In this document: positions 1 through 64,000 of the stretch, piece by piece
Layout of the letters: each line of letters opens with the position of its first letter
Position numbering within the stretch: position 1 is the stretch's first letter
Origin: Sulfurimonas gotlandica GD1
GTDB lineage: Bacteria > Campylobacterota > Campylobacteria > Campylobacterales > Sulfurimonadaceae
Length of the DNA stretch: 64,000 nt
Direction of reading: 5' to 3'
Assembly (NCBI RefSeq): GCF_000242915.1
Contig: NZ_AFRZ01000001.1
Location: 620,001 to 684,000 of the forward strand
Notes under the pieces: generated by a model
What the model saw: only the letters and a program-made list of their open reading frames with translations
The model's database searches: none
Told to the model about the DNA's origin: nothing
Position numbers and translations under genes: made by a program

Positions 1-1
1 G

Positions 2-2326
2 AAAGCTGGATTCCGTTCTAATGCAATCGATCCTAATGCTCGTCACTGTATGGCATCTGCGGTTGTTGGTTTTTATCAAACATTTGGTATTGATGAGCCT
101 TCAGGTTGTTATGATGATATCGAGCTTACTGATACAATCGTATCTTGGGGTTCAAACATGGCAGAAATGCACCCGATCCTTTGGTCTCGTGTAACTGACA
201 GAAAACTTTCAGACCCTGAAAGAGTAAAAGTTATCAATATGTCAACTTATACTCACAGAACTTCAGATCTAGCTGATACAGAAATCATTTTCTCACCAAA
301 TACAGATACAGCAATGTGGAACTATATTGCTAGAGAAATTGTATATAACAACCCTGAATCAATTGATTGGGATTTCGTAAACAAGCATATGGTATTTGCA
401 GCAGCAGCTCCAAACATCGGTTATGGTATGAGAAAATCTAGTGATAAATCTATCAAAGAAGGTAAGTATACAGCTCTTGAAATGGAAACTATTTCAAAAG
501 AGATGAAAACTATTGTTTCTGAAAAAGAAGCTCCAGCACTAGCACCTTATGGTTATAAAGCTGGTGATGAGATGATTCATAACCAACCGGGCCTTAGACA
601 CTGGTTGATTAACTTTGAAGAATACAAAAAATCTTTAGAACCATATACACTAGAATATACAGCTAAAATTTCAAAAGGTGATCCGGATGAGTCTATTGAA
701 AGTTTCCAAGCGAAACTTCAAGAACTAGCTAACCTTTATATTGAAAAAGGTAGAAAAGTAGTATCTTTCTGGACTATGGGTATGAATCAACATACACGTG
801 GTACTTGGACGAATACACTTGCTTATAATGTTCACTTTATGCTTAATAAACAAGCTAAACCAGGTGATGGTGCGTTCAGTTTAACTGGTCAGCCTTCTGC
901 TTGTGGTACAGCTCGTGAAGTTGGTACGTTTACTCACAGACTTCCAGCTGATATGATGGTTAAAAATCCTAAGCACCGTGCAATTGCTGAAAAAGCATGG
1001 CATATTCCTGAAGGAACAATCAATGGTCAAATGGGACAACACATCATGCGTATCCACCGTGACATCGAAGATGGTCATGTTAAATTTGCATGGGTAAATG
1101 TTTGTAACCCTTACCAAGATTCTGCTTCTGCTTCTCACTGGATTAAAGCAGCTCGTGAAATGGATAACTTCATTGTAACTTCTGATGGATACCCAGGTAT
1201 CTCTGCTAAAGTTTCTGACCTTATTCTTCCATCTGCAATGATCTATGAAAAATGGGGTGCTTATGGTAATGCTGAGCGTCGTACTCAACACTGGAGACAA
1301 CAAGTTCTTCCAGTAGGAAACGCAATGTCTGATACATGGCAGTGGGTTGAGTTCTCTAAGCGTTTTACGGTTAAAGATCTATGGATGAAAGACGTAAAAG
1401 TTGGATGGGGCAAAGGCGATATGAAAGCCGTTCCATTAGACAAAATCAAAGCTTTAGGATACAACGAAAATACAACTATGTATGAAATTCTATTCGCTAA
1501 TGATAGAGCTAAATCTTACAAAATTGATATGAACGATCCAGTACAAGCTGGTTATGACAATTCTGAGTGTTCTGGTGACTCTCGTAAAGTTATTGGTTCA
1601 GACGGTAAAGAGTTTACTGGTTACGGTTTCTTTATCCATAAATATCTTTTTGAAGAGTATGCAGCGTTTACTCGTGGTCACGGTCATGACCTTGCACCAT
1701 TTGATGTTTACCATAAAGTTCGTGGTCTTAAATGGCCTGTTGTTGATGGTAAAGAGACTCAGTGGAGATTTAATGCGAAATACGATCCTTATGCAGCGAA
1801 AGCTACAAAAGAAAGTGGTAATTCACATGCATTCTACGGTGGTTTCTTAAAAGAATGTCTTCAAGGTAATCTAAACGGTTTTGATAAAACTCTTGGTAAG
1901 TTAAAGATACCAAACAAAGCCAAAATATTTGCTCGTCCGTACATGGATCCTCCAGAAATGCCGGATGCTAACTATGATACATGGTTATGTACAGGTCGTG
2001 TACTTGAACACTGGCACTCAGGAACTATGACTATGCGTGTACCTGAACTATATCGTGCAGTTCCAGAAGCGTTATGTTATATGCACCCACAAGATGCTAA
2101 AGATAAAGGTCTTACACAAGGTGCTTTATGTTGGGTAGAGTCTCGTCGTGGTAAAGTTAAAGCTAGAGTTGAGACTAGAGGTAGAAATAGAACTCCTAGA
2201 GGACTAGTGTTTGTACCATGGTTTGATGAGAAAGTATTTATCAATAAAGTTTGTCTAGATGCGACTTGTCCATTATCAAAACAGACAGACTACAAAAAAT
2301 GTGCTGTAAAAATTTACAAAGCATAG
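2..2326 (+). CDS. napA: Periplasmic nitrate reductase catalytic subunit NapA (5' end missing)
   Basis: Reduces nitrate to nitrite in the periplasm using a bis-MGD molybdenum cofactor and one 4Fe-4S cluster, with electrons from NapB. The reading frame is open from base 2, so the first ATG (base 50) is internal. The 16 codons before it encode [10 protein letters not shown], the family motif whose Cys (bases 47-49) ligates molybdenum. The missing N-terminal part should hold the Tat signal and the 4Fe-4S cysteines. About 774 residues are visible, and Campylobacterota NapA is usually somewhat over 900. The C-terminal part shows the cofactor-binding region with [16 protein letters not shown] and the terminal PLSKQTDYK. 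It is followed after 41 bases by napG in the epsilon-type napAGHBFLD order. Confidence 0.97.
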
Positions 2327-2367
2327 ATAAATAAATATACTAGATTTAGAGTAAGGAAAGATTCGTT

Positions 2368-3180
2368 TTGAGCGAAAACAGACCTAAAATAGAAAGAAAA
2401 GAACCATTGAGTGATAGAAGAAGATTTATCCTCACTATGGCACGGGGTGTTGGAGTTACAGCACTTGGTGGATTGGTATGGAGCGCTTATGTTGATGAAG
2501 TTACAGCTTCACAACTGCTTCTGCGCCCACCTGGAGCCATAGAAGAGAAAGATTTTTTGAAAACTTGTATTAAATGTGGATTGTGTGTTGAAGCATGTCC
2601 GTACGATACACTGTTACTCGCTAAACCAGGTGATAATAAACCTCTAGGAACTCCATATTTTATTCCTAGGGATATTCCCTGTTATATGTGTCCAGATATT
2701 CCTTGTGTGCCTGTTTGTCCGACAGGTGCACTTGATGAATCGAGCGTTACAACTAAAGGTAAACTTGATATAAATGTAGCCGATATGGGTCTTGCAGTTA
2801 TTGATGATGAAAGTTGTATAGCTTTTTGGGGAATTCAATGTGATGCATGTTATAGAGCTTGCCCTCTTTTAGGAGAAGCCATAACAATTGTGTATGAAAA
2901 AAATGAGAGGACTGGTAAACACGCTTTTATGAAACCAATTGTTCACGCTGACATCTGTACTGGATGTGGCTTATGTGAAAGAGCTTGTGTTACAGAAAAA
3001 GCAGCTATATTTGTACTTCCTAGAGAAGTCGCAACTGGTAAAGCAGGAGACTACTACATCAAAGGATGGGATAAAAATGATGAAAAGCGTTTAGAAAATG
3101 CTGAAGAAATCAAAACCCAAACTAAGATAAGTAAGGAGAGTGCTGTTGACTCTTTAAATGATTCGGGAGATTTATACTAA
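2368..3180 (+). CDS. napG: Ferredoxin-type quinol dehydrogenase component NapG
   Basis: Periplasmic iron-sulfur protein that works with membrane-bound NapH to pass electrons from menaquinol towards NapB and NapA. The N-terminus has a twin-arginine signal (DRRRFIL, about residues 16-22) followed by a hydrophobic stretch. Four cysteine clusters follow: CIKCGLCVEACP, CYMCPDIPCVPVCP, CIAFWGIQCDACYRACP and CTGCGLCERAC, as expected for four 4Fe-4S centres. The start is TTG at 2368, preceded by AAGGAA at 2353-2358. Its stop overlaps the napH start by one base, which suggests translational coupling. Confidence 0.96.
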   Translation: MSENRPKIERKEPLSDRRRFILTMARGVGVTALGGLVWSAYVDEVTASQLLLRPPGAIEEKDFLKTCIKCGLCVEACPYDTLLLAKPGDNKPLGTPYFIPRDIPCYMCPDIPCVPVCPTGALDESSVTTKGKLDINVADMGLAVIDDESCIAFWGIQCDACYRACPLLGEAITIVYEKNERTGKHAFMKPIVHADICTGCGLCERACVTEKAAIFVLPREVATGKAGDYYIKGWDKNDEKRLENAEEIKTQTKISKESAVDSLNDSGDLY

Positions 3181-4007
3181 TGGCTAAGCTATGGAATAAT
3201 TACCGATATTTATTTTTAAGAAGATTTGTCCAGATAGGTTTGCTATTGTTATATTTTGGAGCGAATCATTGGGGATGGACTATCCTAATGGGAAACCTTA
3301 GTTCATCAAGTTTTTTAGGTGTTGTGCCTTTAAGTGATCCATATGCTGCATTACAAATGCTAGCTGCAGGTGCTATTTTAGCAACTGATTTACTTATAGG
3401 TGCTGCAATTATTGGTATTTTTTATCTACTAATAGGCGGTCGCGTATTTTGTAGTTGGGTTTGTCCTATAAATATGATAACTGATGCTGCGGCATACTTA
3501 AGAAATGTACTTGATATTGATCGTAACCAAAAGAGACAACCAGCAACTCGCTATATGAGATACTGGGTTTTAGTTTTAAGTTTAATTATCTCAGCAGTGA
3601 TGGGCATTACTGCTTTTGAATTTATTAGTCCAATCTCTATGGTTCATAGAGGGATTGTATTTGGTTTAGGATTTGGATGGGCAGCAATGCTCATTATTTT
3701 TCTTTTTGACCTGTTTGTGCTTAAAAATGGCTGGTGTGGGCATCTATGTCCTCTAGGTGGTTTTTACTCACTTTTAGGTAAATTTAGTCTGATTAGAGTA
3801 AAACATACTGTAGAAAATTGTACTGCATGTATGAAATGTAAAACAGTTTGTCCTGAGCGCCAAGTTTTACACATGATAGATAAAGAAAGCCTACCTGTAC
3901 TTTCAGGTGAATGTACAAATTGTGCAAGATGTATTGAAGTGTGTGATGATAATGCACTTGGTTTCTCAATCAGGGAACTAGCAAAAAACAAAAAAACGGG
4001 AGAGTAA
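3180..4007 (+). CDS. napH: Quinol dehydrogenase membrane component NapH
   Basis: Integral membrane iron-sulfur protein that oxidises menaquinol and feeds NapG. There are four or five hydrophobic segments, for example around residues 17-35, 57-85, 120-145 and 155-180. The two CxxxCP motifs typical of NapH are present (CSWVCPINM and CGHLCPLGG). The C-terminal cytoplasmic part carries two 4Fe-4S motifs (CTACMKCKTVCP and CTNCARCIEVCDD). The length of 275 residues fits the family. The ATG overlaps the napG stop codon. Confidence 0.96.
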   Translation: MAKLWNNYRYLFLRRFVQIGLLLLYFGANHWGWTILMGNLSSSSFLGVVPLSDPYAALQMLAAGAILATDLLIGAAIIGIFYLLIGGRVFCSWVCPINMITDAAAYLRNVLDIDRNQKRQPATRYMRYWVLVLSLIISAVMGITAFEFISPISMVHRGIVFGLGFGWAAMLIIFLFDLFVLKNGWCGHLCPLGGFYSLLGKFSLIRVKHTVENCTACMKCKTVCPERQVLHMIDKESLPVLSGECTNCARCIEVCDDNALGFSIRELAKNKKTGE

Positions 4008-4009
4008 CA

Positions 4010-4714
4010 ATGAAAACAATGAGTAAGATAACGATTGGTTTAGTTGCTGCGGCACTGCTAATTGTAGGATGTGGGGATAGTGGTAAAGCTGCTCCATCTG
4101 CAAACGCTAAAGTGGCACCAACAATTACTGAGGCATCTTTAGGTCTTAGAAAAACCGACCTATATAGTGAAGATACTACAACTGGGGACAAAACTCAGTA
4201 TAGTACAAGTGCAGCTGGTAGTGGTAAAATGATTCAAAGAGCATTCCAAGATGCTCCACCGATGATTCCACATGACACAGATGGAATGTTACCTATTAAA
4301 ATAGGAGATAACCAATGTACTGGTTGTCATATGCCAGAAGTTGCAAGTTCAATGGGTGCTACATCAATTCCAGTATCACACTTTACAAACTTTAGACCAA
4401 AGCATAAATATGATGGTCAAGAGTTTACGAAGAGTATTGATAATATGAAAAATGAGGTAGCTATAAAAGAGTCAACTCATCTTCAAGGTGCAAGATTTAA
4501 CTGTACGCAGTGTCATGCTCCACAATCTCAAGGTGCATTGGCAGTTGAGAATACGTTCGAAGCTACATATACACGTCCTGATGGTGCTAATAAATCAGGC
4601 TGGAGCGGAAAAGCTCTAACTGATCAATTAGACACTGTTAAAGGTGAAGGCGGTAAAGTATCTGCGGCAGATATTGCAAATGCAAATTCTCCATCTGGTA
4701 GTTTAGGTCACTAA
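4010..4714 (+). CDS. napB: Diheme cytochrome c subunit NapB, apparent lipoprotein
   Basis: Electron-transfer subunit that passes electrons from NapG/NapH to NapA. It has two haem c motifs, CTGCH and CTQCH, with HMP and HAP contexts typical of NapB, and further His residues between them as distal ligands. Two things are unusual. The N-terminus ends in LLIVGC, which reads as a lipobox, whereas classical NapB is a soluble periplasmic protein. After the second haem site there is also an extra tail of about 60 residues rich in Gly, Ser, Asp and Lys. Total length is 234 residues, against about 150 in E. coli. The napF start overlaps its stop by one base. Confidence 0.94.
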   Translation: MKTMSKITIGLVAAALLIVGCGDSGKAAPSANAKVAPTITEASLGLRKTDLYSEDTTTGDKTQYSTSAAGSGKMIQRAFQDAPPMIPHDTDGMLPIKIGDNQCTGCHMPEVASSMGATSIPVSHFTNFRPKHKYDGQEFTKSIDNMKNEVAIKESTHLQGARFNCTQCHAPQSQGALAVENTFEATYTRPDGANKSGWSGKALTDQLDTVKGEGGKVSAADIANANSPSGSLGH

Positions 4715-5208
4715 TGGAAAGAAGAGAGCTTTTTAGCTCTCTGGCCTCCAAACTTAAAGGTGAAAACCTTAAAAAAAACAGTCCAGAGAGACATATAAGA
4801 CCACCTTACTTTAACGACGAATCTCTTTTTCTCAATGAGTGTAGTAAGTGCGAAGCAAAATGCGCCACTGTTTGTGAAGAAGAAATAATAAAAATTGCAG
4901 ATGATCAAACTCCTTACTTGGATTTTTCTCATAGTGGATGTACATTTTGCGATGAATGTGCGAAAGCCTGTGAATTTGGAGTTCTTAGCGTTGAAGATAA
5001 AAGAAATATAAATGCTAAGGTTACTATTTCAAAAAACGAGTGTCTAAGCTGGAATGCTGTTATGTGTTTTTCATGTAAAGATCCGTGCTTAGACAATGCT
5101 ATTGATTTTAAAGCTATGTTTATGCCTGAGATAAATGACAAATGTACATCTTGTGGTTTTTGTCTAAGCAGATGTCCGGCAACATCTATACATTTTGAGG
5201 TAATATAA
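4714..5208 (+). CDS. napF: Ferredoxin-type protein NapF
   Basis: Cytoplasmic iron-sulfur protein implicated in maturation of NapA before Tat export. Four cysteine-rich motifs are visible: CSKCEAKCATVC, CTFCDECAKAC, CLSWNAVMCFSCKDPC and CTSCGFCLSRCP. The third has the long CX7CX2CX3C spacing common in NapF and NapG. No export signal is seen; the N-terminus (MERRELFSSLASKLKG) resembles other NapF proteins. It is coupled to napB by a one-base stop/start overlap and is followed directly by napL. Confidence 0.92.
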   Translation: MERRELFSSLASKLKGENLKKNSPERHIRPPYFNDESLFLNECSKCEAKCATVCEEEIIKIADDQTPYLDFSHSGCTFCDECAKACEFGVLSVEDKRNINAKVTISKNECLSWNAVMCFSCKDPCLDNAIDFKAMFMPEINDKCTSCGFCLSRCPATSIHFEVI

Positions 5209-6159
5209 ATGATTAGAATTCTACTTTTAACAGTTTTTATAACTTCTATAATATTTGCAGATATAAAAATGCCACTAAAACAATACATATCAACTGGACC
5301 AGTTACAGATATGCTAATAAGTGGCTCTAAACTCTATAGTGCAACTAATGCTAGTTGCGTGGATATTTTTGATCTAGAGAGTCGAAAAATAATCCAAAAA
5401 ATTGAAATTAGTAAGATTAAAGATTTTATGGGTGATGAAGTTGATTCAAAGATCTACTCTGTGGATGTTTTAGATAATCAAGTACTTCTTCTATCTCAAG
5501 CTAAAAATGGATTTAGAAGAGTTCATATTTATAAAGATAAAAAGCTTGAACTGATTATTCCATATACTAAAAATCTAACAATATCAAAGGTTAAGTTTTT
5601 AAACAAAGATACAATTCTACTGGGAATGTTGAGTAATGAACTTATATCTTTTAACTTAAATACAAAAGCTTATAACTGGAGCATACAAGTTTCAGGAGCA
5701 AAGTTTTCAGACTTTGCGTTGAGTGAAAATAAAGACGAAGCCATCGTTGCAGATGAGAGCGGAAGTCTAAAGATTCATAATATGAAAGATGGGAAACTGA
5801 TTAATCTTCTTGAAGGACAGAATTTAGATAATGTTTTTCAAATAGATTATAAAAATGGAATTATTGCAACTGCTGGGCAAGATAGAAGAGTGGTAATATA
5901 TGCCTATAAGTTTGACTCAGCCTACTATCAGTCATCTAGTTTTTTGATTTATAGTGTCGGCTTATCTCCAAGCGGGAAAAGAGTAGCTTATTCAAGTGAT
6001 GAAAATAATAATATAACAGTATTTAATACAATTACAAAATCGGTTCTGGGTAAATTTGGAGGAAATAAAATGACTCTTTCAAAGATACTCTTTTTAAACG
6101 AAAATGAGTTTTTAGTTTCTAGTGATGATAAAACCATTAATCTTTATAAGATAAAATAA
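5209..6159 (+). CDS. napL: NapL, periplasmic beta-propeller-like accessory protein
   Basis: Accessory protein found in epsilonproteobacterial nap operons; its exact role is not settled. It begins with a signal peptide (MIRILLLTVFITSIIFA). The remainder is a series of WD40-like blades, for example DFALSENKDEAIVADESG, GIIATAGQDRRVVIYAY and FLVSSDDKTINLYKI. Length is 316 residues. It starts directly after the napF stop. Assignment rests mainly on its place between napF and napD plus the signal peptide and propeller-like repeats. Confidence 0.85.
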   Translation: MIRILLLTVFITSIIFADIKMPLKQYISTGPVTDMLISGSKLYSATNASCVDIFDLESRKIIQKIEISKIKDFMGDEVDSKIYSVDVLDNQVLLLSQAKNGFRRVHIYKDKKLELIIPYTKNLTISKVKFLNKDTILLGMLSNELISFNLNTKAYNWSIQVSGAKFSDFALSENKDEAIVADESGSLKIHNMKDGKLINLLEGQNLDNVFQIDYKNGIIATAGQDRRVVIYAYKFDSAYYQSSSFLIYSVGLSPSGKRVAYSSDENNNITVFNTITKSVLGKFGGNKMTLSKILFLNENEFLVSSDDKTINLYKIK

Positions 6160-6182
6160 ACTCAAATAATAAGGAAAACAGA

Positions 6183-6572
6183 ATGAATGTTTCAAGTATA
6201 GTAGTTAAAACAGTACCAAAGTTTTTAGAAGAAGTGGTTCAGAGCCTAAAAGATTGTGAAGTATGTGATTATCATATGCATGATGAAGAAGGTCGTATCA
6301 TTATCACTATAGAAGGTGCAGGTGTTGAAGAAGAGTTAAAAAAACTTCGTGTTATTGAAGCAATCCCTCATGTAATTACAGCTGACATGCAAATGGCATA
6401 CAGTGAAGATGAGCTGAATGAGCATATGGAAGTATTATCAAATTCTGATGTTGTTCCCAAGATGCTAAATGATGAAGATATAGATCCAAGAGACATCGTT
6501 TATAACGGTGATTTAAAGAAAAAAGACCTTGAAGGTTTTGCTAGACGCTTTGACGAGACTGGTAAAAAATAG
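6183..6572 (+). CDS. napD: NapD chaperone with C-terminal extension
   Basis: Cytoplasmic chaperone that binds the Tat signal of NapA and holds back export until the cofactor is loaded. The first 80 or so residues fit the ferredoxin-like NapD fold (NVSSIVVKTVPKFLEEVV, then IPHVITADMQMAY). About 45 additional acidic residues follow that the roughly 87-residue E. coli protein lacks. An AAGGAA ribosome site lies at 6171-6176. It is followed two bases later by a small unrecognised gene. Confidence 0.9.
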   Translation: MNVSSIVVKTVPKFLEEVVQSLKDCEVCDYHMHDEEGRIIITIEGAGVEEELKKLRVIEAIPHVITADMQMAYSEDELNEHMEVLSNSDVVPKMLNDEDIDPRDIVYNGDLKKKDLEGFARRFDETGKK

Positions 6573-6574
6573 TT

Positions 6575-6865
6575 ATGAGCCTAATATTTGAGTCAAAAAT
6601 AAAAGTAGATGAAAATAATGAGTGGTTTATCGAACTAACTGACACATCAGATGGCAGAGTTGAAATCTGTAAAAACATGGATGAATACAAAGAAAAGTTT
6701 GAAAAAATGGGTGAAGACTATGGTGGAAATGTTGATCAGGTGATATGGTCTCAAGATGACAATGTTCCTCCATATCATATAGATGAGATTAGACAGGCTA
6801 TGGCGGACCTTCAAGCTGAAGTTGAAGCAAAAATAGGCAGACCTCTAATGGAAGAGAATAAATAG
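6575..6865 (+). CDS. Unrecognised small acidic protein in the nap operon
   Basis: A 96-residue protein that I cannot assign to a family. It is soluble and acidic, with no signal peptide or cysteine cluster. The N-terminal half looks like a beta sheet (FESKIKVDENNEWFIELTD) and the C-terminal half is helical and charged (EIRQAMADLQAEVEAKIGRP). It starts two bases after napD and its stop overlaps the GTG start of the next gene, so it is almost certainly translated with the nap operon. A role in Nap maturation or regulation is inferred from position only. Confidence 0.75.
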   Translation: MSLIFESKIKVDENNEWFIELTDTSDGRVEICKNMDEYKEKFEKMGEDYGGNVDQVIWSQDDNVPPYHIDEIRQAMADLQAEVEAKIGRPLMEENK

Positions 6866-7299
6866 TGGAAGCCAAGGCTATAGTTACAGACACTTACTTG
6901 GACCCTATAGAGATTTCTTTGCATCTAAAAAATGTAGAGTACATAATAATGGCTGCTTCTGCACCTGGACATTTTAAAGATACTCCTATACACTTTAGTA
7001 TATTTTTAAATACAAAAGATAAATTTACACAAGACGTTCAAGATGCTATTTTAAATAAATTTTTAGAAGAACAAGGAATTACAAAACCAACTGAACTCAT
7101 GAGTCAATTAATGCCAGTTGGTTTTGGAAAAAGTAATCAAGACACACCAATGCCTCTACTTTTAATAAGACCTGAAGATCAGAGAACTATCCCCCATGCA
7201 GTTATGTTTGTTATGGATTTTCTAGCAGATTCTGAAAACTTTCATGAAGCAAAAATAAATAAGCTTACAGGCTGGTCATACTCTTATACTAATGGATAA
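6865..7299 (+). CDS. Unrecognised 144-residue protein, last gene of the nap operon
   Basis: The start is GTG at 6865, inside the stop codon of the preceding gene (TAGTG). The product is soluble, without a signal peptide or a recognised motif. Its core alternates sheet and helix (VEYIIMAASAPGHFKD, IHFSIFLNTKD, PMPLLLIRPEDQR, HAVMFVMDFL). It is the last gene of the nap unit and converges on the aminopeptidase gene, with 20 bases between them. Function is unknown; position suggests a nitrate-respiration accessory role. Confidence 0.72.
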   Translation: MEAKAIVTDTYLDPIEISLHLKNVEYIIMAASAPGHFKDTPIHFSIFLNTKDKFTQDVQDAILNKFLEEQGITKPTELMSQLMPVGFGKSNQDTPMPLLLIRPEDQRTIPHAVMFVMDFLADSENFHEAKINKLTGWSYSYTNG

Positions 7300-7319
7300 G
7301 GGAAAAAGTGGCCACAGCC

Positions 7320-8600
7320 TTATGCAAAGTAATAACTCATGCTCTCAATTTCTTTTACAGTTTTTGCAATTTTTTTAGATAAATTATTATGAGAATTTTT
7401 AGTAACTAAAATATCATCTTCTATTCTAATTCCTATACCTCTAAATTTTTTAGGCACACTTCTATCATCTTTAGATATGTAGATTCCAGGTTCTATAGTT
7501 AACACCATACCTTTTTTGAGTTGTATTTCTTTAGAGTTCACATCTAAGTATGGAGCCTCATCATGAACATCTAGTCCCATCCAATGTCCTATGCCATGTG
7601 GATAGTACTTTTTGTGTTCTTGCCTCTTTATAAGCTTCTTATATGTACCCTTTAAGATACCAAGTCTTAGCATACCTTTTGTAAGAAGTATCTCAGCCTC
7701 TTTTTGTAAGTCAGATCTTAGAACTCCAGGCTTTATCATTTTAATAATTTCATATTGAGTATCTAATATCATATTATACAAATCTTTTTGAGCCTTTGAA
7801 AACTTACCGTTTACAGGGATAGTTCTTGTTATATCACTTGCATAGTATTCATACTCGCATCCGGCATCTATTAAAATAAGCTTACCATCTACTAGAGGCT
7901 TGTCATTAAAAATATAATGCAGTGTATTAGCACTATCTCCACATGCGACAATTGAAGTATATGCGTCACTATATGCACCATACTTTTTAAAGTTATATTC
8001 TATTGATGCAAGAAGTTCATATTCATTCTTATGTTTTTTATTAAAAGCCATTGCTTCGTGATGTGCTTCTTTTGTAATATGGATAGCTTTTTTAATTAGG
8101 TTTATTTCCGGCTTTGATTTAATAAGTCTCATCTCACCAATCAAAGATGAGATATCTCGATGAGCTTTAAAACTGTTTTTTAGAAGTTTTTTAGCTTTAG
8201 AGAGTTTCTCACCAAAGTCATAATAGAGGTATTTTTTATCTTTACTAAGCTCTTTTATACTCTTTTTAAAATCTTTACTCACAACAACAGAGTCAACTAA
8301 AAATCTCTTTTTTGCTTCAACCTCACCTAATCTTTTTCCATTCCAAAGTTCATAAACTTCATCTTTGTGTTGAACAAAAAATATGGTCTTTCTATCTTTT
8401 TTATTTTTTACAATAACCAAGCACGAGTTATCCTCTTTAAAACCTGTAAGATAATAGAAGTTGCTATTTTGTCTATATGGATAATTAGTATCATTAGAGC
8501 GAGTTTTATTATCTGCACTAAAGAGGACTGTTAATGAGTTCTTAGCTAACTTTTTTGCTAATAATTCTCTTCTCTTTTGATATTCGCTCTCTTTTATCAC
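7320..8600 (-). CDS. pepP: Xaa-Pro aminopeptidase (M24, aminopeptidase P)
   Basis: Dimetal aminopeptidase that removes an N-terminal residue preceding proline. The N-terminal aminopeptidase P domain (about residues 1-140, with YRQNSNFYYLTGF) is followed by the creatinase-fold catalytic domain. Metal ligands are visible in DAGCEYEYYASDITRT, in HGIGHWMGLDVHD, in the Glu of TIEPGIY and in the Glu of GIRIEDD. The start is GTG at 8600, overlapping the stop of the upstream lipoprotein gene (AAGTGA). The length of 426 residues is normal for the family. Confidence 0.93.
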   Translation of the reverse strand: MIKESEYQKRRELLAKKLAKNSLTVLFSADNKTRSNDTNYPYRQNSNFYYLTGFKEDNSCLVIVKNKKDRKTIFFVQHKDEVYELWNGKRLGEVEAKKRFLVDSVVVSKDFKKSIKELSKDKKYLYYDFGEKLSKAKKLLKNSFKAHRDISSLIGEMRLIKSKPEINLIKKAIHITKEAHHEAMAFNKKHKNEYELLASIEYNFKKYGAYSDAYTSIVACGDSANTLHYIFNDKPLVDGKLILIDAGCEYEYYASDITRTIPVNGKFSKAQKDLYNMILDTQYEIIKMIKPGVLRSDLQKEAEILLTKGMLRLGILKGTYKKLIKRQEHKKYYPHGIGHWMGLDVHDEAPYLDVNSKEIQLKKGMVLTIEPGIYISKDDRSVPKKFRGIGIRIEDDILVTKNSHNNLSKKIAKTVKEIESMSYYFA

Positions 8601-9196
8601 TTACAAACCTCATTCAAAAAATCCAATCCTTGTTCAAGTACATTAGTAAGTGCAGCGTCTAAGCCTTTCACTCCCCCTGATGCATCTGGAGAACTAGTCT
8701 CTTTTTTTGCACTAAAAGTTTTTGTCGATATTACTTCGCTGCTTATTGAATCAATCAATGTTAAGCTAATACCTACACTTGCATCTGACTTATCTAGATC
8801 TTTACTATAGTATTGCATAAAGTCTTCTATATTTATCTCTAGAATCAAGTCACCCCTACTTCTTGACTTTGAATTTTGAACGTTTTTAAATAGTTTAGAG
8901 TCTCTTAGTGCCTTAACCACTTGAGATGACACTTCTTGATTTGGAGAGTTATTCCACTGTGCTTGTGAGAAAGCATATATTTTATGACCGTCTAATACAT
9001 AGTTCATCTGTAAAGACATTAGCGAGCTTGAACTGAATGCTTGTGAAACTTTGAGTGACTTATCTATACACCCTTTTGAATCAGTACTGTGTTTTAGTGT
9101 CTTTAGAGATAGTTTATATTCCGTAACTGCAGGTTTTGTTGTAGAACAACCTGATAACAAAAACACAAGTATTACTGCAAAATAAACTCTTATCAT
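8597..9196 (-). CDS. ABC transport auxiliary lipoprotein (PqiC-like)
   Basis: A 199-residue protein with a type II signal ending in the lipobox LLSGC, so probably anchored to the outer membrane. The rest fits the ABC_trans_aux family (PF03886, PqiC-like), which accompanies MCE transporters: MQLNYVLDGHKIYAFSQAQW-like sheet regions, then a Ser-rich C-terminal part. It directly follows the MCE gene (stop and start overlap) in the order mlaE-mlaF-mlaD-lipoprotein. It probably receives or delivers phospholipid on the outer-membrane side. No mlaC gene is visible nearby. Confidence 0.8.
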   Translation of the reverse strand: MIRVYFAVILVFLLSGCSTTKPAVTEYKLSLKTLKHSTDSKGCIDKSLKVSQAFSSSSLMSLQMNYVLDGHKIYAFSQAQWNNSPNQEVSSQVVKALRDSKLFKNVQNSKSRSRGDLILEINIEDFMQYYSKDLDKSDASVGISLTLIDSISSEVISTKTFSAKKETSSPDASGGVKGLDAALTNVLEQGLDFLNEVCK

Positions 9197-10158
9197 TATT
9201 TCTCTCCTGGACCTTTTTTAATCTCTTCTTGTTTAAATAAAATATCACCAGGACTTCTTTCATACTGGTTTAATGCACCTTCTATTCTTATCATTAAGTG
9301 TTGTAATTCAATAAGTGTATTATTCATTGTAGGAACGATGTCAGTAGATATCTCTTTTAAATTAAAATCCCCACTATCCACGGCTAGTTTAAACCTGTCC
9401 ATAGAAGCTTTAATCCCAAGATAACTGTTCATTATTGACGAGAAAGTTTTTGCTATTTTATTTTCCCAAGCGACACTATTATCTACAAAGTGCTCGATTT
9501 TTGGCATCATAACATCTATTTTTTTTGTAGCATTATCAAAGTTTTTTATTGATGAGTGAAAGTTAGCTATGGCTTCATCACTCAGAAGCTTATCCATCTG
9601 AGTCATAAAAGATGCGGTTGATTTTAATAGTAGCGTTATATTTTCTTGATTATTTTCAGCTAAAAGCTTTTGTGTACCGCTTAGTGTTTTAGATAATTTA
9701 GTAGAGACACTTTCAAGTGATTTTTCAAATTGTTCAAAAAAAGAATCTTCCGTTTTTATAACAGGATATTCTTCACCCTCTTTAGCCACCAGGTTAGCAG
9801 CACCATTATCTCCCAAACTTAAGTTAATGTAACTAAGTCCTGTAATACCCTGAGCAGTTAGCTTTGCAACAGTAGTTTCTTTTACAGGTGTAGTTTTTAA
9901 TATTGTTACTTGAACTTCTACCTGTTCTGAGTTTTTAGGATTAATTCTTAGTCTACTTACTTTTCCTACACTAATTCCTCTATACTTAACAGCAGCATCA
10001 AGATTAAGACCAAGCACAGACTCGTCAAAGAGTATGTTGTATTTTTGAGTCTGTGTTTCTTCTGCTGGTTTTAACAGCCAGTAAGTAAATGCTAACATTA
10101 AAGTGACCCCAAGTAGGACCATAAAACCTACTACTGTATAGTTAACTTTATTATTCAA
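9196..10158 (-). CDS. mlaD: MCE-domain lipid-binding protein, MlaD type
   Basis: Periplasmic substrate-binding component anchored in the inner membrane by one N-terminal helix. An MCE domain follows at about residues 30-120 (YNILFDESVLGLNLDAAVKYRGISVGKV), then a long helical and coiled tail (FFEQFEKSLESVSTKLSKTL). I place the start at TTG 10158. AGGGG lies five bases upstream, and the protein then begins with NNKVNYTVVGF, the usual MCE beginning, with 8 bases of overlap with mlaF. The longer frame from ATG 10191 adds 11 residues that only overlap the ATPase gene. Length is about 320 residues. Confidence 0.88.
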   Translation of the reverse strand: MNNKVNYTVVGFMVLLGVTLMLAFTYWLLKPAEETQTQKYNILFDESVLGLNLDAAVKYRGISVGKVSRLRINPKNSEQVEVQVTILKTTPVKETTVAKLTAQGITGLSYINLSLGDNGAANLVAKEGEEYPVIKTEDSFFEQFEKSLESVSTKLSKTLSGTQKLLAENNQENITLLLKSTASFMTQMDKLLSDEAIANFHSSIKNFDNATKKIDVMMPKIEHFVDNSVAWENKIAKTFSSIMNSYLGIKASMDRFKLAVDSGDFNLKEISTDIVPTMNNTLIELQHLMIRIEGALNQYERSPGDILFKQEEIKKGPGEK

Positions 10159-10891
10159 AATTACCCCTAAAAAATGTTTGTATGAATTCACTTTTAGTAT
10201 TTTTAATATTGCTCAAATCACCCTCGTAAACTATTCTTTTATTGTCTATAATTGCGACTTTGTCAAGTGTATCATAAATTGATTGTAAATCGTGTGAAAC
10301 CATTACTATAGTTAGTCCTAAAAGCTTTCTGAGTTTAAGTATCAGTGCGTCAAATTCTCTCGCTGATATAGGGTCTAAGCCACTTGTAGGTTCATCTAAA
10401 AACAGAAGTTTTGGGTCCATAGCAAGCGCACGTGCAAGAGCTGATTTTTTCTTCATACCACCACTTATTTGAGAAGGATAAAGAAGAGCATCTGCGGATT
10501 TTAACCCAACAAGATTTATTTTAAACTCTACTATTTCATCTATCATCTTTTGTGAAAGATCTGTATACTCTTTTAACGGTAATGATATATTTTCTTTAAT
10601 ATTTAATGAAGAAAAAAGTGCACCTGCCTGAAATAAAACACCCCACTCTCTTCTTAACTTTTGTGCTTCTTCATGTCTAATACTACCAAGATCATGGCCT
10701 AAGACTTCTATTGAACCACTAGAATAGTTTTGTAACATTACCATCTCACGAAGGAGAGTTGTTTTCCCACATCCTGATGGACCTATTAGTCCATAGATTT
10801 CACCTTCATTTATACTAAGATTAAGTCCATCATGAACTATTCTCTCTTCAAAAATGGTCTTAACATTTCTCACTTCAATCATACTAGCCAT
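10151..10891 (-). CDS. mlaF: ABC transporter ATP-binding protein MlaF
   Basis: Cytoplasmic ATPase that powers the Mla-type phospholipid transporter. Walker A is GPSGCGKTT (about residues 37-45), the signature is ISGGMKKKSALARAL, Walker B with the catalytic Glu is LLFLDEPTSGLDP, and the H-loop is VSHDLQS. The modified signature SGGMKKK, in place of SGGQ, is typical of MlaF. The ATG overlaps the mlaE stop codon (TAATG). Length is 246 residues. Confidence 0.93.
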   Translation of the reverse strand: MASMIEVRNVKTIFEERIVHDGLNLSINEGEIYGLIGPSGCGKTTLLREMVMLQNYSSGSIEVLGHDLGSIRHEEAQKLRREWGVLFQAGALFSSLNIKENISLPLKEYTDLSQKMIDEIVEFKINLVGLKSADALLYPSQISGGMKKKSALARALAMDPKLLFLDEPTSGLDPISAREFDALILKLRKLLGLTIVMVSHDLQSIYDTLDKVAIIDNKRIVYEGDLSNIKNTKSEFIQTFFRGNFE

Positions 10892-11964
10892 TATATCCCC
10901 AGGTTTGTAAAAAGAATTGAGAATATTGCGTCACATATAATAACTGCAAATATAGATTCAACAACACTTTTTGTTGTATTGAATCCTATGCTTTGAGTGT
11001 CATCTTTAACTTCTAAACCACGATAGACCCCGATAGATGCAATAATAAATGCAAAAAATGGACCTTTACCTATCCCTATAAAAAAATGCTTAGCAGCTAC
11101 AACATCATTAAACCTATCTATAAAAAGCTGAGGGCTGATATCTAAATCTATAACTGCTACTAGTAATCCGCCAAACACACTCATTATATCTGCAACAAAA
11201 ATAAGAATTGGCATGGCAATCATAAGGGCTATTATTCTTGGAAGAACCAAAAATATATACGGATCGAACCCCATAGTTCTCATAGCATCCAACTCTTCTG
11301 TTATCTTCATAGCACCTATTTGTGCTGTAAATGCTGAACCACTTCGTCCCGCTATTACTATAGCAGTCATCAGTGGTGCCAGTTCTCTAAGCATAGAGAT
11401 TCCCAGCATATCCACTATAAATATATTTGCTCCGTATATCTTTAGTTGATATGCTGATTGATAAGCGACCACTAGACCTATTAAAAAACTTGTTAGTGAA
11501 ATAATTCCCAAAGCTTTAATTGCACTCTCGTTTATTTCAAAAGCTATCTCTTTAAACCTTATATTTTTAATGGTTTTTAGAGTATTGATTTTAGTTGCGA
11601 AAAGCTGACCGATAAATGCCATAAATGCAACAAAACCACTGTAATACAGATATGTGTTTTCACCTATAATATTTAGAAAATTCGGCCTAGTTTCCTCCGG
11701 TATCGCTTGTGAAGTTTTTTTTGATTTTAAAACTAATTCCAAAGTATCCAATATATCTTTATTGGTAGTAATTATATTTGATGTTATGTTTTTTTGAGTA
11801 AGCTTATGTATTAATGAGTTTATAAAGATAGATGCTGCAGTATCAAAGTAGACTACATCTTCTAAATCAAAATCAACTTTTCTAACTTGTGAAAAATCAA
11901 TTTCATCTATCTTATTTTGGTAAGAAGTCACGGTGTAAAGTGTAAACTCTCCTGAAAATTTCAA
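10891..11964 (-). CDS. mlaE: MlaE-type permease with N-terminal STAS domain
   Basis: Membrane permease of the phospholipid ABC transporter. About 90 N-terminal residues form a STAS-like domain (VDFDLEDVVYFDTAASIFINSLI), the role played by separate MlaB in E. coli. The permease domain (PF02405) follows with five or so membrane helices and the conserved stretch PLMTAIVIAGRSGSAFTAQIG, then EELDAMRTMGFDP. A fused MlaB-MlaE is common outside enterics. It is first in a four-gene operon running to the auxiliary lipoprotein. Confidence 0.92.
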   Translation of the reverse strand: MKFSGEFTLYTVTSYQNKIDEIDFSQVRKVDFDLEDVVYFDTAASIFINSLIHKLTQKNITSNIITTNKDILDTLELVLKSKKTSQAIPEETRPNFLNIIGENTYLYYSGFVAFMAFIGQLFATKINTLKTIKNIRFKEIAFEINESAIKALGIISLTSFLIGLVVAYQSAYQLKIYGANIFIVDMLGISMLRELAPLMTAIVIAGRSGSAFTAQIGAMKITEELDAMRTMGFDPYIFLVLPRIIALMIAMPILIFVADIMSVFGGLLVAVIDLDISPQLFIDRFNDVVAAKHFFIGIGKGPFFAFIIASIGVYRGLEVKDDTQSIGFNTTKSVVESIFAVIICDAIFSILFTNLGI

Positions 11965-11996
11965 GGAGAGTTTAGCATCTGAGAATGAATGGTTAA

Positions 11997-12491
11997 TTAA
12001 AAATCTCTCTCTAATAATTTGTTGACTTTTAGTATAGTAATAATTTTATCTTTTTGTTTACCAACACCATCAATCATAGTATCGTCTCCACTTATTGTGT
12101 CTGGAGCAGGCCCAATATTAGATTTCTTGATTCTAATTGCCATTGTTAGTCTATCTATAACAAATCCGGCAACATCATCGTCATCTTTCATAACAATAAA
12201 ACGAGTCTCATCACTATGTTTTTTCTCACTTAAACCAAACTTCAAACGAAGATCAATAAGAGGAATAACAGAACCACGAAGATTAAAAACACCCATTACA
12301 TACTTAGGAACCTGAGGTACTCTTGTCCAACTAAAAGGCTTGATAATCTCTTGAATTGATAAAATAGGAATTGCATATTCTTCTTCACCAATTATAAAAC
12401 CAACTAATTGTACTATATCATCTGATTGGTCTATAGAATCGCTTTGCTGCTCACCCTGTTTGCTAATTATTTCTTTTAATTTATCACTCAT
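11997..12491 (-). CDS. cheW: Chemotaxis coupling protein CheW
   Basis: Adaptor linking chemoreceptors to CheA. A single CheW domain covers about residues 25-160, with YAIPILSIQEIIKP, VMGVFNLRGSVIPLIDLR and ETRFIVMKDDDDVAGFVIDR. The ATG lies inside the cheA stop, so the two are translationally coupled. It is the last gene of the cheV-cheA-cheW unit, the order also known in Campylobacter and Helicobacter. Confidence 0.95.
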   Translation of the reverse strand: MSDKLKEIISKQGEQQSDSIDQSDDIVQLVGFIIGEEEYAIPILSIQEIIKPFSWTRVPQVPKYVMGVFNLRGSVIPLIDLRLKFGLSEKKHSDETRFIVMKDDDDVAGFVIDRLTMAIRIKKSNIGPAPDTISGDDTMIDGVGKQKDKIITILKVNKLLERDF

Positions 12492-14887
12492 TATAAGAAC
12501 TCCGTTTTAAAGTTAATATTTCTTTGAACTACACTTGATAGATAATCAGCAGAGTAAGGCTTAGTTATATACTCTACCATTCCAGACTCAACACCTCTCA
12601 TACGATCAGATTTACCTGTACGAGATGTAACTGCAATTAAAGGCATAGTTTTATATCTGTTGTATTTTTTTATCTCTGTAGCTAGAGTATACCCATCCAT
12701 TCTTGGCATCTCAATATCAATAAGCATTGCATCAAAATTATGATCACCCTGCTTTAAGATATTTAATGCTTCTTGTCCATCTCCAGCTTCAACCAATGTT
12801 ATGCCTGTTGCTTCAAGTGATTTTCTCATAATCATTCTATCTGTTTTAGAATCATCTACAATCATTACAGTATAGTCACTTGCTTTAGTCTTTTCCAGTG
12901 CAATCTGAGCAGCTCCTGATGTATCTGAAACTAAAGCTGTTGCTTTTACAGTTTTTGCCATATCCATAATTGCTACTACATCTACGATAAGTGTTACACC
13001 ACCATCACCACGGATTGTTGCTCCTGCGATACCATCAATACCTTTTAAGTACTCACCAAGAGATTTAATAACTATTTCTTCTTGACCTACTAAAGAATCA
13101 ACAATAAGTCCAAGTTTTTGAGTACCAAGACCAAGAACAACAACATACGCATGCTCGCTTGAATCTAAAATTCTTTCAACTTCGAATATATCTCCAATAT
13201 GAACTAAAGATAGTACATCATCTCTCAATCTCATAACAGAACGACCCTCTACTGTATAAATCTCATCTTTAGAGATTCTAACAGTTTCTAGTACTGACGA
13301 TAGTGGAATCGCATAATGCTCTTCTTGTACACCAACTAAAAGAGCTTGAATGATTGCAAGTGTTAGAGGAATTTTAAGTCTAATAGAACTACCTCGTCCT
13401 TTCTCACTCTCAATATCAATAATACCATTAACTTTTTCTATATTAGTTTTTACAACATCCATTCCAACACCACGACCTGAAACATTTGTAACAGCTGCAG
13501 CAGTAGAAAATCCTGGTTTCATAATTAGACTAAAAGCTTCTTTATCACTCATATTATCAGCTTCTTTTTCACTGATAAGATTTTTTTCCAATGCTTTATT
13601 TTTCAGCATCTCAGCATCAAGACCTTTACCATCATCGTCAATTTGAATAACGATTTGATTTCCTTCATTGTACGCTGTTAAAGAAATTGTACCTGTTTCA
13701 TTTTTTCCAGCAGCTAAACGTATCGATGGTATTTCTATACCGTGATCACAAGAGTTTCTAATAATGTGAACTAATGGATCACCAATCTCTTCAACGATTG
13801 ATTTATCAAGTTCTGTCTCTTCACCATCAATTTCGAGTTCAATTTTCTTGTTTAACTCTCTGCTTAAGTCACGAATCATTCTAGGGAACTTGTTAAATAC
13901 TTTTCCAATTGGCAGCATTCTTGTCTTCATAACCGCGATTTGTAGGTCAGTTGTAACAAGGGAAACAATAGAAACAACTTGATTTAACTCTTCTAAAAAC
14001 TCTTCACCCTCATAACGCTCTTCAACATCATCATTGATTTTAATAAGTCTATTTTTTGCAAGAACCAGCTCACCAATAAGGTTCATCAAGTGGTCAAGTC
14101 TTTTAACATCAACGCGAATAGTCTGCTCTACTGTAGTTGCTGATTTCTTTGCAGGCGCAGCAGCTTTAGTATCATTTCTTGGATCCTCTACTTCGTCAAA
14201 CACAGGAGACGGTGTTGGAGTCACATGAACTGGAGCAGCAGCTGGAGCTGGCTTAGAAGTCTCTTCTTCAACTACGTCTTCAGGAGAAGGAGGAGGTGCT
14301 GGAACATCTTCTCCTGCTGCGATCTTAGCTTCTCTTTTAGCTCTATCTTCAGCTTGTCTCTCATCAAGAAGTCTCAGAATCTCAGCCTCAACATCATCAT
14401 CAGACATATTTTCATAGTCCGGCTCATCAGATGCAACTTCCTCTACCACAGGTGCAACTTCTACAATTGGTGCAGATGCTTCTGGAGTTGGAACCGCTCC
14501 ATCTCCACCACTTACTTTGTCAAGTCTTGCCACACAAGCTGAAACATCCACTCCTGAATCTGAACTTGTATCACGAATAATGTTTAAGAGTGTTTTCATT
14601 AAATCTATAGACTCTAGAACAACATCCATAATATCTGGAGTAATAATCAACTCACCATGTCTAGCTTTATTTAAAACGTCTTCCATGTGATGTGTAAGGT
14701 GAGTTAAAACATCAAAATTTAGGAATGATGAAGCACCTTTAACTGTATGGGCAACGCGAAAGATTCCATTTAAAAGTTCTAAGTCTTCCGGTGTTGCTTC
14801 AAGCTCAACTAAATCTTCATCTAACTTTTCAACTAGCTCAAAAGATTCAACTAAAAAATCCTGTAATATTTCCTGAAATTCATCCAT
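12491..14887 (-). CDS. cheA: Chemotaxis histidine kinase CheA with C-terminal receiver domain (CheAY)
   Basis: Central chemotaxis kinase. Domains in order: HPt with phospho-acceptor His47 (VAHTVKGASSF); an acidic Pro/Ala-rich linker at about 130-260; the dimerisation domain (HLMNLIGELVLAKNRL); the HATPase domain (IIRNSCDHGIEIP, IDDDGKGLD, GRGVGMDVV); a CheW-like domain; and a receiver domain from about residue 680 with VDDSKTDR, phospho-acceptor Asp in LIDIEMPRMDG and Lys in ITKPYSA. The fused receiver is the CheAY arrangement of epsilonproteobacteria, thought to act as a phosphate sink. Length is 798 residues. Confidence 0.96.
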   Translation of the reverse strand: MDEFQEILQDFLVESFELVEKLDEDLVELEATPEDLELLNGIFRVAHTVKGASSFLNFDVLTHLTHHMEDVLNKARHGELIITPDIMDVVLESIDLMKTLLNIIRDTSSDSGVDVSACVARLDKVSGGDGAVPTPEASAPIVEVAPVVEEVASDEPDYENMSDDDVEAEILRLLDERQAEDRAKREAKIAAGEDVPAPPPSPEDVVEEETSKPAPAAAPVHVTPTPSPVFDEVEDPRNDTKAAAPAKKSATTVEQTIRVDVKRLDHLMNLIGELVLAKNRLIKINDDVEERYEGEEFLEELNQVVSIVSLVTTDLQIAVMKTRMLPIGKVFNKFPRMIRDLSRELNKKIELEIDGEETELDKSIVEEIGDPLVHIIRNSCDHGIEIPSIRLAAGKNETGTISLTAYNEGNQIVIQIDDDGKGLDAEMLKNKALEKNLISEKEADNMSDKEAFSLIMKPGFSTAAAVTNVSGRGVGMDVVKTNIEKVNGIIDIESEKGRGSSIRLKIPLTLAIIQALLVGVQEEHYAIPLSSVLETVRISKDEIYTVEGRSVMRLRDDVLSLVHIGDIFEVERILDSSEHAYVVVLGLGTQKLGLIVDSLVGQEEIVIKSLGEYLKGIDGIAGATIRGDGGVTLIVDVVAIMDMAKTVKATALVSDTSGAAQIALEKTKASDYTVMIVDDSKTDRMIMRKSLEATGITLVEAGDGQEALNILKQGDHNFDAMLIDIEMPRMDGYTLATEIKKYNRYKTMPLIAVTSRTGKSDRMRGVESGMVEYITKPYSADYLSSVVQRNINFKTEFL

Positions 14888-14897
14888 ATTTACACTC

Positions 14898-15839
14898 CTA
14901 CTTCATATGTGCACGAACAACTCGTGCAACTTCATCATAAAATGAGCTTGCTTCAAACTTAACTAAGTAAGCTTCTCCACCGGCTTCTTTACCTCTAATT
15001 TCACTAAAATGATCACTAATCGATGAGTTAAACACAATAGGAATATTTTTAAATCTTCCATCTTCTTTAACATTTGCAGCAAAATGGAAACCATCCATTT
15101 TCGGCATTTCAACATCAGAAATAATTATCTTTAATTGTTTTGATATATCATCACCATACATTTTATGAAGTTCTTCTAGCTTATCTAAGCCCTCTTGTCC
15201 ATCTCCAGCTTCAATAACACTAAAGCCCATCTTTTGTATGGCTTCTTTAACAATTTTTCTAGCCGTTAAACTATCGTCCAGTACAAGAGCTAAACCAGAA
15301 AAGTTATCCATGTGTTCTGGTATATGATCAATATCAGGTTCATAAAGACCCAATTCTTGGATAACACTTTCTAAGTCAAGAATAAGAAGTACATTATCAT
15401 CTTCTATTTTTGTAACACCAGTAATTTTACTGCCATCCATAGAGCCTGATCCACTTATAAAAGCAGCTGGTTCAATGTCACCCCAATTTATTCTTCTTAT
15501 TCTTTTTGCTTCATGAACAACAAATCCTATTAGAACATTATTAAACTCTGTAATAATAACTCTTGAGTTTGCTATAGCATTTGCCGGCTCAACGATACCC
15601 ATCCATTTAGCTAAATTTACAACGGGGATCACAACACTTCTTAAATCAAAAATACCTTCTATATATTCAGGTGTTCCAGGAAGTTCTGTTAGGCGAGGCA
15701 TCTTAATTATTTCACGTACTTTTGAAACATTTATACCGTAAATCCCCTCGTAAACTTCGCCGTCTTCTTCTTTTAGAATGCGAAAGTCAACAAGTTCCAT
15801 TTCATTAGAACCCACTCTCAGCGAATCGTCTATCTTCAT
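14898..15839 (-). CDS. cheV: Chemotaxis protein CheV
   Basis: A CheW-like coupling domain (about residues 15-165, VSKVREIIKMPRLTELPG and GIFDLRSVVIPVVNL) is fused to a receiver domain (about 180-313). The receiver keeps the acidic pocket (LVLDDSLTARK), the phospho-acceptor Asp in IIISDVEMPKMDG and the Lys in YLVKFEA. CheV modulates receptor coupling to CheA. It is first in the cheV-cheA-cheW unit, 10 bases upstream of cheA. Confidence 0.95.
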   Translation of the reverse strand: MKIDDSLRVGSNEMELVDFRILKEEDGEVYEGIYGINVSKVREIIKMPRLTELPGTPEYIEGIFDLRSVVIPVVNLAKWMGIVEPANAIANSRVIITEFNNVLIGFVVHEAKRIRRINWGDIEPAAFISGSGSMDGSKITGVTKIEDDNVLLILDLESVIQELGLYEPDIDHIPEHMDNFSGLALVLDDSLTARKIVKEAIQKMGFSVIEAGDGQEGLDKLEELHKMYGDDISKQLKIIISDVEMPKMDGFHFAANVKEDGRFKNIPIVFNSSISDHFSEIRGKEAGGEAYLVKFEASSFYDEVARVVRAHMK

Positions 15840-15841
15840 AT

Positions 15842-16597
15842 TTAATATCTCCTGACCGTATCGTCTTGTATAGAAAAAATATTTTCTTCTAACAATTCAA
15901 CGTCTTTGAACGATTTTACAATAAAATATCTTTGATTGCAAGCAAAAGCTGCTAAATTTATATATCTAAAATCTTCAAGTTCTAGCATTTTATTTTGATG
16001 AAAATGCCCCTCTATAAAGTAGTTACATTGGTATTTATTATCTAATCTTTTTTCTATAAACTCTCTAAAGCCTCTAAACTCTTTACAGTCATCTTTTTTA
16101 CTTAAATACTCATCTAATCTATTTATAATTAAGTGTCTTGATATAGAATCTAAAATATTTAAAACACTAATAACAAATGGATTTCTGACAATAGAAGTAT
16201 ATATATTATAAAATAAAGGGCTCTCTATATCACCATGTGCCAGTAAAACTTTTTTGCTTCCATACTCTACTTTTAGAGGTTGTTCTTTGATACCAAAAAC
16301 TTTTACTTTTGGAAAAACTTTTTTTAAGTTGAAATCATGGTTTCCTTCTAGGTATATCACTTCGATTGTCTGAGATATCTCGTTTAATATGCTTACAGCT
16401 TGAGAGTTTACTTCTTGCGTATATGGTACATTGCCAAAAAGTGTATCAAAAATGTCACCCATGAGTATGAGCTGAGTAGGTTGAAGTTGTTTTGCATGGA
16501 TTGCTTTTAAGAAGTCCAGAAACTCTGGGCGAATGTGCGAGTAGTGTGCATCTGAGACAACAAATGCACCCTCTTTTAACTCTATATTATGGGACAT
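15842..16597 (-). CDS. LpxH-like metallophosphoesterase (UDP-2,3-diacylglucosamine diphosphatase)
   Basis: A calcineurin-fold phosphatase with all metal motifs in order: VVSDAHYSH, LMGDIFD, LEGNHDF, LLAHGDIE and FIEGHFHQ. This pattern and the 251-residue length fit LpxH-type enzymes, which remove UMP from UDP-2,3-diacylglucosamine in lipid A synthesis. Sequence alone does not exclude another phosphoesterase role. It overlaps the argC 3' end by 11 bases and is followed after two bases by cheV, although no functional link with chemotaxis is evident. Confidence 0.78.
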   Translation of the reverse strand: MSHNIELKEGAFVVSDAHYSHIRPEFLDFLKAIHAKQLQPTQLILMGDIFDTLFGNVPYTQEVNSQAVSILNEISQTIEVIYLEGNHDFNLKKVFPKVKVFGIKEQPLKVEYGSKKVLLAHGDIESPLFYNIYTSIVRNPFVISVLNILDSISRHLIINRLDEYLSKKDDCKEFRGFREFIEKRLDNKYQCNYFIEGHFHQNKMLELEDFRYINLAAFACNQRYFIVKSFKDVELLEENIFSIQDDTVRRY

Positions 16598-17591
16598 AAG
16601 CTATATTTGGTATCCCATCTTTTTGACATAAACCCATCATTATATTAGCATTTACAACAGCTTGAGATGAAGCGCCTCTCATAAGATTGTCTATAGCACT
16701 CGATATAAAAAGTATATTGCCTTTTTGTTTTACATATAAATCACAAAAATTTGTCCCTGCTACATTTTTCATATCAACAGGGTTCTCACTAATACGAACA
16801 AAAGGCTCATCTTTATAAAACTCTTTTAGCACGCTTGATGCATCAAAATCTTGACTTACTTGAATGTAGATAGACGAGATCATTCCACGAGTCAAAGGGA
16901 TAAGATGAGGAACAAAATTCACCTCATCAAAATCTACTCCAAGCTTTTGTGCAATCTCTGGAGCATGTCTGTGCATAAGTGGGTTATAGGCGAATAGATT
17001 ATCATTTACATTCACAAAGTGAGTAACATCACTAAGTTTTTTTCCTGCTCCACTTACACCAGTTTTAGCATCTATTATAATCGGCGTATTTTCTACTCTT
17101 TTATCCATAAATGGAAGAAGTCCTAAAAGTGCAGAAGTTGGGAAACAACCAGGATTTGCTACAAGTTTTGCAGACTTCAACTCTTCTCGATACATCTCTG
17201 GAAGACCATAAACAACATGCTCTAAGTTCTGGGGATCTGTATGTGGTGTATAGAACTCTTCATAGATATCTTGAGGTAGTCTGTAATCAGCTGAGAGATC
17301 AACTACTTTTACACCCTTAGCAATAAGTGGTTTGACATACGCCATAGCTGTTTTGTGAGGAAGCGCTAAGAAAACAAGCTCACAACTAGAAGCACAAGCT
17401 TCTATGTCAGCTTTTTGAACTTCCAAGTTACACACACCTTGGAGTGATGGATGCAATTTATCTATAGTTGTTTCACCCTCAGAGTTAGCAACATAAGCCA
17501 GAGTAAACTTTGGATGGTTAATAAGAATTTTTACAAGTTCCAAGCCAGTGTAACCACTAGCTCCGATAACTCCTACATTAATGACACTCAA
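16587..17591 (-). CDS. argC: N-acetyl-gamma-glutamyl-phosphate reductase
   Basis: NADPH-dependent third step of arginine biosynthesis. The N-terminal nucleotide motif is GVIGASGYTGLEL, the active-site Cys lies in LVANPGCFPTSA, and HRHAPEI and VPHLIPLTRGM are family signatures. I place the start at TTG 17591, because AGGAG lies six bases upstream. The TTG at 17597 that opens the longer frame is only two bases from that site. It overlaps greA by 14 bases. About 334 residues. Confidence 0.93.
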   Translation of the reverse strand: MSVINVGVIGASGYTGLELVKILINHPKFTLAYVANSEGETTIDKLHPSLQGVCNLEVQKADIEACASSCELVFLALPHKTAMAYVKPLIAKGVKVVDLSADYRLPQDIYEEFYTPHTDPQNLEHVVYGLPEMYREELKSAKLVANPGCFPTSALLGLLPFMDKRVENTPIIIDAKTGVSGAGKKLSDVTHFVNVNDNLFAYNPLMHRHAPEIAQKLGVDFDEVNFVPHLIPLTRGMISSIYIQVSQDFDASSVLKEFYKDEPFVRISENPVDMKNVAGTNFCDLYVKQKGNILFISSAIDNLMRGASSQAVVNANIMMGLCQKDGIPNIAYVP

Positions 17592-18075
17592 ATACAATCT
17601 CCTGATATTTAACTTCTTCTATCTCGTACTCTTTAGCACCGCCTGGAAGTACAACTTTCACTTCATCACCTTCTTCACGACCAAGAAGTTGTTTTGCTAG
17701 AGGTGAAGCAAAAGAGATTAATCCCATATCAGGATTACTCTCACAGCCACCGACTATAGTATATGTAACTGTTTCATCACTATCCATATCTGTCATAACC
17801 ACGGTTGATCCAAAACTGATTTTTGCATGCTCTAGCTCACTTGGGTCTACTATGCGAGAACAGCCTAAAATAGAAGCTAAATCAGCTAAACGATTGTCTA
17901 TATTTCTTTGAGCCTCTTTAGCTGCATGGTATTCAGCGTTTTCTTTTAAATCACCATGTTCCAATGCTTCTTCAATTGCTTTTACAATTTCTGGTCTTTT
18001 TACTTCTTTTAAATCTCTTACTTCTGCTTGTAATTTTTCGTAACCGAAAAGTGTCATTGGTTCGACTTTATCCAT
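17578..18075 (-). CDS. greA: Transcription elongation factor GreA
   Basis: Stimulates RNA cleavage by backtracked RNA polymerase. The N-terminal coiled coil spans about residues 10-75, with the acidic tip (LEHGDLKENAEYHAAKE). The C-terminal FKBP-like domain has SFGSTVVMTD and ISFASPLAKQLLGREEGDEV. The length of 165 residues is typical. The ATG at 18075 has AAGAGA upstream. Confidence 0.96.
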   Translation of the reverse strand: MDKVEPMTLFGYEKLQAEVRDLKEVKRPEIVKAIEEALEHGDLKENAEYHAAKEAQRNIDNRLADLASILGCSRIVDPSELEHAKISFGSTVVMTDMDSDETVTYTIVGGCESNPDMGLISFASPLAKQLLGREEGDEVKVVLPGGAKEYEIEEVKYQEIVFECH

Positions 18076-18123
18076 AATTGTTCTCTTTATTAAATTTTTT
18101 TATTTTAATGATTATATCAAATT

Positions 18124-19116
18124 TTAGTAGATTCTTGGCTTTGTCACAACTTTGAGTGTAGCGTAGTTTTTATCGTTCATAAACTCTATAAGCTCATCAA
18201 AATTTTTATACTTCTCTTCTTCTATCAACGCTTCATCAGCCTGAGCGAAGCTGTCAAAATGTATTTTCTCACTACTTACTATCAACACATAAAGGTCATA
18301 TGTCTCTACCCCTTTTTGCATAAGCCCTGCTTCTGGTATAGTTTCAAACTCTTTATTTGGAATATTTTCTTGTTTTTCTTTTTTAATAGCTACATTTCTC
18401 ACAAGTGTTGAAACTGTACCGTCTTCATAAACTGTAAGTATAGATGCATAACCATTCTTTGCAGACTTAACTTTGAAGAAAAACTTATCTTCATTGTACA
18501 AAATATTCTTAGGCTTATTGGTATTTATACTTATCTTAGAATTATCAACTGTTGTAAAAAACTTTGCAAAATCTTTTTTATCAAGGGCTTGAAGTATATT
18601 TTTGTACTTGATAAACCACTTTTTATCTTTTCTTACAAGCTCAAAGTTTATATCTTTTTTCAGTGCTTTTTTTAACTTCTTGGCAATAGTCGTATTTTTT
18701 ATGTAGCTATTTTGTTTTTCATTTTCAAGTTTTGTTGCTTTGACTTTACGAATAAACTTATCTAAAGATGGGATATTTTCATACTCCACGCACACAAAAT
18801 ACTTGCCATCACTAAACTCAGACTTTAAAAGTTCATAGTCATACAGAGTCGCATTTGAATTTTGGGCAGAACTAAAGTCTTCACTGCTTTTAAACTCTCC
18901 GTCTCTCACTTTTTGGCTCTGAGAAAAAGATGTCTTTACACTTACAGAGATTTGAGAAGTTATATCGTTAAATGCTTCTTGTTTTGCATGTACTTCATCA
19001 ACTCCACTTCCATAACCCACATAACTATTTGCTTTTGTCTTTTGGACATTGTGGTACCACATAGGGTTAGCAAATGCAGATGCTACTAGTACAATAATTA
19101 AAAGTATTTTTCTCAC
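18124..19116 (-). CDS. Exported LPP20/DUF4384-like protein linked to the caspase-like gene
   Basis: A 330-residue exported protein with signal peptide MRKILLIIVLVASAFA. The N-terminal part (YVGYGSGVDEVHAKQEAFNDI) resembles the LPP20 domain, in which secretory proteins carry a GxG-x-A-x-A pattern. The C-terminal half (FKVKSAKNGYASILTVYEDG, YDLYVLIVSSEKIHF) resembles DUF4384. There is no lipobox Cys. Its start overlaps the 3' end of the caspase-like gene by four bases, so the two are probably co-translated. DUF4384 proteins often occur beside caspase-fold proteins; a shared envelope function is inferred. Function unknown. Confidence 0.7.
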   Translation of the reverse strand: MRKILLIIVLVASAFANPMWYHNVQKTKANSYVGYGSGVDEVHAKQEAFNDITSQISVSVKTSFSQSQKVRDGEFKSSEDFSSAQNSNATLYDYELLKSEFSDGKYFVCVEYENIPSLDKFIRKVKATKLENEKQNSYIKNTTIAKKLKKALKKDINFELVRKDKKWFIKYKNILQALDKKDFAKFFTTVDNSKISINTNKPKNILYNEDKFFFKVKSAKNGYASILTVYEDGTVSTLVRNVAIKKEKQENIPNKEFETIPEAGLMQKGVETYDLYVLIVSSEKIHFDSFAQADEALIEEEKYKNFDELIEFMNDKNYATLKVVTKPRIY

Positions 19117-19700
19117 AAACTCAACCTAAAGTTACCTTCTATGGTAGGTTCTTGTGCTCTTACATCACCATACTCTTCTAAAGAAGTATCATAAGTTTGA
19201 GCTTTAGTATCTTTAAAGAGAGTCTTGATGTCACTATCTCCTTCTATGATGTTTTTCATCACATAAAAGCTAAAGAGGCGATGTGCTTTTTTATCATAGC
19301 CGTTTGAGTATTGGTTACCTTTTCCTGCACTCATTACCACCATTCTATTTTTATCAAATTCAACTGACTTTGCTACCATCTTTGTAGCGGCTACACCTTT
19401 TAGTACAGCTTTACCATCGGTAACTCCACTAAAGCACGAGTCAACTATTGCTACTATCTTATCTGCTTTTGAAGCACTTAATTGTGCATATATATTTTTA
19501 AGTGCGAAAAAACTCTCATCTGCTACGAAGTCTGGTTCTGTGTTAGATGCAAGCATAAAAGGTTCATTATTCAAGCTCGGTACTGGAACTCCATGACCGT
19601 TGTAATAAAAGTAGATGCTGTCTCCACTCTTCACACGGCGAAGCATCTTTTTCATACTTGTTTTTATCTTTGCTTGAGAAGCATTCTCATTTATAAGCAC
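19113..19700 (-). CDS. 3' fragment: caspase-like (peptidase C14) catalytic domain
   Basis: The 195-codon frame opens at GTG 19700 but lacks a credible start of its own. It carries the clan CD dyad: His36 in FYYNGHG and Cys89 in AIVDSCFSG. AVLKGVAATK and VVMSAGKGNQYSNGYD follow, as in bacterial caspase-like (metacaspase-type) domains. The first strand and helix of the fold lie upstream in other frames. The residues needed for catalysis are intact, so activity would return if the indels are sequencing errors. It overlaps the DUF4384 gene by four bases. Confidence 0.75.
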   Translation of the reverse strand: MLINENASQAKIKTSMKKMLRRVKSGDSIYFYYNGHGVPVPSLNNEPFMLASNTEPDFVADESFFALKNIYAQLSASKADKIVAIVDSCFSGVTDGKAVLKGVAATKMVAKSVEFDKNRMVVMSAGKGNQYSNGYDKKAHRLFSFYVMKNIIEGDSDIKTLFKDTKAQTYDTSLEEYGDVRAQEPTIEGNFRLSL

Positions 19701-19708
19701 AAAACTAT

Positions 19709-20911
19709 TTACTTTGAACTCCTAACCTCTTTTGAGCTGTTGAACAAACATCTCTGCACTTCTGTGCATAAGATATATATCTGTAAACTCATATTCTCTA
19801 TTCCTACCACAAAAAGCCATTTGGTTTTATCTTCTTTAGCTTGTTTAGAGTTTTTAAGTAGATTATCCAGTTCACGAAAGTTATTTAGCTTACTTGCATT
19901 AAAACTACTGACTTCATTTTGCGCTACTATCACAGAACTTCTAAAACTACTCTCTACACTTATATCATTTTTGATGTTTACTGCTACTTTTGTATCATCT
20001 ATGTTCATATCTGTAAATAGAGCCATATAAGTTTTTTTCTTGTAAGGAACTCTTATATCTTTTAGTTTCACACTGCTTCCGTCATACTCAAAAACAGCTT
20101 CTGGTTTTAAAGAAGCAAACTCATCTTTAAAAGCTTTTGCATCTTCTCTTTGCACTTTTATAGCAACTTTTTTAGAAAACTCTTTTTTGGCTTCAAACGA
20201 TATATCTGCAACAAAATAGCCATTGTCCGCATCATATTTTAGATTTGTTAGAGTTGGTTTTCCCCAAGTTATTTCTAAGGCATTTTTGATTGCATTGATT
20301 TTTGCTTGAACTTTTGCTGTTGCATAACTCTTTTTATATTCAACTATCTCTTGTTTTTGCTTTATCTTCGTACTATCTACTCGTTTGTTAAACTCCGCAG
20401 TAGTTTCAAATTCATCTTTTACTAGTTTTAGCTCACTTGGTGGTTTAGGAATATTTTTTAGTTCCTCTTCTACTAATTTTGAGATTAATTTATCAAAGTT
20501 CAAAAGCTCAGATTGTCCTGCCCTAGCACACCTGAGATAATTTTTATCCGTCTTACTACTGCTGCCTGAATTGCCACCGCTAAAGTTCACATTCCAAGCG
20601 TACTTAGAATCTGAAACATTCACGGACGACGACCAATAAGTGCTAGAAGTGACATTTTTAAACTCTTTTTTTATCGAAGGGAGGTATATATTTTTATCAG
20701 TTATGGTTAAAAGCTGCTCAGCGGTTGGTAAAAACCAATCATCATATCCCTGTAGTGTTAAATTGTTACAGTATTTTTTTGCACTTTCCCAATCTTTTAC
20801 AACACTTTTTGCATCGTTATCATCTTGCCACACAAGAACTGTTTTTTTATCTACTACAATATTTGCAGAAGCCAAGATAAAGCCTATCAAAATCAAAAGG
20901 ATTACTTTCAT
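19709..20911 (-). CDS. 5' fragment: exported DUF1566 domain plus linker and start of caspase domain
   Basis: The open frame has 400 codons. A signal peptide (MKVILLILIGFILASA) is followed by a DUF1566 domain at about residues 20-130 (TVLVWQDDNDAKSV, YDDWFLPTAEQLLTI, SSTYWSSSVNV, YLRCARAGQ). A Lys/Glu-rich region at about 135-350 then resembles the stalk of other caspase-associated proteins. The final recognisable stretch WLFVVGIEN is the first strand of a caspase fold. The last 28 codons after it are out of frame and carry no family signal. Start ATG 20911. Confidence 0.7.
   Translation of the reverse strand: MKVILLILIGFILASANIVVDKKTVLVWQDDNDAKSVVKDWESAKKYCNNLTLQGYDDWFLPTAEQLLTITDKNIYLPSIKKEFKNVTSSTYWSSSVNVSDSKYAWNVNFSGGNSGSSSKTDKNYLRCARAGQSELLNFDKLISKLVEEELKNIPKPPSELKLVKDEFETTAEFNKRVDSTKIKQKQEIVEYKKSYATAKVQAKINAIKNALEITWGKPTLTNLKYDADNGYFVADISFEAKKEFSKKVAIKVQREDAKAFKDEFASLKPEAVFEYDGSSVKLKDIRVPYKKKTYMALFTDMNIDDTKVAVNIKNDISVESSFRSSVIVAQNEVSSFNASKLNNFRELDNLLKNSKQAKEDKTKWLFVVGIENMSLQIYILCTEVQRCLFNSSKEVRSSK
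20615..20662. repeat. DUF1566 duplication, copy A
   Basis: Forty-eight bases that match 21067-21114 at 45 positions by direct reading. Both encode the FKNVTSSxYWSSSVNV region of DUF1566. Identity this high at the DNA level, including third codon positions, suggests recent duplication or gene conversion. Confidence 0.85.
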
Positions 20912-20961
20912 TTCTCTTTCCTGTATTATTTAATTCCAAATTTTCAAAACTTATAACGTCA

Positions 20962-21441
20962 CTATTGTCCTGCCCTTGCACACCTAACATAATACTTACT
21001 TGTCTGTCTGTAATAGAGGGAATAGCCATTGTCAAAGTACACATACCAAGCGTATTCAGAAACTGGAACATTCACAGACGACGACCAATAATTGCTAGAA
21101 GTTACATTTTTAAAACCTTCTTTTATGGCTGGATTAACCTTACTATAGTCAGCTATACTCTCTAACTCTATTATAGTTGGTAAATACCAATCGTTATAAC
21201 CTCCATGTGATAAGTTTTGACAATATTCTTTTGCGTCATTCCAATCTTTTTTGACACTTTTTGCACGAGAGTCATCTTGCCACATTAAACCTGTAGTAAT
21301 ATCTTTAACTACCTCTTTTACATCATCTCTTTTTAGAGTTGATTTTTTAATATCTAGTTTTTTAACAGTTTTGTCTATAACTATCTCAACTCCAAAAGCT
21401 GAGATGCTAATCAGTACTATTAGTAGTAACTTTTTTATCAT
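20962..21441 (-). CDS. Exported stand-alone DUF1566 domain protein
   Basis: About 159 residues with a signal peptide (MIKKLLLIVLISISAFG). The DUF1566 domain has TTGLMWQDDSRAKSV, YNDWYLPTIIELESI, SSNYWSSSVNV and a terminal YYVRCARAGQ. I place the start at ATG 21441, because AAGAGA lies upstream; the longer frame to 21468 adds nine residues with no ribosome site. It is closely related to the N-terminal part of the neighbouring caspase-like gene, with near-identical DNA over 48 bases, so the two arose by duplication. DUF1566 folds resemble C-type-lectin-like surface domains; the ligand is unknown. Confidence 0.75.
   Translation of the reverse strand: MIKKLLLIVLISISAFGVEIVIDKTVKKLDIKKSTLKRDDVKEVVKDITTGLMWQDDSRAKSVKKDWNDAKEYCQNLSHGGYNDWYLPTIIELESIADYSKVNPAIKEGFKNVTSSNYWSSSVNVPVSEYAWYVYFDNGYSLYYRQTSKYYVRCARAGQ
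21067..21114. repeat. DUF1566 duplication, copy B
   Basis: Partner of 20615-20662, in the same orientation and about 452 bases away. The three differences are all transitions or transversions at single sites, with no gaps. Confidence 0.85.
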
Positions 21442-21485
21442 TTTTATATCTCTTGCTGTTGTTTTCAATTATTATATCAAAATCT

Positions 21486-21737
21486 CTAAATCTTTCTCAT
21501 CGCAGATAAATCAAATTCTATAGTCTCATCTTCACAAACTACAGTAACAATACATACACTCTTAGAGATGCTAAGAGGCTTTACTATATCTTCTAAAAGA
21601 ACATGTGATTCTTTTGTTGTCGGGTCATAAGCTTTTAAAGTGTTTTGCTCAACCATGAAGAGTCTTCCACCACCGCATCCATCACCGATGATGCCTTCAC
21701 ATATCAGTGGATCATTCAAATCAAAACCATGAGTCAT
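21486..21737 (-). CDS. Unrecognised 83-residue protein
   Basis: A small soluble protein with a Gly-rich stretch (EGIIGDGCGGGRLFMVEQ) followed by strands (LKAYDPTTKESHVLLEDI, SVCIVTVVCEDETIEFDL). It resembles no family I know well. It overlaps the end of the upstream membrane-protein gene by 17 bases, which supports real translation in this tight unit. No signal peptide is seen. Confidence 0.6.
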   Translation of the reverse strand: MTHGFDLNDPLICEGIIGDGCGGGRLFMVEQNTLKAYDPTTKESHVLLEDIVKPLSISKSVCIVTVVCEDETIEFDLSAMRKI

Positions 21738-22101
21738 CTAAACACTCCTCTTTTGCTTCTTCTAAAAACTCTTTAAACTCACTAGAATTTTTATCTAAGT
21801 CTTTATACTCAACGTAGACATACTCTTTAAATATCTTCTCATCTACACACTTACAAAGCTTAGAGTCATTAGAATCTGCACAGGTAGAAATCATCACTTG
21901 TTTTTGAACCTCATTCCAGCCAAAATAGCTTTTATAGTATGGATATAGAACCCAAAAAGCAAAACCAATCGTTAGGACTATATTTGTAATGTACTCTTTT
22001 TTCTTAGTCTCTATATATTTTTTTACATCATAAGATATAAGAATCAAAAAGACAATCTCTAAACCAATATTGAACCAGTCGCTATCTAAAAAATCAAACA
22101 A
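21721..22101 (-). CDS. Small membrane protein of unknown function
   Basis: A 126-residue protein with two probable membrane helices at about residues 9-25 (WFNIGLEIVFLILISY) and 38-57 (ITNIVLTIGFAFWVLYPYY). An acidic tail follows with three Cys (STCADSNDSKLCKCVDEK) and a final helix rich in Glu and Lys. The Cys pattern could form disulfides or bind metal if periplasmic. No family recognised. It lies 15 bases downstream of the outer-membrane protein gene on the same strand. Confidence 0.6.
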   Translation of the reverse strand: MFDFLDSDWFNIGLEIVFLILISYDVKKYIETKKKEYITNIVLTIGFAFWVLYPYYKSYFGWNEVQKQVMISTCADSNDSKLCKCVDEKIFKEYVYVEYKDLDKNSSEFKEFLEEAKEECLDDSWF

Positions 22102-22116
22102 ATATTACCTTTATAA

Positions 22117-23016
22117 TTACCATTTTAAATTTGGACGCAAGATAAGTTGATGATTATCAATTCCCTCTTCTTTAAGTGCGCCGCTGTACTTGTCTCCACT
22201 GTTGTAGAGATAACCTATTCCAAGACCAAAACTGACTTTTTCACTCCAGCTAAGCGGCCATTTTTTCTCTAAAATAAGTTCCATCTCACTTAGATGCAAA
22301 GTCTTTGCATTTACCGCAGCCATAACAGAAAAAGCACTGTTGTAAACAAATGACCATGCACTTTTTTTATAATCTATACTACTTCGTCTAGCACCTATAT
22401 ATAAACTGTTTTCAAAGTCACTATTTTGATGGATTCTACTGCCTACTCTAAAACTCCAGTCTAAGTCTCTATCTTCTTTGTTTCTTGTACCTTTTAGTTT
22501 AAATTCCAAGTTATACCACTTGTCGTAGTGAGCCAAGTTGTCTTTTATAGAGTAGTCACCGATAGTGACAAGGTAACCTATATAGGCTCTATTATTTCCT
22601 ATGTGATCTTCTTTTTTATTTTTAAAAACCATCATTCTTCCTATGAAAAATGAAAGAGAATATGGCTCTTCAAAACCTGCAGTTACTGATTTAACCAAAT
22701 TAAAATTTTGTACTTTTGCTTTTTCATACATGTCTTCATGATTTTGTCTAAAGTAAAGACCACCAATTCCCATAGGATGCACGGCAGCTTCTAGTAAAAA
22801 TATATTTGGATTTAAAGTATTTAAGATTAAGTCTGTGTATATTTGAGTCTCAGAAAAAGAGATAGCATCTGTAATGTTGTTATCTCTGTCAAGGTCTATA
22901 AATGCTGAAACATTTGAGTAATAAGCATCTACTTCATAGTCATACTCTATCAAATCATCACCAGATAGATTACTACAGATGCTAACAACAAACAATAGAC
23001 CTAAAAAAAATTTCAT
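22117..23016 (-). CDS. Predicted outer-membrane beta-barrel protein
   Basis: About 299 residues with a signal peptide (MKFFLGLLFVVSICSNLSG). Many alternating amphipathic strands follow (AYIGYLVTIGDYSI, WYNLEFKLKGTRN, SFRVGSRIHQN, SLYIGARRSS), and the C-terminus is aromatic (LILRPNLKW), as in barrel proteins inserted by BamA. The start is ATG 23016, which shares a base with the tcdA stop (TAATG); the longer frame to 23055 lies inside tcdA. No specific porin or transporter family recognised. Confidence 0.65.
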   Translation of the reverse strand: MKFFLGLLFVVSICSNLSGDDLIEYDYEVDAYYSNVSAFIDLDRDNNITDAISFSETQIYTDLILNTLNPNIFLLEAAVHPMGIGGLYFRQNHEDMYEKAKVQNFNLVKSVTAGFEEPYSLSFFIGRMMVFKNKKEDHIGNNRAYIGYLVTIGDYSIKDNLAHYDKWYNLEFKLKGTRNKEDRDLDWSFRVGSRIHQNSDFENSLYIGARRSSIDYKKSAWSFVYNSAFSVMAAVNAKTLHLSEMELILEKKWPLSWSEKVSFGLGIGYLYNSGDKYSGALKEEGIDNHQLILRPNLKW

Positions 23017-23657
23017 TACTGCTTCTTTGTTAGAATTTTTATTGCCTCTGCACACATAGCCAGACCAAAAGATGCTGTTACTCCCATAAAGCTGCCTTTG
23101 GCTTTCACCTGCGCTTCTTCTGAAGAAAAGACTACTCTATATTTTTTATTAAAACCTCGTTTTCTAAGCTCATAACGGATTTTAGAACCAAATTTATCTC
23201 CGTAAGTTTTCCAGATATCTGTCACTTCTATCTTTGTAGGATCAAGTCTCTTTGCGCTTCCAAAAGATGAGATAAGTTTTTTGTAACACTTCTGAGCAAG
23301 AGCAAGTTTAGCTTTTGTATCATCTATGGCATCTAAAACCAAGTCATACTCATCGAAGTCAAAGTCCCAAACCCACTGCTCATCTATACGAGTATTTATG
23401 ATTTTTATATCTGGATAGTGTTTTTTAAGAGCTTCTACTTTGAGTTCACCCTCATGCATCTCAGACCACATTTGACGGTTCTGGTTTGTCTCATCATATG
23501 TATCATAGTCTACAATTGTCACATCTGTAATACCACTTCTAATCAAACAATCAAGACAAAAACTACCAACTCCTCCAACACCAAGAAGCAGTATCTTGGC
23601 ACTTGAAAGTTTAGTGAAATCATCTTCTAAAATAAGTTTTATACGGTCATATCTCAT
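23016..23657 (-). CDS. tcdA: tRNA threonylcarbamoyladenosine dehydratase (ThiF/E1-like)
   Basis: E1-like ATP-dependent enzyme that cyclises t6A37 in tRNA. The nucleotide-binding motif is ILLLGVGGVGSFCLD, followed by DYDTYDETNQNRQ and DAIDDTKAKLAL, and the length suits TcdA. I prefer ATG 23657 (MRYDRIKLI), which matches related proteins. A GTG at 23675, inside the surE stop region, would add six residues. Coupled on both sides, to surE upstream and to the barrel gene downstream. Confidence 0.85.
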   Translation of the reverse strand: MRYDRIKLILEDDFTKLSSAKILLLGVGGVGSFCLDCLIRSGITDVTIVDYDTYDETNQNRQMWSEMHEGELKVEALKKHYPDIKIINTRIDEQWVWDFDFDEYDLVLDAIDDTKAKLALAQKCYKKLISSFGSAKRLDPTKIEVTDIWKTYGDKFGSKIRYELRKRGFNKKYRVVFSSEEAQVKAKGSFMGVTASFGLAMCAEAIKILTKKQ

Positions 23658-23662
23658 ACTGT

Positions 23663-24448
23663 CTAATCTATCCACTCTTCAAGTTTTTTCATACTTTTGT
23701 ATGCACTCAAATCAAGTTGAATCGGAGTAATAGAGATAAATCCATCTCTTATAGCTTCATAATCACTAACTCCATCAACTCCCTCTCTTGGAGAGAAATT
23801 TAGTGGATGCAGACCTAACCAGTAGTGCTCTTCTCCACGTGGATTTCTATGAACGTGTGAATCATTTGCATAAAACCTATAACCTGCATACGTTACTTTT
23901 ATCTTAGCTTCTTTAACATCAGCTGGAATATTTACATTTAAAAATTCTCTATGAGGTAGAGGAAATGTTCCGTTTTTTATCTTTAAAACAAGCTCTTTTA
24001 TAGTCTTTTGTGCAAGTGTAAAATCACCATCAGGATTTGTAAAATCCATAACTTGACTTATAGCGATAGAAGGAACATCGTGTAAAACTCCCTCCATAGC
24101 TCCTGCTGCTGTTCCGCTGTATGTAATATCTTCGCCCATGTTTGAGCCACGATTTATTCCGCTTATTAGCAAGTCTGGTTTTTTATCTTCAAAGATTGTA
24201 CTAAGAGATAAGTAGACACAGTCACTAGGAGTCCCATCGTCTAGTTTGTAAAAATCATCATCAACACTTACAAAACGAAGTGGTCTCACAAGAGTAAGAG
24301 AGTGTCCACAGGCAGACTTCTCATTTGCGGGGGCTACAACTGTAACTTTCACATCTTCTAACTCTCTTAAAGCTTCTATTAAACAGAGTAGGCCTTTTGC
24401 TTCGTAACCATCATCATTTGTAACTAATATTCTGTATTTATTTTTCAT
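23663..24448 (-). CDS. surE: 5'/3'-nucleotidase SurE
   Basis: Metal-dependent survival-protein phosphatase acting on nucleoside monophosphates. Metal ligands sit in LVTNDDGYEAKGL, and further family motifs are TPSDCVYLSL and SGINRGSNMGEDITYSGT. The length of 261 residues is typical. First gene of a tight surE-tcdA-barrel unit. Confidence 0.95.
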   Translation of the reverse strand: MKNKYRILVTNDDGYEAKGLLCLIEALRELEDVKVTVVAPANEKSACGHSLTLVRPLRFVSVDDDFYKLDDGTPSDCVYLSLSTIFEDKKPDLLISGINRGSNMGEDITYSGTAAGAMEGVLHDVPSIAISQVMDFTNPDGDFTLAQKTIKELVLKIKNGTFPLPHREFLNVNIPADVKEAKIKVTYAGYRFYANDSHVHRNPRGEEHYWLGLHPLNFSPREGVDGVSDYEAIRDGFISITPIQLDLSAYKSMKKLEEWID

Positions 24449-24480
24449 AAGGACATTTTATACAAATGCTTCTTTAAACT

Positions 24481-24506
24481 TTATGATTTACTTTTTTTTC
24501 CGATAT
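24481..24506 (+). promoter_or_regulatory. Possible sigma-28 (FliA) promoter
   Basis: CCGATAT at 24500-24506 matches the CGATWT -10 core of Campylobacterota flagellar promoters. TTATGATT at 24481-24488 is a 5/8 match to the TAAAGTTT -35 at a spacing one base short. The next start codon is 28 bases downstream. The -35 is weak, so this is tentative. Confidence 0.35.
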
Positions 24507-24533
24507 AGATGCAACAGATACAAAGGAAAAATT

Positions 24534-25085
24534 ATGAATACTTCATACGCGGTTGACTCTTACAGAGCACATGACCTGAGTATAGCTATGAAAACTTCTA
24601 GCGGTGATGTTATAAAGATGGATTTCGCAAATCATCAGTCGGCATCTATGAGTCATGAACAGAATGCAAGTGGCTCAAAAACTACTATGAGTTTTGCTTC
24701 GATGCAGTCATTTCAGTTTAATATAGAGAGTAACGGAATAGATGCTCAAGATAAAAAAGAGATAGATGCATTTATGAAAATAGCTCAACCATTTATTGAC
24801 TCATTTTTAAAAGAACTTCAAGACGCAGCACCAAAATCTCCAGTGACTCAACTTGCAAATAAAATAGCAAGCATATTTGAGCCAAGTAAAGAGAGAGATG
24901 AAAACGCTAAAAACAATGTAAAAACTAACATAGTTAAAATGTTTGATGACTCTATGAAAAAACTTGAAGCTCCTGAGAAACTAGATAATATAGACTCTTT
25001 AGATAAAATCTTCGCAGATGCTCAAAAACTTTTAGAAAAAACTCTTAAAGCTTTTGATGATTTCAACAAAAATATATACGCTTAA
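24534..25085 (+). CDS. Unrecognised 183-residue soluble protein
   Basis: The start is ATG 24534, preceded by AAGGAAAAA; the longer frame to 24483 lacks a ribosome site. The N-terminal third is Ser/Met-rich and sheet-like (DVIKMDFANHQSASMSH), and the C-terminal two thirds are helical (FMKIAQPFIDSFLKELQD, LDKIFADAQKLLEKTLKAFDDF). No signal peptide or known motif. It stands before the MCP-like gene in the same orientation and may be driven by the flagellar-type promoter just upstream, which would suggest a motility link. That link is inference. Confidence 0.65.
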   Translation: MNTSYAVDSYRAHDLSIAMKTSSGDVIKMDFANHQSASMSHEQNASGSKTTMSFASMQSFQFNIESNGIDAQDKKEIDAFMKIAQPFIDSFLKELQDAAPKSPVTQLANKIASIFEPSKERDENAKNNVKTNIVKMFDDSMKKLEAPEKLDNIDSLDKIFADAQKLLEKTLKAFDDFNKNIYA

Positions 25086-25101
25086 ACATGCGATAGGCTT
25101 T

Positions 25102-25109
25102 GGTATAAA
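25102..25109 (+). promoter_or_regulatory. Extended -10 promoter for the MCP-like gene
   Basis: TGGTATAAA at 25101-25109 reads as an extended -10 (TGn followed by TATAAA), 17 bases before the ATG at 25127. No -35 is evident, which is common for the housekeeping sigma factor of this group. Confidence 0.45.
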
Positions 25110-25126
25110 ATATGCTTTAGCCAAGC

Positions 25127-26230
25127 ATGAAAACACTTCTTTTATCACTTATTTTTACATTGTCTATATTCGCTTCATCGATCGAGCTAAACTACCACGA
25201 ACTAAATAAAGAGATAGATAAAGTCTCATTAGACTTAACTCCTGAAGAGAAAGTGTCACTCTACTTTCTTGTTCTATCAACTCATGAAAACATAACAACT
25301 GCCCTCTCACTTGATAAAACTAAAGTATCTTCTTTAGAGACACTAGAGAGTCGTACACTAAAAATATTATCAGATTTACATGAAAACAACTCAAACATAG
25401 ATGCCATTCAAATCAAAAAGATGAAAGAGTTATATATAAAGATAACTAAAGAGGGTCAAGAGCTTATAAAACAACACTCTGATGACTCCAATGATAAAAT
25501 CATATATAAAGATAAAATAGTCTATCAAGACAAAGTTGTTTTCCAAGATAAAATTGTTGAGACATCATCACTAGGATTAAGTGTTTTACTAGGGCTATTA
25601 GGGATAGCATTAGGTTTAGCGATCGGCTTTTTCACTTTTAGAAAAACTGTAGTTAAAGAAGTCACAAAACTTCAACAGATAGAAGTTAAGAGTGATGACA
25701 AAGATCTTATAAAAAATCTTCAAGAGATTAACTCTTCTTTGGAAGATGAAATAAAATCTCTTAATGCAAATGAATCTTTAGTTACAAAAGTACAAAGTGA
25801 AAACCGCACCCTGATAGAGAGACAAAAAGAATTACAAAATTCACATGAGACTCTTCTAACTGAGTTGAATACAAAAATAGAAATTATCAGTGAAGAAAAA
25901 GAAGTTCTACTAGAAAAAGCTCAGATTCTAGAAGAGTGCCAAGATGCAAAAGATGAAGAGGAGCATGAGTTTAATGATAAGCTAAACTCACTTCAACATC
26001 AGTCACAAGATATTTTCAATGTACTTGACACTATCTCAGACATTGCTGACCAGACAAATCTACTCGCACTAAATGCAGCTATCGAAGCTGCTCGTGCAGG
26101 TGAGCATGGACGTGGTTTTGCAGTTGTTGCTGATGAAGTCAGAAAACTCGCAGAGAGAACTCAAAAAGCACTCAATGAAGCCAAAGTCAATATATCCTCT
26201 GTTGTAGATGCTGTATCAAATCTCAAATAA
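25127..26230 (+). CDS. MCP-like signalling protein with truncated signalling helix
   Basis: The protein has 367 residues. A signal peptide ([16 protein letters not shown]) is followed by a helical periplasmic region to about 125, then the short tandem [12 protein letters not shown] repeat, and a membrane helix at about 145-170 ([21 protein letters not shown]). A long coiled coil leads to the receptor hairpin tip ([20 protein letters not shown], then [18 protein letters not shown]). The tip is intact, so it could contact CheA and CheW. The descending helix stops about 30 residues after the tip, so the usual antiparallel partner helix is mostly missing. The 3' end nearly meets the convergent tolC-like gene. 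Confidence 0.85.
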
Positions 26231-26233
26231 ACC

Positions 26234-27475
26234 TTACTCAGAAACTATTCTCTGTAGAGTTTGGTACGCTACAAAAAGGTCATAATATGCATCGTTGTTT
26301 GCATTTACAGCCTGTGTCAGATTTGACTGAGATACTAAAAGAGTCAGAGTATCTACCTCTCCATAACTGTATCTATCAGATGTTATACGGTAATTCTCTT
26401 TTGCACTCTCTTTAGCGCGAGAAGCAACATACTTAGCACTCTTTGCAACTTTAAAACCCTCATAAGCTTTTATAAGTTGGTTTTTCAAATCAAGCTTTAG
26501 TTGATGAAGTTGAAAGTTTTGCTGATTATTTTTCTCTAAAAGAGCTTTTTTCATAGCTAAATTTCTAAACCCTGAGTATATATCCCAAATAACGTTAACT
26601 CCATAGGAAGTCTGGTCTTTTGGTTGATATATTACTGTACCTGAGGCTCTCTCTTGATCGTTAATCTGATGAGATGCTTCTAAGTTTACCTTTGGCAGAT
26701 AGTTACCTGTTATTGCATCTCTTTGACTTCCAAGTGACTTACTTTTAAACATCATAGCTTTTATCTCACTACGATTCTTCATCATCTGCTCTTGAAGAAA
26801 ATCTATATCTTTTACATTTTCTACACTTGCATCAAAATCATCTATATTCTCGTTCTCAGCGATGCTAACGGCTATAGTATTTTCTAAGTTACTCTTTGAA
26901 ACTATAAAATCACTCTTTGCTTTTATGAGTGCCTGTTCTGCTTTTAGCTTTTCAACATCTATTAGAAGCAAATCATTCTTTGCAACTATTCCCTGCTCAT
27001 ACCTTACATTTGTATTATCATACTGTTTTGTAAGAGATGTTAACTGCTCTTCTTGAGCCTTAATGCTCTTTCGCTTTTTCAGATAGTCAGTATAAGCTAC
27101 TGTCACTGAGAGTTTCAAGTCTGCCAAAACTGCTTTGTCTTCAAGCTTTGCAGATTCAATTTCAGACTCTTTTGAGCTGACAGTCGAGTAATCAGAAAAA
27201 CCGTTAAAGATGTTGTATTTTAGACTCAAGTTATAGTTATGACTTGGACTAAAAGTAAACGCTGTTGGGTTCTCATGCTCTTGCCAAGCGAATCCTGCTT
27301 GAAGAGTTGGATGGTAAGCTCCAGTCGCTTCATCTTTTACATACTCATTGTATTTTATATTACTTTTTGAGATTGAAACTTTTGGAGAGTTACTTATGGC
27401 CAAGTCTATAGACTCACTCAGAGTCAATCCAAAGAGTGCCATATATGATGACACAAAAACTAAAACTATTCTCAT
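26234..27475 (-). CDS. TolC-family outer-membrane efflux protein
   Basis: Outer-membrane channel of the tripartite efflux pump encoded upstream. A signal peptide (MRIVLVFVSSYMALFG) is followed by two repeats of the outer-membrane efflux domain (PF02321), beginning TLSESIDLAISNSPKVSISK and ending YDLFVAYQTLQRIV. The length of 413 residues is typical of shorter members. The ATG overlaps the stop of the RND gene. Third gene of the operon. Confidence 0.92.
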   Translation of the reverse strand: MRIVLVFVSSYMALFGLTLSESIDLAISNSPKVSISKSNIKYNEYVKDEATGAYHPTLQAGFAWQEHENPTAFTFSPSHNYNLSLKYNIFNGFSDYSTVSSKESEIESAKLEDKAVLADLKLSVTVAYTDYLKKRKSIKAQEEQLTSLTKQYDNTNVRYEQGIVAKNDLLLIDVEKLKAEQALIKAKSDFIVSKSNLENTIAVSIAENENIDDFDASVENVKDIDFLQEQMMKNRSEIKAMMFKSKSLGSQRDAITGNYLPKVNLEASHQINDQERASGTVIYQPKDQTSYGVNVIWDIYSGFRNLAMKKALLEKNNQQNFQLHQLKLDLKNQLIKAYEGFKVAKSAKYVASRAKESAKENYRITSDRYSYGEVDTLTLLVSQSNLTQAVNANNDAYYDLFVAYQTLQRIVSE

Positions 27476-30400
27476 TATATCTCCTTCTCTTTTTTACCTG
27501 AAATACTTAACATTAAGTACATTAGTGCAGGTGTAACTAAAATCGTAAACAACATTGAAAGGGCAAGTCCACCTGTTATAACAGAACCTAAACCTCTGTA
27601 AAACTCTGAACCAGGCCCTGGAATTAAAACTAATGGCAACATCCCAAACACAGAAGTCAAAGAACTCATAAAAATTGGTCTCAAACGTGAACGAGTAGCT
27701 TCTATGATTCCATCTTTGTAGTTCATTGAGTTGTGACGAATGTTATTTAGAGACTGGTGTACTATAAGAATCGCGTTGTTTACAACAATACCGATTAGGA
27801 TAATAAAACCAAGCATAGTTAGAACATCAAGTGGCTGTGGAGCTATGAACATGTTTGTAAGTTTTAGACCAACAAAACCACCTGCTGTTGCCATAGGAAC
27901 CGTAAAGAGAATCACCAACGGATAGATAAAGTTTCCAAATAGAGCGCTCATAAGCAGATAGATAATCGCAAGAGCAAATACCAAGTTCCACTTCATAGAC
28001 TCTATTGTTTGAGCCAACTTATCTGCCTTACCTGCAAGTTTAACATCTGTGCCGTCTTGAAGCATAGCTGGAGGTACTCCCTCTTTTACAATCTTTTCTA
28101 ATCTCTCTACACTCTCTTCTAAAGTCATAGTAGTCGGTGGTGTTACTTGAAGAGTTATCGTTCTCTTACCATCTACGTGACGAATCTTTGTAATGCTTGT
28201 AGTATGTTTAAGCTCTGAGAGCTCAGACATTGGGACTAAACCTGCCTTTGGAGTTGTAACCTGAGTTAAATACAAGGCTTCAGGAGAGTTAATCATACTG
28301 TCATGAGATTTTAAAATCATATCTATAGACTTCTCTCCGTCTTGAGTATACTCGCTTATCTTACGACCATCTAAAAGTACATCTGCTGCAAATCCAAAAC
28401 TTCTGCTACTCATTCCAACATTTGCTAAAGAGTTACGATCTGGAATAATCAAAGCTTCTGGAAAAAGAAGCTCAATAGAAGGAACAGGACGAACCTGAGC
28501 ACCTTGAAGTCCACCAGAGATAGCACCAAATAACATTCCACCGATTTGAGTAAGCTTAGATATATCTTGACCGCTGATATCAATGTCAATATTTCTCCCC
28601 TCACCTATGCCCTGCTCAAACACACCACTCTGAAGAGAGATACCAAATACACCAGGAAAGCTATTTACAATTGGCATCATAAATGGAATATACTCAGCAG
28701 AACGACTCTCTTCTTTTGAAATCATTCCTTGAATCATCAAGTCTCCAAAAGATACGTAAAAGCTCTCCTTGATAGGAGGAATACCGTTCACTTCATCTTT
28801 ATAGTGAGGTTTCATATATTCATATATCTTATGACCGATATCCTTCTTCTCATTTTCAGAGAGCCCAGGAGGCGGGATTAGGATGTTCATAATAAGATTT
28901 TGATTTCCTTGTGGTAAATATTCCATCTTTGGAAACAGTACCATGATGGTAGCAACAGAGATGCTAGCCATAAATAGAATCATTATAAACTGATTTATTC
29001 TTCTTTTGAGACTCCAGACAACTGTCGACATAAATAAACCAGCAATTTTCTTAGCCATACTAACTAAAAATGAGTCTGGTCTTTGGGATACTTCATGCTC
29101 TTTTTCATGATCTTTTGAACTCATCTTTATAAGCTGTGTCCAAAACATTGGGATAACTGATATAGACACAAACAAAGAGAATGTAATGGCAGCAGTTACT
29201 GCTATGGCAATATCTTTAAATAGTTGTCCTGCTTCTGATTCTAAAAAGATAACCGGCAAGAAAACAGCAATAGTCGTTAATGCAGATGCTACTAAAGCAC
29301 CCCAAACCTCAACAGTTCCATCATGTGCTGCATCAAATGGTTTTTTACCCATTTTTAGATGTCTGTCAATATTTTCCAAAACTACTATAGCACTGTCAAG
29401 AAGCATCCCAACCGCAAATGAAATACCAGCCAGTGAGATGGTGTTGAGACTTCTATCCATTATATTTAAAACTATAAATGTTGCAACAATACTAATAGGA
29501 ATTGCTGCTGAAACAACTGCTGTCGGTAAAAATGAGCGTAAAAATAGTAAAAGGATAATAATCGCTAAAACTGCACCGACTGCAATATTTTGCTGAACTA
29601 AATCTATGGCACCCTGAATATAACCTCTTTGGTCATAGTACCATTCTAGGTGAATATTATGAGCCGGAAGTACATTTTTATTTAGATTTGTCACTACTTC
29701 TTCAACTCTGTTTGTAGTTTCTACCACATTTGCAGAAGGGTCCATTCTAACACCGTAAATAAGAGCCTTATTTAACTTATCTCCACTTGACTGTAAAATA
29801 TTTGCTACAACTTTCTCATAACCTTTTGATATCTCAGCAACATCGCCAAGGCGTATGCTCTTTTGTCCATCATTAAACAGAACCATCTGCTCTAACTCTT
29901 GGATAGATGTAAATCTTGCAGATGTTCTTACACGATAAGTACGTCTGTCTATATCTACAGTTCCTGCCGCTGTGTCAACATTTTCATTTCCAATTGCAGA
30001 TGCTACAGCATCAATCGTAAGTCCGTGAGCCGCAAGTCTTTGAGGGAATAGTTTAATATGTAGCTCATCTTTTGTACCACCTGGAACAAAGATGCTAGCC
30101 ACTCCTTTTACACGCTCGAATTGCTCTTTTACTTCATTATCCAAATATGTAAGATATGTATCAACATCTCTGTCATTACCTTCATTTGCAACAAAACCCA
30201 TCCAAATGGTAGGAGATGCATTTGAACCTGCTGATTGGATAATCGGCTTTTGCACATTTTCAGGATAAGTATCAACTTGATTTAGTTTGTTTGACACTTC
30301 AAGCAGAGCCTTATTCATATCAGTTCCAACTTCAAAAGTCAGAGTTATCTCAGATAGATTATCAGATGCTGTTGCCTCATAGTTTACAAGACCAGGAGTA

Positions 30401-30618
30401 GATTTTAACTGCTCTTCTTGTTTTTCAACTATGTCACGCTCAACTTCACTTGGAGTTGCTCCAGGCCATAAAGTGACAACGCCGATTTCAGGTTCTATTA
30501 CATTAGGAGTCAGTTTATATGGAAGCTGAGTTAGAGCAACCAGACCAAACATCATAATCAATACTATACCGACAAAAACACTTACTGGTTTTTTTATAGA
30601 TATATCAATGAGGTTCAT
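27475..30618 (-). CDS. RND efflux transporter, inner-membrane pump (HAE1/AcrB-like)
   Basis: Proton-driven pump of 1047 residues with the 12-helix, two-large-loop layout. It starts MNLIDISIKKPVSVFVGIVL, has GVASIFVPGGTKDELHIK in the porter domain, and ends in a second six-helix set. TM4 reads GISFAVGMLLDSAIVVLENI, with one acidic residue where AcrB has a DD pair; the second is Ser here. This suggests a modified proton relay, as in several HAE1 subgroups. Substrate cannot be read from sequence. Coupled to the adaptor upstream and the TolC-like gene downstream. Confidence 0.93.
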   Translation of the reverse strand: MNLIDISIKKPVSVFVGIVLIMMFGLVALTQLPYKLTPNVIEPEIGVVTLWPGATPSEVERDIVEKQEEQLKSTPGLVNYEATASDNLSEITLTFEVGTDMNKALLEVSNKLNQVDTYPENVQKPIIQSAGSNASPTIWMGFVANEGNDRDVDTYLTYLDNEVKEQFERVKGVASIFVPGGTKDELHIKLFPQRLAAHGLTIDAVASAIGNENVDTAAGTVDIDRRTYRVRTSARFTSIQELEQMVLFNDGQKSIRLGDVAEISKGYEKVVANILQSSGDKLNKALIYGVRMDPSANVVETTNRVEEVVTNLNKNVLPAHNIHLEWYYDQRGYIQGAIDLVQQNIAVGAVLAIIILLLFLRSFLPTAVVSAAIPISIVATFIVLNIMDRSLNTISLAGISFAVGMLLDSAIVVLENIDRHLKMGKKPFDAAHDGTVEVWGALVASALTTIAVFLPVIFLESEAGQLFKDIAIAVTAAITFSLFVSISVIPMFWTQLIKMSSKDHEKEHEVSQRPDSFLVSMAKKIAGLFMSTVVWSLKRRINQFIMILFMASISVATIMVLFPKMEYLPQGNQNLIMNILIPPPGLSENEKKDIGHKIYEYMKPHYKDEVNGIPPIKESFYVSFGDLMIQGMISKEESRSAEYIPFMMPIVNSFPGVFGISLQSGVFEQGIGEGRNIDIDISGQDISKLTQIGGMLFGAISGGLQGAQVRPVPSIELLFPEALIIPDRNSLANVGMSSRSFGFAADVLLDGRKISEYTQDGEKSIDMILKSHDSMINSPEALYLTQVTTPKAGLVPMSELSELKHTTSITKIRHVDGKRTITLQVTPPTTMTLEESVERLEKIVKEGVPPAMLQDGTDVKLAGKADKLAQTIESMKWNLVFALAIIYLLMSALFGNFIYPLVILFTVPMATAGGFVGLKLTNMFIAPQPLDVLTMLGFIILIGIVVNNAILIVHQSLNNIRHNSMNYKDGIIEATRSRLRPIFMSSLTSVFGMLPLVLIPGPGSEFYRGLGSVITGGLALSMLFTILVTPALMYLMLSISGKKEKEI

Positions 30619-31664
30619 TAATTAGCCTTCTCAACTACAGGCATATTTGGAAAGACTCTCTCGTTTCCTTTTGTAATTACTTTCATATTTACTTTTAATC
30701 CGCCAGCTGTTATAGCTGCTTCATTTTTAGTATAATTAATTACATCTACGGGAATCATAATAGCTTTTGAATCAACAACACTAAAAACTACAAAGTTTCC
30801 AAAACGTTTAATTACTGCATCTCTAGGAACTAACAGAGCTTTCTCTTTTTTAAGTGTAGGTATTTTTATATCTATTCTCATTCCCTCTATAAGATTATTT
30901 TTAGAGTTAAATGAAAGTTTTACAGGAAAAGTACGGCTTGATTTATCTGCTAAAGGGATTATACTTTTTACACTTACTTCTATATCTTTATCATTTATTT
31001 TAGCCTGTAGTTTTTGACCTACAGAGAGTGTCTCAAGAAGTGAACTTGGAATATTTACTCTCGCTTCAATACTTTGTGGATTTACCACATTAAAGACACT
31101 GTTTCCAACTGCCACCCACTCACCTATATATACATCTCTTTTTACAATAACTGCGTCAAACGGTGCTTGTATACTCTTCTTTTGAAGTTCTATCTTCATA
31201 GAAAGAAGTTCTGCTTTATGAGAATCTATCTCTGAGTTTAGAGCTTCAAGTGTATAGTAAGTGTTATCATAACTACTTTGAGCAATACTCTGCTTCTTCA
31301 AAAGTGCATCTGCTCTTTGAAGATCTTTTTGCTGTTTTGTCTGTTGAGCTAAAAAAGAATCCAGAGTAGCCTGTTTTGCTTTTACCTTGGCTTCTAAAAT
31401 AGAACTCTCAAGTTTAAGTAAAACAGTTCCTTCTTTTACACTCTGACCCTCTTTCACATAGATTTTGCTAACTACACCTGAAGTCTCAGAAGCCAGTTTA
31501 GAATTTCTATCGTAGTAAAGCGTACCTACATAATTTTGAAGGGAGTTGGCATAACCTTCTTTTACCATTACAGTCTTAACCAAAGATGGCGGAGGCTGAG
31601 CACCCTTAGTTTCATTTGCTTGTATATTTAAAAACAGTGCTGCTGCCAATAATATATATTTCAT
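30618..31664 (-). CDS. Periplasmic adaptor (membrane fusion) subunit of RND efflux pump
   Basis: Links pump and outer-membrane channel. It has 348 residues with a signal peptide (MKYILLAAALFLNIQA), the biotinyl-lipoyl half motifs (ASETSGVVSKIYVKEGQSVKEG and IQAPFDAVIVKRDVYIGEWV), a coiled-coil hairpin between them, and beta-barrel and proximal domains after. There is no lipobox, so it is probably soluble or tethered through its partners. First gene of the efflux operon, divergent from the MarR gene. Confidence 0.92.
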   Translation of the reverse strand: MKYILLAAALFLNIQANETKGAQPPPSLVKTVMVKEGYANSLQNYVGTLYYDRNSKLASETSGVVSKIYVKEGQSVKEGTVLLKLESSILEAKVKAKQATLDSFLAQQTKQQKDLQRADALLKKQSIAQSSYDNTYYTLEALNSEIDSHKAELLSMKIELQKKSIQAPFDAVIVKRDVYIGEWVAVGNSVFNVVNPQSIEARVNIPSSLLETLSVGQKLQAKINDKDIEVSVKSIIPLADKSSRTFPVKLSFNSKNNLIEGMRIDIKIPTLKKEKALLVPRDAVIKRFGNFVVFSVVDSKAIMIPVDVINYTKNEAAITAGGLKVNMKVITKGNERVFPNMPVVEKAN

Positions 31665-31692
31665 ATTTCAAACTTCCTTAAATTTTATCTTG

Positions 31693-31745
31693 CTGGAAAG
31701 ATAACATATTGTCTCTTAAAGATATCTTTCCAGAAAGACATCTTT
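31693..31745. promoter_or_regulatory. Operator-like repeats between efflux operon and marR
   Basis: Perfect 11-base inverted repeat CTGGAAAGATA (31693-31703) / TATCTTTCCAG (31723-31733) with a 19-base spacer. The right arm overlaps the 12-base palindrome AAAGATATCTTT (31718-31729), and a one-mismatch copy, AAAGACATCTTT, follows at 31734-31745. The position between divergent efflux and regulator genes is where a MarR dimer would bind to repress both. Confidence 0.65.
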
Positions 31746-31760
31746 ACTTATCTTGAGAAT

Positions 31761-32273
31761 ATGACTATAATTCGTCTTATGAATGCTAACGAATTAAAAT
31801 TACACCTTGAGAACAAAGATGACCATATATGCAGTAATAGTGACATAGGATATGTAACACTGCCTCTATTAATGCTTTCTCAGAAGCTTTTAACAGATAT
31901 AGGTAATCTTTTAGATGAGAGATATAATATGTCAACTAGCGAACTTGATGTTCTTGCATCTTTACACTCTGCTCATGATGAAAAACACACACTTACTCCT
32001 ACAAAACTATATGAAAGACTTTTCTTCTCATCAGGTGGAATGACTAAAGTTTTAAAAAGGTTAGAAAAAAAAGAGTTTATTAAAAGACTCGACAATGAAG
32101 AAGACAAGAGAAGTAAACTGGTTCAACTAACTCAAAAAGGCAGAGAGATTTTAGAAAAATCTTTAGTTGATGTTATAGCACGTGAAGAAGAGATTTTTGC
32201 TCATGTAAACAGAGATGAGAGGAAAAATTTGTCAGATTTACTCTTCAAAGCACTTGGTGAAGTAGAGCAATAA
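31761..32273 (+). CDS. MarR-family transcriptional regulator
   Basis: A winged-helix regulator of 170 residues. The recognition region (TPTKLYERLFFSSGGMTKVLKRL) and wing (KRLDNEEDKRSKLVQLT) are clear. It is divergent from the RND operon, so it most likely represses the pump and itself. Two starts are possible: ATG 31761, with a weak GAGA upstream, or ATG 31779. A TATAAT at 31765-31770 lies inside the longer frame; if it is the -10 element, 31779 would be the start on an almost leaderless transcript. Confidence 0.85.
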   Translation: MTIIRLMNANELKLHLENKDDHICSNSDIGYVTLPLLMLSQKLLTDIGNLLDERYNMSTSELDVLASLHSAHDEKHTLTPTKLYERLFFSSGGMTKVLKRLEKKEFIKRLDNEEDKRSKLVQLTQKGREILEKSLVDVIAREEEIFAHVNRDERKNLSDLLFKALGEVEQ

Positions 32274-32283
32274 ATCATCAACC

Positions 32284-32313
32284 TTGACTTTTTGCACCCT
32301 ATTATTGTACTAT
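32284..32313 (+). promoter_or_regulatory. Likely sigma-70 promoter of rho
   Basis: TTGACT (32284-32289) and TACTAT (32308-32313) are separated by 18 bases and lie 66 bases before the rho ATG. The long leader could allow the autoregulation known for rho genes. Confidence 0.4.
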
Positions 32314-32378
32314 TACGGCATTAAAACTTATAACCCTTCTCACAAAAAAAATCCCAATTAAATCAAGGTACTTACTTT

Positions 32379-33740
32379 ATGAGTGAAAACACTTCACAAA
32401 CACCTAACAAGAACGACACTAACAAAAGTTCAACTCCAAATAGAAACAACTCAAAAACAAGAACACACAAACCTGTAAAAGGCGCTAGTGTTGAAGACCT
32501 TCGTACAAAAACTACCGAAGAATTAGTAATAATCGCTAATGAGTTAAATGTTGAGCATCCAAATGAATTAAAAAGACAAGATATTATCTTTGAAATTTTA
32601 AAGGCTCAAACTGAACAAGGTGGTTTCATACTCTTTAGTGGTATTTTAGAAATTATGCAAGATGGATATGGGTTTATCCGTTCTATAGATAAAAGTTTTA
32701 ATGAAAGTATCAACGATGCTTATGTGTCAAATACACAGATAAAGAGATTTGCACTTAGAAACGGAGACGTAGTAACAGGACAAGTTAGACCTCCAAAAGA
32801 TCAAGAGCGTTACTACGCACTTATCAAAATAGAAGCTGTTAACGGCTTACCTCCTGAAGAGAGTAAAAAAAGACCTCTTTTTGAAAACCTTACACCACTC
32901 TATCCACTAGATCAAATCAAACTAGAGTACAGAGAAAAAGGTCTTACAGGCCGTATGATGGATCTTTTCTGTCCTATCGGTAAAGGTCAGCGTGGACTTA
33001 TCGTTGCACCTCCAAGAAGTGGTAAAACTGAACTTTTAAAAGAGATTGCTCACGGGATAACTGCTAATCATGCTGAAATTGATTTGATGGTTTTACTTGT
33101 TGATGAGAGACCAGAAGAAGTTACAGACATGGAGAGAAGTGTTAAGGGTGATGTTTACAGTTCTACTTTTGATATGCCTGCAAAAAACCATGTTAAAGTT
33201 GCTGAGATGGTCATAGAAAAAGCAAAAAGACGTGTTGAGCTTGGACGTGATGTTGTAATCCTTCTTGATTCTATCACTCGTCTTGCACGTGCTTACAATA
33301 CAGTAACACCTTCAAGCGGTAAAGTACTTTCAGGTGGTGTAGATGCGAATGCTCTACACAAACCAAAACGTTTCTTTGGAGCTGCCCGTAACATTGAAAA
33401 TGGCGGAAGTTTAACTATTATCGCTACTGCTCTAGTTGATACTGGAAGTAGAATGGATGAAGTTATCTTTGAAGAGTTCAAAGGTACTGGTAATATGGAA
33501 GTTGTTCTTGATAGAAAAATTGCTGATAGAAGAATATACCCTGCTATGGATATTCTTAAGTCTGGAACTCGTAAAGATGAACTTCTTATCGGCCCTGAGA
33601 CTCTTCAAAAAGTATTTATACTTCGTCAGATGCTACATAAACAAGACAATGAAGTTGAAGCTCTTAAATTTATCTACACTACTATGGGTAAAAAAGAGAC
33701 TAATGATGAATTTTTAGAAAGTATGAACACAAATCAATAA
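32379..33740 (+). CDS. rho: Transcription termination factor Rho
   Basis: Hexameric RNA helicase that ends transcription. The N-terminus carries an Asn/Thr/Lys-rich low-complexity extension of about 35 residues, absent from E. coli Rho. Next come the Rho-N domain ([16 protein letters not shown]), the RNA-binding fold ([11 protein letters not shown]), Walker A ([15 protein letters not shown]), [11 protein letters not shown] and the Q/R-loop region ([20 protein letters not shown]). Total 453 residues. Its stop overlaps the murI start. Confidence 0.97.
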
Positions 33741-34483
33741 TGAAAGTCGGAGTATTCGATAGCGGGATCGGTGGCTTAACAGTAGTTAAGTCTATGCTAG
33801 AGCACCAACTCTTTGAAGAAATCATCTACTTTGGCGATACTGCCCGCGTTCCTTACGGAATCAAAGATAAAAACACCATAATTCGTTACGCTATTGAAGC
33901 GGTAGAGTTTTTCAAAAATTTTGAACTTGACCTTATTATTGTTGCTTGTAACACGGTTAGTGCTTACGCTTTAGATGAGATGAGAGAGACTTCAGCTTGT
34001 CCCGTTATCGGAGTTGTTGAAGCTGGCATCTTAGCTACTGCCAACTCTCTAAAAGACAAAGAATCAAATATTCTAATCCTCGGTACAAAAGCTACTGTAA
34101 ACTCAAAAGCTTACGAGATTGGACTAAATAAAAGAGGCTACAACAACCTTCAAGCAAAAGCTACAGGACTCTTTGTTCCTCTCGTTGAAGAAGAGATATT
34201 TAGTGGTAAAATCTTAGAAGCTACTATGGAGCACTACTTCAAAGATGTTAAAAAGCCAGATGCTATCATCTTAGGCTGTACACACTTTCCACTTATTTCA
34301 GAGAGAATAGAAAATTATTTTTCAAAAGAAAGCGTTATCATTCACTCAGGAGATGCAATAGTTGAGTATCTTGAGAATGAGTTTGAGTTTACTCATCAAT
34401 ATGATAAACCAACTCTAAAATTCTTTGCATCTGAGAATCCAGATGCACTTAAAGCTGTTGCTGCGAAGTGGTTATCTATTTAA
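33740..34483 (+). CDS. murI: Glutamate racemase
   Basis: Makes D-glutamate for peptidoglycan. Catalytic cysteines lie in VACNTVSAY and LGCTHFPLI, and the N-terminal motif is GVFDSGIGGLTV. The length of 247 residues is typical. Translationally coupled to rho (TAATG); convergent with the CheX-like gene, with no gap between them. Confidence 0.96.
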   Translation: MKVGVFDSGIGGLTVVKSMLEHQLFEEIIYFGDTARVPYGIKDKNTIIRYAIEAVEFFKNFELDLIIVACNTVSAYALDEMRETSACPVIGVVEAGILATANSLKDKESNILILGTKATVNSKAYEIGLNKRGYNNLQAKATGLFVPLVEEEIFSGKILEATMEHYFKDVKKPDAIILGCTHFPLISERIENYFSKESVIIHSGDAIVEYLENEFEFTHQYDKPTLKFFASENPDALKAVAAKWLSI

Positions 34484-35527
34484 CTACTTCGTTATAAACA
34501 TGTAAAATGCTTTACCTGCTAACTGCATATCAATCCAAACACCACTGTTTTCACCTATGTAACCTTGAGTAGCTTTTAGAGAGTTATATGTCTTTGGCAG
34601 ATCAAAAATAACTTTAATATCTTTTTTGTCAAATGCTGTCTTCGTAGCTCCGGTAATAATATTACAAAACTCACCTACACCATCGTTAAGAGTCTCTAAA
34701 TCATTTTCTTCTACAGTCTCGCCAAGTAGAGATTCTAAAGCTATAATAGCTATATCTTTTGGGAAGACAAGTGTGAAAAAACCTTCTAAATCACCTTTAA
34801 AATGCATAACTGCGCAGATATTGTTTGCATCTATACTTGTATCAAAACCCTTAATACTATGTGCTGATTTCTCTGCATTAAGTCCAGTAAAAGAGACTAA
34901 TGTCTCAACTGCAGTATCCATAAAAACAGGAAGATTCATGATGAGATTTTTTGATAAAGAGAGACTATTTTTAGAAGCACCTGAGCTACTTAGTTTTTCA
35001 TTTAAAGCACTCTGCGTAATTATGATGTCATGTGCTTCTTCATGCATACGCTCTTGAAACTCTTTTGGATCTTTTGCTCTTATTACACTATAGCCGTATT
35101 TAGAAAGTTCAGATGAGAGTCTTTTACTATTTTCTTCATCATCATCATATACCAAAACACACATACCTTCTTTAAATGCTTTCGGATCAAGAAATAAATT
35201 GGCTACATTAGTATTTTTAAACAGTTTTATCTTAGTAGTTTTGGTACACTTTTTTAAGATTCTAAAGAGTTCCATACTATAGTCAATAATGCTAATTGGA
35301 ATTCCAAGATTTTGGCTCAATACATTCAAATATTTAACCATCATCATTACAATATTAGGGTCACCTTCATATATCACACCCTTTAGAGATACTAAAATAC
35401 CTTTGATATTTTTATTTTTAACCATATCTTTTTTAGAAAGAATGGAGCTCTCCAGCAGTCTATTACTGCGATCTTGAATAACACCGTTATAACTAACCAC
35501 TATAAAATCACTATTTTTACTATGCAT
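34484..35527 (-). CDS. STAS-like / degenerate receiver / CheX phosphatase-like protein
   Basis: A 347-residue cytoplasmic protein with three parts. Residues 1-105 resemble a STAS domain (KGILVSLKGVIYEGDP). Residues about 120-175 look like a receiver (CVLVYDDDEENSKRLSSEL), but the strand that should end in the phospho-acceptor Asp reads HDIIITQSAL, so it probably cannot be phosphorylated. Residues about 195-347 fit CheX, the CheY-P phosphatase, and keep the ExxN catalytic pattern (GEFCNIITG). A chemotaxis dephosphorylation role is inferred. Alone on its strand between murI and a divergent EAL gene. Confidence 0.75.
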   Translation of the reverse strand: MHSKNSDFIVVSYNGVIQDRSNRLLESSILSKKDMVKNKNIKGILVSLKGVIYEGDPNIVMMMVKYLNVLSQNLGIPISIIDYSMELFRILKKCTKTTKIKLFKNTNVANLFLDPKAFKEGMCVLVYDDDEENSKRLSSELSKYGYSVIRAKDPKEFQERMHEEAHDIIITQSALNEKLSSSGASKNSLSLSKNLIMNLPVFMDTAVETLVSFTGLNAEKSAHSIKGFDTSIDANNICAVMHFKGDLEGFFTLVFPKDIAIIALESLLGETVEENDLETLNDGVGEFCNIITGATKTAFDKKDIKVIFDLPKTYNSLKATQGYIGENSGVWIDMQLAGKAFYMFITK

Positions 35528-35661
35528 CTGCTCTTACTCTCAATTTTCTTAATCTCAAAATATTATCACCGTTTGAATTAAAATCTCCTATTAACACACT
35601 CTTTGTCTTTGTAAAATATGGTGGTAACCATTTTGAAATATTCCAAGACTAGAATTGTGAT

Positions 35662-37422
35662 ATGGAAAATAAATTACCCCAAGAGTGGCATGAAAACTTA
35701 AAAATTTTAGATATTGCTTTTCAACCAATACTCAATATTCATACCGGAAAAATATTTGCTGTAGAAGCGCTTTTAAGAAATTACTTAGAAGCCGGCTTTG
35801 AATCAATATTTTCACTTTTTGATGAAGTATATAAAAAAAATTTACTCTACTCATTTGATTTAGAACTTAGAAAAAAAACAATTCAAAAATTTACTGAGAT
35901 TGAGATTTACCAAGATCTGAAATTATTTTATAATCTTGATAATCGTCTTTTTGAGATGCCGGATTTTACCCAGGGTAATACCAGAAAAATACTCTTAGAG
36001 CACAATATAAAAAAAGATACTATCTGTTTTGAAATATCTGAAAGACATAAGCTAGATGGCATCCACAATATGCAGACAATCATGCAGCACTATAAAAATG
36101 AAAACTACTGTATTGCAATAGATGATTTTGGCGTGGGATATTCTGGATATAAACTCTTACATGACATAAAACCTGATATTCTAAAAATAGATAGATTTTT
36201 CCTTCAAGATGTACACAAACATCCAAAGAAAAAAGTTATGTTAAAGAGCATTACACACTTAGCAGTTCAACTTGGCATCCAAGTAGTTGCTGAGGGGGTT
36301 GAGACAGAAGAAGAGCTTCTTGTATGTAGAGATGTAGGATGTCATTTAGTGCAGGGTTATTTTATACAAAGACCTACAACAGATGTATGCAAAATAAAAC
36401 CATACTACTCTGAGATATCAGATATTGTCAACAGAGATCAACGTTTTATGGATAAGGGCTATGAGATACGTAGTTACATTGTCAAAATTCCAACTCTATA
36501 CGTAAAAACAAAAATGAGTACAGTCATAGAGTACTTTAAAAAGCACCAAGAGTCTACTATCATTCCAATTGTAAACTCTCACTATGAGCCGGTCGGGATT
36601 CTTCAAGATACTCAGATCAAAGATTTTCTCTACTCTCCTTATGGAAGATCTCTACTGCTTAACGATGCTTCAACAAAATCTAAATTAAAAAATCTTACGC
36701 ACCCATGTGCAATAGCTGATATAAATAGTGACATATCAACTATCATAGAGCTTTTCTCAAACAATTCCGAGTCATTAGGAATCATCATCACAAAAGACTC
36801 TGAATACTATGGCTTTCTATCTGCAAGAGCTATCATCACTATCATGAATGAGCAAAATCTTCTCTTTGCAAGAGAGCAGAATCCACTTACAAAACTTCCT
36901 GGAAACACAATGATAGAAAAATATATATTTGAGGCTTCTACTTCAAAAGAGACATATCTACTTTGCTACTTTGACTTAGATAATTTTAAAGCTTTTAATG
37001 ATGTTTACGGTTTTAGAAATGGGGATAGAGTTATACAACTGTTTGCAGACATACTTAGAAAAGCACTTCCTCAGGAATTTTTCAAAGCGCATATAGGCGG
37101 AGATGATTTTTTTACAGGTGTAAAAAATCTTGTAGAAGATAAGGATAAATACATAAAAGATATAAAAAATATAGTTGAAAAGTTTACAAATGATGTAAGA
37201 GCATTCTATTCTCAGGATGATAGAGAGAGAGGTTATATACTATCAAAAGATAGAGATTCAAATAAAAAAGAATTTCCTCTTCTTAGTGTAAGTGCTTCAA
37301 TTTTAATGATTCATGAAAACTCTAAAAATAGATCTATTGAGAAGATAAACAATATTCTCTCCATACAAAAAAAAGTTGCAAAAGATGAGTTCTCTCACAT
37401 CTCACTAAGTTGTATGATATAA
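35662..37422 (+). CDS. EAL-CBS-GGDEF cyclic di-GMP signalling protein
   Basis: A 586-residue soluble protein. The EAL phosphodiesterase domain (about 10-245) keeps EALLR, CFEISERHK, DDFGVGYSG, LKIDRFF and AEGVETEEE, so hydrolysis of cyclic di-GMP is likely. Two CBS motifs follow (about 265-395), probably binding a nucleotide. The C-terminal GGDEF domain (about 405-575) has GGDDF in place of GGDEF and no RxxD inhibitory site, so cyclase activity is doubtful. No clear ribosome site precedes ATG 35662. TAGAAT at 35650-35655 could be a -10 with a near-leaderless start. Confidence 0.88.
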   Translation: MENKLPQEWHENLKILDIAFQPILNIHTGKIFAVEALLRNYLEAGFESIFSLFDEVYKKNLLYSFDLELRKKTIQKFTEIEIYQDLKLFYNLDNRLFEMPDFTQGNTRKILLEHNIKKDTICFEISERHKLDGIHNMQTIMQHYKNENYCIAIDDFGVGYSGYKLLHDIKPDILKIDRFFLQDVHKHPKKKVMLKSITHLAVQLGIQVVAEGVETEEELLVCRDVGCHLVQGYFIQRPTTDVCKIKPYYSEISDIVNRDQRFMDKGYEIRSYIVKIPTLYVKTKMSTVIEYFKKHQESTIIPIVNSHYEPVGILQDTQIKDFLYSPYGRSLLLNDASTKSKLKNLTHPCAIADINSDISTIIELFSNNSESLGIIITKDSEYYGFLSARAIITIMNEQNLLFAREQNPLTKLPGNTMIEKYIFEASTSKETYLLCYFDLDNFKAFNDVYGFRNGDRVIQLFADILRKALPQEFFKAHIGGDDFFTGVKNLVEDKDKYIKDIKNIVEKFTNDVRAFYSQDDRERGYILSKDRDSNKKEFPLLSVSASILMIHENSKNRSIEKINNILSIQKKVAKDEFSHISLSCMI

Positions 37423-37511
37423 GCCAAAACAATAAATTAAATATTTAATTTTTAAATCATAGTTTAACTCTTTAGATGCTAAAATCTTTAGAATTTAATT
37501 TGGAGTTGCAT

Positions 37512-39269
37512 GTGAAAGAGTCTTCTGAAGTATTAGCAAGAAAATATCGTCCATCAAATTTTGATGAGCTTATAGGTCAAGATACTATAGCGCAGACACT
37601 TTCACTTGCACTTGACTCTAATAGACTCTCTCATGCATATCTTTTCTCTGGCCTTCGCGGAAGCGGGAAGACTTCAACTGCCCGTATATTTGCAAAAGCT
37701 CTTATATGTGAGCAGGGAATGTCGCATGAACCTTGCGGGGTTTGTCAAAACTGTAAACTGGCAGTCGAAAACCGACACATGGATATAGTTGAGATGGATG
37801 CTGCATCTTCACGAAAGATAGACGACATTAGAGACCTGATAGAACAAACAAAATACAGACCTGCATCAGCTAGATTCAAAATATTTATCATCGATGAAGT
37901 TCACATGCTAACAAAAGAGGCTTTTAACGCGCTTTTAAAGACACTAGAAGAGCCACCAGCGTATGTCAAGTTCATCTTAGCTACGACTGACCCGCTAAAA
38001 CTTCCTGCGACTATTTTGAGTCGTACTCAACACTTTAGATTTAAATCAATCGCAACCAAGAAAATCATAGATCATTTAGCTCATATTTTAAACTTAGAAG
38101 AGATTAAATATGAAACTGATGCTCTGGAAATACTTGCCAGAAGTGGAAACGGAAGTTTAAGAGACACTCTTACTCTACTCGATCAAGCAATCATCTATTC
38201 TAAAAATCATGTAGATGTTAACACCGTAACGGATATGCTTGGACTTGTAGACCCTAAGTTTATTATGGATCTCTTTAGTGCTGTCTTTGCCAAAGATTAT
38301 GCCAGTCTTGTGCAATATACAAAAATACTAGAAGATTATGAAGCTGAGATGGTTGTAGATGAGCTTATAGCTTATCTTAAAGAGCGCATGTACAATCAAG
38401 ATGCACTCTTTTCTACTCTTGTATTAGATAGATTCTTTAGAATACTTAGTGATTCAAAATCACTATTTAGTATCAATGCTGACGGTTCATTTGTTCTCTC
38501 TCTTATATTTTTCAAAATGGTTGAAGCTCTTCGTATAAAAGAGGTTGATCAGATGATAGAATCTCTTCAAAAAGAGATAAAAAGACCTGAGATATCTAGC
38601 ATAAATATAGAGCCTCTCAAGAGAGTTCAGGTTGAAGCAGTAGAGCCACAAGATCAAGTAGCATCTACCGAATCTATTCAAGAATATTATCAAGAAGAAG
38701 ATGAGATGCTACATCAAGAGACTCATATTCCTGAGCCTCAGCCAGAGATGCCAAACCTCTCTCTTAAGATGTTTAATGAATTAATAGCTAGTGTAAAGGA
38801 CAGAAATTCCGAACTTGGTAGATGTTTCGAAGAGTCTATCAGTTTTGTATCTTATGAAGAAGAAATTCTTACTTGGGAGAGTTGTGCAAATGAAGAGTGT
38901 AAAAAGACTCTGACTCACGGCTACTCAGCTATAAAACAACTGGTACGTGAGACATTTGGTTTTGAGACAAAGATCAAACATCAAGCCTGCACAAAAGAAA
39001 TAGAAGAAAAAAAAAATCCACCTGAACCAGAATCTCTAAAGCCTGAGCTTCAAGCACAAATAAAGCAACCTCAGATGCAACATGAGCAGAGTATGTCTAT
39101 GATCGAAGATGCTGAAATGGGTGGAAGTGCTAGTTGTGTAACTAACTGCTCATCTACTGAAAATGAAATCAAAGAAATCAATGGAACTAACATTAAAGAT
39201 GAGCCTATGGTTCAAAAAGCCATAGAACTATTTGAAGCTACAAAGATAACTATACAGTCTAAAATTTAA
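37512..39269 (+). CDS. dnaX: DNA polymerase III subunit gamma/tau
   Basis: Clamp-loader ATPase of the replisome. It begins LARKYRPSNFDELIGQ, with Walker A GLRGSGKTSTARIF, a zinc motif CGVCQNC with an upstream Cys, DEVHMLTKEAFNALLKTLEE, and the arginine-finger region LSRTQHFRF. The rest is a variable, Glu/Gln-rich tail. I prefer GTG 37512, with GGAG six bases upstream; ATG 37476 would add 12 residues without a ribosome site. The tail contains a run of ten A at 39007-39016 that could allow slippage to a shorter product. Confidence 0.93.
   Translation: MKESSEVLARKYRPSNFDELIGQDTIAQTLSLALDSNRLSHAYLFSGLRGSGKTSTARIFAKALICEQGMSHEPCGVCQNCKLAVENRHMDIVEMDAASSRKIDDIRDLIEQTKYRPASARFKIFIIDEVHMLTKEAFNALLKTLEEPPAYVKFILATTDPLKLPATILSRTQHFRFKSIATKKIIDHLAHILNLEEIKYETDALEILARSGNGSLRDTLTLLDQAIIYSKNHVDVNTVTDMLGLVDPKFIMDLFSAVFAKDYASLVQYTKILEDYEAEMVVDELIAYLKERMYNQDALFSTLVLDRFFRILSDSKSLFSINADGSFVLSLIFFKMVEALRIKEVDQMIESLQKEIKRPEISSINIEPLKRVQVEAVEPQDQVASTESIQEYYQEEDEMLHQETHIPEPQPEMPNLSLKMFNELIASVKDRNSELGRCFEESISFVSYEEEILTWESCANEECKKTLTHGYSAIKQLVRETFGFETKIKHQACTKEIEEKKNPPEPESLKPELQAQIKQPQMQHEQSMSMIEDAEMGGSASCVTNCSSTENEIKEINGTNIKDEPMVQKAIELFEATKITIQSKI
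39007..39016 (+). promoter_or_regulatory. A10 slippery run inside dnaX
   Basis: Ten consecutive A's at about codon 499 of dnaX, reading GAA GAA AAA AAA AAT. One added A brings TGA four codons later (K-S-T-stop). One lost A brings TAA eight codons later. Either slip would give a product of roughly 503-508 residues instead of 585. dnaX slippage is established in E. coli (ribosomal) and Thermus (transcriptional); use here is inference. Confidence 0.4.
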
Positions 39270-39273
39270 TATA

Positions 39274-39486
39274 CTACTCAAAAAACATATCTCTACAGCA
39301 TAGTTCTTCTTTGTTGCAAAACTCCAAAATATTTCTATATGGAGTTGAGTTTCTTCTTTTTATAGTAGCAAAATTTGCTTGTGACATATCAAGAGCATCT
39401 GCCACATCTTTATCTAAAACTTTTCTGTTTTTACTTGACGCTAAATAGAGCTTTAACTCCGATATAATGGCCTCAAAATCTCTCAT
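39274..39486 (-). CDS. Small HTH protein resembling phage CI-repressor N-terminal domain
   Basis: A 70-residue protein consisting of one helix-turn-helix domain: DKDVADALDMSQANFATIKRRNSTPYRNILEFC. The pattern fits the Phage_CI_repr HTH family, of which short stand-alone copies are frequent in this phylum. It lacks the peptidase/dimerisation half. Convergent with dnaX. Target unknown; no other phage gene is nearby, so it is not evidence of a prophage. Confidence 0.65.
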   Translation of the reverse strand: MRDFEAIISELKLYLASSKNRKVLDKDVADALDMSQANFATIKRRNSTPYRNILEFCNKEELCCRDMFFE

Positions 39487-39558
39487 ATTTATTCCTACTT
39501 AATTAATAGTATAAATATAACTCAATAAAAAAAATCTTTGCGATTATATGGCAAATTG

Positions 39559-40953
39559 CTATTTTATTAGCATCTCTTTAAGAGAAAAACTAAAAACTGA
39601 GCCCTCTGCAAACTGAGATTTTATTTGCAGTTTAGAGTTGTGCATCTTTAAAATATAACTAACCATAGCTAGCCCTATACCCATAGAGTTGTCCCAAGTA
39701 TTTTTTTTCACTCTGTAAAACTTGGCAGTCACCTTGTCTATGTTCTCCTCTTGTATGCCGATACCCTTGTCTATCACTGAGAGTTCATTATCTTTTAAAA
39801 CCACATTTACTTCCACCTCAGAGTACTTTAGAGCATTGTCTACTAGGTTGATTAGAGCTAGCTCTATCATAGTCTTATCAGCTTCTATCATAGTTTTTGT
39901 AGCTTCTAGAGTTATCTCTCTGTCTCTGTATTTCAAAGAGAGGTTTGAGACGACCTCTTCACAAAGGGTCTTCATATCAAAGCGTTTAATTTCCATTTTC
40001 AAATCATCATTTTCTAGCTTAACCGACAGTGCTAAACGGTCTAGCATCTGAGATATCTTATCTCCATTTGAGCTAATCTTACTGAGGAACTTTTCACGTA
40101 TCTTTGGATTGATATCTGGGTCTTCTTGAAGTGTCTGCGTATATCCGATTATTGAAGCAACAGGATTTTTGAACTCATGAGAAATAGCTGACAATATGTC
40201 ATTTCTCTGCTTGTTCATGAGTCTAAGTTTTGCAGTATATTTTCGCTTTTGTTTATCTCTAGTGCTTAACTTTTTCACAAGATTTTTAAGCATTAAAGAT
40301 ATCTGTAAAAACTCATAAAAGTACTTTGTCTTTATGATGGCATTATAGTTTTTATTTGAGATCTCATCTAGAAAGATAGTGATTTGCTCGATATCATAAA
40401 TGATTCTTGCACTCATTCTTTTTGAGATATAAAATGCGATAAGGACAACTGTTAAAAATACAAGAAAAAGCTTAGACCATAAAGAGTAAAAATCACTCAT
40501 AACCTGAGCCAAACTCATAGAGAGTCTGATATAGATATTTTTATCACGATAAGAAAACTTCTTAGCTACATATAAAAAATCTACTTTGAGTGTTTTGGAG
40601 TATCTTGTTATATGCGAGAACTCATCTTTATTTGCCTGCATGATTTCATATCTTGAGGCATGGTTATCCATAGTTGATTTATCTGCACTTGACTCAGCAA
40701 TGACCACACCATCTGCATCTATCATAGTGACTCTAAGATTTGTATGTTTATTTACTATAAGAGAATAAGCATCTAAATCATCTATTTTTTCTAAATCAAG
40801 TCCCATCATGACTATGGCATTTTCTAAGTGATTTTCACTATGTTCTATTATAATTGATTTAAGAGCCACATAACTAATCAGAGATGTAATAAAAAGAGTT
40901 CCTACAAAAAGAAGTAAAAACTTTATAATAAATATCTGGTGTATTTTTAGCAC
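39559..40953 (-). CDS. Sensor histidine kinase, PhoR-like
   Basis: A membrane sensor of 464 residues. TM1 is at about 9-30, followed by a periplasmic sensor domain (DLEKIDDLDAYSLIVNKH), TM2 at about 160-178, HisKA with phospho-acceptor His in AISHEFKNPVASIIGY, and HATPase motifs NLVDNALKYS, VIDKGIGI and MGIGLAMV. The start is GTG 40953, overlapping the response-regulator stop. A PhoR identity is suggested by the PhoB-like partner and the Pho-box-like repeat upstream of the pair, but the sensed signal is not proven. Confidence 0.85.
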   Translation of the reverse strand: MLKIHQIFIIKFLLLFVGTLFITSLISYVALKSIIIEHSENHLENAIVMMGLDLEKIDDLDAYSLIVNKHTNLRVTMIDADGVVIAESSADKSTMDNHASRYEIMQANKDEFSHITRYSKTLKVDFLYVAKKFSYRDKNIYIRLSMSLAQVMSDFYSLWSKLFLVFLTVVLIAFYISKRMSARIIYDIEQITIFLDEISNKNYNAIIKTKYFYEFLQISLMLKNLVKKLSTRDKQKRKYTAKLRLMNKQRNDILSAISHEFKNPVASIIGYTQTLQEDPDINPKIREKFLSKISSNGDKISQMLDRLALSVKLENDDLKMEIKRFDMKTLCEEVVSNLSLKYRDREITLEATKTMIEADKTMIELALINLVDNALKYSEVEVNVVLKDNELSVIDKGIGIQEENIDKVTAKFYRVKKNTWDNSMGIGLAMVSYILKMHNSKLQIKSQFAEGSVFSFSLKEMLIK

Positions 40954-41621
40954 AACTTGTATCCAACTCCGCGAACTGTTTGAATATACTCTTTTGTCTT
41001 ATCAGGATCAATCTTTTCTTTCAGGCGGTTTATAGCAACATTTACAGTTTTATACTGATATGCTTCACCGTCACCCCATACATTTGTAAGAAGATAATCA
41101 CGGTCTAAAACACTGTTTTTGTTGATGATAAACTCATATAAAAGATCGAATTCCAGTTTTGTAATCTCTACACTCTCGCCATCAACAAGTAATTCTCTTG
41201 TACTCTTGTCAAGCAGTAAATCTCTATGGGAAATCTGCCCTTCATTATATTTTTTAGTAGTTCTTCTGAGTATTGATTTTACACGTAAGATGAGCTCTTT
41301 CATATTAAAAGGTTTAGTCATGTAGTCATCTCCGCCTCTTAAAAAGCCCTCTTCTATATCTGTGTCTCTATTTTTTGCACTTAGGTAGATTACAGGAGTC
41401 AGAACACCTTCTTCACGTAGATTTGCAACGAACTCGCTGCCTTCAACACCAGGAAGATTTCTATCCATAATGAGAAGATCTATCTCTTCTTCTTCAAGTA
41501 TTTGACTTACTGTTTTTGTGTTTAAAAAGCCTATGACTTCAAAACCCTCTTTTTCTAAATTATACTCAAGAAGTTCTAGTAAATCCTCTTCATCTTCAAC
41601 TACTACAATTTTAGCACTCAT
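40947..41621 (-). CDS. OmpR/PhoB-type response regulator
   Basis: Receiver domain (VVVEDEEDLLELLEYNLEKE, phospho-acceptor Asp in LLIMDRNLPGVEG, Lys in YMTKPFNMKE) and winged-helix DNA-binding domain (ITKLEFDLLYEFI, VNVAINRLKEKIDP, IQTVRGVGYKL). The length of 224 residues and several PhoB-like features favour a phosphate regulator. Upstream lies a tandem repeat of the kind such regulators bind. Coupled with the kinase gene downstream. Confidence 0.88.
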   Translation of the reverse strand: MSAKIVVVEDEEDLLELLEYNLEKEGFEVIGFLNTKTVSQILEEEEIDLLIMDRNLPGVEGSEFVANLREEGVLTPVIYLSAKNRDTDIEEGFLRGGDDYMTKPFNMKELILRVKSILRRTTKKYNEGQISHRDLLLDKSTRELLVDGESVEITKLEFDLLYEFIINKNSVLDRDYLLTNVWGDGEAYQYKTVNVAINRLKEKIDPDKTKEYIQTVRGVGYKLC

Positions 41622-41650
41622 CTGTATAACCTTGGAAATATGTTTTCATT

Positions 41651-41696
41651 ATTGTACCAAAATGTTGTTTTAGTTTGATTACAGCATGATTACAGC
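41651..41696 (-). promoter_or_regulatory. Pho-box-like direct repeat and -10 element before the PhoB/PhoR-like pair
   Basis: On the minus strand the 7-mer CTGTAAT occurs twice, 11 bases apart, inside two 10-base copies (plus-strand 41676-41685 and 41687-41696). That is the spacing and close to the CTGTCAT core of the E. coli Pho box. TACAAT on the minus strand at 41656-41651 may be the -10. The site is about 55-75 bases upstream of the response-regulator start and suggests autoregulation. Confidence 0.55.
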
Positions 41697-41727
41697 CAAA
41701 TGCTGTTTCTTTGATAATAATTATTTA

Positions 41728-42423
41728 TTACTGCTCAATCTTATATCCCCAGCCAAAAACATTTTTTATAGTATCTTTGGGTAATTTTTTTCTTAGATTT
41801 TTTATGATTGTCTTTAGTGCATCTAACTTATCTCGATCATAACTCTCTTCATACCAAACATTCATGATAATATCATCATAGGTAAATGTAGTATTTATAG
41901 AAGAGAAAAGTAGTGATAAAATCGATCTTTCTTTATTTGTAAGAACTGCAGATGAATTATTATTTAAAAGTTCTTCTCTTTGTATATCCCAGTAAAAGCC
42001 ATCTTTTAAAACAACTGTCTTTTTAGATCTTGTTTCAAAATTAGAAAGCTCGTCGATAGCAAGGTTTAAAGCATCTTTTAACTCACTTCTACTAACAGGT
42101 TTAACAAGGTACTTTGTAAGCTTAAGCTCTGTAGCTTCAAGCATATATTTCGTATCAAAGTGAGCTGTCAGCATTATCACCTTTGAAGAGTGGTCATTTT
42201 CTCTAATTTTTCTCACCAAATCCAGACCACTTAGTTTTGGAAGGTTTATATCTACTATCATAATATCAGGTTTATTTTTCTTATACTTCTCGTAGCCTTC
42301 TTCACCATCAGCAGCTTCATATACTTTTTCAAAATGTCTGTCTAAGTAGTTTACATAGTTGGCTCTGATATCTTTTTCATCTTCAATATATAAAATTGAA
42401 TATGCTTCTTTTTTATTAATCAC
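41728..42423 (-). CDS. Second OmpR-type response regulator
   Basis: A receiver domain (ILYIEDEKDIRANYVNYLDR, phospho-acceptor Asp in IMIVDINLPKLSG, Lys in YLVKPVSRSE) is joined to a winged helix (LTNKERSILSLLFSS, DALKTIIKNLRKKLP, VFGWGYKI). It has 231 residues. The start is GTG 42423 inside the kinase 3' end, with 8 bases of overlap, so it is the cognate partner of that kinase. Confidence 0.88.
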   Translation of the reverse strand: MINKKEAYSILYIEDEKDIRANYVNYLDRHFEKVYEAADGEEGYEKYKKNKPDIMIVDINLPKLSGLDLVRKIRENDHSSKVIMLTAHFDTKYMLEATELKLTKYLVKPVSRSELKDALNLAIDELSNFETRSKKTVVLKDGFYWDIQREELLNNNSSAVLTNKERSILSLLFSSINTTFTYDDIIMNVWYEESYDRDKLDALKTIIKNLRKKLPKDTIKNVFGWGYKIEQ

Positions 42424-44944
42424 TGCTAACCTTTAACTTGATTTCAAAGCATGAACCCATATTATGATTTTTCACATTTAACTCTCCATCCATACTCTCT
42501 TCAATGATCTTTTTAGACATATATAGACCCAAACCTGTTCCCTTAGACTTATGCTTAGTGGTAAAGTATGGTTCAAATATTTTTTCTCTAATATTTTTTG
42601 TTATTCCACCGGCATTGTCACAGATTCTAATTGTATAAAATCCATCTTTTAATTCTATTGATATATTTATTATTGGAGAGTTAATATTTCTACTTAATAG
42701 TACATCTTTAGCATTATTTAGTATAACAACTACAACTTGTTGAAGCTCACCCTCATAACCAAAATATCTAAAATCATTTTCAATATCTACAGTCACCTCA
42801 ATATTGTTCTTTTTGAGGCTTCCTTTTACAATGTAAATAGATTTTTCAATCATCTCTCTGAGTAAAAATTCATTCTTCATCTTGTCATTAGCAAAAAAAT
42901 CTTTAAAATCATTAATTGTATTTGACAAGTATTTTGTTAAAGACTCTATCTCCAAAAGCCTCTCTTCTACATCTACATTTCTAAAATTCTTTTCATGTAG
43001 TATGTCATCTATTAGAAGTACGGAAGAGTTTATTTGAGTGAGCGGTTGTCTCCACTGATGAGCAATATTCTCCAGCATCTCACCCATTGCAGCAAGTTTA
43101 TTTTGATGAAAGAGCATCTTGTCTTTATCGCTGGATTTTTTGAGTTCGGCTTCCATTTTTTCTTGAAGTACTTCATTTAATTTTTTAATTTTTACATTTC
43201 TATAGATGAATATGATGGCTATTATAAGCACAACTGCAAATAGTTGATAAAAAAGAGAGTAGTCAAACTTTTGTTCATACTTGATCGTAAAATATTTTTT
43301 TAATATATCATGCTTGTCATCTTCTGAGAGTTTTTGAACTAATTTTTGTAAAATATTATAGAGATGTATATCATCTTCCCTGACACCAAAACCAAAAGAG
43401 AGTTTCTCAGCAAAGTGAGCACTAATTTTAAAACTTGCATAGTCTCCATGTTGAAAATTATATTCAATAGCTACAGAACTTCCTGCAAAACCAAATACTT
43501 CCCCGTTTTCAACTTTTTTCAAACCTTCTTCTGTATCTTTAACCTCTATAACCTCTAAGTTTTTATACTTATCTCTTATTATATCAACAAGTGCATAATC
43601 TTTAACTACTGCAATTTTTTCTTTGCCTATAGTATAGATATCAACTACACTGGCCTTATCTGTTTTTGTAACTATAACCGGTGGTACATCTAAATACGGA
43701 GTTGGAAAGTTAAAATCTTTTTCTCTATCCTTAGTCTGCATTAATAAAGAAAGAACATCACATTTTTTCTCTCTTGCAAGTTTTACAGACTCACTCCAGC
43801 TATCTGTTTCTATGACTTTGATTGGGATTGAAAGTTCTTTTTGAAAAAGTTTTAAAAACTCTGAGTTAAGTCCTATATATTCTCCATTTACAAGTGCTTC
43901 AAATGGCATCCAGTTCGGATCTACACACATTGAAATGATTTTTTTATTTTTTAAATACTCTTTTTCTTTTTGAGAAAAGCTTATACTAAAAGCTGAGCTC
44001 TCAAAGATAAACGACTCTATATCTCTGTTTTTTATTTTTTTAACAAAGCCGGCTTGCATAAAACTATCAGCTATTATTTTAACTCTATCCTTATCTATAC
44101 TACCTACTTTGTAGATATTTGCAAACATCAACTGCTCTATCTGTTTTGCTTCAAAAAGAAGAGCTTCTTTTGATTTATTTTGAGTATTGTACTTTTGTAA
44201 AATAATATCAACTACTTCTTCTTTATGCTTTAGTGCATACTCCCAACCTCTAATAGATGCTTCTTTAAACCTTTGTACTCTTTGAGGATTTTGTAAAGCC
44301 TCTTTTTTTGATGTAAATAAGTTTACATCATAATATTTTGCTCCGTAAACAACAGGATCAAAAATCGTATATTTAATGCCTTTTTTATTTAGATAATAGA
44401 GTTCATTTGTTGTAAATGCACTCATTGCATCTATTTTTTTATTGATAAACTCATCAATTTTAAAACTTGCTGGAATGTTTATAATATCTTTAGTTTTAAG
44501 ACCAAACTTATCAAGCATTAGTAAAAGAGTAATATTATCTATAGAGTCAGATACTCCCATAATCTTTTTGCCCTTTAAATCCTTTGGCGATTCAATACTC
44601 TCCTGTGCTATTAAGACTAATGGGGACTGCTTAAAAAAGTTTGCCACAAGAACAAGTGGTTTTCCTTCTAAATACTCAGCTATGATTGATGAGTAAGAGA
44701 GACCGTACTGTGCTCTTCCTTCTAAAACTTCTTCTGAAATACTTTTTGTACTGTCGTATTCTAAAAGCTCTACATCAAGTCCGACATCTTTGAAAAAACC
44801 CTTCTCTTTTGCAGCATAAAAGCCTGCAAATTCAAACTGATGCTTCCATTGAAGTTGTAAAGACACTTTGTCTAATTTGTGTGCATATAGATTAGTTATA
44901 GATAACAAAAGTAGTATTTTTATAAAGTTATTGAAAAATTTCAT
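42416..44944 (-). CDS. Sensor histidine kinase with two periplasmic substrate-binding domains
   Basis: An 842-residue membrane kinase. The signal peptide is followed by an NMT1/THI5-like domain (about 25-310; LQWKHQFEFAGFYAAKEKGF), the domain known for pyrimidine-type and other nitrogen or sulfur ligands. An SBP_bac_3 domain comes next (about 325-555; MCVDPNWMPFEAL), then one membrane helix (about 575-595), a short coiled coil, HisKA with His in ENIAHQWRQPLTQI, and HATPase (ILNNAKDVL, DNAGGI, GTGLGLYMSKKI). It probably senses a small periplasmic ligand and signals to the overlapping response regulator. Confidence 0.9.
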   Translation of the reverse strand: MKFFNNFIKILLLLSITNLYAHKLDKVSLQLQWKHQFEFAGFYAAKEKGFFKDVGLDVELLEYDSTKSISEEVLEGRAQYGLSYSSIIAEYLEGKPLVLVANFFKQSPLVLIAQESIESPKDLKGKKIMGVSDSIDNITLLLMLDKFGLKTKDIINIPASFKIDEFINKKIDAMSAFTTNELYYLNKKGIKYTIFDPVVYGAKYYDVNLFTSKKEALQNPQRVQRFKEASIRGWEYALKHKEEVVDIILQKYNTQNKSKEALLFEAKQIEQLMFANIYKVGSIDKDRVKIIADSFMQAGFVKKIKNRDIESFIFESSAFSISFSQKEKEYLKNKKIISMCVDPNWMPFEALVNGEYIGLNSEFLKLFQKELSIPIKVIETDSWSESVKLAREKKCDVLSLLMQTKDREKDFNFPTPYLDVPPVIVTKTDKASVVDIYTIGKEKIAVVKDYALVDIIRDKYKNLEVIEVKDTEEGLKKVENGEVFGFAGSSVAIEYNFQHGDYASFKISAHFAEKLSFGFGVREDDIHLYNILQKLVQKLSEDDKHDILKKYFTIKYEQKFDYSLFYQLFAVVLIIAIIFIYRNVKIKKLNEVLQEKMEAELKKSSDKDKMLFHQNKLAAMGEMLENIAHQWRQPLTQINSSVLLIDDILHEKNFRNVDVEERLLEIESLTKYLSNTINDFKDFFANDKMKNEFLLREMIEKSIYIVKGSLKKNNIEVTVDIENDFRYFGYEGELQQVVVVILNNAKDVLLSRNINSPIINISIELKDGFYTIRICDNAGGITKNIREKIFEPYFTTKHKSKGTGLGLYMSKKIIEESMDGELNVKNHNMGSCFEIKLKVSSD

Positions 44945-44956
44945 CGCAGTATTTTA

Positions 44957-44974
44957 ACTAAATAAATATTTAGT
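44957..44974. promoter_or_regulatory. Perfect inverted repeat between divergent genes
   Basis: ACTAAATA / TATTTAGT separated by AA, 13 bases upstream of the kinase ATG at 44944. The position would suit an operator for the kinase/regulator pair. It is all but AT-only, so chance is a real alternative. Confidence 0.3.
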
Positions 44975-45019
44975 ATGATATAAAGTTAATATAAAAGAAA
45001 CTAATAAGCTTAATTGATT

Positions 45020-45049
45020 TATAATATGGTAAGATAGTTATATAGGAGA
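45020..45049 (+). promoter_or_regulatory. Promoter -10 and ribosome binding site for the 45055 gene
   Basis: TATAAT at 45020-45025, then TAGGAGAA at 45042-45049, six bases before the ATG. No clear -35; the upstream sequence is AT-rich. Confidence 0.5.
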
Positions 45050-45054
45050 ATGTT

Positions 45055-45510
45055 ATGTTTGTATCATCATATAATACTTACGTCAGTACAAACAGCTCCG
45101 ATAGAACTGCAAACCAAAGAGTGGACAGAGCGAAGCCTTCTGATGGTTCTTTTGAATCTAAACTGCAACTGGACAGTGTTTTAGAGTCAAAAAACACTCA
45201 AAATCTACCAATTACTTACATCTCAAATTATAAAGCATTTAGTAATAAACAAAAAATGCAAGAAGAGTTTCAAAGTAAAGATACAGAAAAATACGCAAAA
45301 ATAAACTCTAAGAAAAATGCCAAAAACGCTTATGCGGACAATTCTACGATGTTTTCACTCTTTTTAGAGCCAAAAGCAACTCAGAGTCAAACACCTCAGG
45401 TTGATCAAAAATTACCTTCTGATCTTCAAAAAGCACAAGAACAAAATATGCGCCATATCATGGTAAATACTTATCTAGCAAATGACAAATACTACCAGAT
45501 AACAGCCTAG
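45055..45510 (+). CDS. Unrecognised 151-residue protein
   Basis: A hydrophilic protein rich in Ser, Lys, Gln and Asn with no signal peptide, membrane helix or recognised motif. It looks largely disordered. The N-terminus (MFVSSYNTYVSTNSSDRT) and C-terminus (MRHIMVNTYLANDKYYQITA) are the more structured ends. A strong ribosome site and a -10 element support expression. It shares its last four bases (CTAG) with the convergent phosphoesterase gene. Its composition recalls flagellar hook-length or secreted filament-associated proteins, but this is a weak impression. Confidence 0.65.
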   Translation: MFVSSYNTYVSTNSSDRTANQRVDRAKPSDGSFESKLQLDSVLESKNTQNLPITYISNYKAFSNKQKMQEEFQSKDTEKYAKINSKKNAKNAYADNSTMFSLFLEPKATQSQTPQVDQKLPSDLQKAQEQNMRHIMVNTYLANDKYYQITA

Positions 45511-46319
45511 TCTTCTTCTATCCAAGCCTCAGTTTTTAAAATTCTTCCATCACAAAAATATTTTAATTTAAAAGCATTAGAACACTTACCTTTACTAAAA
45601 TCCATTACAGCTAGCTGAAGTATTTTTTTACACTTCTTTGGTATATCAAAGTGTCCTTTCATCCCAGTAAGAAACTGCTTTAGAGGAACTTTAGAATCCA
45701 TTCCTATAACATTGTCTCTACATCCAGTCAGACCGATGTCACTAAGATATACGGTTCCCTCAGATATTTGAAAGTCATCAGTAGAGACGTGAGTGTGAGT
45801 ACCGATAATTCCGTTTACCTCACCTTTAAGCAACATCATCATACCTCGTTTTTCACTTGTAGCTTCTGCATGAAAATCTATAAATATATTTTCCACACCC
45901 TGCACTTTTAAATCTGCTACCGTCTCTTTTGCTTTTCTAAATGCATTATCGACCATAGGCATAGAGTAGTGTCCCATAAGATTTAAAACGCCTAGTTTTT
46001 CACCGGCAACTTCATAGACCTTGCATCCAGTTCCCTTTACTTCTTCTGGGTAGTTATGCGGGCGAAGTATTTCATGAGTATCAAAGAGTGCTACCACATC
46101 TTTTTTATCCCAGGTATGATTTCCACCTGTCATACAGTCTATGCCATAAGAGAGTAGCTCATTTGCATTTAGAACTGTTACCCCAAAACCATGCGACGCA
46201 TTTTCATAGTTAGCTATAACAAAATCAACTTTGTATTCATCTCTTATTTGTTTAAGATGAGTTTTTAGCATCTCTCTACCTGGTTTGCCTACAATATCGC
46301 CTATAAATACTACTCTCAT
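45507..46319 (-). CDS. YmdB-family metallophosphoesterase
   Basis: A 270-residue protein with the TIGR00282/YmdB pattern: VVFIGDIVGKPGREML, VIANYENASHGFG, CMTGGNHTWDKKDV, DFHAEATSEKRGM and GIIGTHTHVSTDD. In Bacillus YmdB hydrolyses 2',3'-cyclic nucleotides and acts as a signalling phosphodiesterase. Its role in this group is unknown. Its start overlaps the mfd stop by one base. Confidence 0.9.
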   Translation of the reverse strand: MRVVFIGDIVGKPGREMLKTHLKQIRDEYKVDFVIANYENASHGFGVTVLNANELLSYGIDCMTGGNHTWDKKDVVALFDTHEILRPHNYPEEVKGTGCKVYEVAGEKLGVLNLMGHYSMPMVDNAFRKAKETVADLKVQGVENIFIDFHAEATSEKRGMMMLLKGEVNGIIGTHTHVSTDDFQISEGTVYLSDIGLTGCRDNVIGMDSKVPLKQFLTGMKGHFDIPKKCKKILQLAVMDFSKGKCSNAFKLKYFCDGRILKTEAWIEED

Positions 46320-49309
46320 TAAAGTACCTTTGGTTTATTATTTCTAAGATAAAAAAGTACTGCTTTTATAATGTCATCATCATCTTTAGAGTCTGATTTT
46401 ATACTCTCTTTTGAGTCGTTTTGATACGTAATAGTAATATTTTGTCCATAGTTCATAATACTTCTTATCTTTTTCTCTAAACTAAGAAGCTTTATTACCA
46501 TTAGTTCAAAGAACTGTTTTGTTGGGTTGTCAAGCTCTCCAAATCTATCAATTATCTCTTCTTCTATCTCATAAATCTCTATAGGCTCTTCACACTGGGA
46601 GAGTCTTCTATAGATATCCAGACGAAGTCTGTCTTCTTTAACAACCTCATCAGATATGAAAGCAGAAATAGTAAGTTTTATATCTACTTTAGCTCTCTCG
46701 CTCTCCATAGTATTACTAAGTAGTTTAATAGCGTCTTCGAGCATTCTAAGGTATAGAGAGTAACCTATATTTTTTATATGTCCGCTCTGTGCATCTCCGA
46801 CTAGATTTCCACCACCGCGTATTTCTAAATCATGGTAAGCTAGAACTGAACCGCTTCCTAAAAATGAGTTAGACTCTAAAGCTAAAAGACGCTTTTTTGC
46901 CTCATCGGTAAGGTTCTCTTTGTCTTTAACTATGAAGTAAGCAAAACCTTCTGTATGACCACGTCCTACACGACCACGAAGCTGATGCAAATCTGCTATA
47001 CCGAATCTGTCTGCACCATCTACTATCATCGTATTTACATTTGGCATATGTATACCTGACTCAATAATTGAAGTCGCTATCATCAGATCATACTCTCTAG
47101 CTTCAAACTTTAACAACTCTTTTTCAGTCTCAACTGCTGAGATTTTTGAGTGAAGCATTACAACACGAAGGTCTGGAAGTATCGCTTTTAACTCACCTAG
47201 TTTTATTGGCATATGATCAATTGAGTTATGCACATAAAAAACTTGCCCGCCGCGACGAAGTTCCCTTAAAATAACTTCTTTGATAAGTTTTTCACTATAC
47301 TCTTTTACAAACGTTCTAACACCCTGTCTCTCACTAGGTGGAGTTAGAAGTTGGCTCATTGTCTTTATAGAGCTCAATGCTTGGTTAAGAGAACGAGGAA
47401 TTGGTGTAGCACTCATTGAGAGCAGATGCACATTATGGTAAAGCTCTTTGATCTGCTCTTTTTGCTTCACTCCAAACTTATGCTCTTCATCTATGATAAC
47501 AACACCTAAGTTTTTAAATGACAAACCAAACAAAGAATGAGTACCGACTACAGCATCTATCTCTCCAGATGCTAAGCCTTTAATGATGTTGGTTCTATCT
47601 TTAGAACTTACAAACCTGTCTAGTTTCGCGTATCTGATTCCCATACCTTCAAAACGCTCTGTAAGTGAACGGTAGTGTTGAGCTGATAGAAGAGTAGTTG
47701 GAACGATCAAAGCTGATTGAAAACCTGATTTGTATGCTGCAAAGATAGTGTTCATGGCAACTTCAGTTTTTCCAAAACCAACATCACCACTAAGCAGTCT
47801 GTCCATAATGTGACCTGATTGCATCTGAGTAATTATCTCATCTACTGATTGTGTTTGATCATCGGTGTAATCAAAGCCAGATTCTTTTTGGAATTCTTGA
47901 AGTTCTTTTTTAGCAATAGTAATTTTTGGCGCTTTTATAAGTTCACGAGCTGCAGCAGTATTTACAATCTGACCTGCTATCTCCATAAGGCGTTTTTTAA
48001 CCTTTTCTTTTAACTTACCAAAGCTTCCCTTACCAAGACGGTCTAGCATCGGAGTAGAACCTCCAGATGCTATGTACCTATCTATAAAGTCTAGGTTTTC
48101 AACAGGTAAAAGGATTTTATCATCACCAACATACTTGATAACTATAAAATCTTTTATTCCACCAAGTATCTCTGTCTGCTCAATCTTCTCAAATATACCT
48201 ACACCATAATCCTCATGAACAACATAGTCACCTGCTTTTAAATCATCAAGCATAATAGAACTTTTTCTTCTTCGTCTCTTCTTATCTGGCTTGTTTAAAG
48301 AGATGATTAACTCATCTTTAGTGATTATATTTAAAATATATGGAGCGTAAACTTCGTTTATATTTGTAAGATTAAAAAGCCCAACCTGCTTCATCAGTGC
48401 TTCATTTGCAGCAATAATGGTTACTTTTTTATCTTTATGAACTTTTAAAAGAGCATGCAAGTCTGAGACTATCAACTCCCTAAAATCATCAGAACTTGGC
48501 ATTATGTCTAAGTTAAAATTTTCTCTTGAGAGTTGAGGGTTATTTAGAGCATAAGCATCTACAAGCAGAGTATCTAAAGATCTTGCAAGCTTTGTTTTTT
48601 TACCTTCTAAAAAGTTTGAAGCCTTCTCTTCAAGATACCAAAATCCAAGAGATGCTACATCCTTAACTAAAGAGTTAAACTCACTATTGCTTGTTTTTTC
48701 ACTAAGTTTATTAAAACTCTCTTCATCTAAAGAGTAAAATGCTGGAGTAATGTCAAACTTATCCAACTCCTCTTTTTGTGTTCGTTGAGATTCTAGTTCA
48801 AAATATTTTATCTGCTCAATTTCATTATCAAACAAAGAGACACGAATAGGCATCTTAGATGCAGGAGCATAGATATCTATAATATCTCCACGAAAAGATA
48901 TCTCACCTTCAACCTGAACCATATCCACAAAGTTATATCCCCAAAATAACATCTCTTCTTTAAAAGCATTTAAATCAATATTTGAACCAAATTCAATTGT
49001 TTTTGATTCCAATAGAGAAGCTTGGGGCAGATGAAAAAGTAGTGTTTTTAAAGGAGATATAACAAGAGGCTTCTTTTTTTGTGCGTAATATGATTTAAGT
49101 GCCCAAAATAGCTGATGCAACTCTTCTGTATAAACACGCAAATCATCTCCAAAACTTGCTCTAAAGTCTGGGAATACAACTACTTCTTTGTTAAAAAACT
49201 TTGCAACACTCTCTAGCTCTGTAGCTTCTTTTGAGTCTTCACATATCAGGATTTCCAAATCTTGATTTGGCTCGGTTTTAAAATATTGAAATAGTGCACT
49301 TTGTGACAT
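46319..49309 (-). CDS. mfd: Transcription-repair coupling factor Mfd
   Basis: DNA translocase that removes stalled RNA polymerase and recruits UvrA. Parts in order: UvrB-like N-terminal region (about 1-300); RNA polymerase interaction domain (AGDYVVHEDYGVGIFEKIE); helicase motifs (GDVGFGKTEVAMN, VVGTHSLFG, IIDEEHKFG, LSMSATPIPRSL, IIESGIHMPN, QLRGRVGR); C-terminal TRCF domain (LRLDIYRRLSQCEE). The 996 residues are about 150 fewer than in E. coli, as usual for this phylum. First position of the mfd-ccmA-csd1 neighbourhood known from Helicobacter. Confidence 0.96.
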   Translation of the reverse strand: MSQSALFQYFKTEPNQDLEILICEDSKEATELESVAKFFNKEVVVFPDFRASFGDDLRVYTEELHQLFWALKSYYAQKKKPLVISPLKTLLFHLPQASLLESKTIEFGSNIDLNAFKEEMLFWGYNFVDMVQVEGEISFRGDIIDIYAPASKMPIRVSLFDNEIEQIKYFELESQRTQKEELDKFDITPAFYSLDEESFNKLSEKTSNSEFNSLVKDVASLGFWYLEEKASNFLEGKKTKLARSLDTLLVDAYALNNPQLSRENFNLDIMPSSDDFRELIVSDLHALLKVHKDKKVTIIAANEALMKQVGLFNLTNINEVYAPYILNIITKDELIISLNKPDKKRRRRKSSIMLDDLKAGDYVVHEDYGVGIFEKIEQTEILGGIKDFIVIKYVGDDKILLPVENLDFIDRYIASGGSTPMLDRLGKGSFGKLKEKVKKRLMEIAGQIVNTAAARELIKAPKITIAKKELQEFQKESGFDYTDDQTQSVDEIITQMQSGHIMDRLLSGDVGFGKTEVAMNTIFAAYKSGFQSALIVPTTLLSAQHYRSLTERFEGMGIRYAKLDRFVSSKDRTNIIKGLASGEIDAVVGTHSLFGLSFKNLGVVIIDEEHKFGVKQKEQIKELYHNVHLLSMSATPIPRSLNQALSSIKTMSQLLTPPSERQGVRTFVKEYSEKLIKEVILRELRRGGQVFYVHNSIDHMPIKLGELKAILPDLRVVMLHSKISAVETEKELLKFEAREYDLMIATSIIESGIHMPNVNTMIVDGADRFGIADLHQLRGRVGRGHTEGFAYFIVKDKENLTDEAKKRLLALESNSFLGSGSVLAYHDLEIRGGGNLVGDAQSGHIKNIGYSLYLRMLEDAIKLLSNTMESERAKVDIKLTISAFISDEVVKEDRLRLDIYRRLSQCEEPIEIYEIEEEIIDRFGELDNPTKQFFELMVIKLLSLEKKIRSIMNYGQNITITYQNDSKESIKSDSKDDDDIIKAVLFYLRNNKPKVL

Positions 49310-49366
49310 TGTTTTCCTAATGAAGTTGTATTATTGGAATTTTATCTAAGAGAGGCTAAAAAGGAT

Positions 49367-49399
49367 TATAAAGTAAAAGAGAGAATCTTTTACTTTATA
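49367..49399. terminator. Hairpin between ccmA and mfd
   Basis: Perfect 14-base stem TATAAAGTAAAAGA / TCTTTTACTTTATA with the loop GAGAA. It includes the ccmA stop codon and lies about 60 bases before mfd. The stem is AT-rich, and the T run after it on the minus strand is short (CCTTTTT), so it may slow or partly end transcription, or stabilise the 3' end. Confidence 0.5.
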
Positions 49400-49802
49400 C
49401 TTTTTTTATCTGCAGTGTTTCAGGAGTTGGAACAGGTGATACATCTTTTACAACACTATTACCTTCAAAAATACCTTTAGCTTCAATAACAAGCTCACTA
49501 GATTCTATTGTTCCACTTACACGCCCAGCTGCTTTTATCTCAACTCTTTGAGCATTTATAGTACCTTCTATATAGCCTTGTACTACAAGTCTTTGAGTAG
49601 TGACATCACCTTTAATGTGTCCATTTTTACCAATGTTCACCTCTTTTTTAGAGTTTATTACACCTTCAAATTCACCGTCTACATATAAATTACATGAGAG
49701 ATTCATTTCACCTTTGATCGTAGAGCCAGTTGTGATGATGGTAGTGTTTGTGTCGGGTTTGGTACCTTGATGTGTGCTGTCGCCGTTATTAAAGATTGCC
49801 AT
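49395..49802 (-). CDS. ccmA: Bactofilin (cell-shape cytoskeletal protein, CcmA type)
   Basis: A 135-residue bactofilin (PF04519): a short tail, then a right-handed beta-helix of about ten rungs (GSTIKGEMNLSCNLYVDGEFEGVI and so on) and a Pro-rich end. Bactofilins polymerise and position peptidoglycan hydrolases. The Helicobacter homologue, encoded at the same place, is needed for helical shape. The first 100 bases overlap the end of the M23 peptidase gene in another frame. The ribosome site AAGGAAAA, about nine bases before the ATG, lies inside that gene. Confidence 0.9.
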   Translation of the reverse strand: MAIFNNGDSTHQGTKPDTNTTIITTGSTIKGEMNLSCNLYVDGEFEGVINSKKEVNIGKNGHIKGDVTTQRLVVQGYIEGTINAQRVEIKAAGRVSGTIESSELVIEAKGIFEGNSVVKDVSPVPTPETLQIKKV

Positions 49803-50659
49803 GGTATTTGTTTTTCCTTTTCAAATATGTCTTTGTAGTTTTGTACATTCCATTTTACAAAATAAAAGGGATTTACTGCACGTTGAATAAATCTAAGTTC
49901 GTAGTGTAGATGCGGTCCGCTACTCATACCTGAGTTGCCTGTATAAGCAATTAAAGCACCCTTCTTTACAAACTTACCCGATTTTATCACAATACTGTTT
50001 AAATGACCAAAATATGATCTAAATCCGTAGTTATGTTGAAGTATTACAAGTTTACCGAATCCACTGCTTTTATGAATGCCTGCATATTCAACGATTCCAT
50101 CTGCTGTAGCATAAACAGGTGTTTTCATTGGTGCTTTCATATCAAGTCCGCGATGGAACTCTTTTCTATCTAAAGTTGGATGTATTCTGTAACCAAAATT
50201 ACTTGTAACTCCTTTATACTCAATAGGAGATCCACTTGGAATAAATTGTAACAGTGTTGCCATATGTTCGGAATTTACTTTTGTTATACTAACTCTATCT
50301 TGCAAAGACATATCCTCTACAGGGGATATACCAATTAATGTTTCTATTTCTGAGAGGGAATCAGAGACTTCATTAAGTTCTTTCTTCTTAGCCATTAGAG
50401 CCATCTGTGTGTCTCTCATACTTTGGTCAAGTTCGGCATTTTTTTTCTTTATGGAGTCATATGCAATCTGTGTGTTTTCACGTTTAATCTCTATCTGATC
50501 AACTGAATAGTTAAGATACAAGATAGTTCCTACTGCTATTAAAGTAACAAAACCTAAAAATAGTGCTGCATACCAAATCCCTTTTTTAACGATTTGGTGA
50601 AGATTAAACTGCCTTACTCCATGATCATCATTGATGGTAATGGTAAAATGATCATTCAT
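49703..50659 (-). CDS. csd1: M23 peptidoglycan endopeptidase (Csd1-like)
   Basis: A membrane-anchored periplasmic hydrolase of 318 residues. A short cytoplasmic N-terminus is followed by a membrane helix at about 28-50 (GIWYAALFLGFVTLIAVGTI), a coiled coil (about 55-110), and a LytM/M23 domain with zinc ligands in HRGLDMKAP and GPHLHYELRF. In Helicobacter Csd1 cuts peptidoglycan cross-links together with CcmA to create cell curvature. Its C-terminus (about 33 residues) overlaps bactofilin in a different frame. Only one M23 gene is present, where Helicobacter has csd1 and csd2. Confidence 0.85.
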   Translation of the reverse strand: MNDHFTITINDDHGVRQFNLHQIVKKGIWYAALFLGFVTLIAVGTILYLNYSVDQIEIKRENTQIAYDSIKKKNAELDQSMRDTQMALMAKKKELNEVSDSLSEIETLIGISPVEDMSLQDRVSITKVNSEHMATLLQFIPSGSPIEYKGVTSNFGYRIHPTLDRKEFHRGLDMKAPMKTPVYATADGIVEYAGIHKSSGFGKLVILQHNYGFRSYFGHLNSIVIKSGKFVKKGALIAYTGNSGMSSGPHLHYELRFIQRAVNPFYFVKWNVQNYKDIFEKEKQIPWQSLITATAHIKVPNPTQTLPSSQLALRSKVK

Positions 50660-50662
50660 ATT

Positions 50663-51817
50663 TTAAACATCCACCCTATTTTGCCTTTTTATAAAAGCTT
50701 CCACAACACTAAAAGATCCAAAGACAAGATACTTAATGTTTGGAGTAACACTTTTAAACGTGCTACATTTTATCGCTAAATCATTTAAAGTTCTTTTAAG
50801 CCGACTATTTGATTCTGCTCTTTCATCATTTATTGCAATAATTTCTACACGTTTTACGATTGGTTTTAATATTTCAAGGATCTTTTTATAATCCTTATCT
50901 TTGTAAGTATTATAGACTAAAACATATTTATTAGGCATAAGAGAATCTCTTATAGCTTCGGCAGCAAGGGGATTGTGGCCAACATCAACAATCACATTTT
51001 CACTTATGTGAGTTAGCCTTCCAAAAAGTCTTGCATCTGTGAAATTATCATCACAGTACTCTATATTTAAAAATTTTAAAGCAGATATACTAAGTGAAAG
51101 ATTTTGTACTAAATACTCTTCAAGTTTTAGTTTTTTTGTGATACTTTCTATCTTTTTTTTATCACTTTCGTCTAGCATTTGTGAATATCTCTTTATATCT
51201 AAGGACTTTTCTTTAGATAACTTCTCTGCTACACTATAAACTTCACTTTCTTTTTGAATCGCTAAAATAGCATTTTTTTGAATCGCGTTGAGTTTTGTTG
51301 TTGCAATTGATTCTATCGAGTTACCCAAAAAAGCTTCATGATCAAATGCAATTGGAGTAACAAGAGTAAGTACCTTATCAAAGACTGCAGTAGCATCATG
51401 CTCTCCGCCTAAACCTGCTTCCATAACTACATACTCACACTCTTTATAAACCAACAGGGATAATAGTGTTGTATATTCAAAATAACTAAGAGCATTAGAA
51501 TCATCTTGAGATAAAATATCTTGCAGTTCTTTATGAGCTTCTTCTAAACTATTATCATCAATATTTTGTCCATTCTTCCAGACTCTCTCATTAAATTTTA
51601 AAATATGAGGAGATGTATAGTGCCCTGTATCAAACCCTAACGAGTGCAAAGCCGAAGCCAAAAAGCGACCTGTTGTTCCTTTTCCATTTGTACCAATAAG
51701 ATGAATGATTTTTGGATTAGGAAGATGAGATTTTATTTTATCGTATATGCGTGGCATCCTAGAATAGTCAATCTCATTGTAATAGAGTGGTTTAGCTGAT
51801 AAAAAATCTTGCAACAC
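50663..51817 (-). CDS. folC: Folylpolyglutamate/dihydrofolate synthase
   Basis: Mur-ligase-like enzyme that adds glutamate to folates. The P-loop is HLIGTNGKGTTGRFL, and further motifs are TGHYTSPHI, EAGLGGEHDATAVF, TPIAFDHEAFLG and VIVDVGHNPLA. The 384 residues are slightly short but normal for the phylum. The start is TTG 51817, with no ATG available before the conserved N-terminus. It follows the diguanylate cyclase gene by two bases. Confidence 0.92.
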   Translation of the reverse strand: MLQDFLSAKPLYYNEIDYSRMPRIYDKIKSHLPNPKIIHLIGTNGKGTTGRFLASALHSLGFDTGHYTSPHILKFNERVWKNGQNIDDNSLEEAHKELQDILSQDDSNALSYFEYTTLLSLLVYKECEYVVMEAGLGGEHDATAVFDKVLTLVTPIAFDHEAFLGNSIESIATTKLNAIQKNAILAIQKESEVYSVAEKLSKEKSLDIKRYSQMLDESDKKKIESITKKLKLEEYLVQNLSLSISALKFLNIEYCDDNFTDARLFGRLTHISENVIVDVGHNPLAAEAIRDSLMPNKYVLVYNTYKDKDYKKILEILKPIVKRVEIIAINDERAESNSRLKRTLNDLAIKCSTFKSVTPNIKYLVFGSFSVVEAFIKRQNRVDV

Positions 51818-51819
51818 AG

Positions 51820-53370
51820 CTATTTCTTGTATGCCACTTGGTTACGACCATCTTTTTTAGCTTTATACAAATACTCATCAGCAGAGTTTATAACATTAGA
51901 TAGAGAAGTGTGTTTTTTTCTCTCACTTATACCACAGCTTACGGTTACTTCTATTCTCTCCCCTTTGTACATAAAGCGGGCCTTTTCAACATGCTTTCTT
52001 ACCTTCTCCGCAAATATAGCGCCACCTTCAGTATCTGTTTCACTTAAAAGCGCCATAAATTCTTCACCGCCAAATCTTCCGACTACGTCAACACTTCTTG
52101 CTTCTTTTTTTAGTATTTTTGCAAAAGCACCAAGAACAGCATCTCCAGCTTCATGGCCAAAGTTATCATTAACAGATTTGAAGTGGTCAAGATCAAACAT
52201 CACAACACTAAAGTTATGCCCATATCTCTCAAACTCAGCCTCTTTTACACCCATGAAGTCATCTAATGCACGTCTATTATAAAGTTTAGTTAAGAAGTCC
52301 TCTTTTGACGCATTTTTAGCATCTTCTAGCTCACGTTCTAGTTTACGAACTTTTTTACTTAGTGCTGTTACCTCAGTACTATGATTTTTTAAATCTCTAC
52401 TAAGTAGTTGAGTGTTTTCTTCTAGTGCTGTTGCAATAATGAAAAGTTTTTTATGCGCTAAAGCAAAGTTGCTAATTGTATGTTCATTATATGACTCAAG
52501 CTCTATTTTTATTTGTTGAATTTCTACAGTTGAATCATCAGAACGTTCTATCATCTCAATAAGTCTTAAAGATAATTTATCAAGAACTCCATCAAGAGAC
52601 TCAACCATCTCTTTTACACTCTCTTTATCAAGTGCAATTCTCAGTAAAATAACAGCTCTTATCTCACTCTCTATACTTACACTATCCAAAAGAGAAGGAT
52701 TTGATTTTATCTTATCGCTCAAATTTGCTATTTTTTCATTCACGCTAGAAGCGATAGATGGAACAAAAGATGAGACTAAAAGAGTGGCAATTCTTCTAAG
52801 TTCTTCTTCTCCAGTTATCGATTTTGATTTACCAATAGAAGTATTTAAACTCTCTACAGTCTTTCTTAAATTATTACTGTCCACACTTCCTAGAGAGCCT
52901 AATTTATTTAAAAATGTATCATCATATGTTGTTATAAAGTTAATCCAATATTGTCTAAATTGTTCTAAATCTGTTGTATTTGGATTTGAGCTTAGTAGTT
53001 TTATACTTTGCTTTGCAAGCTCTGTGGCTTCGGCATTATGCAGAACTTCTACAACTTGTAAAATTCTTTTTGTGAAAGCGCTCTGCGCTTCTAAAAGTTC
53101 TGAACATATAGTAGGTTTTGTTCTATTGAGTTTTGAGATTAAAAAACGGGATAACTCACCAATAGTTTTGATTCTATACTGAGCTAATTCTTTTTGAAAA
53201 TCTTTGTTAAGAGTTTTTGTGAATTTATCTACATGGTTACAATCTTCTGACTGCATACCTGCTTTTTGTGCTTCTTTACAAAAGGCCTCAGCATAAAAAT
53301 CTGGCGTTAAAAGTTTACCTTCTAGTTCAAGTCTTTTTACAGCTTTTTTAATAATACTTTGTATTGTCAA
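51820..53370 (-). CDS. Diguanylate cyclase (GGDEF)
   Basis: A soluble 516-residue protein. About 340 helical residues of unknown family, including a coiled coil at about 305-350, precede a GGDEF domain with KNASKEDFLTKLYNRRAL, FDLDHFKSVNDNFGHEAGD, the active motif GGEEF and an RxxD inhibitory site (RSVD) five residues before it. It should make cyclic di-GMP with product feedback. The start is TTG 53370, with AAGGAG upstream. It sits between lptE and folC, where Helicobacter has no such gene as far as I recall. Confidence 0.9.
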   Translation of the reverse strand: MTIQSIIKKAVKRLELEGKLLTPDFYAEAFCKEAQKAGMQSEDCNHVDKFTKTLNKDFQKELAQYRIKTIGELSRFLISKLNRTKPTICSELLEAQSAFTKRILQVVEVLHNAEATELAKQSIKLLSSNPNTTDLEQFRQYWINFITTYDDTFLNKLGSLGSVDSNNLRKTVESLNTSIGKSKSITGEEELRRIATLLVSSFVPSIASSVNEKIANLSDKIKSNPSLLDSVSIESEIRAVILLRIALDKESVKEMVESLDGVLDKLSLRLIEMIERSDDSTVEIQQIKIELESYNEHTISNFALAHKKLFIIATALEENTQLLSRDLKNHSTEVTALSKKVRKLERELEDAKNASKEDFLTKLYNRRALDDFMGVKEAEFERYGHNFSVVMFDLDHFKSVNDNFGHEAGDAVLGAFAKILKKEARSVDVVGRFGGEEFMALLSETDTEGGAIFAEKVRKHVEKARFMYKGERIEVTVSCGISERKKHTSLSNVINSADEYLYKAKKDGRNQVAYKK

Positions 53371-53373
53371 AAC

Positions 53374-53886
53374 TTACTCCTTCTTTTTTTTAGCCCTTGC
53401 GCCCTCAGCAGAAACTTTTGCAACAAACGACCTAATCGCCTTTGCCGCACTAAAGCGTATAGCATCAAATCTCTCTTGATCAGTTACAACAGCATTTGGT
53501 GCTACTGTAAAGTCATATGTTCCTGTAACTGAGTAACCCTTAGAAACACCGCTGTGATGTCTAATTATACTCAAACTTACACTCATTCTATAGCCAATTA
53601 CAAAACCATCATTATCATAGACAATAGGTGTATAAGACGGATTTGCTATACTCAAATCCAGATGAGTATCAGAACTGGCTCTATCACGCAGAGATGCGTG
53701 AAAAACTTCTATAATAGCTTCATCAACTGCATCTTTAATAATTACCGTATTTTCAGGGTCTTGTGCTGAGATAATTATGCTTGTACTAATTTTATCACCC
53801 ATCACTTCTCTAGAGAACTTTGAACTTGGTTTATACCCACAAGATGCAAAACCTAAAACAATAAGAAGTGATAATATTAGTTTCAA
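53374..53886 (-). CDS. lptE: LPS-assembly lipoprotein LptE-like
   Basis: A 170-residue lipoprotein (signal ending LGFASCGYKPSS) whose CGYxP beginning and size fit LptE, the plug of the LptD LPS translocon. Sheet segments are TSIIISAQDPENTVIIKDA and YRMSVSLSIIRHHSG, with a final helix RFDAIRFSAAKAIRSFVAKV. The start is TTG 53886, directly after the leuS stop. The gene between leuS and folC is conserved in this phylum. Confidence is moderate because LptE sequences diverge strongly. Confidence 0.78.
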   Translation of the reverse strand: MKLILSLLIVLGFASCGYKPSSKFSREVMGDKISTSIIISAQDPENTVIIKDAVDEAIIEVFHASLRDRASSDTHLDLSIANPSYTPIVYDNDGFVIGYRMSVSLSIIRHHSGVSKGYSVTGTYDFTVAPNAVVTDQERFDAIRFSAAKAIRSFVAKVSAEGARAKKKKE

Positions 53887-53888
53887 GA

Positions 53889-56339
53889 TTAGCCTTTAAC
53901 AACTATGTTAACTAGTTTTTTAGGAACAACTATCTCTTTAACGATGCTCATTCCCTCTAACCACTTAGAAGCTGCTTCTTTTGCACTGGCTATAATATCT
54001 TCATTTGAAGCATCTACTGCTACTTCTATTTCAGTTCTTCTTTTACCGTTGATAGATACACCTAGCGTAATAGAGTCTTCTACAAAGACTTCATCTATAA
54101 CTGCTTGCGGATTTAAGTTATTAAGTGAAAAATACTCACTGCTTATATCCCAACAAATATGAGGAATTACAGGCTCCATTATAGAACTTAATATCCAATA
54201 ACCTTCACTCCATACATCAGAGTTACTCTGTGCATTCAGAGCATTCATAGCTTCCATAGTACCTGCTATGAGAGTGTTAAATGTATACTTTTCATTGTAC
54301 ACATCATTTGCACGAACTAAGGCTTCATAAACTTTCTTTCTTGCATACTTCTCATCTTTAGATAGGGTTGCATGATCAATAATAGGTTTAGTGTCAGTTT
54401 TTACGATATTTGAACTTCTGTCAAAAAATCTTTTTATAAACTTGTAAGCACCCTCAACTGCATTATCGTTCCACTCTAACTCTTGAGTCGGAGGAGCTGC
54501 AAAAAGGATAAATAGTCTAGCCGTATCTGCGCCATATTTTTCAATAATAGCATCTGGGTCAACTGTATTACCCTTAGACTTACTCATCTTAGCTCCGTCT
54601 TTAAGAACCATGCCTTGAGTAAGAAGTTTATCAAAGGGCTCATCAAAATCTAAGTAACCTAAATCACGGAATACTTTTGTAAAGAACCTTGCATATAAAA
54701 GGTGTAAAATAGCGTGTTCTATACCGCCGATGTAGTGATCAACACCCATCCAGTATTTTAACTGCTGTGGCGAAAACGCTTCTTTTTCCCAATTCTGCGG
54801 AGATGCACAAAAACGTAAAAAATACCAAGAAGACTCAACAAAAGTATCCATAGTATCTGTCTCACGAAGAGCATCTTTGCCACATTCACTACATTTACAG
54901 TGCTTCCAAGTCGGATGATTGTCAAGTGGGTTACCCTCACCAGTAATCTCAACATCTGCAGGAAGAGCAATAGGAAGATTCTCTTTTTTCTCCATAACCA
55001 AACCACAATCTTCACAGTGTATAAAAGGAATCGGAGCACCCCAATATCTCTGACGTGAAACACCCCAGTCTTTTAGTTTATAGTTTGTAGTTTTTTGACC
55101 TAACTTGTTTTCTTCAAAGTACTTAATTATGTTGTACTGAGATTTTTTAGAGTTAAGCCCGTCAAATTCTCCAGAGTTAAACAGTTCTCCAACTTCAGTG
55201 AAAGCACACTCAGAGCTAAGTTCACCCTCGTAAGGTTTAATCACTGCATTGATAGGCAGATCATATTTTTTAGCAAAGTCAAAATCTCTGTCATCATGAG
55301 CAGGAACTGCCATAACAGCTCCACTGCCATAATCCATAAGAACAAAGTTAGCTATCCAAACCGGTACTTTTTTACCAGTTAGTGGATGTATAACATCAAG
55401 TCCAAGAGAGATTCCGGCTTTCTCTTTTTGTCTGTCTATTGAAGATGTATTTTTCATCTTCGTTATATTTGCAATAACTGCATCACTTAAAAGCTTATTG
55501 TCAATCATATAGGTAACTATTGCGTGCTCAGGAGCTAGTGCAGTGTAAGAAACACCATAGATAGTATCAGGACGAGTAGTAAAAACATCAAATGATTCGA
55601 AAGTGTTGTTTAGTTTTTCTTTAGATGTCGCGTCAAAGAACAGGTCAAACTCTAAACCATTTGACTTACCTATCCAGTTTTCCTGCATAGTAAGAACTTG
55701 TTTAGGCCAGCCACCCTCAATTTTCTTTAAATCATCTAAAAGCTCATCAGCATACTGAGTAATTTTAAAGTAGTACTGATTCATATCTTTTTTAACGATT
55801 GGAGTATCACATCTCCAACAGCATCCATCAACAACCTGCTCATTTGCTAGAACAGTTTGATCATGTGGACACCAGTTAAGGAGACCTTTTTCACGATAGA
55901 GAAGGCCTTTTTCATACATATCGATAATAAAGCCCTGCTCAAATTTAGTGTACAACTCATCGCTGGTTGCAAGTTCACGCTCTTTTGAGAAAGAAAAACC
56001 TAAAGATACAAACTCTTTTTTCATGTAGTCTATATTGTCATAAGTCCAGCCCTTAGGGTGTGAACCATTTTTGATAGCCGCATTTTCAGCCGGCATACCA
56101 AAACTGTCAAATCCGATAGGATGAAGAACGTTGAAGTTTTGCTGACGGTAGTAACGTGCAAAAGCGTCACTGATAGAGTAGTTTCTAACGTGGCCCATAT
56201 GTAGTCTTCCACTTGGAAATGGAAACATACTTAAAATATATTTTTTTTCTTTTTTAAAATCTTCACTAGGCTCAAAACTTCCGTTTTGAGCCCAATAGTC
56301 TTGCCATTTTTTTTCTATAGTAGTCGAGTTGTATTCCAA
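53889..56339 (-). CDS. leuS: Leucyl-tRNA synthetase
   Basis: Class I synthetase with 816 residues. The HIGH-type motif is [16 protein letters not shown] and the KMSKS motif is [13 protein letters not shown]. The CP1 editing domain contains [10 protein letters not shown] and [13 protein letters not shown], and Zn-type cysteines occur in [21 protein letters not shown] and in the CEDCG / CKCSECG region. The start is TTG 56339 with AGGA seven bases upstream; [12 protein letters not shown] is the expected N-terminus. Confidence 0.97.
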
Positions 56340-56348
56340 TGAAACGTC

Positions 56349-56687
56349 CTAGTAATCGTCGTGTGTTTTTGAGCTCTCAATGTAAACAAGTCCTACAGAG
56401 AACATGTTAGCGATAAGTGCACCGATAGTTAAGGCAATAGCCCACTCTAAATTTCCAACAACTTCTAAATAAATAAACGCTGGAATAAGGTGTAAATCAG
56501 CCACCAAAGAGGAAGCTAAAAGCTCAGCAGAGAGTAAGTTCCTTACTCCAATTTTCAAAACTGTAGAAACAAGATTTAAACTAGCCGCAACAAAAAGTGC
56601 AACCGCACTATGTTCATATAAAAAACCCGCTATTGATGTTAAACTCATCAACGAGAAAAATACGTATATTACTTTACCCCAATCCAT
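56349..56687 (-). CDS. Small integral membrane protein (DUF6394-like)
   Basis: A 112-residue protein with four likely membrane helices (VIYVFFSLMSLTSIAGFLY, AVALFVAASLNLVSTVL, LASSLVADLHLIPAFIYL, WAIALTIGALIANMFSVGLV). A membrane protein of this kind occupies the same place after leuS in Helicobacter (HP1548, from memory). Function unknown. It is nine bases upstream of leuS on the same strand. Confidence 0.8.
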   Translation of the reverse strand: MDWGKVIYVFFSLMSLTSIAGFLYEHSAVALFVAASLNLVSTVLKIGVRNLLSAELLASSLVADLHLIPAFIYLEVVGNLEWAIALTIGALIANMFSVGLVYIESSKTHDDY

Positions 56688-56767
56688 AGCACTACCTTAT
56701 TAATTAATTGCAGTGATTATACAAAAAATATCTTAAGGAGTGACTGAATGGATAAAAGAGCATTTTA

Positions 56768-56956
56768 TTAGCTTTTTGCAAGTAGATTTTTCTTCATAAA
56801 TATGTAGAAAAACGCTAATACGGGAACAAAAATAATACCAATAACCCAAAAAACTTTTGCTTTTTTATCGTTGAATTCATTAGTTAGTATAGAACCGATA
56901 GAGTAAATCCATAGACCTAAAAACAGGACAAGGATTAAGATTGTAATATTGCTCAT
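56768..56956 (-). CDS. Small membrane protein with PLDc_N-like domain
   Basis: The start is ATG 56956, because AAGGAGG lies five or six bases upstream; the in-frame ATG at 56971 lies before that site. The 62-residue product has two membrane helices (ITILILVLFLGLWIYSIGSI and VFWVIGIIFVPVLAFFYIFM) joined by NEFNDKKAKV. This fits the PLDc_N family found alone or at the N-terminus of cardiolipin synthases. Function unknown. Confidence 0.75.
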   Translation of the reverse strand: MSNITILILVLFLGLWIYSIGSILTNEFNDKKAKVFWVIGIIFVPVLAFFYIFMKKNLLAKS

Positions 56957-57030
56957 AACATCCTCCTTCATATCCTATACTATATCATTTGTAATGTTAA
57001 AACTATAAAAAGAAATAGAACTAATATAAT

Positions 57031-59637
57031 CTATTTTATTAGAATAAATGCAGACCAAAAGTATGGGTTTGAGTAAGCCTCAAATACTTTTGTCTCATTA
57101 CTCTTTTTTTGTAAACCTCTTTGAGTATTTTCACCAGCTATACTGTTTGTGAGTAGTTTCTTTTTTGCAAAATATAAAGATTTTGAATTTGAATTTCCTT
57201 TAGCAATATTTTCATAAAATAATTTCATCAATTGCTCTGTAGCGAGTGAATCAACAGGCCATAAAGAAGCTATTATCTCTTTACTTCCTGCTACTTTAAA
57301 AGCTCTAGCTATTCCAGTAGCTCCCTCCCCTCTAAAGTATTCACCACTTCCTGAGTTACAAGCTGACAAAACAACAAGTTTAGCATTGAGTTTTAGTTTT
57401 GAAATTTCAGTTGCACTAAGCAGTGAATCTTCTTTCTCTTCTTTTGCTAAGACTAAAGCTGGTTCATTCATATCTGGTATTTCACCACCTAATATTCCAT
57501 GTGTAGCAAAATGTATGTAATCATAATCTTCAAGAGGTATTGACTTTATGATACTCTCTTTTGCATCTGTGCCTAAAAGTAGTTTAGATGAATTCATATT
57601 CTTTGATATAGTTTCAACTTCTCTTCTTGTTTCAGGAAGTTTTTGAAAATAGCCAGATATGTCTGCCGAGCGCTTTTTTGAAAAAGTTATATCAGAAAGT
57701 TTATCTACTCCACGTTCATCATACATAGGATCAGCCACAGCGAGTAGTTTTAACTCTTTAGATTTTTTATTATCTATTTGAGAAATATTCAGAGTTGTTA
57801 AATAATCAACACTATAATTTTCAAATAACATCAGCTCATCCAATGGATAAATATCTAGCGGCAGAATAGAAAGAACTCCATCACTCAGTAGATGAATATT
57901 TTTAATACCTTTAAACTTTGCTATTGGGTTTATGTACTCTCTTGCTATATTTAAAAGCTCTACTTTATTGTAAATTTGTTTTTCTACTAAATCATTTTTT
58001 ATAGCATATAATTTTTTATCTAACTCTTTACTCTTTGGTATAACAGAAGCAAAAATTTCATCTTTTGATATTCCTGCTATGAGAATATCTGTCCCAACGT
58101 CAAATATGATGTAGAGTAAATCTTCTTTACTCATAGATGATTGAAGTTCTTGAAGATTTTGCTCTTTTATATCTGCAGTTGCTTTTAAGTCTTTTAGTTG
58201 ACGAGAACTTAAAAGATTTAAAGCAACCAAAAAATTATCAAATGATTTTTTAGTTTTTTCTTTTTCATATATTTTTGCTCTTGAGCGAATTAATCCTAAG
58301 TAAGCATCTTTTGCGTAGCCTCTGAAGTAGCTTTTTCTTAGATTTATTGGCAGAGATGCTCTTATCTTTTCATTTGAGATAATGAGTTCATCATAAACAT
58401 CACAAGCTTGAGTATAATTAGACTCTTTTTCTAAGATAATTGCTTTTAGAGTTAGCAGTTCTCTTTTAGTTTTTATAACTCCGTCTAGGTATTGATACTC
58501 TGAGGGTAATTTTTTATAGTGTTCTACTAAAAGTTTAAATCTACTCTCTGCTTCAACCATTTGTTCTGTAGCTTTGTCTATCTCTCCTGAATGATAATTT
58601 ATATCTGCTGAGTATAGAGAACTTAGGTAATTGAATTTTAGAGGGATGCGTTGGAGAACAACATTAGAAGTATTACCTAATGCAAAATCAAAATTTTCGC
58701 GTAATTCTTTAATATAAATACTATTCTTTTTTGATGAAGGATCTGTTGAACCTAAAGCATTACTTTGAAGAGTATTTTGTAATTCAAGAAAAGCTATATT
58801 TGCTCTTTTCTTATCATTTGTAATAGCAAAATATTTTGCATATACAAATAATGTTTGACTATTTGTATAATAATTTTCACCAGATATATTATTTTGATTA
58901 TATAATTCAAAATAGCCCTCGGCAGCCCTTCTTCCTACTATATTTGAAAATGGTGTAATATATTTGTACCCATAATACTTCATTAAAAAATCAAAATTTA
59001 TTGCTTGTATATTTTCATCATTTATATTGAAATCTAGAAGAGATAATTTTAAATTATATTTTTGATATTCATAAAATACTAATAAACTATAAATATCATT
59101 CTTTTGAATATTATCTATGTCCACAATAAAGTATTCATTCATTATTTTTTCTATATTTGCTAATGTAATATTAGCTAAGTCAACTAATCCTAAGTCAAGA
59201 TAAATATCAATAAGTTTAAAGGATGTATCTAATTCTATTTCCATAAAATCATATTTTTGAGACTCTAAAATTAATTTTTTATAAATTTCTATTGATTTAT
59301 AAACTTGCTTTGTTTGAACATAATAATTTACGGTTACATCTGATAATTGCTTGTAAATAAATACATCAGCATATAAGCGTGCACCTCCATTAACAAAAAC
59401 ATTCCATAGGTCAGTACCTTTATTAAAGAGTATTTCAATTTTAGTATTAGCTTCTTTTGATGTTTTTTTATCAGTATGCAATATGTCAATAACAACTTGT
59501 TCTATCTCTAAATATGCTTTTGAATAATTGGCTTTTTTTTTGATATCTAAAGAAGATTCTAGTCCAAATGCCATTACGCTAGATGTTAAAACATATATAA
59601 AAAATAAAATATTTACAATATACAGCTTACCTTTCAT
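57031..59637 (-). CDS. Secreted TPR-CHAT protease-like protein
   Basis: An 868-residue exported protein. A signal peptide (MKGKLYIVNILFFIYVLTSSVMA) is followed by about 450 helical residues with TPR-like units (YHSGEIDKATEQMVEAESRF, YTQACDVYDELI). The CHAT domain spans about 560-868 and carries the clan CD dyad His713 (IHFATHGIL) and Cys760 (VVLSACNSGSG), followed by GEGATGIARAF and IASLWPVDS. Active-site residues are intact, so it may be a periplasmic or surface protease triggered through the TPRs. It overlaps the lipoprotein gene by 11 bases. Substrate unknown. AT content looks higher than in its neighbours. Confidence 0.88.
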   Translation of the reverse strand: MKGKLYIVNILFFIYVLTSSVMAFGLESSLDIKKKANYSKAYLEIEQVVIDILHTDKKTSKEANTKIEILFNKGTDLWNVFVNGGARLYADVFIYKQLSDVTVNYYVQTKQVYKSIEIYKKLILESQKYDFMEIELDTSFKLIDIYLDLGLVDLANITLANIEKIMNEYFIVDIDNIQKNDIYSLLVFYEYQKYNLKLSLLDFNINDENIQAINFDFLMKYYGYKYITPFSNIVGRRAAEGYFELYNQNNISGENYYTNSQTLFVYAKYFAITNDKKRANIAFLELQNTLQSNALGSTDPSSKKNSIYIKELRENFDFALGNTSNVVLQRIPLKFNYLSSLYSADINYHSGEIDKATEQMVEAESRFKLLVEHYKKLPSEYQYLDGVIKTKRELLTLKAIILEKESNYTQACDVYDELIISNEKIRASLPINLRKSYFRGYAKDAYLGLIRSRAKIYEKEKTKKSFDNFLVALNLLSSRQLKDLKATADIKEQNLQELQSSMSKEDLLYIIFDVGTDILIAGISKDEIFASVIPKSKELDKKLYAIKNDLVEKQIYNKVELLNIAREYINPIAKFKGIKNIHLLSDGVLSILPLDIYPLDELMLFENYSVDYLTTLNISQIDNKKSKELKLLAVADPMYDERGVDKLSDITFSKKRSADISGYFQKLPETRREVETISKNMNSSKLLLGTDAKESIIKSIPLEDYDYIHFATHGILGGEIPDMNEPALVLAKEEKEDSLLSATEISKLKLNAKLVVLSACNSGSGEYFRGEGATGIARAFKVAGSKEIIASLWPVDSLATEQLMKLFYENIAKGNSNSKSLYFAKKKLLTNSIAGENTQRGLQKKSNETKVFEAYSNPYFWSAFILIK

Positions 59638-60361
59638 GAATTATCTTTACAACTGTCACTAAAATATATGACTCTCTAATATATACCCATATCCCTAAAC
59701 TATTATACCAATCAGATTTATTAGTTTTCCACATATAAGTGTACATATCACTAACTCCTGTATACTGAGTATTTGCAAATGGCTTTCCCCAACCTTCATT
59801 AATTACAAATAAGGAATCAAAATCTTTAACAATGGATTTATATAATTCATTTAATGATTCCCCATCATTTGGAGTATAGTAGACTGCCATATTTGTCCCT
59901 TCTTTTAATTCTGCAAAAGAAAGATCCATTGGATTAGTACTATTTAAATAAACTTGGAAAGGGTTGTTATTGCTTTTTTCTTTTAAGACAATTGATCTTT
60001 TCAAAGAATAGTGCCCTTTTTTAGCATCTTTAATTCCTCGTATCTTCTCTGGCTTAGAAATTGATGAGATTTTGTTAAATTCATTTTTTGTAATTAAAAA
60101 TTCTTCATCAGCAATTCTTTTAGCTACTGCATCTTTTTTTGGATCAACTATCACAAATGGTAAAGTGCTTATTGTTCCATCAGCATATTGTTCTACTAAC
60201 TTGTGAAATATTTTTGCTCTAGGCGAATTCACATATTTATATAATAACTTAATATCTGGTGAAGTATAATTTTTTTTTGGCTTAGGTCTAGGTTGTTCGC
60301 ATCCAATCATAAAGACCAATACAACAACTAAAACACTTACCCTTAAAATACTAGTTCTCAT
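59627..60361 (-). CDS. Lipoprotein partner of the CHAT protein
   Basis: About 244 residues with a lipobox (LVFMIGC). The remainder is soluble and basic, with no family I recognise; YKYVNSPRAKIFHKLVEQYA and WGKPFANTQYTG are the more structured parts. I chose ATG 60361 because AAGGA lies five bases upstream; an adjacent ATG at 60364 would add one residue. The 3' end overlaps the CHAT gene, so the pair is co-translated. It may be the anchor, inhibitor or substrate of the CHAT protein. Confidence 0.7.
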   Translation of the reverse strand: MRTSILRVSVLVVVLVFMIGCEQPRPKPKKNYTSPDIKLLYKYVNSPRAKIFHKLVEQYADGTISTLPFVIVDPKKDAVAKRIADEEFLITKNEFNKISSISKPEKIRGIKDAKKGHYSLKRSIVLKEKSNNNPFQVYLNSTNPMDLSFAELKEGTNMAVYYTPNDGESLNELYKSIVKDFDSLFVINEGWGKPFANTQYTGVSDMYTYMWKTNKSDWYNSLGIWVYIRESYILVTVVKIIHER

Positions 60362-60376
60362 CATAATCCTTCGTAT

Positions 60377-60382
60377 AGTATA
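60377..60382 (-). promoter_or_regulatory. -10 element for the lipoprotein-CHAT pair
   Basis: TATACT on the minus strand, 16 bases before the lipoprotein start, with the AAGGA ribosome site in between. Confidence 0.35.
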
Positions 60383-60408
60383 TATATTTAACTAAGAAAT
60401 TTATTATT

Positions 60409-60454
60409 CACTAAGTCTAATCTTTTTGTCTTTATATAAGGCTTAGACTTAGTG
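60409..60454. promoter_or_regulatory. 12-base perfect inverted repeat upstream of the lipoprotein-CHAT genes
   Basis: CACTAAGTCTAA (60409-60420) and TTAGACTTAGTG (60443-60454) are exact complements, 22 bases apart. The arm centres are 34 bases, or about three helical turns, apart. The near arm lies about 27 bases upstream of the proposed -10. It could be an operator of the CHAT pair or a hairpin ending secF transcription; no T run follows. Confidence 0.5.
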
Positions 60455-60494
60455 CATACTTTAAGTATCAATATATGAGAGTATTTGAGTAGAG

Positions 60495-60520
60495 CTTACC
60501 CACACCAAAGTATGGGTAAG
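60495..60520. terminator. Hairpin just after secF
   Basis: CTTACCCA (60495-60502) and TGGGTAAG (60513-60520) form an 8-base stem with a 10-base loop, 20 bases downstream of the secF stop on the minus strand. No T tract follows, so factor-dependent termination or transcript protection is more likely than intrinsic termination. Confidence 0.4.
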
Positions 60521-60539
60521 AAAGAGTATTAAAAAGTTT

Positions 60540-61511
60540 TTACATAATCCCAGATTCGTACTGGTCACGCATTCTTTGTTTTTCTGCTTCTCTTTGTGAC
60601 TTGGCTGCCAATTTAACATGGTAACCTTTAACATCAAAGCCAAACCATAAAAGAATTGGTGAAGCAACAAAGATAGATGAGTATGTACCAACTACAACAC
60701 CAACTAAAAGTGTAAATGCAAAGGCATGGATAATCTCACCACCGAACATAAATAACGTAAATACAACGAAGAAAGTCGTTAGAGATGTAAGGGTTGTTCT
60801 TGCTAGTGTTCTTGTAATTGACTCATTGATAATCTCAGTCAAATCTGTATTTTTAGACGAAGTCACACCCTCACGAATACGGTCAAATACTATGATAGTG
60901 TCATTTAGCGAGTAACCAAGTATGGTAAGTAGTGCGGCTAGTACATCCAGATTTACATCTAAGCCAACAAGTGTAATAGCACCAAGAGCGATAGAGATAT
61001 CATGAATAAGTGCAACAATAGATGCAACAGCAAAACGCCATTCAAATCTAAATGCAACATAGATTAAAATCCCGATCATCGCTAAGAGTAGAGACATTAT
61101 TCCCTTCTCTTTGAGCTCTGCACCTACTGTAGGTCCAACGATATCAACACGACGTATTTCGTAATTACCTGTGCCTTTTAATGCCTCACGAGTAACATCA
61201 CCTACATCTACAGTAACATCACCTGTTGTACTTTTCATACGAATAACTACTTCATCAACTGCACCAAACTCTGTTATAGAAGCATTATTAAAAAGCTCAT
61301 TACCTTTTAGTTTCTCACGCATCGCATCTATTGGAGCAGTAGTGTCATACTTAACTTGAACTATTGTTCCACCTGCAAAGTCAACACCATAGTTTAGACC
61401 TTTTGTTGCTAAAAGTGCATAGGAAGCTAAAACTAAGACTACAGATAAAATCATTGCAAGCTTAGACTTGCCCATAAAATTAAAGGTTTTTGTGTATTTA
61501 AAAAATTCCAT
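60540..61511 (-). CDS. secF: Protein translocase subunit SecF
   Basis: Membrane partner of SecD in the proton-driven late step of Sec export. Six membrane helices are spread over 323 residues. Family motifs include GLNYGVDFAGGTIVQVKYD, RRVDIVGPTVGAELKEKG, LTILGYSLNDTIIVFDRIRE and NESITRTLARTTLTSLTT. It follows secD by two bases. Confidence 0.96.
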   Translation of the reverse strand: MEFFKYTKTFNFMGKSKLAMILSVVLVLASYALLATKGLNYGVDFAGGTIVQVKYDTTAPIDAMREKLKGNELFNNASITEFGAVDEVVIRMKSTTGDVTVDVGDVTREALKGTGNYEIRRVDIVGPTVGAELKEKGIMSLLLAMIGILIYVAFRFEWRFAVASIVALIHDISIALGAITLVGLDVNLDVLAALLTILGYSLNDTIIVFDRIREGVTSSKNTDLTEIINESITRTLARTTLTSLTTFFVVFTLFMFGGEIIHAFAFTLLVGVVVGTYSSIFVASPILLWFGFDVKGYHVKLAAKSQREAEKQRMRDQYESGIM

Positions 61512-61513
61512 AA

Positions 61514-63085
61514 TTAACCCTTAATCCCAAACCAGAAACGGTTGTTTTTACTTTTTTGTATTCTGCTCTCTAACATTTCATAAATACCGTGTGTACCTAA
61601 GATAGCAGTTAACATAGATGCTAAAATACCAATACTGATTGTAACGGCAAACCCTTTGATAGCACCTGTTCCATAAGCATATAGAACAACTGCTGCAATA
61701 AGTGTTGTAATGTTTGCATCTAAGATAGCTCTCATAGCATTTGAATAACCATCTTCTATGGCTTTGTGCATAGATTTACCTTCATAAATCAGCTCTCGTA
61801 TTCTCTCTGAGATAATAACATTGGCATCTACAGCCATACCGACTGTCAGAACTATACCTGCCATACCAGGAAGTGTTAGGGTCGCACCAAAAAGACTCAT
61901 AACAGCTAAAATGATAAATAAGTTGGCAATCAACGCAATATTTGCAATAACACCAGCCATACGGTAGTAAACAACCATAAAGATAATTACTAAAATAAAA
62001 CCGCCAATAAGTGCAATCATACTAGCTTTAATACTATCAGCCCCAAGACTTGGTCCAACTGAACGTTTTTCCATGAGGTAAATAGGAGCTAAAAGTGCAC
62101 CTGAACGAAGAGCGATAGCTAAATCTTTTGCTTCCATAACAGTATAGTTTCCAGAAATCTGACCAGCACCTCCACCGATACGCTCATTGATATTTGGAGC
62201 AGAATAAACTTTTCCATCTAAAACAACAGCAAGTCTTTTACCAACACTTTTGCCAGTGAAGTCACCAAATATTTCTGCACCCTCCGCATTTAACTTGAAG
62301 TTAATCAAAGGTCTGTTATTTTGATCAAATCCCATTGAAGCATCTGTTAGCATCCCGCCATCAAGAATAGGAATCTCACGAACTAAGTATTTACGGCGAG
62401 AATCTTTAACATCTTCTAAAATCACGTCACCATAAGCGCTAGCATCAGAGTCACTCATGCTGTTAACACGAGCATCTCTATCTTCATCAACTGCCATAAG
62501 CTCAAGTTTAGCTGCACGAGAAATAAGCTCTCTTGCACGTTGCTCTTCTTCTTGAGTCTTGATTCCAGCTAACTGAACAAGAATCTTCTCTTCACCTTGA
62601 CGAGCTACAACAGGCTCAGCTAATCCAAATTGGTCAAGTCTATTTCTAATAGTCTCAATAGCTTGGTCAATTGCTAACTTTTCTGTTTTTATTATCTCTG
62701 CAGGTGTTAAGCTAAGTGAAAAGTTCTCAGCATTAACAGACAGGTTTACACCATCTATCTCACTTAAAAACTCTTTCATCGCCTTTGTATCATCAGCGTC
62801 AAGAAGTGAAAAAGATATTGATGATTCATCAAACTTGAGTGCATCGACCAAGATATCTTTTCTATCACTAAAATGTTTTACACTAGCAGCAATTGATTTT
62901 ATACGAGACTTTGTGGCTTCTTCAGTTTTTACACCAAGAAGCATGTGTAAACCACCCTGAAGGTCAAGTCCTAAAGTAACTTTTTTTCCATCTTGCAACT
63001 GTAGTAGTGATGGTGCGGAGAAGAACAGACCAAAAACTATTGATAGTGCGAAGATAACTATGCGATAATTAAGCTTCATCCTCAT
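61514..63085 (-). CDS. secD: Protein translocase subunit SecD
   Basis: About 523 residues. TM1, then TLGLDLQGGLHMLLGV, a large periplasmic domain with RNRLDQFGLAEPVVARQG, and five further helices with TLPGMAGIVLTVGMAVDANVIISERIRE, which holds the conserved Asp. I place the start at ATG 63085 (MRMKLNYRI), inside the yajC 3' end; ATG 63079 is the next choice. The frame stays open upstream to a TTG at 63112 with no family support. Confidence 0.95.
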   Translation of the reverse strand: MRMKLNYRIVIFALSIVFGLFFSAPSLLQLQDGKKVTLGLDLQGGLHMLLGVKTEEATKSRIKSIAASVKHFSDRKDILVDALKFDESSISFSLLDADDTKAMKEFLSEIDGVNLSVNAENFSLSLTPAEIIKTEKLAIDQAIETIRNRLDQFGLAEPVVARQGEEKILVQLAGIKTQEEEQRARELISRAAKLELMAVDEDRDARVNSMSDSDASAYGDVILEDVKDSRRKYLVREIPILDGGMLTDASMGFDQNNRPLINFKLNAEGAEIFGDFTGKSVGKRLAVVLDGKVYSAPNINERIGGGAGQISGNYTVMEAKDLAIALRSGALLAPIYLMEKRSVGPSLGADSIKASMIALIGGFILVIIFMVVYYRMAGVIANIALIANLFIILAVMSLFGATLTLPGMAGIVLTVGMAVDANVIISERIRELIYEGKSMHKAIEDGYSNAMRAILDANITTLIAAVVLYAYGTGAIKGFAVTISIGILASMLTAILGTHGIYEMLESRIQKSKNNRFWFGIKG

Positions 63086-63335
63086 ACTTTCTTGCAATAG
63101 CGTCTTTTGCAATTTTAGTAATTACATCATCATTCATTTTTACACTTAAAAACTTCTCTTCAACTTTGTGAATAACTACAATAAAGCCACCATTAGTAAC
63201 AACTTTGTCACCTTTAGCTAGAGCTTCGATCATCTCTTTTCTTGCTTTAGCCTCTTTTTGTTGTGGGCGGATAATCACGAAATACATGATTGCGATTAAA
63301 AATATAAACGGTAGTAATTGACTGATAATTTCCAT
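63069..63335 (-). CDS. yajC: Sec translocase accessory protein YajC
   Basis: An 88-residue protein with one membrane helix (LLPFIFLIAIMYFVIIRPQQKEAKAR), the RPQ(Q)K motif of YajC, and a small beta domain (GDKVVTNGGFIVVIHKVEEKFL). It precedes secD and overlaps it by 17 bases, in the common yajC-secD-secF order. Confidence 0.96.
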   Translation of the reverse strand: MEIISQLLPFIFLIAIMYFVIIRPQQKEAKARKEMIEALAKGDKVVTNGGFIVVIHKVEEKFLSVKMNDDVITKIAKDAIARKYEDEA

Positions 63336-63417
63336 AGGTATGGGTTTCCTTTAATTAAATTGTGGCGATTATACAAAAAGAATATTAATAAGTGACTGAA
63401 TATGTGTATAATTCTAC

Positions 63418-64000
63418 ATGCTAAAAAATATTGAAACGTTTAAAAACAATAAACCATTATTATTTGATTTACTCATTGGTCTCGTAACTGCACTCCTCTT
63501 TAGCGCATTTATATATTTAGAACACTGGGGAATCACTCTAAAACTCTTCAACACTATCTTTGGTGTTGCTGCCTTAGGATTACTATTATACATTCCTAAA
63601 AGAGCTATATTGGTGGCTGGTTTCTTTATTGGACTCTTATGGTTTTACTGGATTGGTTATAGTTTTAAATATAATGGTGTTGGATATTTAACTCCTTTTA
63701 TTACTCTATCATTTGCCATTATTTATATGTTGTTTTTTGGTGTTTTAGCACTAAGCAACAAAGTATATGTCAGAGCTCTTTTACTATTTTCTCTTAGTTT
63801 TTTTGAACCCTTTGATTGGAACTGGCTGCAAATTGAACTATTATTTGTAGATAGTTATATTGGTCTGTTTAAATACCAACTATTCTTCGTTTTGGCAGCT
63901 CTTACACTTCCTAATTATTTAAAATTTAAATACAAAGATGCTTCTATACTCCTGCTCCTCCTCGCATTAAATTTTAGCCCTAGTATAGAAAAAGAAGCTC
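63418..64000 (+). CDS. lnt: Apolipoprotein N-acyltransferase Lnt (3' end missing)
   Basis: Adds the third acyl chain to lipoproteins in the inner membrane. The frame is open from ATG 63418 to the window end, about 194 codons, without a stop. The visible part is the hydrophobic N-terminal domain with about six helices (LLIGLVTALLFSAFIYLEHWG, GFFIGLLWFYWIGYSF, LTPFITLSFAIIYMLFFGVL). GFFIGLLWFYWIGY is the usual Lnt signature. The catalytic nitrilase domain lies beyond the window. Divergent from yajC. Confidence 0.88.
   Translation, partial: MLKNIETFKNNKPLLFDLLIGLVTALLFSAFIYLEHWGITLKLFNTIFGVAALGLLLYIPKRAILVAGFFIGLLWFYWIGYSFKYNGVGYLTPFITLSFAIIYMLFFGVLALSNKVYVRALLLFSLSFFEPFDWNWLQIELLFVDSYIGLFKYQLFFVLAALTLPNYLKFKYKDASILLLLLALNFSPSIEKEA

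Follow-up and report, generated by a model that had tools for sequence, protein, structure and literature searches.

The CHAT protease considered here that has a published mechanism, Csx29 of Craspase, is cytoplasmic; it is allosterically gated, and a single cut in Csx30 frees an ECF sigma factor. Conflict systems make use of cytoplasmic CHAT proteases (PMC10028731). DdvA of Myxococcus xanthus, whose solved structure (PDB 8rot, 8rw5) carries a CHAT domain, acts as anti-sigma factor on DdvS, an ECF factor (PMC4374960). In prokaryotic metacaspases, helices at the N-terminus have been noted as possible signal peptides (PMC3501461). Here we describe a lipoprotein–CHAT gene pair in the window, a 64,000-nucleotide stretch of the Sulfurimonas gotlandica GD1 genome, and compare it with these systems.

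Genes of the pair and their surroundings

The pair occupies 57031–60364 on the reverse strand and consists of an ORF for a 245-residue orphan lipoprotein (59627–60364) and an ORF for an 868-residue TPR-like/CHAT protein that is predicted to be exported (57031–59637). The two ORFs overlap by 11 nt, the start codon of the CHAT gene lying inside the 3′ end of the lipoprotein gene. An earlier note on this DNA had claimed an exported TPR-CHAT protein with intact His713 and Cys760 and a coupled lipoprotein, and the overlapping ORFs, the signals, the PF12770 match and the catalytic dyad bear this out. The gene order in the window is leuS, DUF6394, a small gene for a 67-aa membrane protein, the CHAT/lipoprotein pair, secF, secD and yajC, which agrees with the order given in that note except for the extra 67-aa gene. 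This gene (56768–56971, reverse strand) codes for a PLDc_N-like membrane protein according to a Pfam search and is a neighbour that lies outside the pair.

The AT-richness that had been remarked on is evident. Of the 56 CDS of the window (mean GC 0.340, sd 0.027), the CHAT gene ranks last in both GC content (0.279) and GC3 and is the most AT-rich long one, and the lipoprotein gene has the third lowest GC; a codon-likelihood measure tracks this AT bias and gives nothing independent of the low GC. Inverted repeats also lie next to the pair, as had been stated. Upstream of the lipoprotein gene, two 21-nt arms (60405–60425 and 60438–60458) are 86% complementary, and a hairpin behind secF (CTTACCCA...TGGGTAAG, 60495–60520) is the probable transcription end of secDF. 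Since the inverted repeat at 60405–60458 is present in a single copy genome-wide, its reading as the ends of a mobile element was dropped, and the inverted repeats beside the pair look like transcription stops or spacers rather than transposon ends. The pair shows neither a target-site duplication nor a transposase, recombinase or flanking repeat, and a transposon or phage origin was rejected.

Domain organisation of the two proteins

The CHAT protein starts with a predicted Sec-type signal peptide without a lipobox (residues 1–23, MKGKLYIVNILFFIYVLTSSVMA followed by F, 59569–59637) and, as far as a crude count shows, lacks other membrane segments. Its export is predicted by a crude rule that is also positive for 27 of 171 other genes; by this rule the protein has the export signal whose absence the earlier note had named as an argument against its proposal. 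The CHAT protease domain (residues 566–867, 57037–57942) matches PF12770 with an E-value of 1.2e-50 and 173 bits against a curated cut-off of 24. The predicted catalytic residues, His713 in the FATHG motif (57499–57501) and Cys760 in the LSACNSG motif (57358–57360), are invariant in 12 aligned CHAT sequences, and the match above the cut-off together with this dyad places the protein, as far as its sequence can tell, in the CHAT family. An AlphaFold model built from the alignment of the 12 CHAT sequences has a pLDDT of about 85–90 in the CHAT domain and displays antiparallel helix pairs over residues 62–482 (58192–59454), a region predicted to form an alpha-helical TPR-like solenoid, with low confidence before about residue 390. 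In a Foldseek search, the first and second ranks are taken by TPR-CHAT structures of Craspase (Csx29), many more of which follow lower down, the third and fourth by DdvA, and separase and gingipain appear further down the list, RgpB being a weaker structural match. Since the model displays helix pairs and Foldseek matches TPR-CHAT structures, the label TPR-like is a fair description of the modelled fold. The TPR repeats of the earlier description are putative; Pfam gives no TPR match in this protein even at E ≤ 1. The pair has no hit among the PADLOC anti-phage models, and its membership in a defence system of that collection was rejected.

The lipoprotein has a signal peptide (residues 1–21), the lipobox MIGC with Cys22 and a Pro/Lys-rich tether. 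Residues 1–40 (60245–60364, reverse strand), which comprise the signal, the lipobox and the tether, are homologous by sequence comparison to the leader of a WD40-caspase lipoprotein encoded at 711 kb in the same genome (49% identity, E 1e-7). The match has a z of 13 against shuffles, compared with z below 1 for unrelated lipoproteins of the genome, and the match to the leader of a second WD40-type caspase lipoprotein (91 kb) is poorer. Most simply, the leader is derived from, or common with, those of the caspase lipoproteins, so that the lipoprotein would be sent to the same place. No homologue was found in the other 199 family genomes searched, and plasmids, viral contigs, the PDB and 200 family plus 249 phylum genomes gave no relatives beyond leader-length or marginal matches. 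A weak RickCE_N match (E 0.004) lies below the Pfam cut-off, and this assignment was discarded; the structure model, with a pLDDT of 37, is unusable.

The secF–leuS site in related genomes

In 22 of the 29 congeners compared at the site, secF is followed directly by DUF6394–leuS with a gap of less than 500 bp, and a promoter-like stretch before DUF6394 is common to the window genome and these empty-site congeners. The pair therefore interrupts a conserved order, as the earlier note had proposed by comparison with Helicobacter pylori (leuS-HP1548-secF-secD-yajC, given there as having no genes between HP1548 and secF), and its presence at the same site in most relatives, which would have spoken against that proposal, is not observed. 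The other seven congeners have different content at the site or a contig end there. G127 has a transposase, G195 several ORFs, some of them IS-like, G149 a gene of the diguanylate cyclase kind, G223 a chloride-channel-type gene where the order also seems rearranged, and G201 an unrelated ORF. In G194 the contig ends after the 67-aa gene, and in the closest relative by SecF (G217, 92%) the same 67-aa gene stands with a different lipoprotein/exported gene set. The G217 set (L046:7384–11489) codes for a DUF2846 lipoprotein, a 621-aa exported protein, a 234-aa lipoprotein and a DUF4352-like protein.

With nothing inserted in 22 of the congeners and other inserts in most of the remaining seven, the secF–leuS gap is an insertion hotspot. 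Since, in addition, the lipoprotein is found in no other genome searched, the pair is, on this sequence comparison, judged to be recently acquired cargo at that hotspot. The CHAT protein of the window has only distant relatives in the other 199 family genomes, and CHAT domains occur in 8 of the 135 genomes of the genus. The 67-aa PLDc_N-like gene shifts within the secF–leuS gap of relatives independently of the pair. Since it occurs near secF without the pair in both G217, where it occupies the site, and G194, where it adjoins secF and no pair is seen before the contig ends, it was rejected as a third member.

Caspase-fold proteases encoded in the same genome

The genome encodes eleven caspase-fold proteases, two of the CHAT and nine of the Peptidase C14 type. 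They carry TPR, WD40, ankyrin or cyclophilin parts, and some have lipoprotein partners, one of which is a patatin phospholipase. The catalytic His and Cys are kept in all eleven. Ten have a signal peptide or lipobox by the crude rule, an enrichment (p 4e-7) over the other genes from the same stretches, 27 of 171 of which pass it, and in the eleventh (MKLLLLLFFFFGDLFAYSD) the signal peptide is plain by eye; all eleven are apparently exported to the cell envelope. The C14 proteins comprise six of WD40 type (about 950–1160 aa), four of which are paralogues with 41–51% identity, an ankyrin-C14 lipoprotein, a C14-cyclophilin fusion and a 443-aa C14 protein. WD40 repeats are Pfam-confirmed only in the 711-kb protein, the other five being assigned by similarity to this protein over much of their length.

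The second CHAT unit consists of overlapping genes for a 166-aa lipoprotein and a lipoprotein TPR-CHAT between lspA and tig, a site that is empty in all 13 congeners examined. This unit and the nine C14 caspases with predicted export tell against the view that the pair is a singular system. Other exported neighbours in tight pairs with caspase-fold genes are an LPP20/FlgO/DUF4384-like protein, a Sel1 protein and a phospholipase lipoprotein of the patatin type, the gene for the last lying 19 bp downstream of that for a WD40-type caspase (L103:2858–7546, about 2.80 Mb). These two proteins are a candidate pair of a protease and a membrane-active effector.

Some of the loci are of interest in their own right. 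The exported C14-cyclophilin protein (L098:4742–6070, about 1.898 Mb) is an unusual fusion, in which the C14 domain (E 2.5e-41) is joined to a prolyl isomerase of cyclophilin type at the C-terminus (E 1e-47). At an intergenic site flanked by a NIF3-like gene and a gene for a 197-aa protein, this genome has the 443-aa C14 gene (L099:4558–5889), while G127 has a 1004-aa WD40-type caspase at the same site (L107:3143–6157), the caspases being swapped. An island-like stretch behind murD at about 0.70–0.71 Mb (L011:4487–13493) contains genes for a tyrosine integrase, a Fic protein, the WD40-caspase lipoprotein and the LPP20/FlgO/DUF4384-like exported protein.

CHAT proteins in other genomes

Most of the complete CHAT genes found in other Campylobacterota look exported, and some, e.g. 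that of G388, appear to be cytoplasmic. The company of these genes varies. In G168, a CHAT gene is accompanied by a CsgG-DUF4384 lipoprotein gene and a FecR gene; in G393, by genes for CHASE2, a WD40 protein and a second CHAT; and in G418, genes for a two-partner-secretion exoprotein and a ShlB-type transporter lie immediately before an exported CHAT gene. A Leptolyngbya genome has an exported TPR-CHAT gene after filamentous-haemagglutinin-like and transporter-like genes. A wider contig scan for CHAT gave a single distant cyanobacterial match, and no locus like the pair was found in viral contigs. A two-partner-secretion-linked CHAT was considered for the window and rejected, there being no such exoprotein or ShlB gene near the pair.

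Since most complete CHAT proteins of Campylobacterota look exported and have varied neighbours, export of CHAT proteins is a recurrent theme and not peculiar to the window locus. The earlier note had founded the novelty of the pair on the statement that CHAT proteases are mostly cytoplasmic, which does not agree with this distribution or with the transmembrane DdvA. Since envelope-located CHAT proteins are not new, the novelty claim is too strong as worded.

The G168 genes are part of a large cluster (L049:2700–16900) that encodes two near-identical 96-aa proteins, the CsgG-DUF4384 lipoprotein, a CHAT lipoprotein, a FecR protein, a TonB-type receptor and a FecR-TbpB-like protein, and this exported-gene cluster is possibly a surface-assembly locus. 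The CHAT protein of G127 (L047:8689–11211) begins with a leader like that of a lipoprotein but with Tyr in place of Cys in the lipobox (LSGYGG), so that the anchor has apparently been lost while the dyad is kept.

Possible functions of the pair

We favour, at a probability of roughly 0.45, the reading that the pair is a recently acquired two-gene operon for a lipoprotein-gated sensor-protease that makes a specific cut in the envelope. The lipoprotein would use the leader common with the resident caspase lipoproteins for export and for anchoring, probably in the outer membrane, and the CHAT protein would be exported by Sec. The TPR-like solenoid may bind the lipoprotein or an envelope ligand, the periplasmic signal most likely arriving through the co-encoded lipoprotein, and the CHAT cysteine protease would be kept inactive until the contact of the solenoid changes. 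The active protease would then make a specific cut in an envelope protein and release either a signal, for example by inactivation of an anti-sigma factor or a FecR-type regulator, or a membrane-damaging effector. The pair would be part of a set of caspase-fold proteases across the genome that are exported and carry different repeat sensors. Sensing by the solenoid, direct contact between the two proteins, gating, a specific substrate and the outcome of its cleavage are proposed by analogy with Csx29/Csx30 of Craspase and with DdvA.

What agrees with a lipoprotein-gated sensor-protease is partly seen directly and partly well predicted, namely the gene overlap, the signals, the dyad, the CHAT fold, the exported caspase set and the mobility at the site, with low GC in the pair and empty sites in congeners; the Csx29 and DdvA precedents, the lipoprotein or FecR pairings of the second CHAT unit and of G168, the caspase–patatin pair and the shared leader point the same way. 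Against it count the orphan status of the lipoprotein and its unusable model, the low-confidence helical N-terminus of the CHAT protein, the crudeness of the signal rule and the finding that no sigma or anti-sigma gene and no obvious substrate gene lies next to the pair. The earlier note had gone further and suggested an envelope-stress or contact-triggered module. Contact triggering finds no support; for envelope stress there are only the DdvA analogy and the FecR and CHASE2 neighbours in relatives.

The exported CHAT genes that follow exoprotein and transporter genes in G418 and Leptolyngbya, together with the weaker structural match to the gingipain RgpB, would also suit a protease that trims adhesins or other exported proteins and is held at the outer membrane by the lipoprotein, acting in maturation or assembly rather than as a switch for stress or death. 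This is unlikely for the window, where no exoprotein or transporter gene adjoins the pair, and two-partner systems are not usual neighbours of the caspase-fold genes of this genome. The insertion hotspot, the foreign composition, the patatin lipoprotein beside one caspase locus, the integrase and Fic genes near another and the part played by cytoplasmic CHAT proteases in conflict systems (PMC10028731) are compatible with a defence or cell-death module, in which an exported caspase, triggered by phage or damage, would cleave and activate a membrane-damaging protein. The lack of PADLOC matches and of similar loci in the viral contigs searched, and of a pore-former, nuclease or recombinase gene adjoining the pair, makes this improbable too.

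Two further explanations have low probabilities. If the pair were laterally acquired cargo in decay, without a present function, its occurrence in one genome only, at a hotspot and with low GC, would be accounted for, but both ORFs and the dyad are intact, the overlap is kept and the other ten caspase-fold genes are intact as well, which makes decay very unlikely. A toxin–immunity pair, with the CHAT protein as a released toxin against neighbours and the lipoprotein as a shield of the producer's periplasm, would fit overlapping genes with envelope-directed products and an orphan, AT-rich lipoprotein gene. It is the least probable explanation: no secretion-system or release signal was found, most of the remaining exported caspases have no partner of this kind, and the lipoprotein gene comes first, opposite to most effector–immunity pairs.

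A broader and rather doubtful idea is that of an extracytoplasmic caspase network, in which the window pair is a split version with lipid anchor and protease on separate chains. From genes scattered among housekeeping genes, the eleven exported proteases would jointly survey the envelope and trigger signalling or cell death; most have a repeat-type sensor of their own, and some are partnered by lipoproteins, of which one is a phospholipase. To our knowledge, caspase-fold proteases of the cell envelope are almost unstudied. The presence of eleven intact and apparently exported ones in a single genome suggests a role for caspase-type proteolysis in the envelope of Gram-negative bacteria as well. 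The sequences frame the questions of which envelope protein is cut, whether the lipoprotein gates the protease and whether the neighbouring caspase activates the patatin lipoprotein.

Comparison with known systems

The window protein resembles Csx29 in its His/Cys dyad and in the TPR-like solenoid predicted before its CHAT domain. However, Csx29 operates with Cas7-11 and a crRNA, whereas the window protein is predicted to be exported and CRISPR genes are absent nearby; with secF and DUF6394–leuS as neighbours and no Cas7-11/gRAMP gene, membership in Craspase (type III-E CRISPR) was rejected. DdvA is likewise envelope-located with a CHAT domain and is the best CHAT match by sequence among solved structures, a weak one (E 0.1–0.27). 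Unlike the transmembrane anti-sigma factor DdvA, the window protein combines its signal peptide and crude count of no further membrane segment with a lipoprotein partner, and it was not assigned to the DdvA type, which is marked by a transmembrane helix with a cytoplasmic anti-sigma part. Exported WD40-metacaspases and orthocaspases resemble the pair in their caspase fold, repeat sensor and N-terminal signal, and one exported WD40-caspase of the C14 type has the leader of the window lipoprotein in common; however, they belong to C14 and not to CHAT, have the sensor and the protease in one chain and lack a small orphan lipoprotein. The G168 unit of the same genus also combines an exported CHAT gene with an upstream lipoprotein gene, but that lipoprotein is of the CsgG/DUF4384 type, unrelated to the window one, and the CHAT protein is itself a lipoprotein. 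The locus is of interest for its split arrangement, in which an orphan lipoprotein goes with a separate CHAT protein, and the genome, a small one, for its unexpected set of eleven apparently exported caspase-fold proteases; envelope-located CHAT as such was already known from DdvA, and the eleven-protease set is new here.
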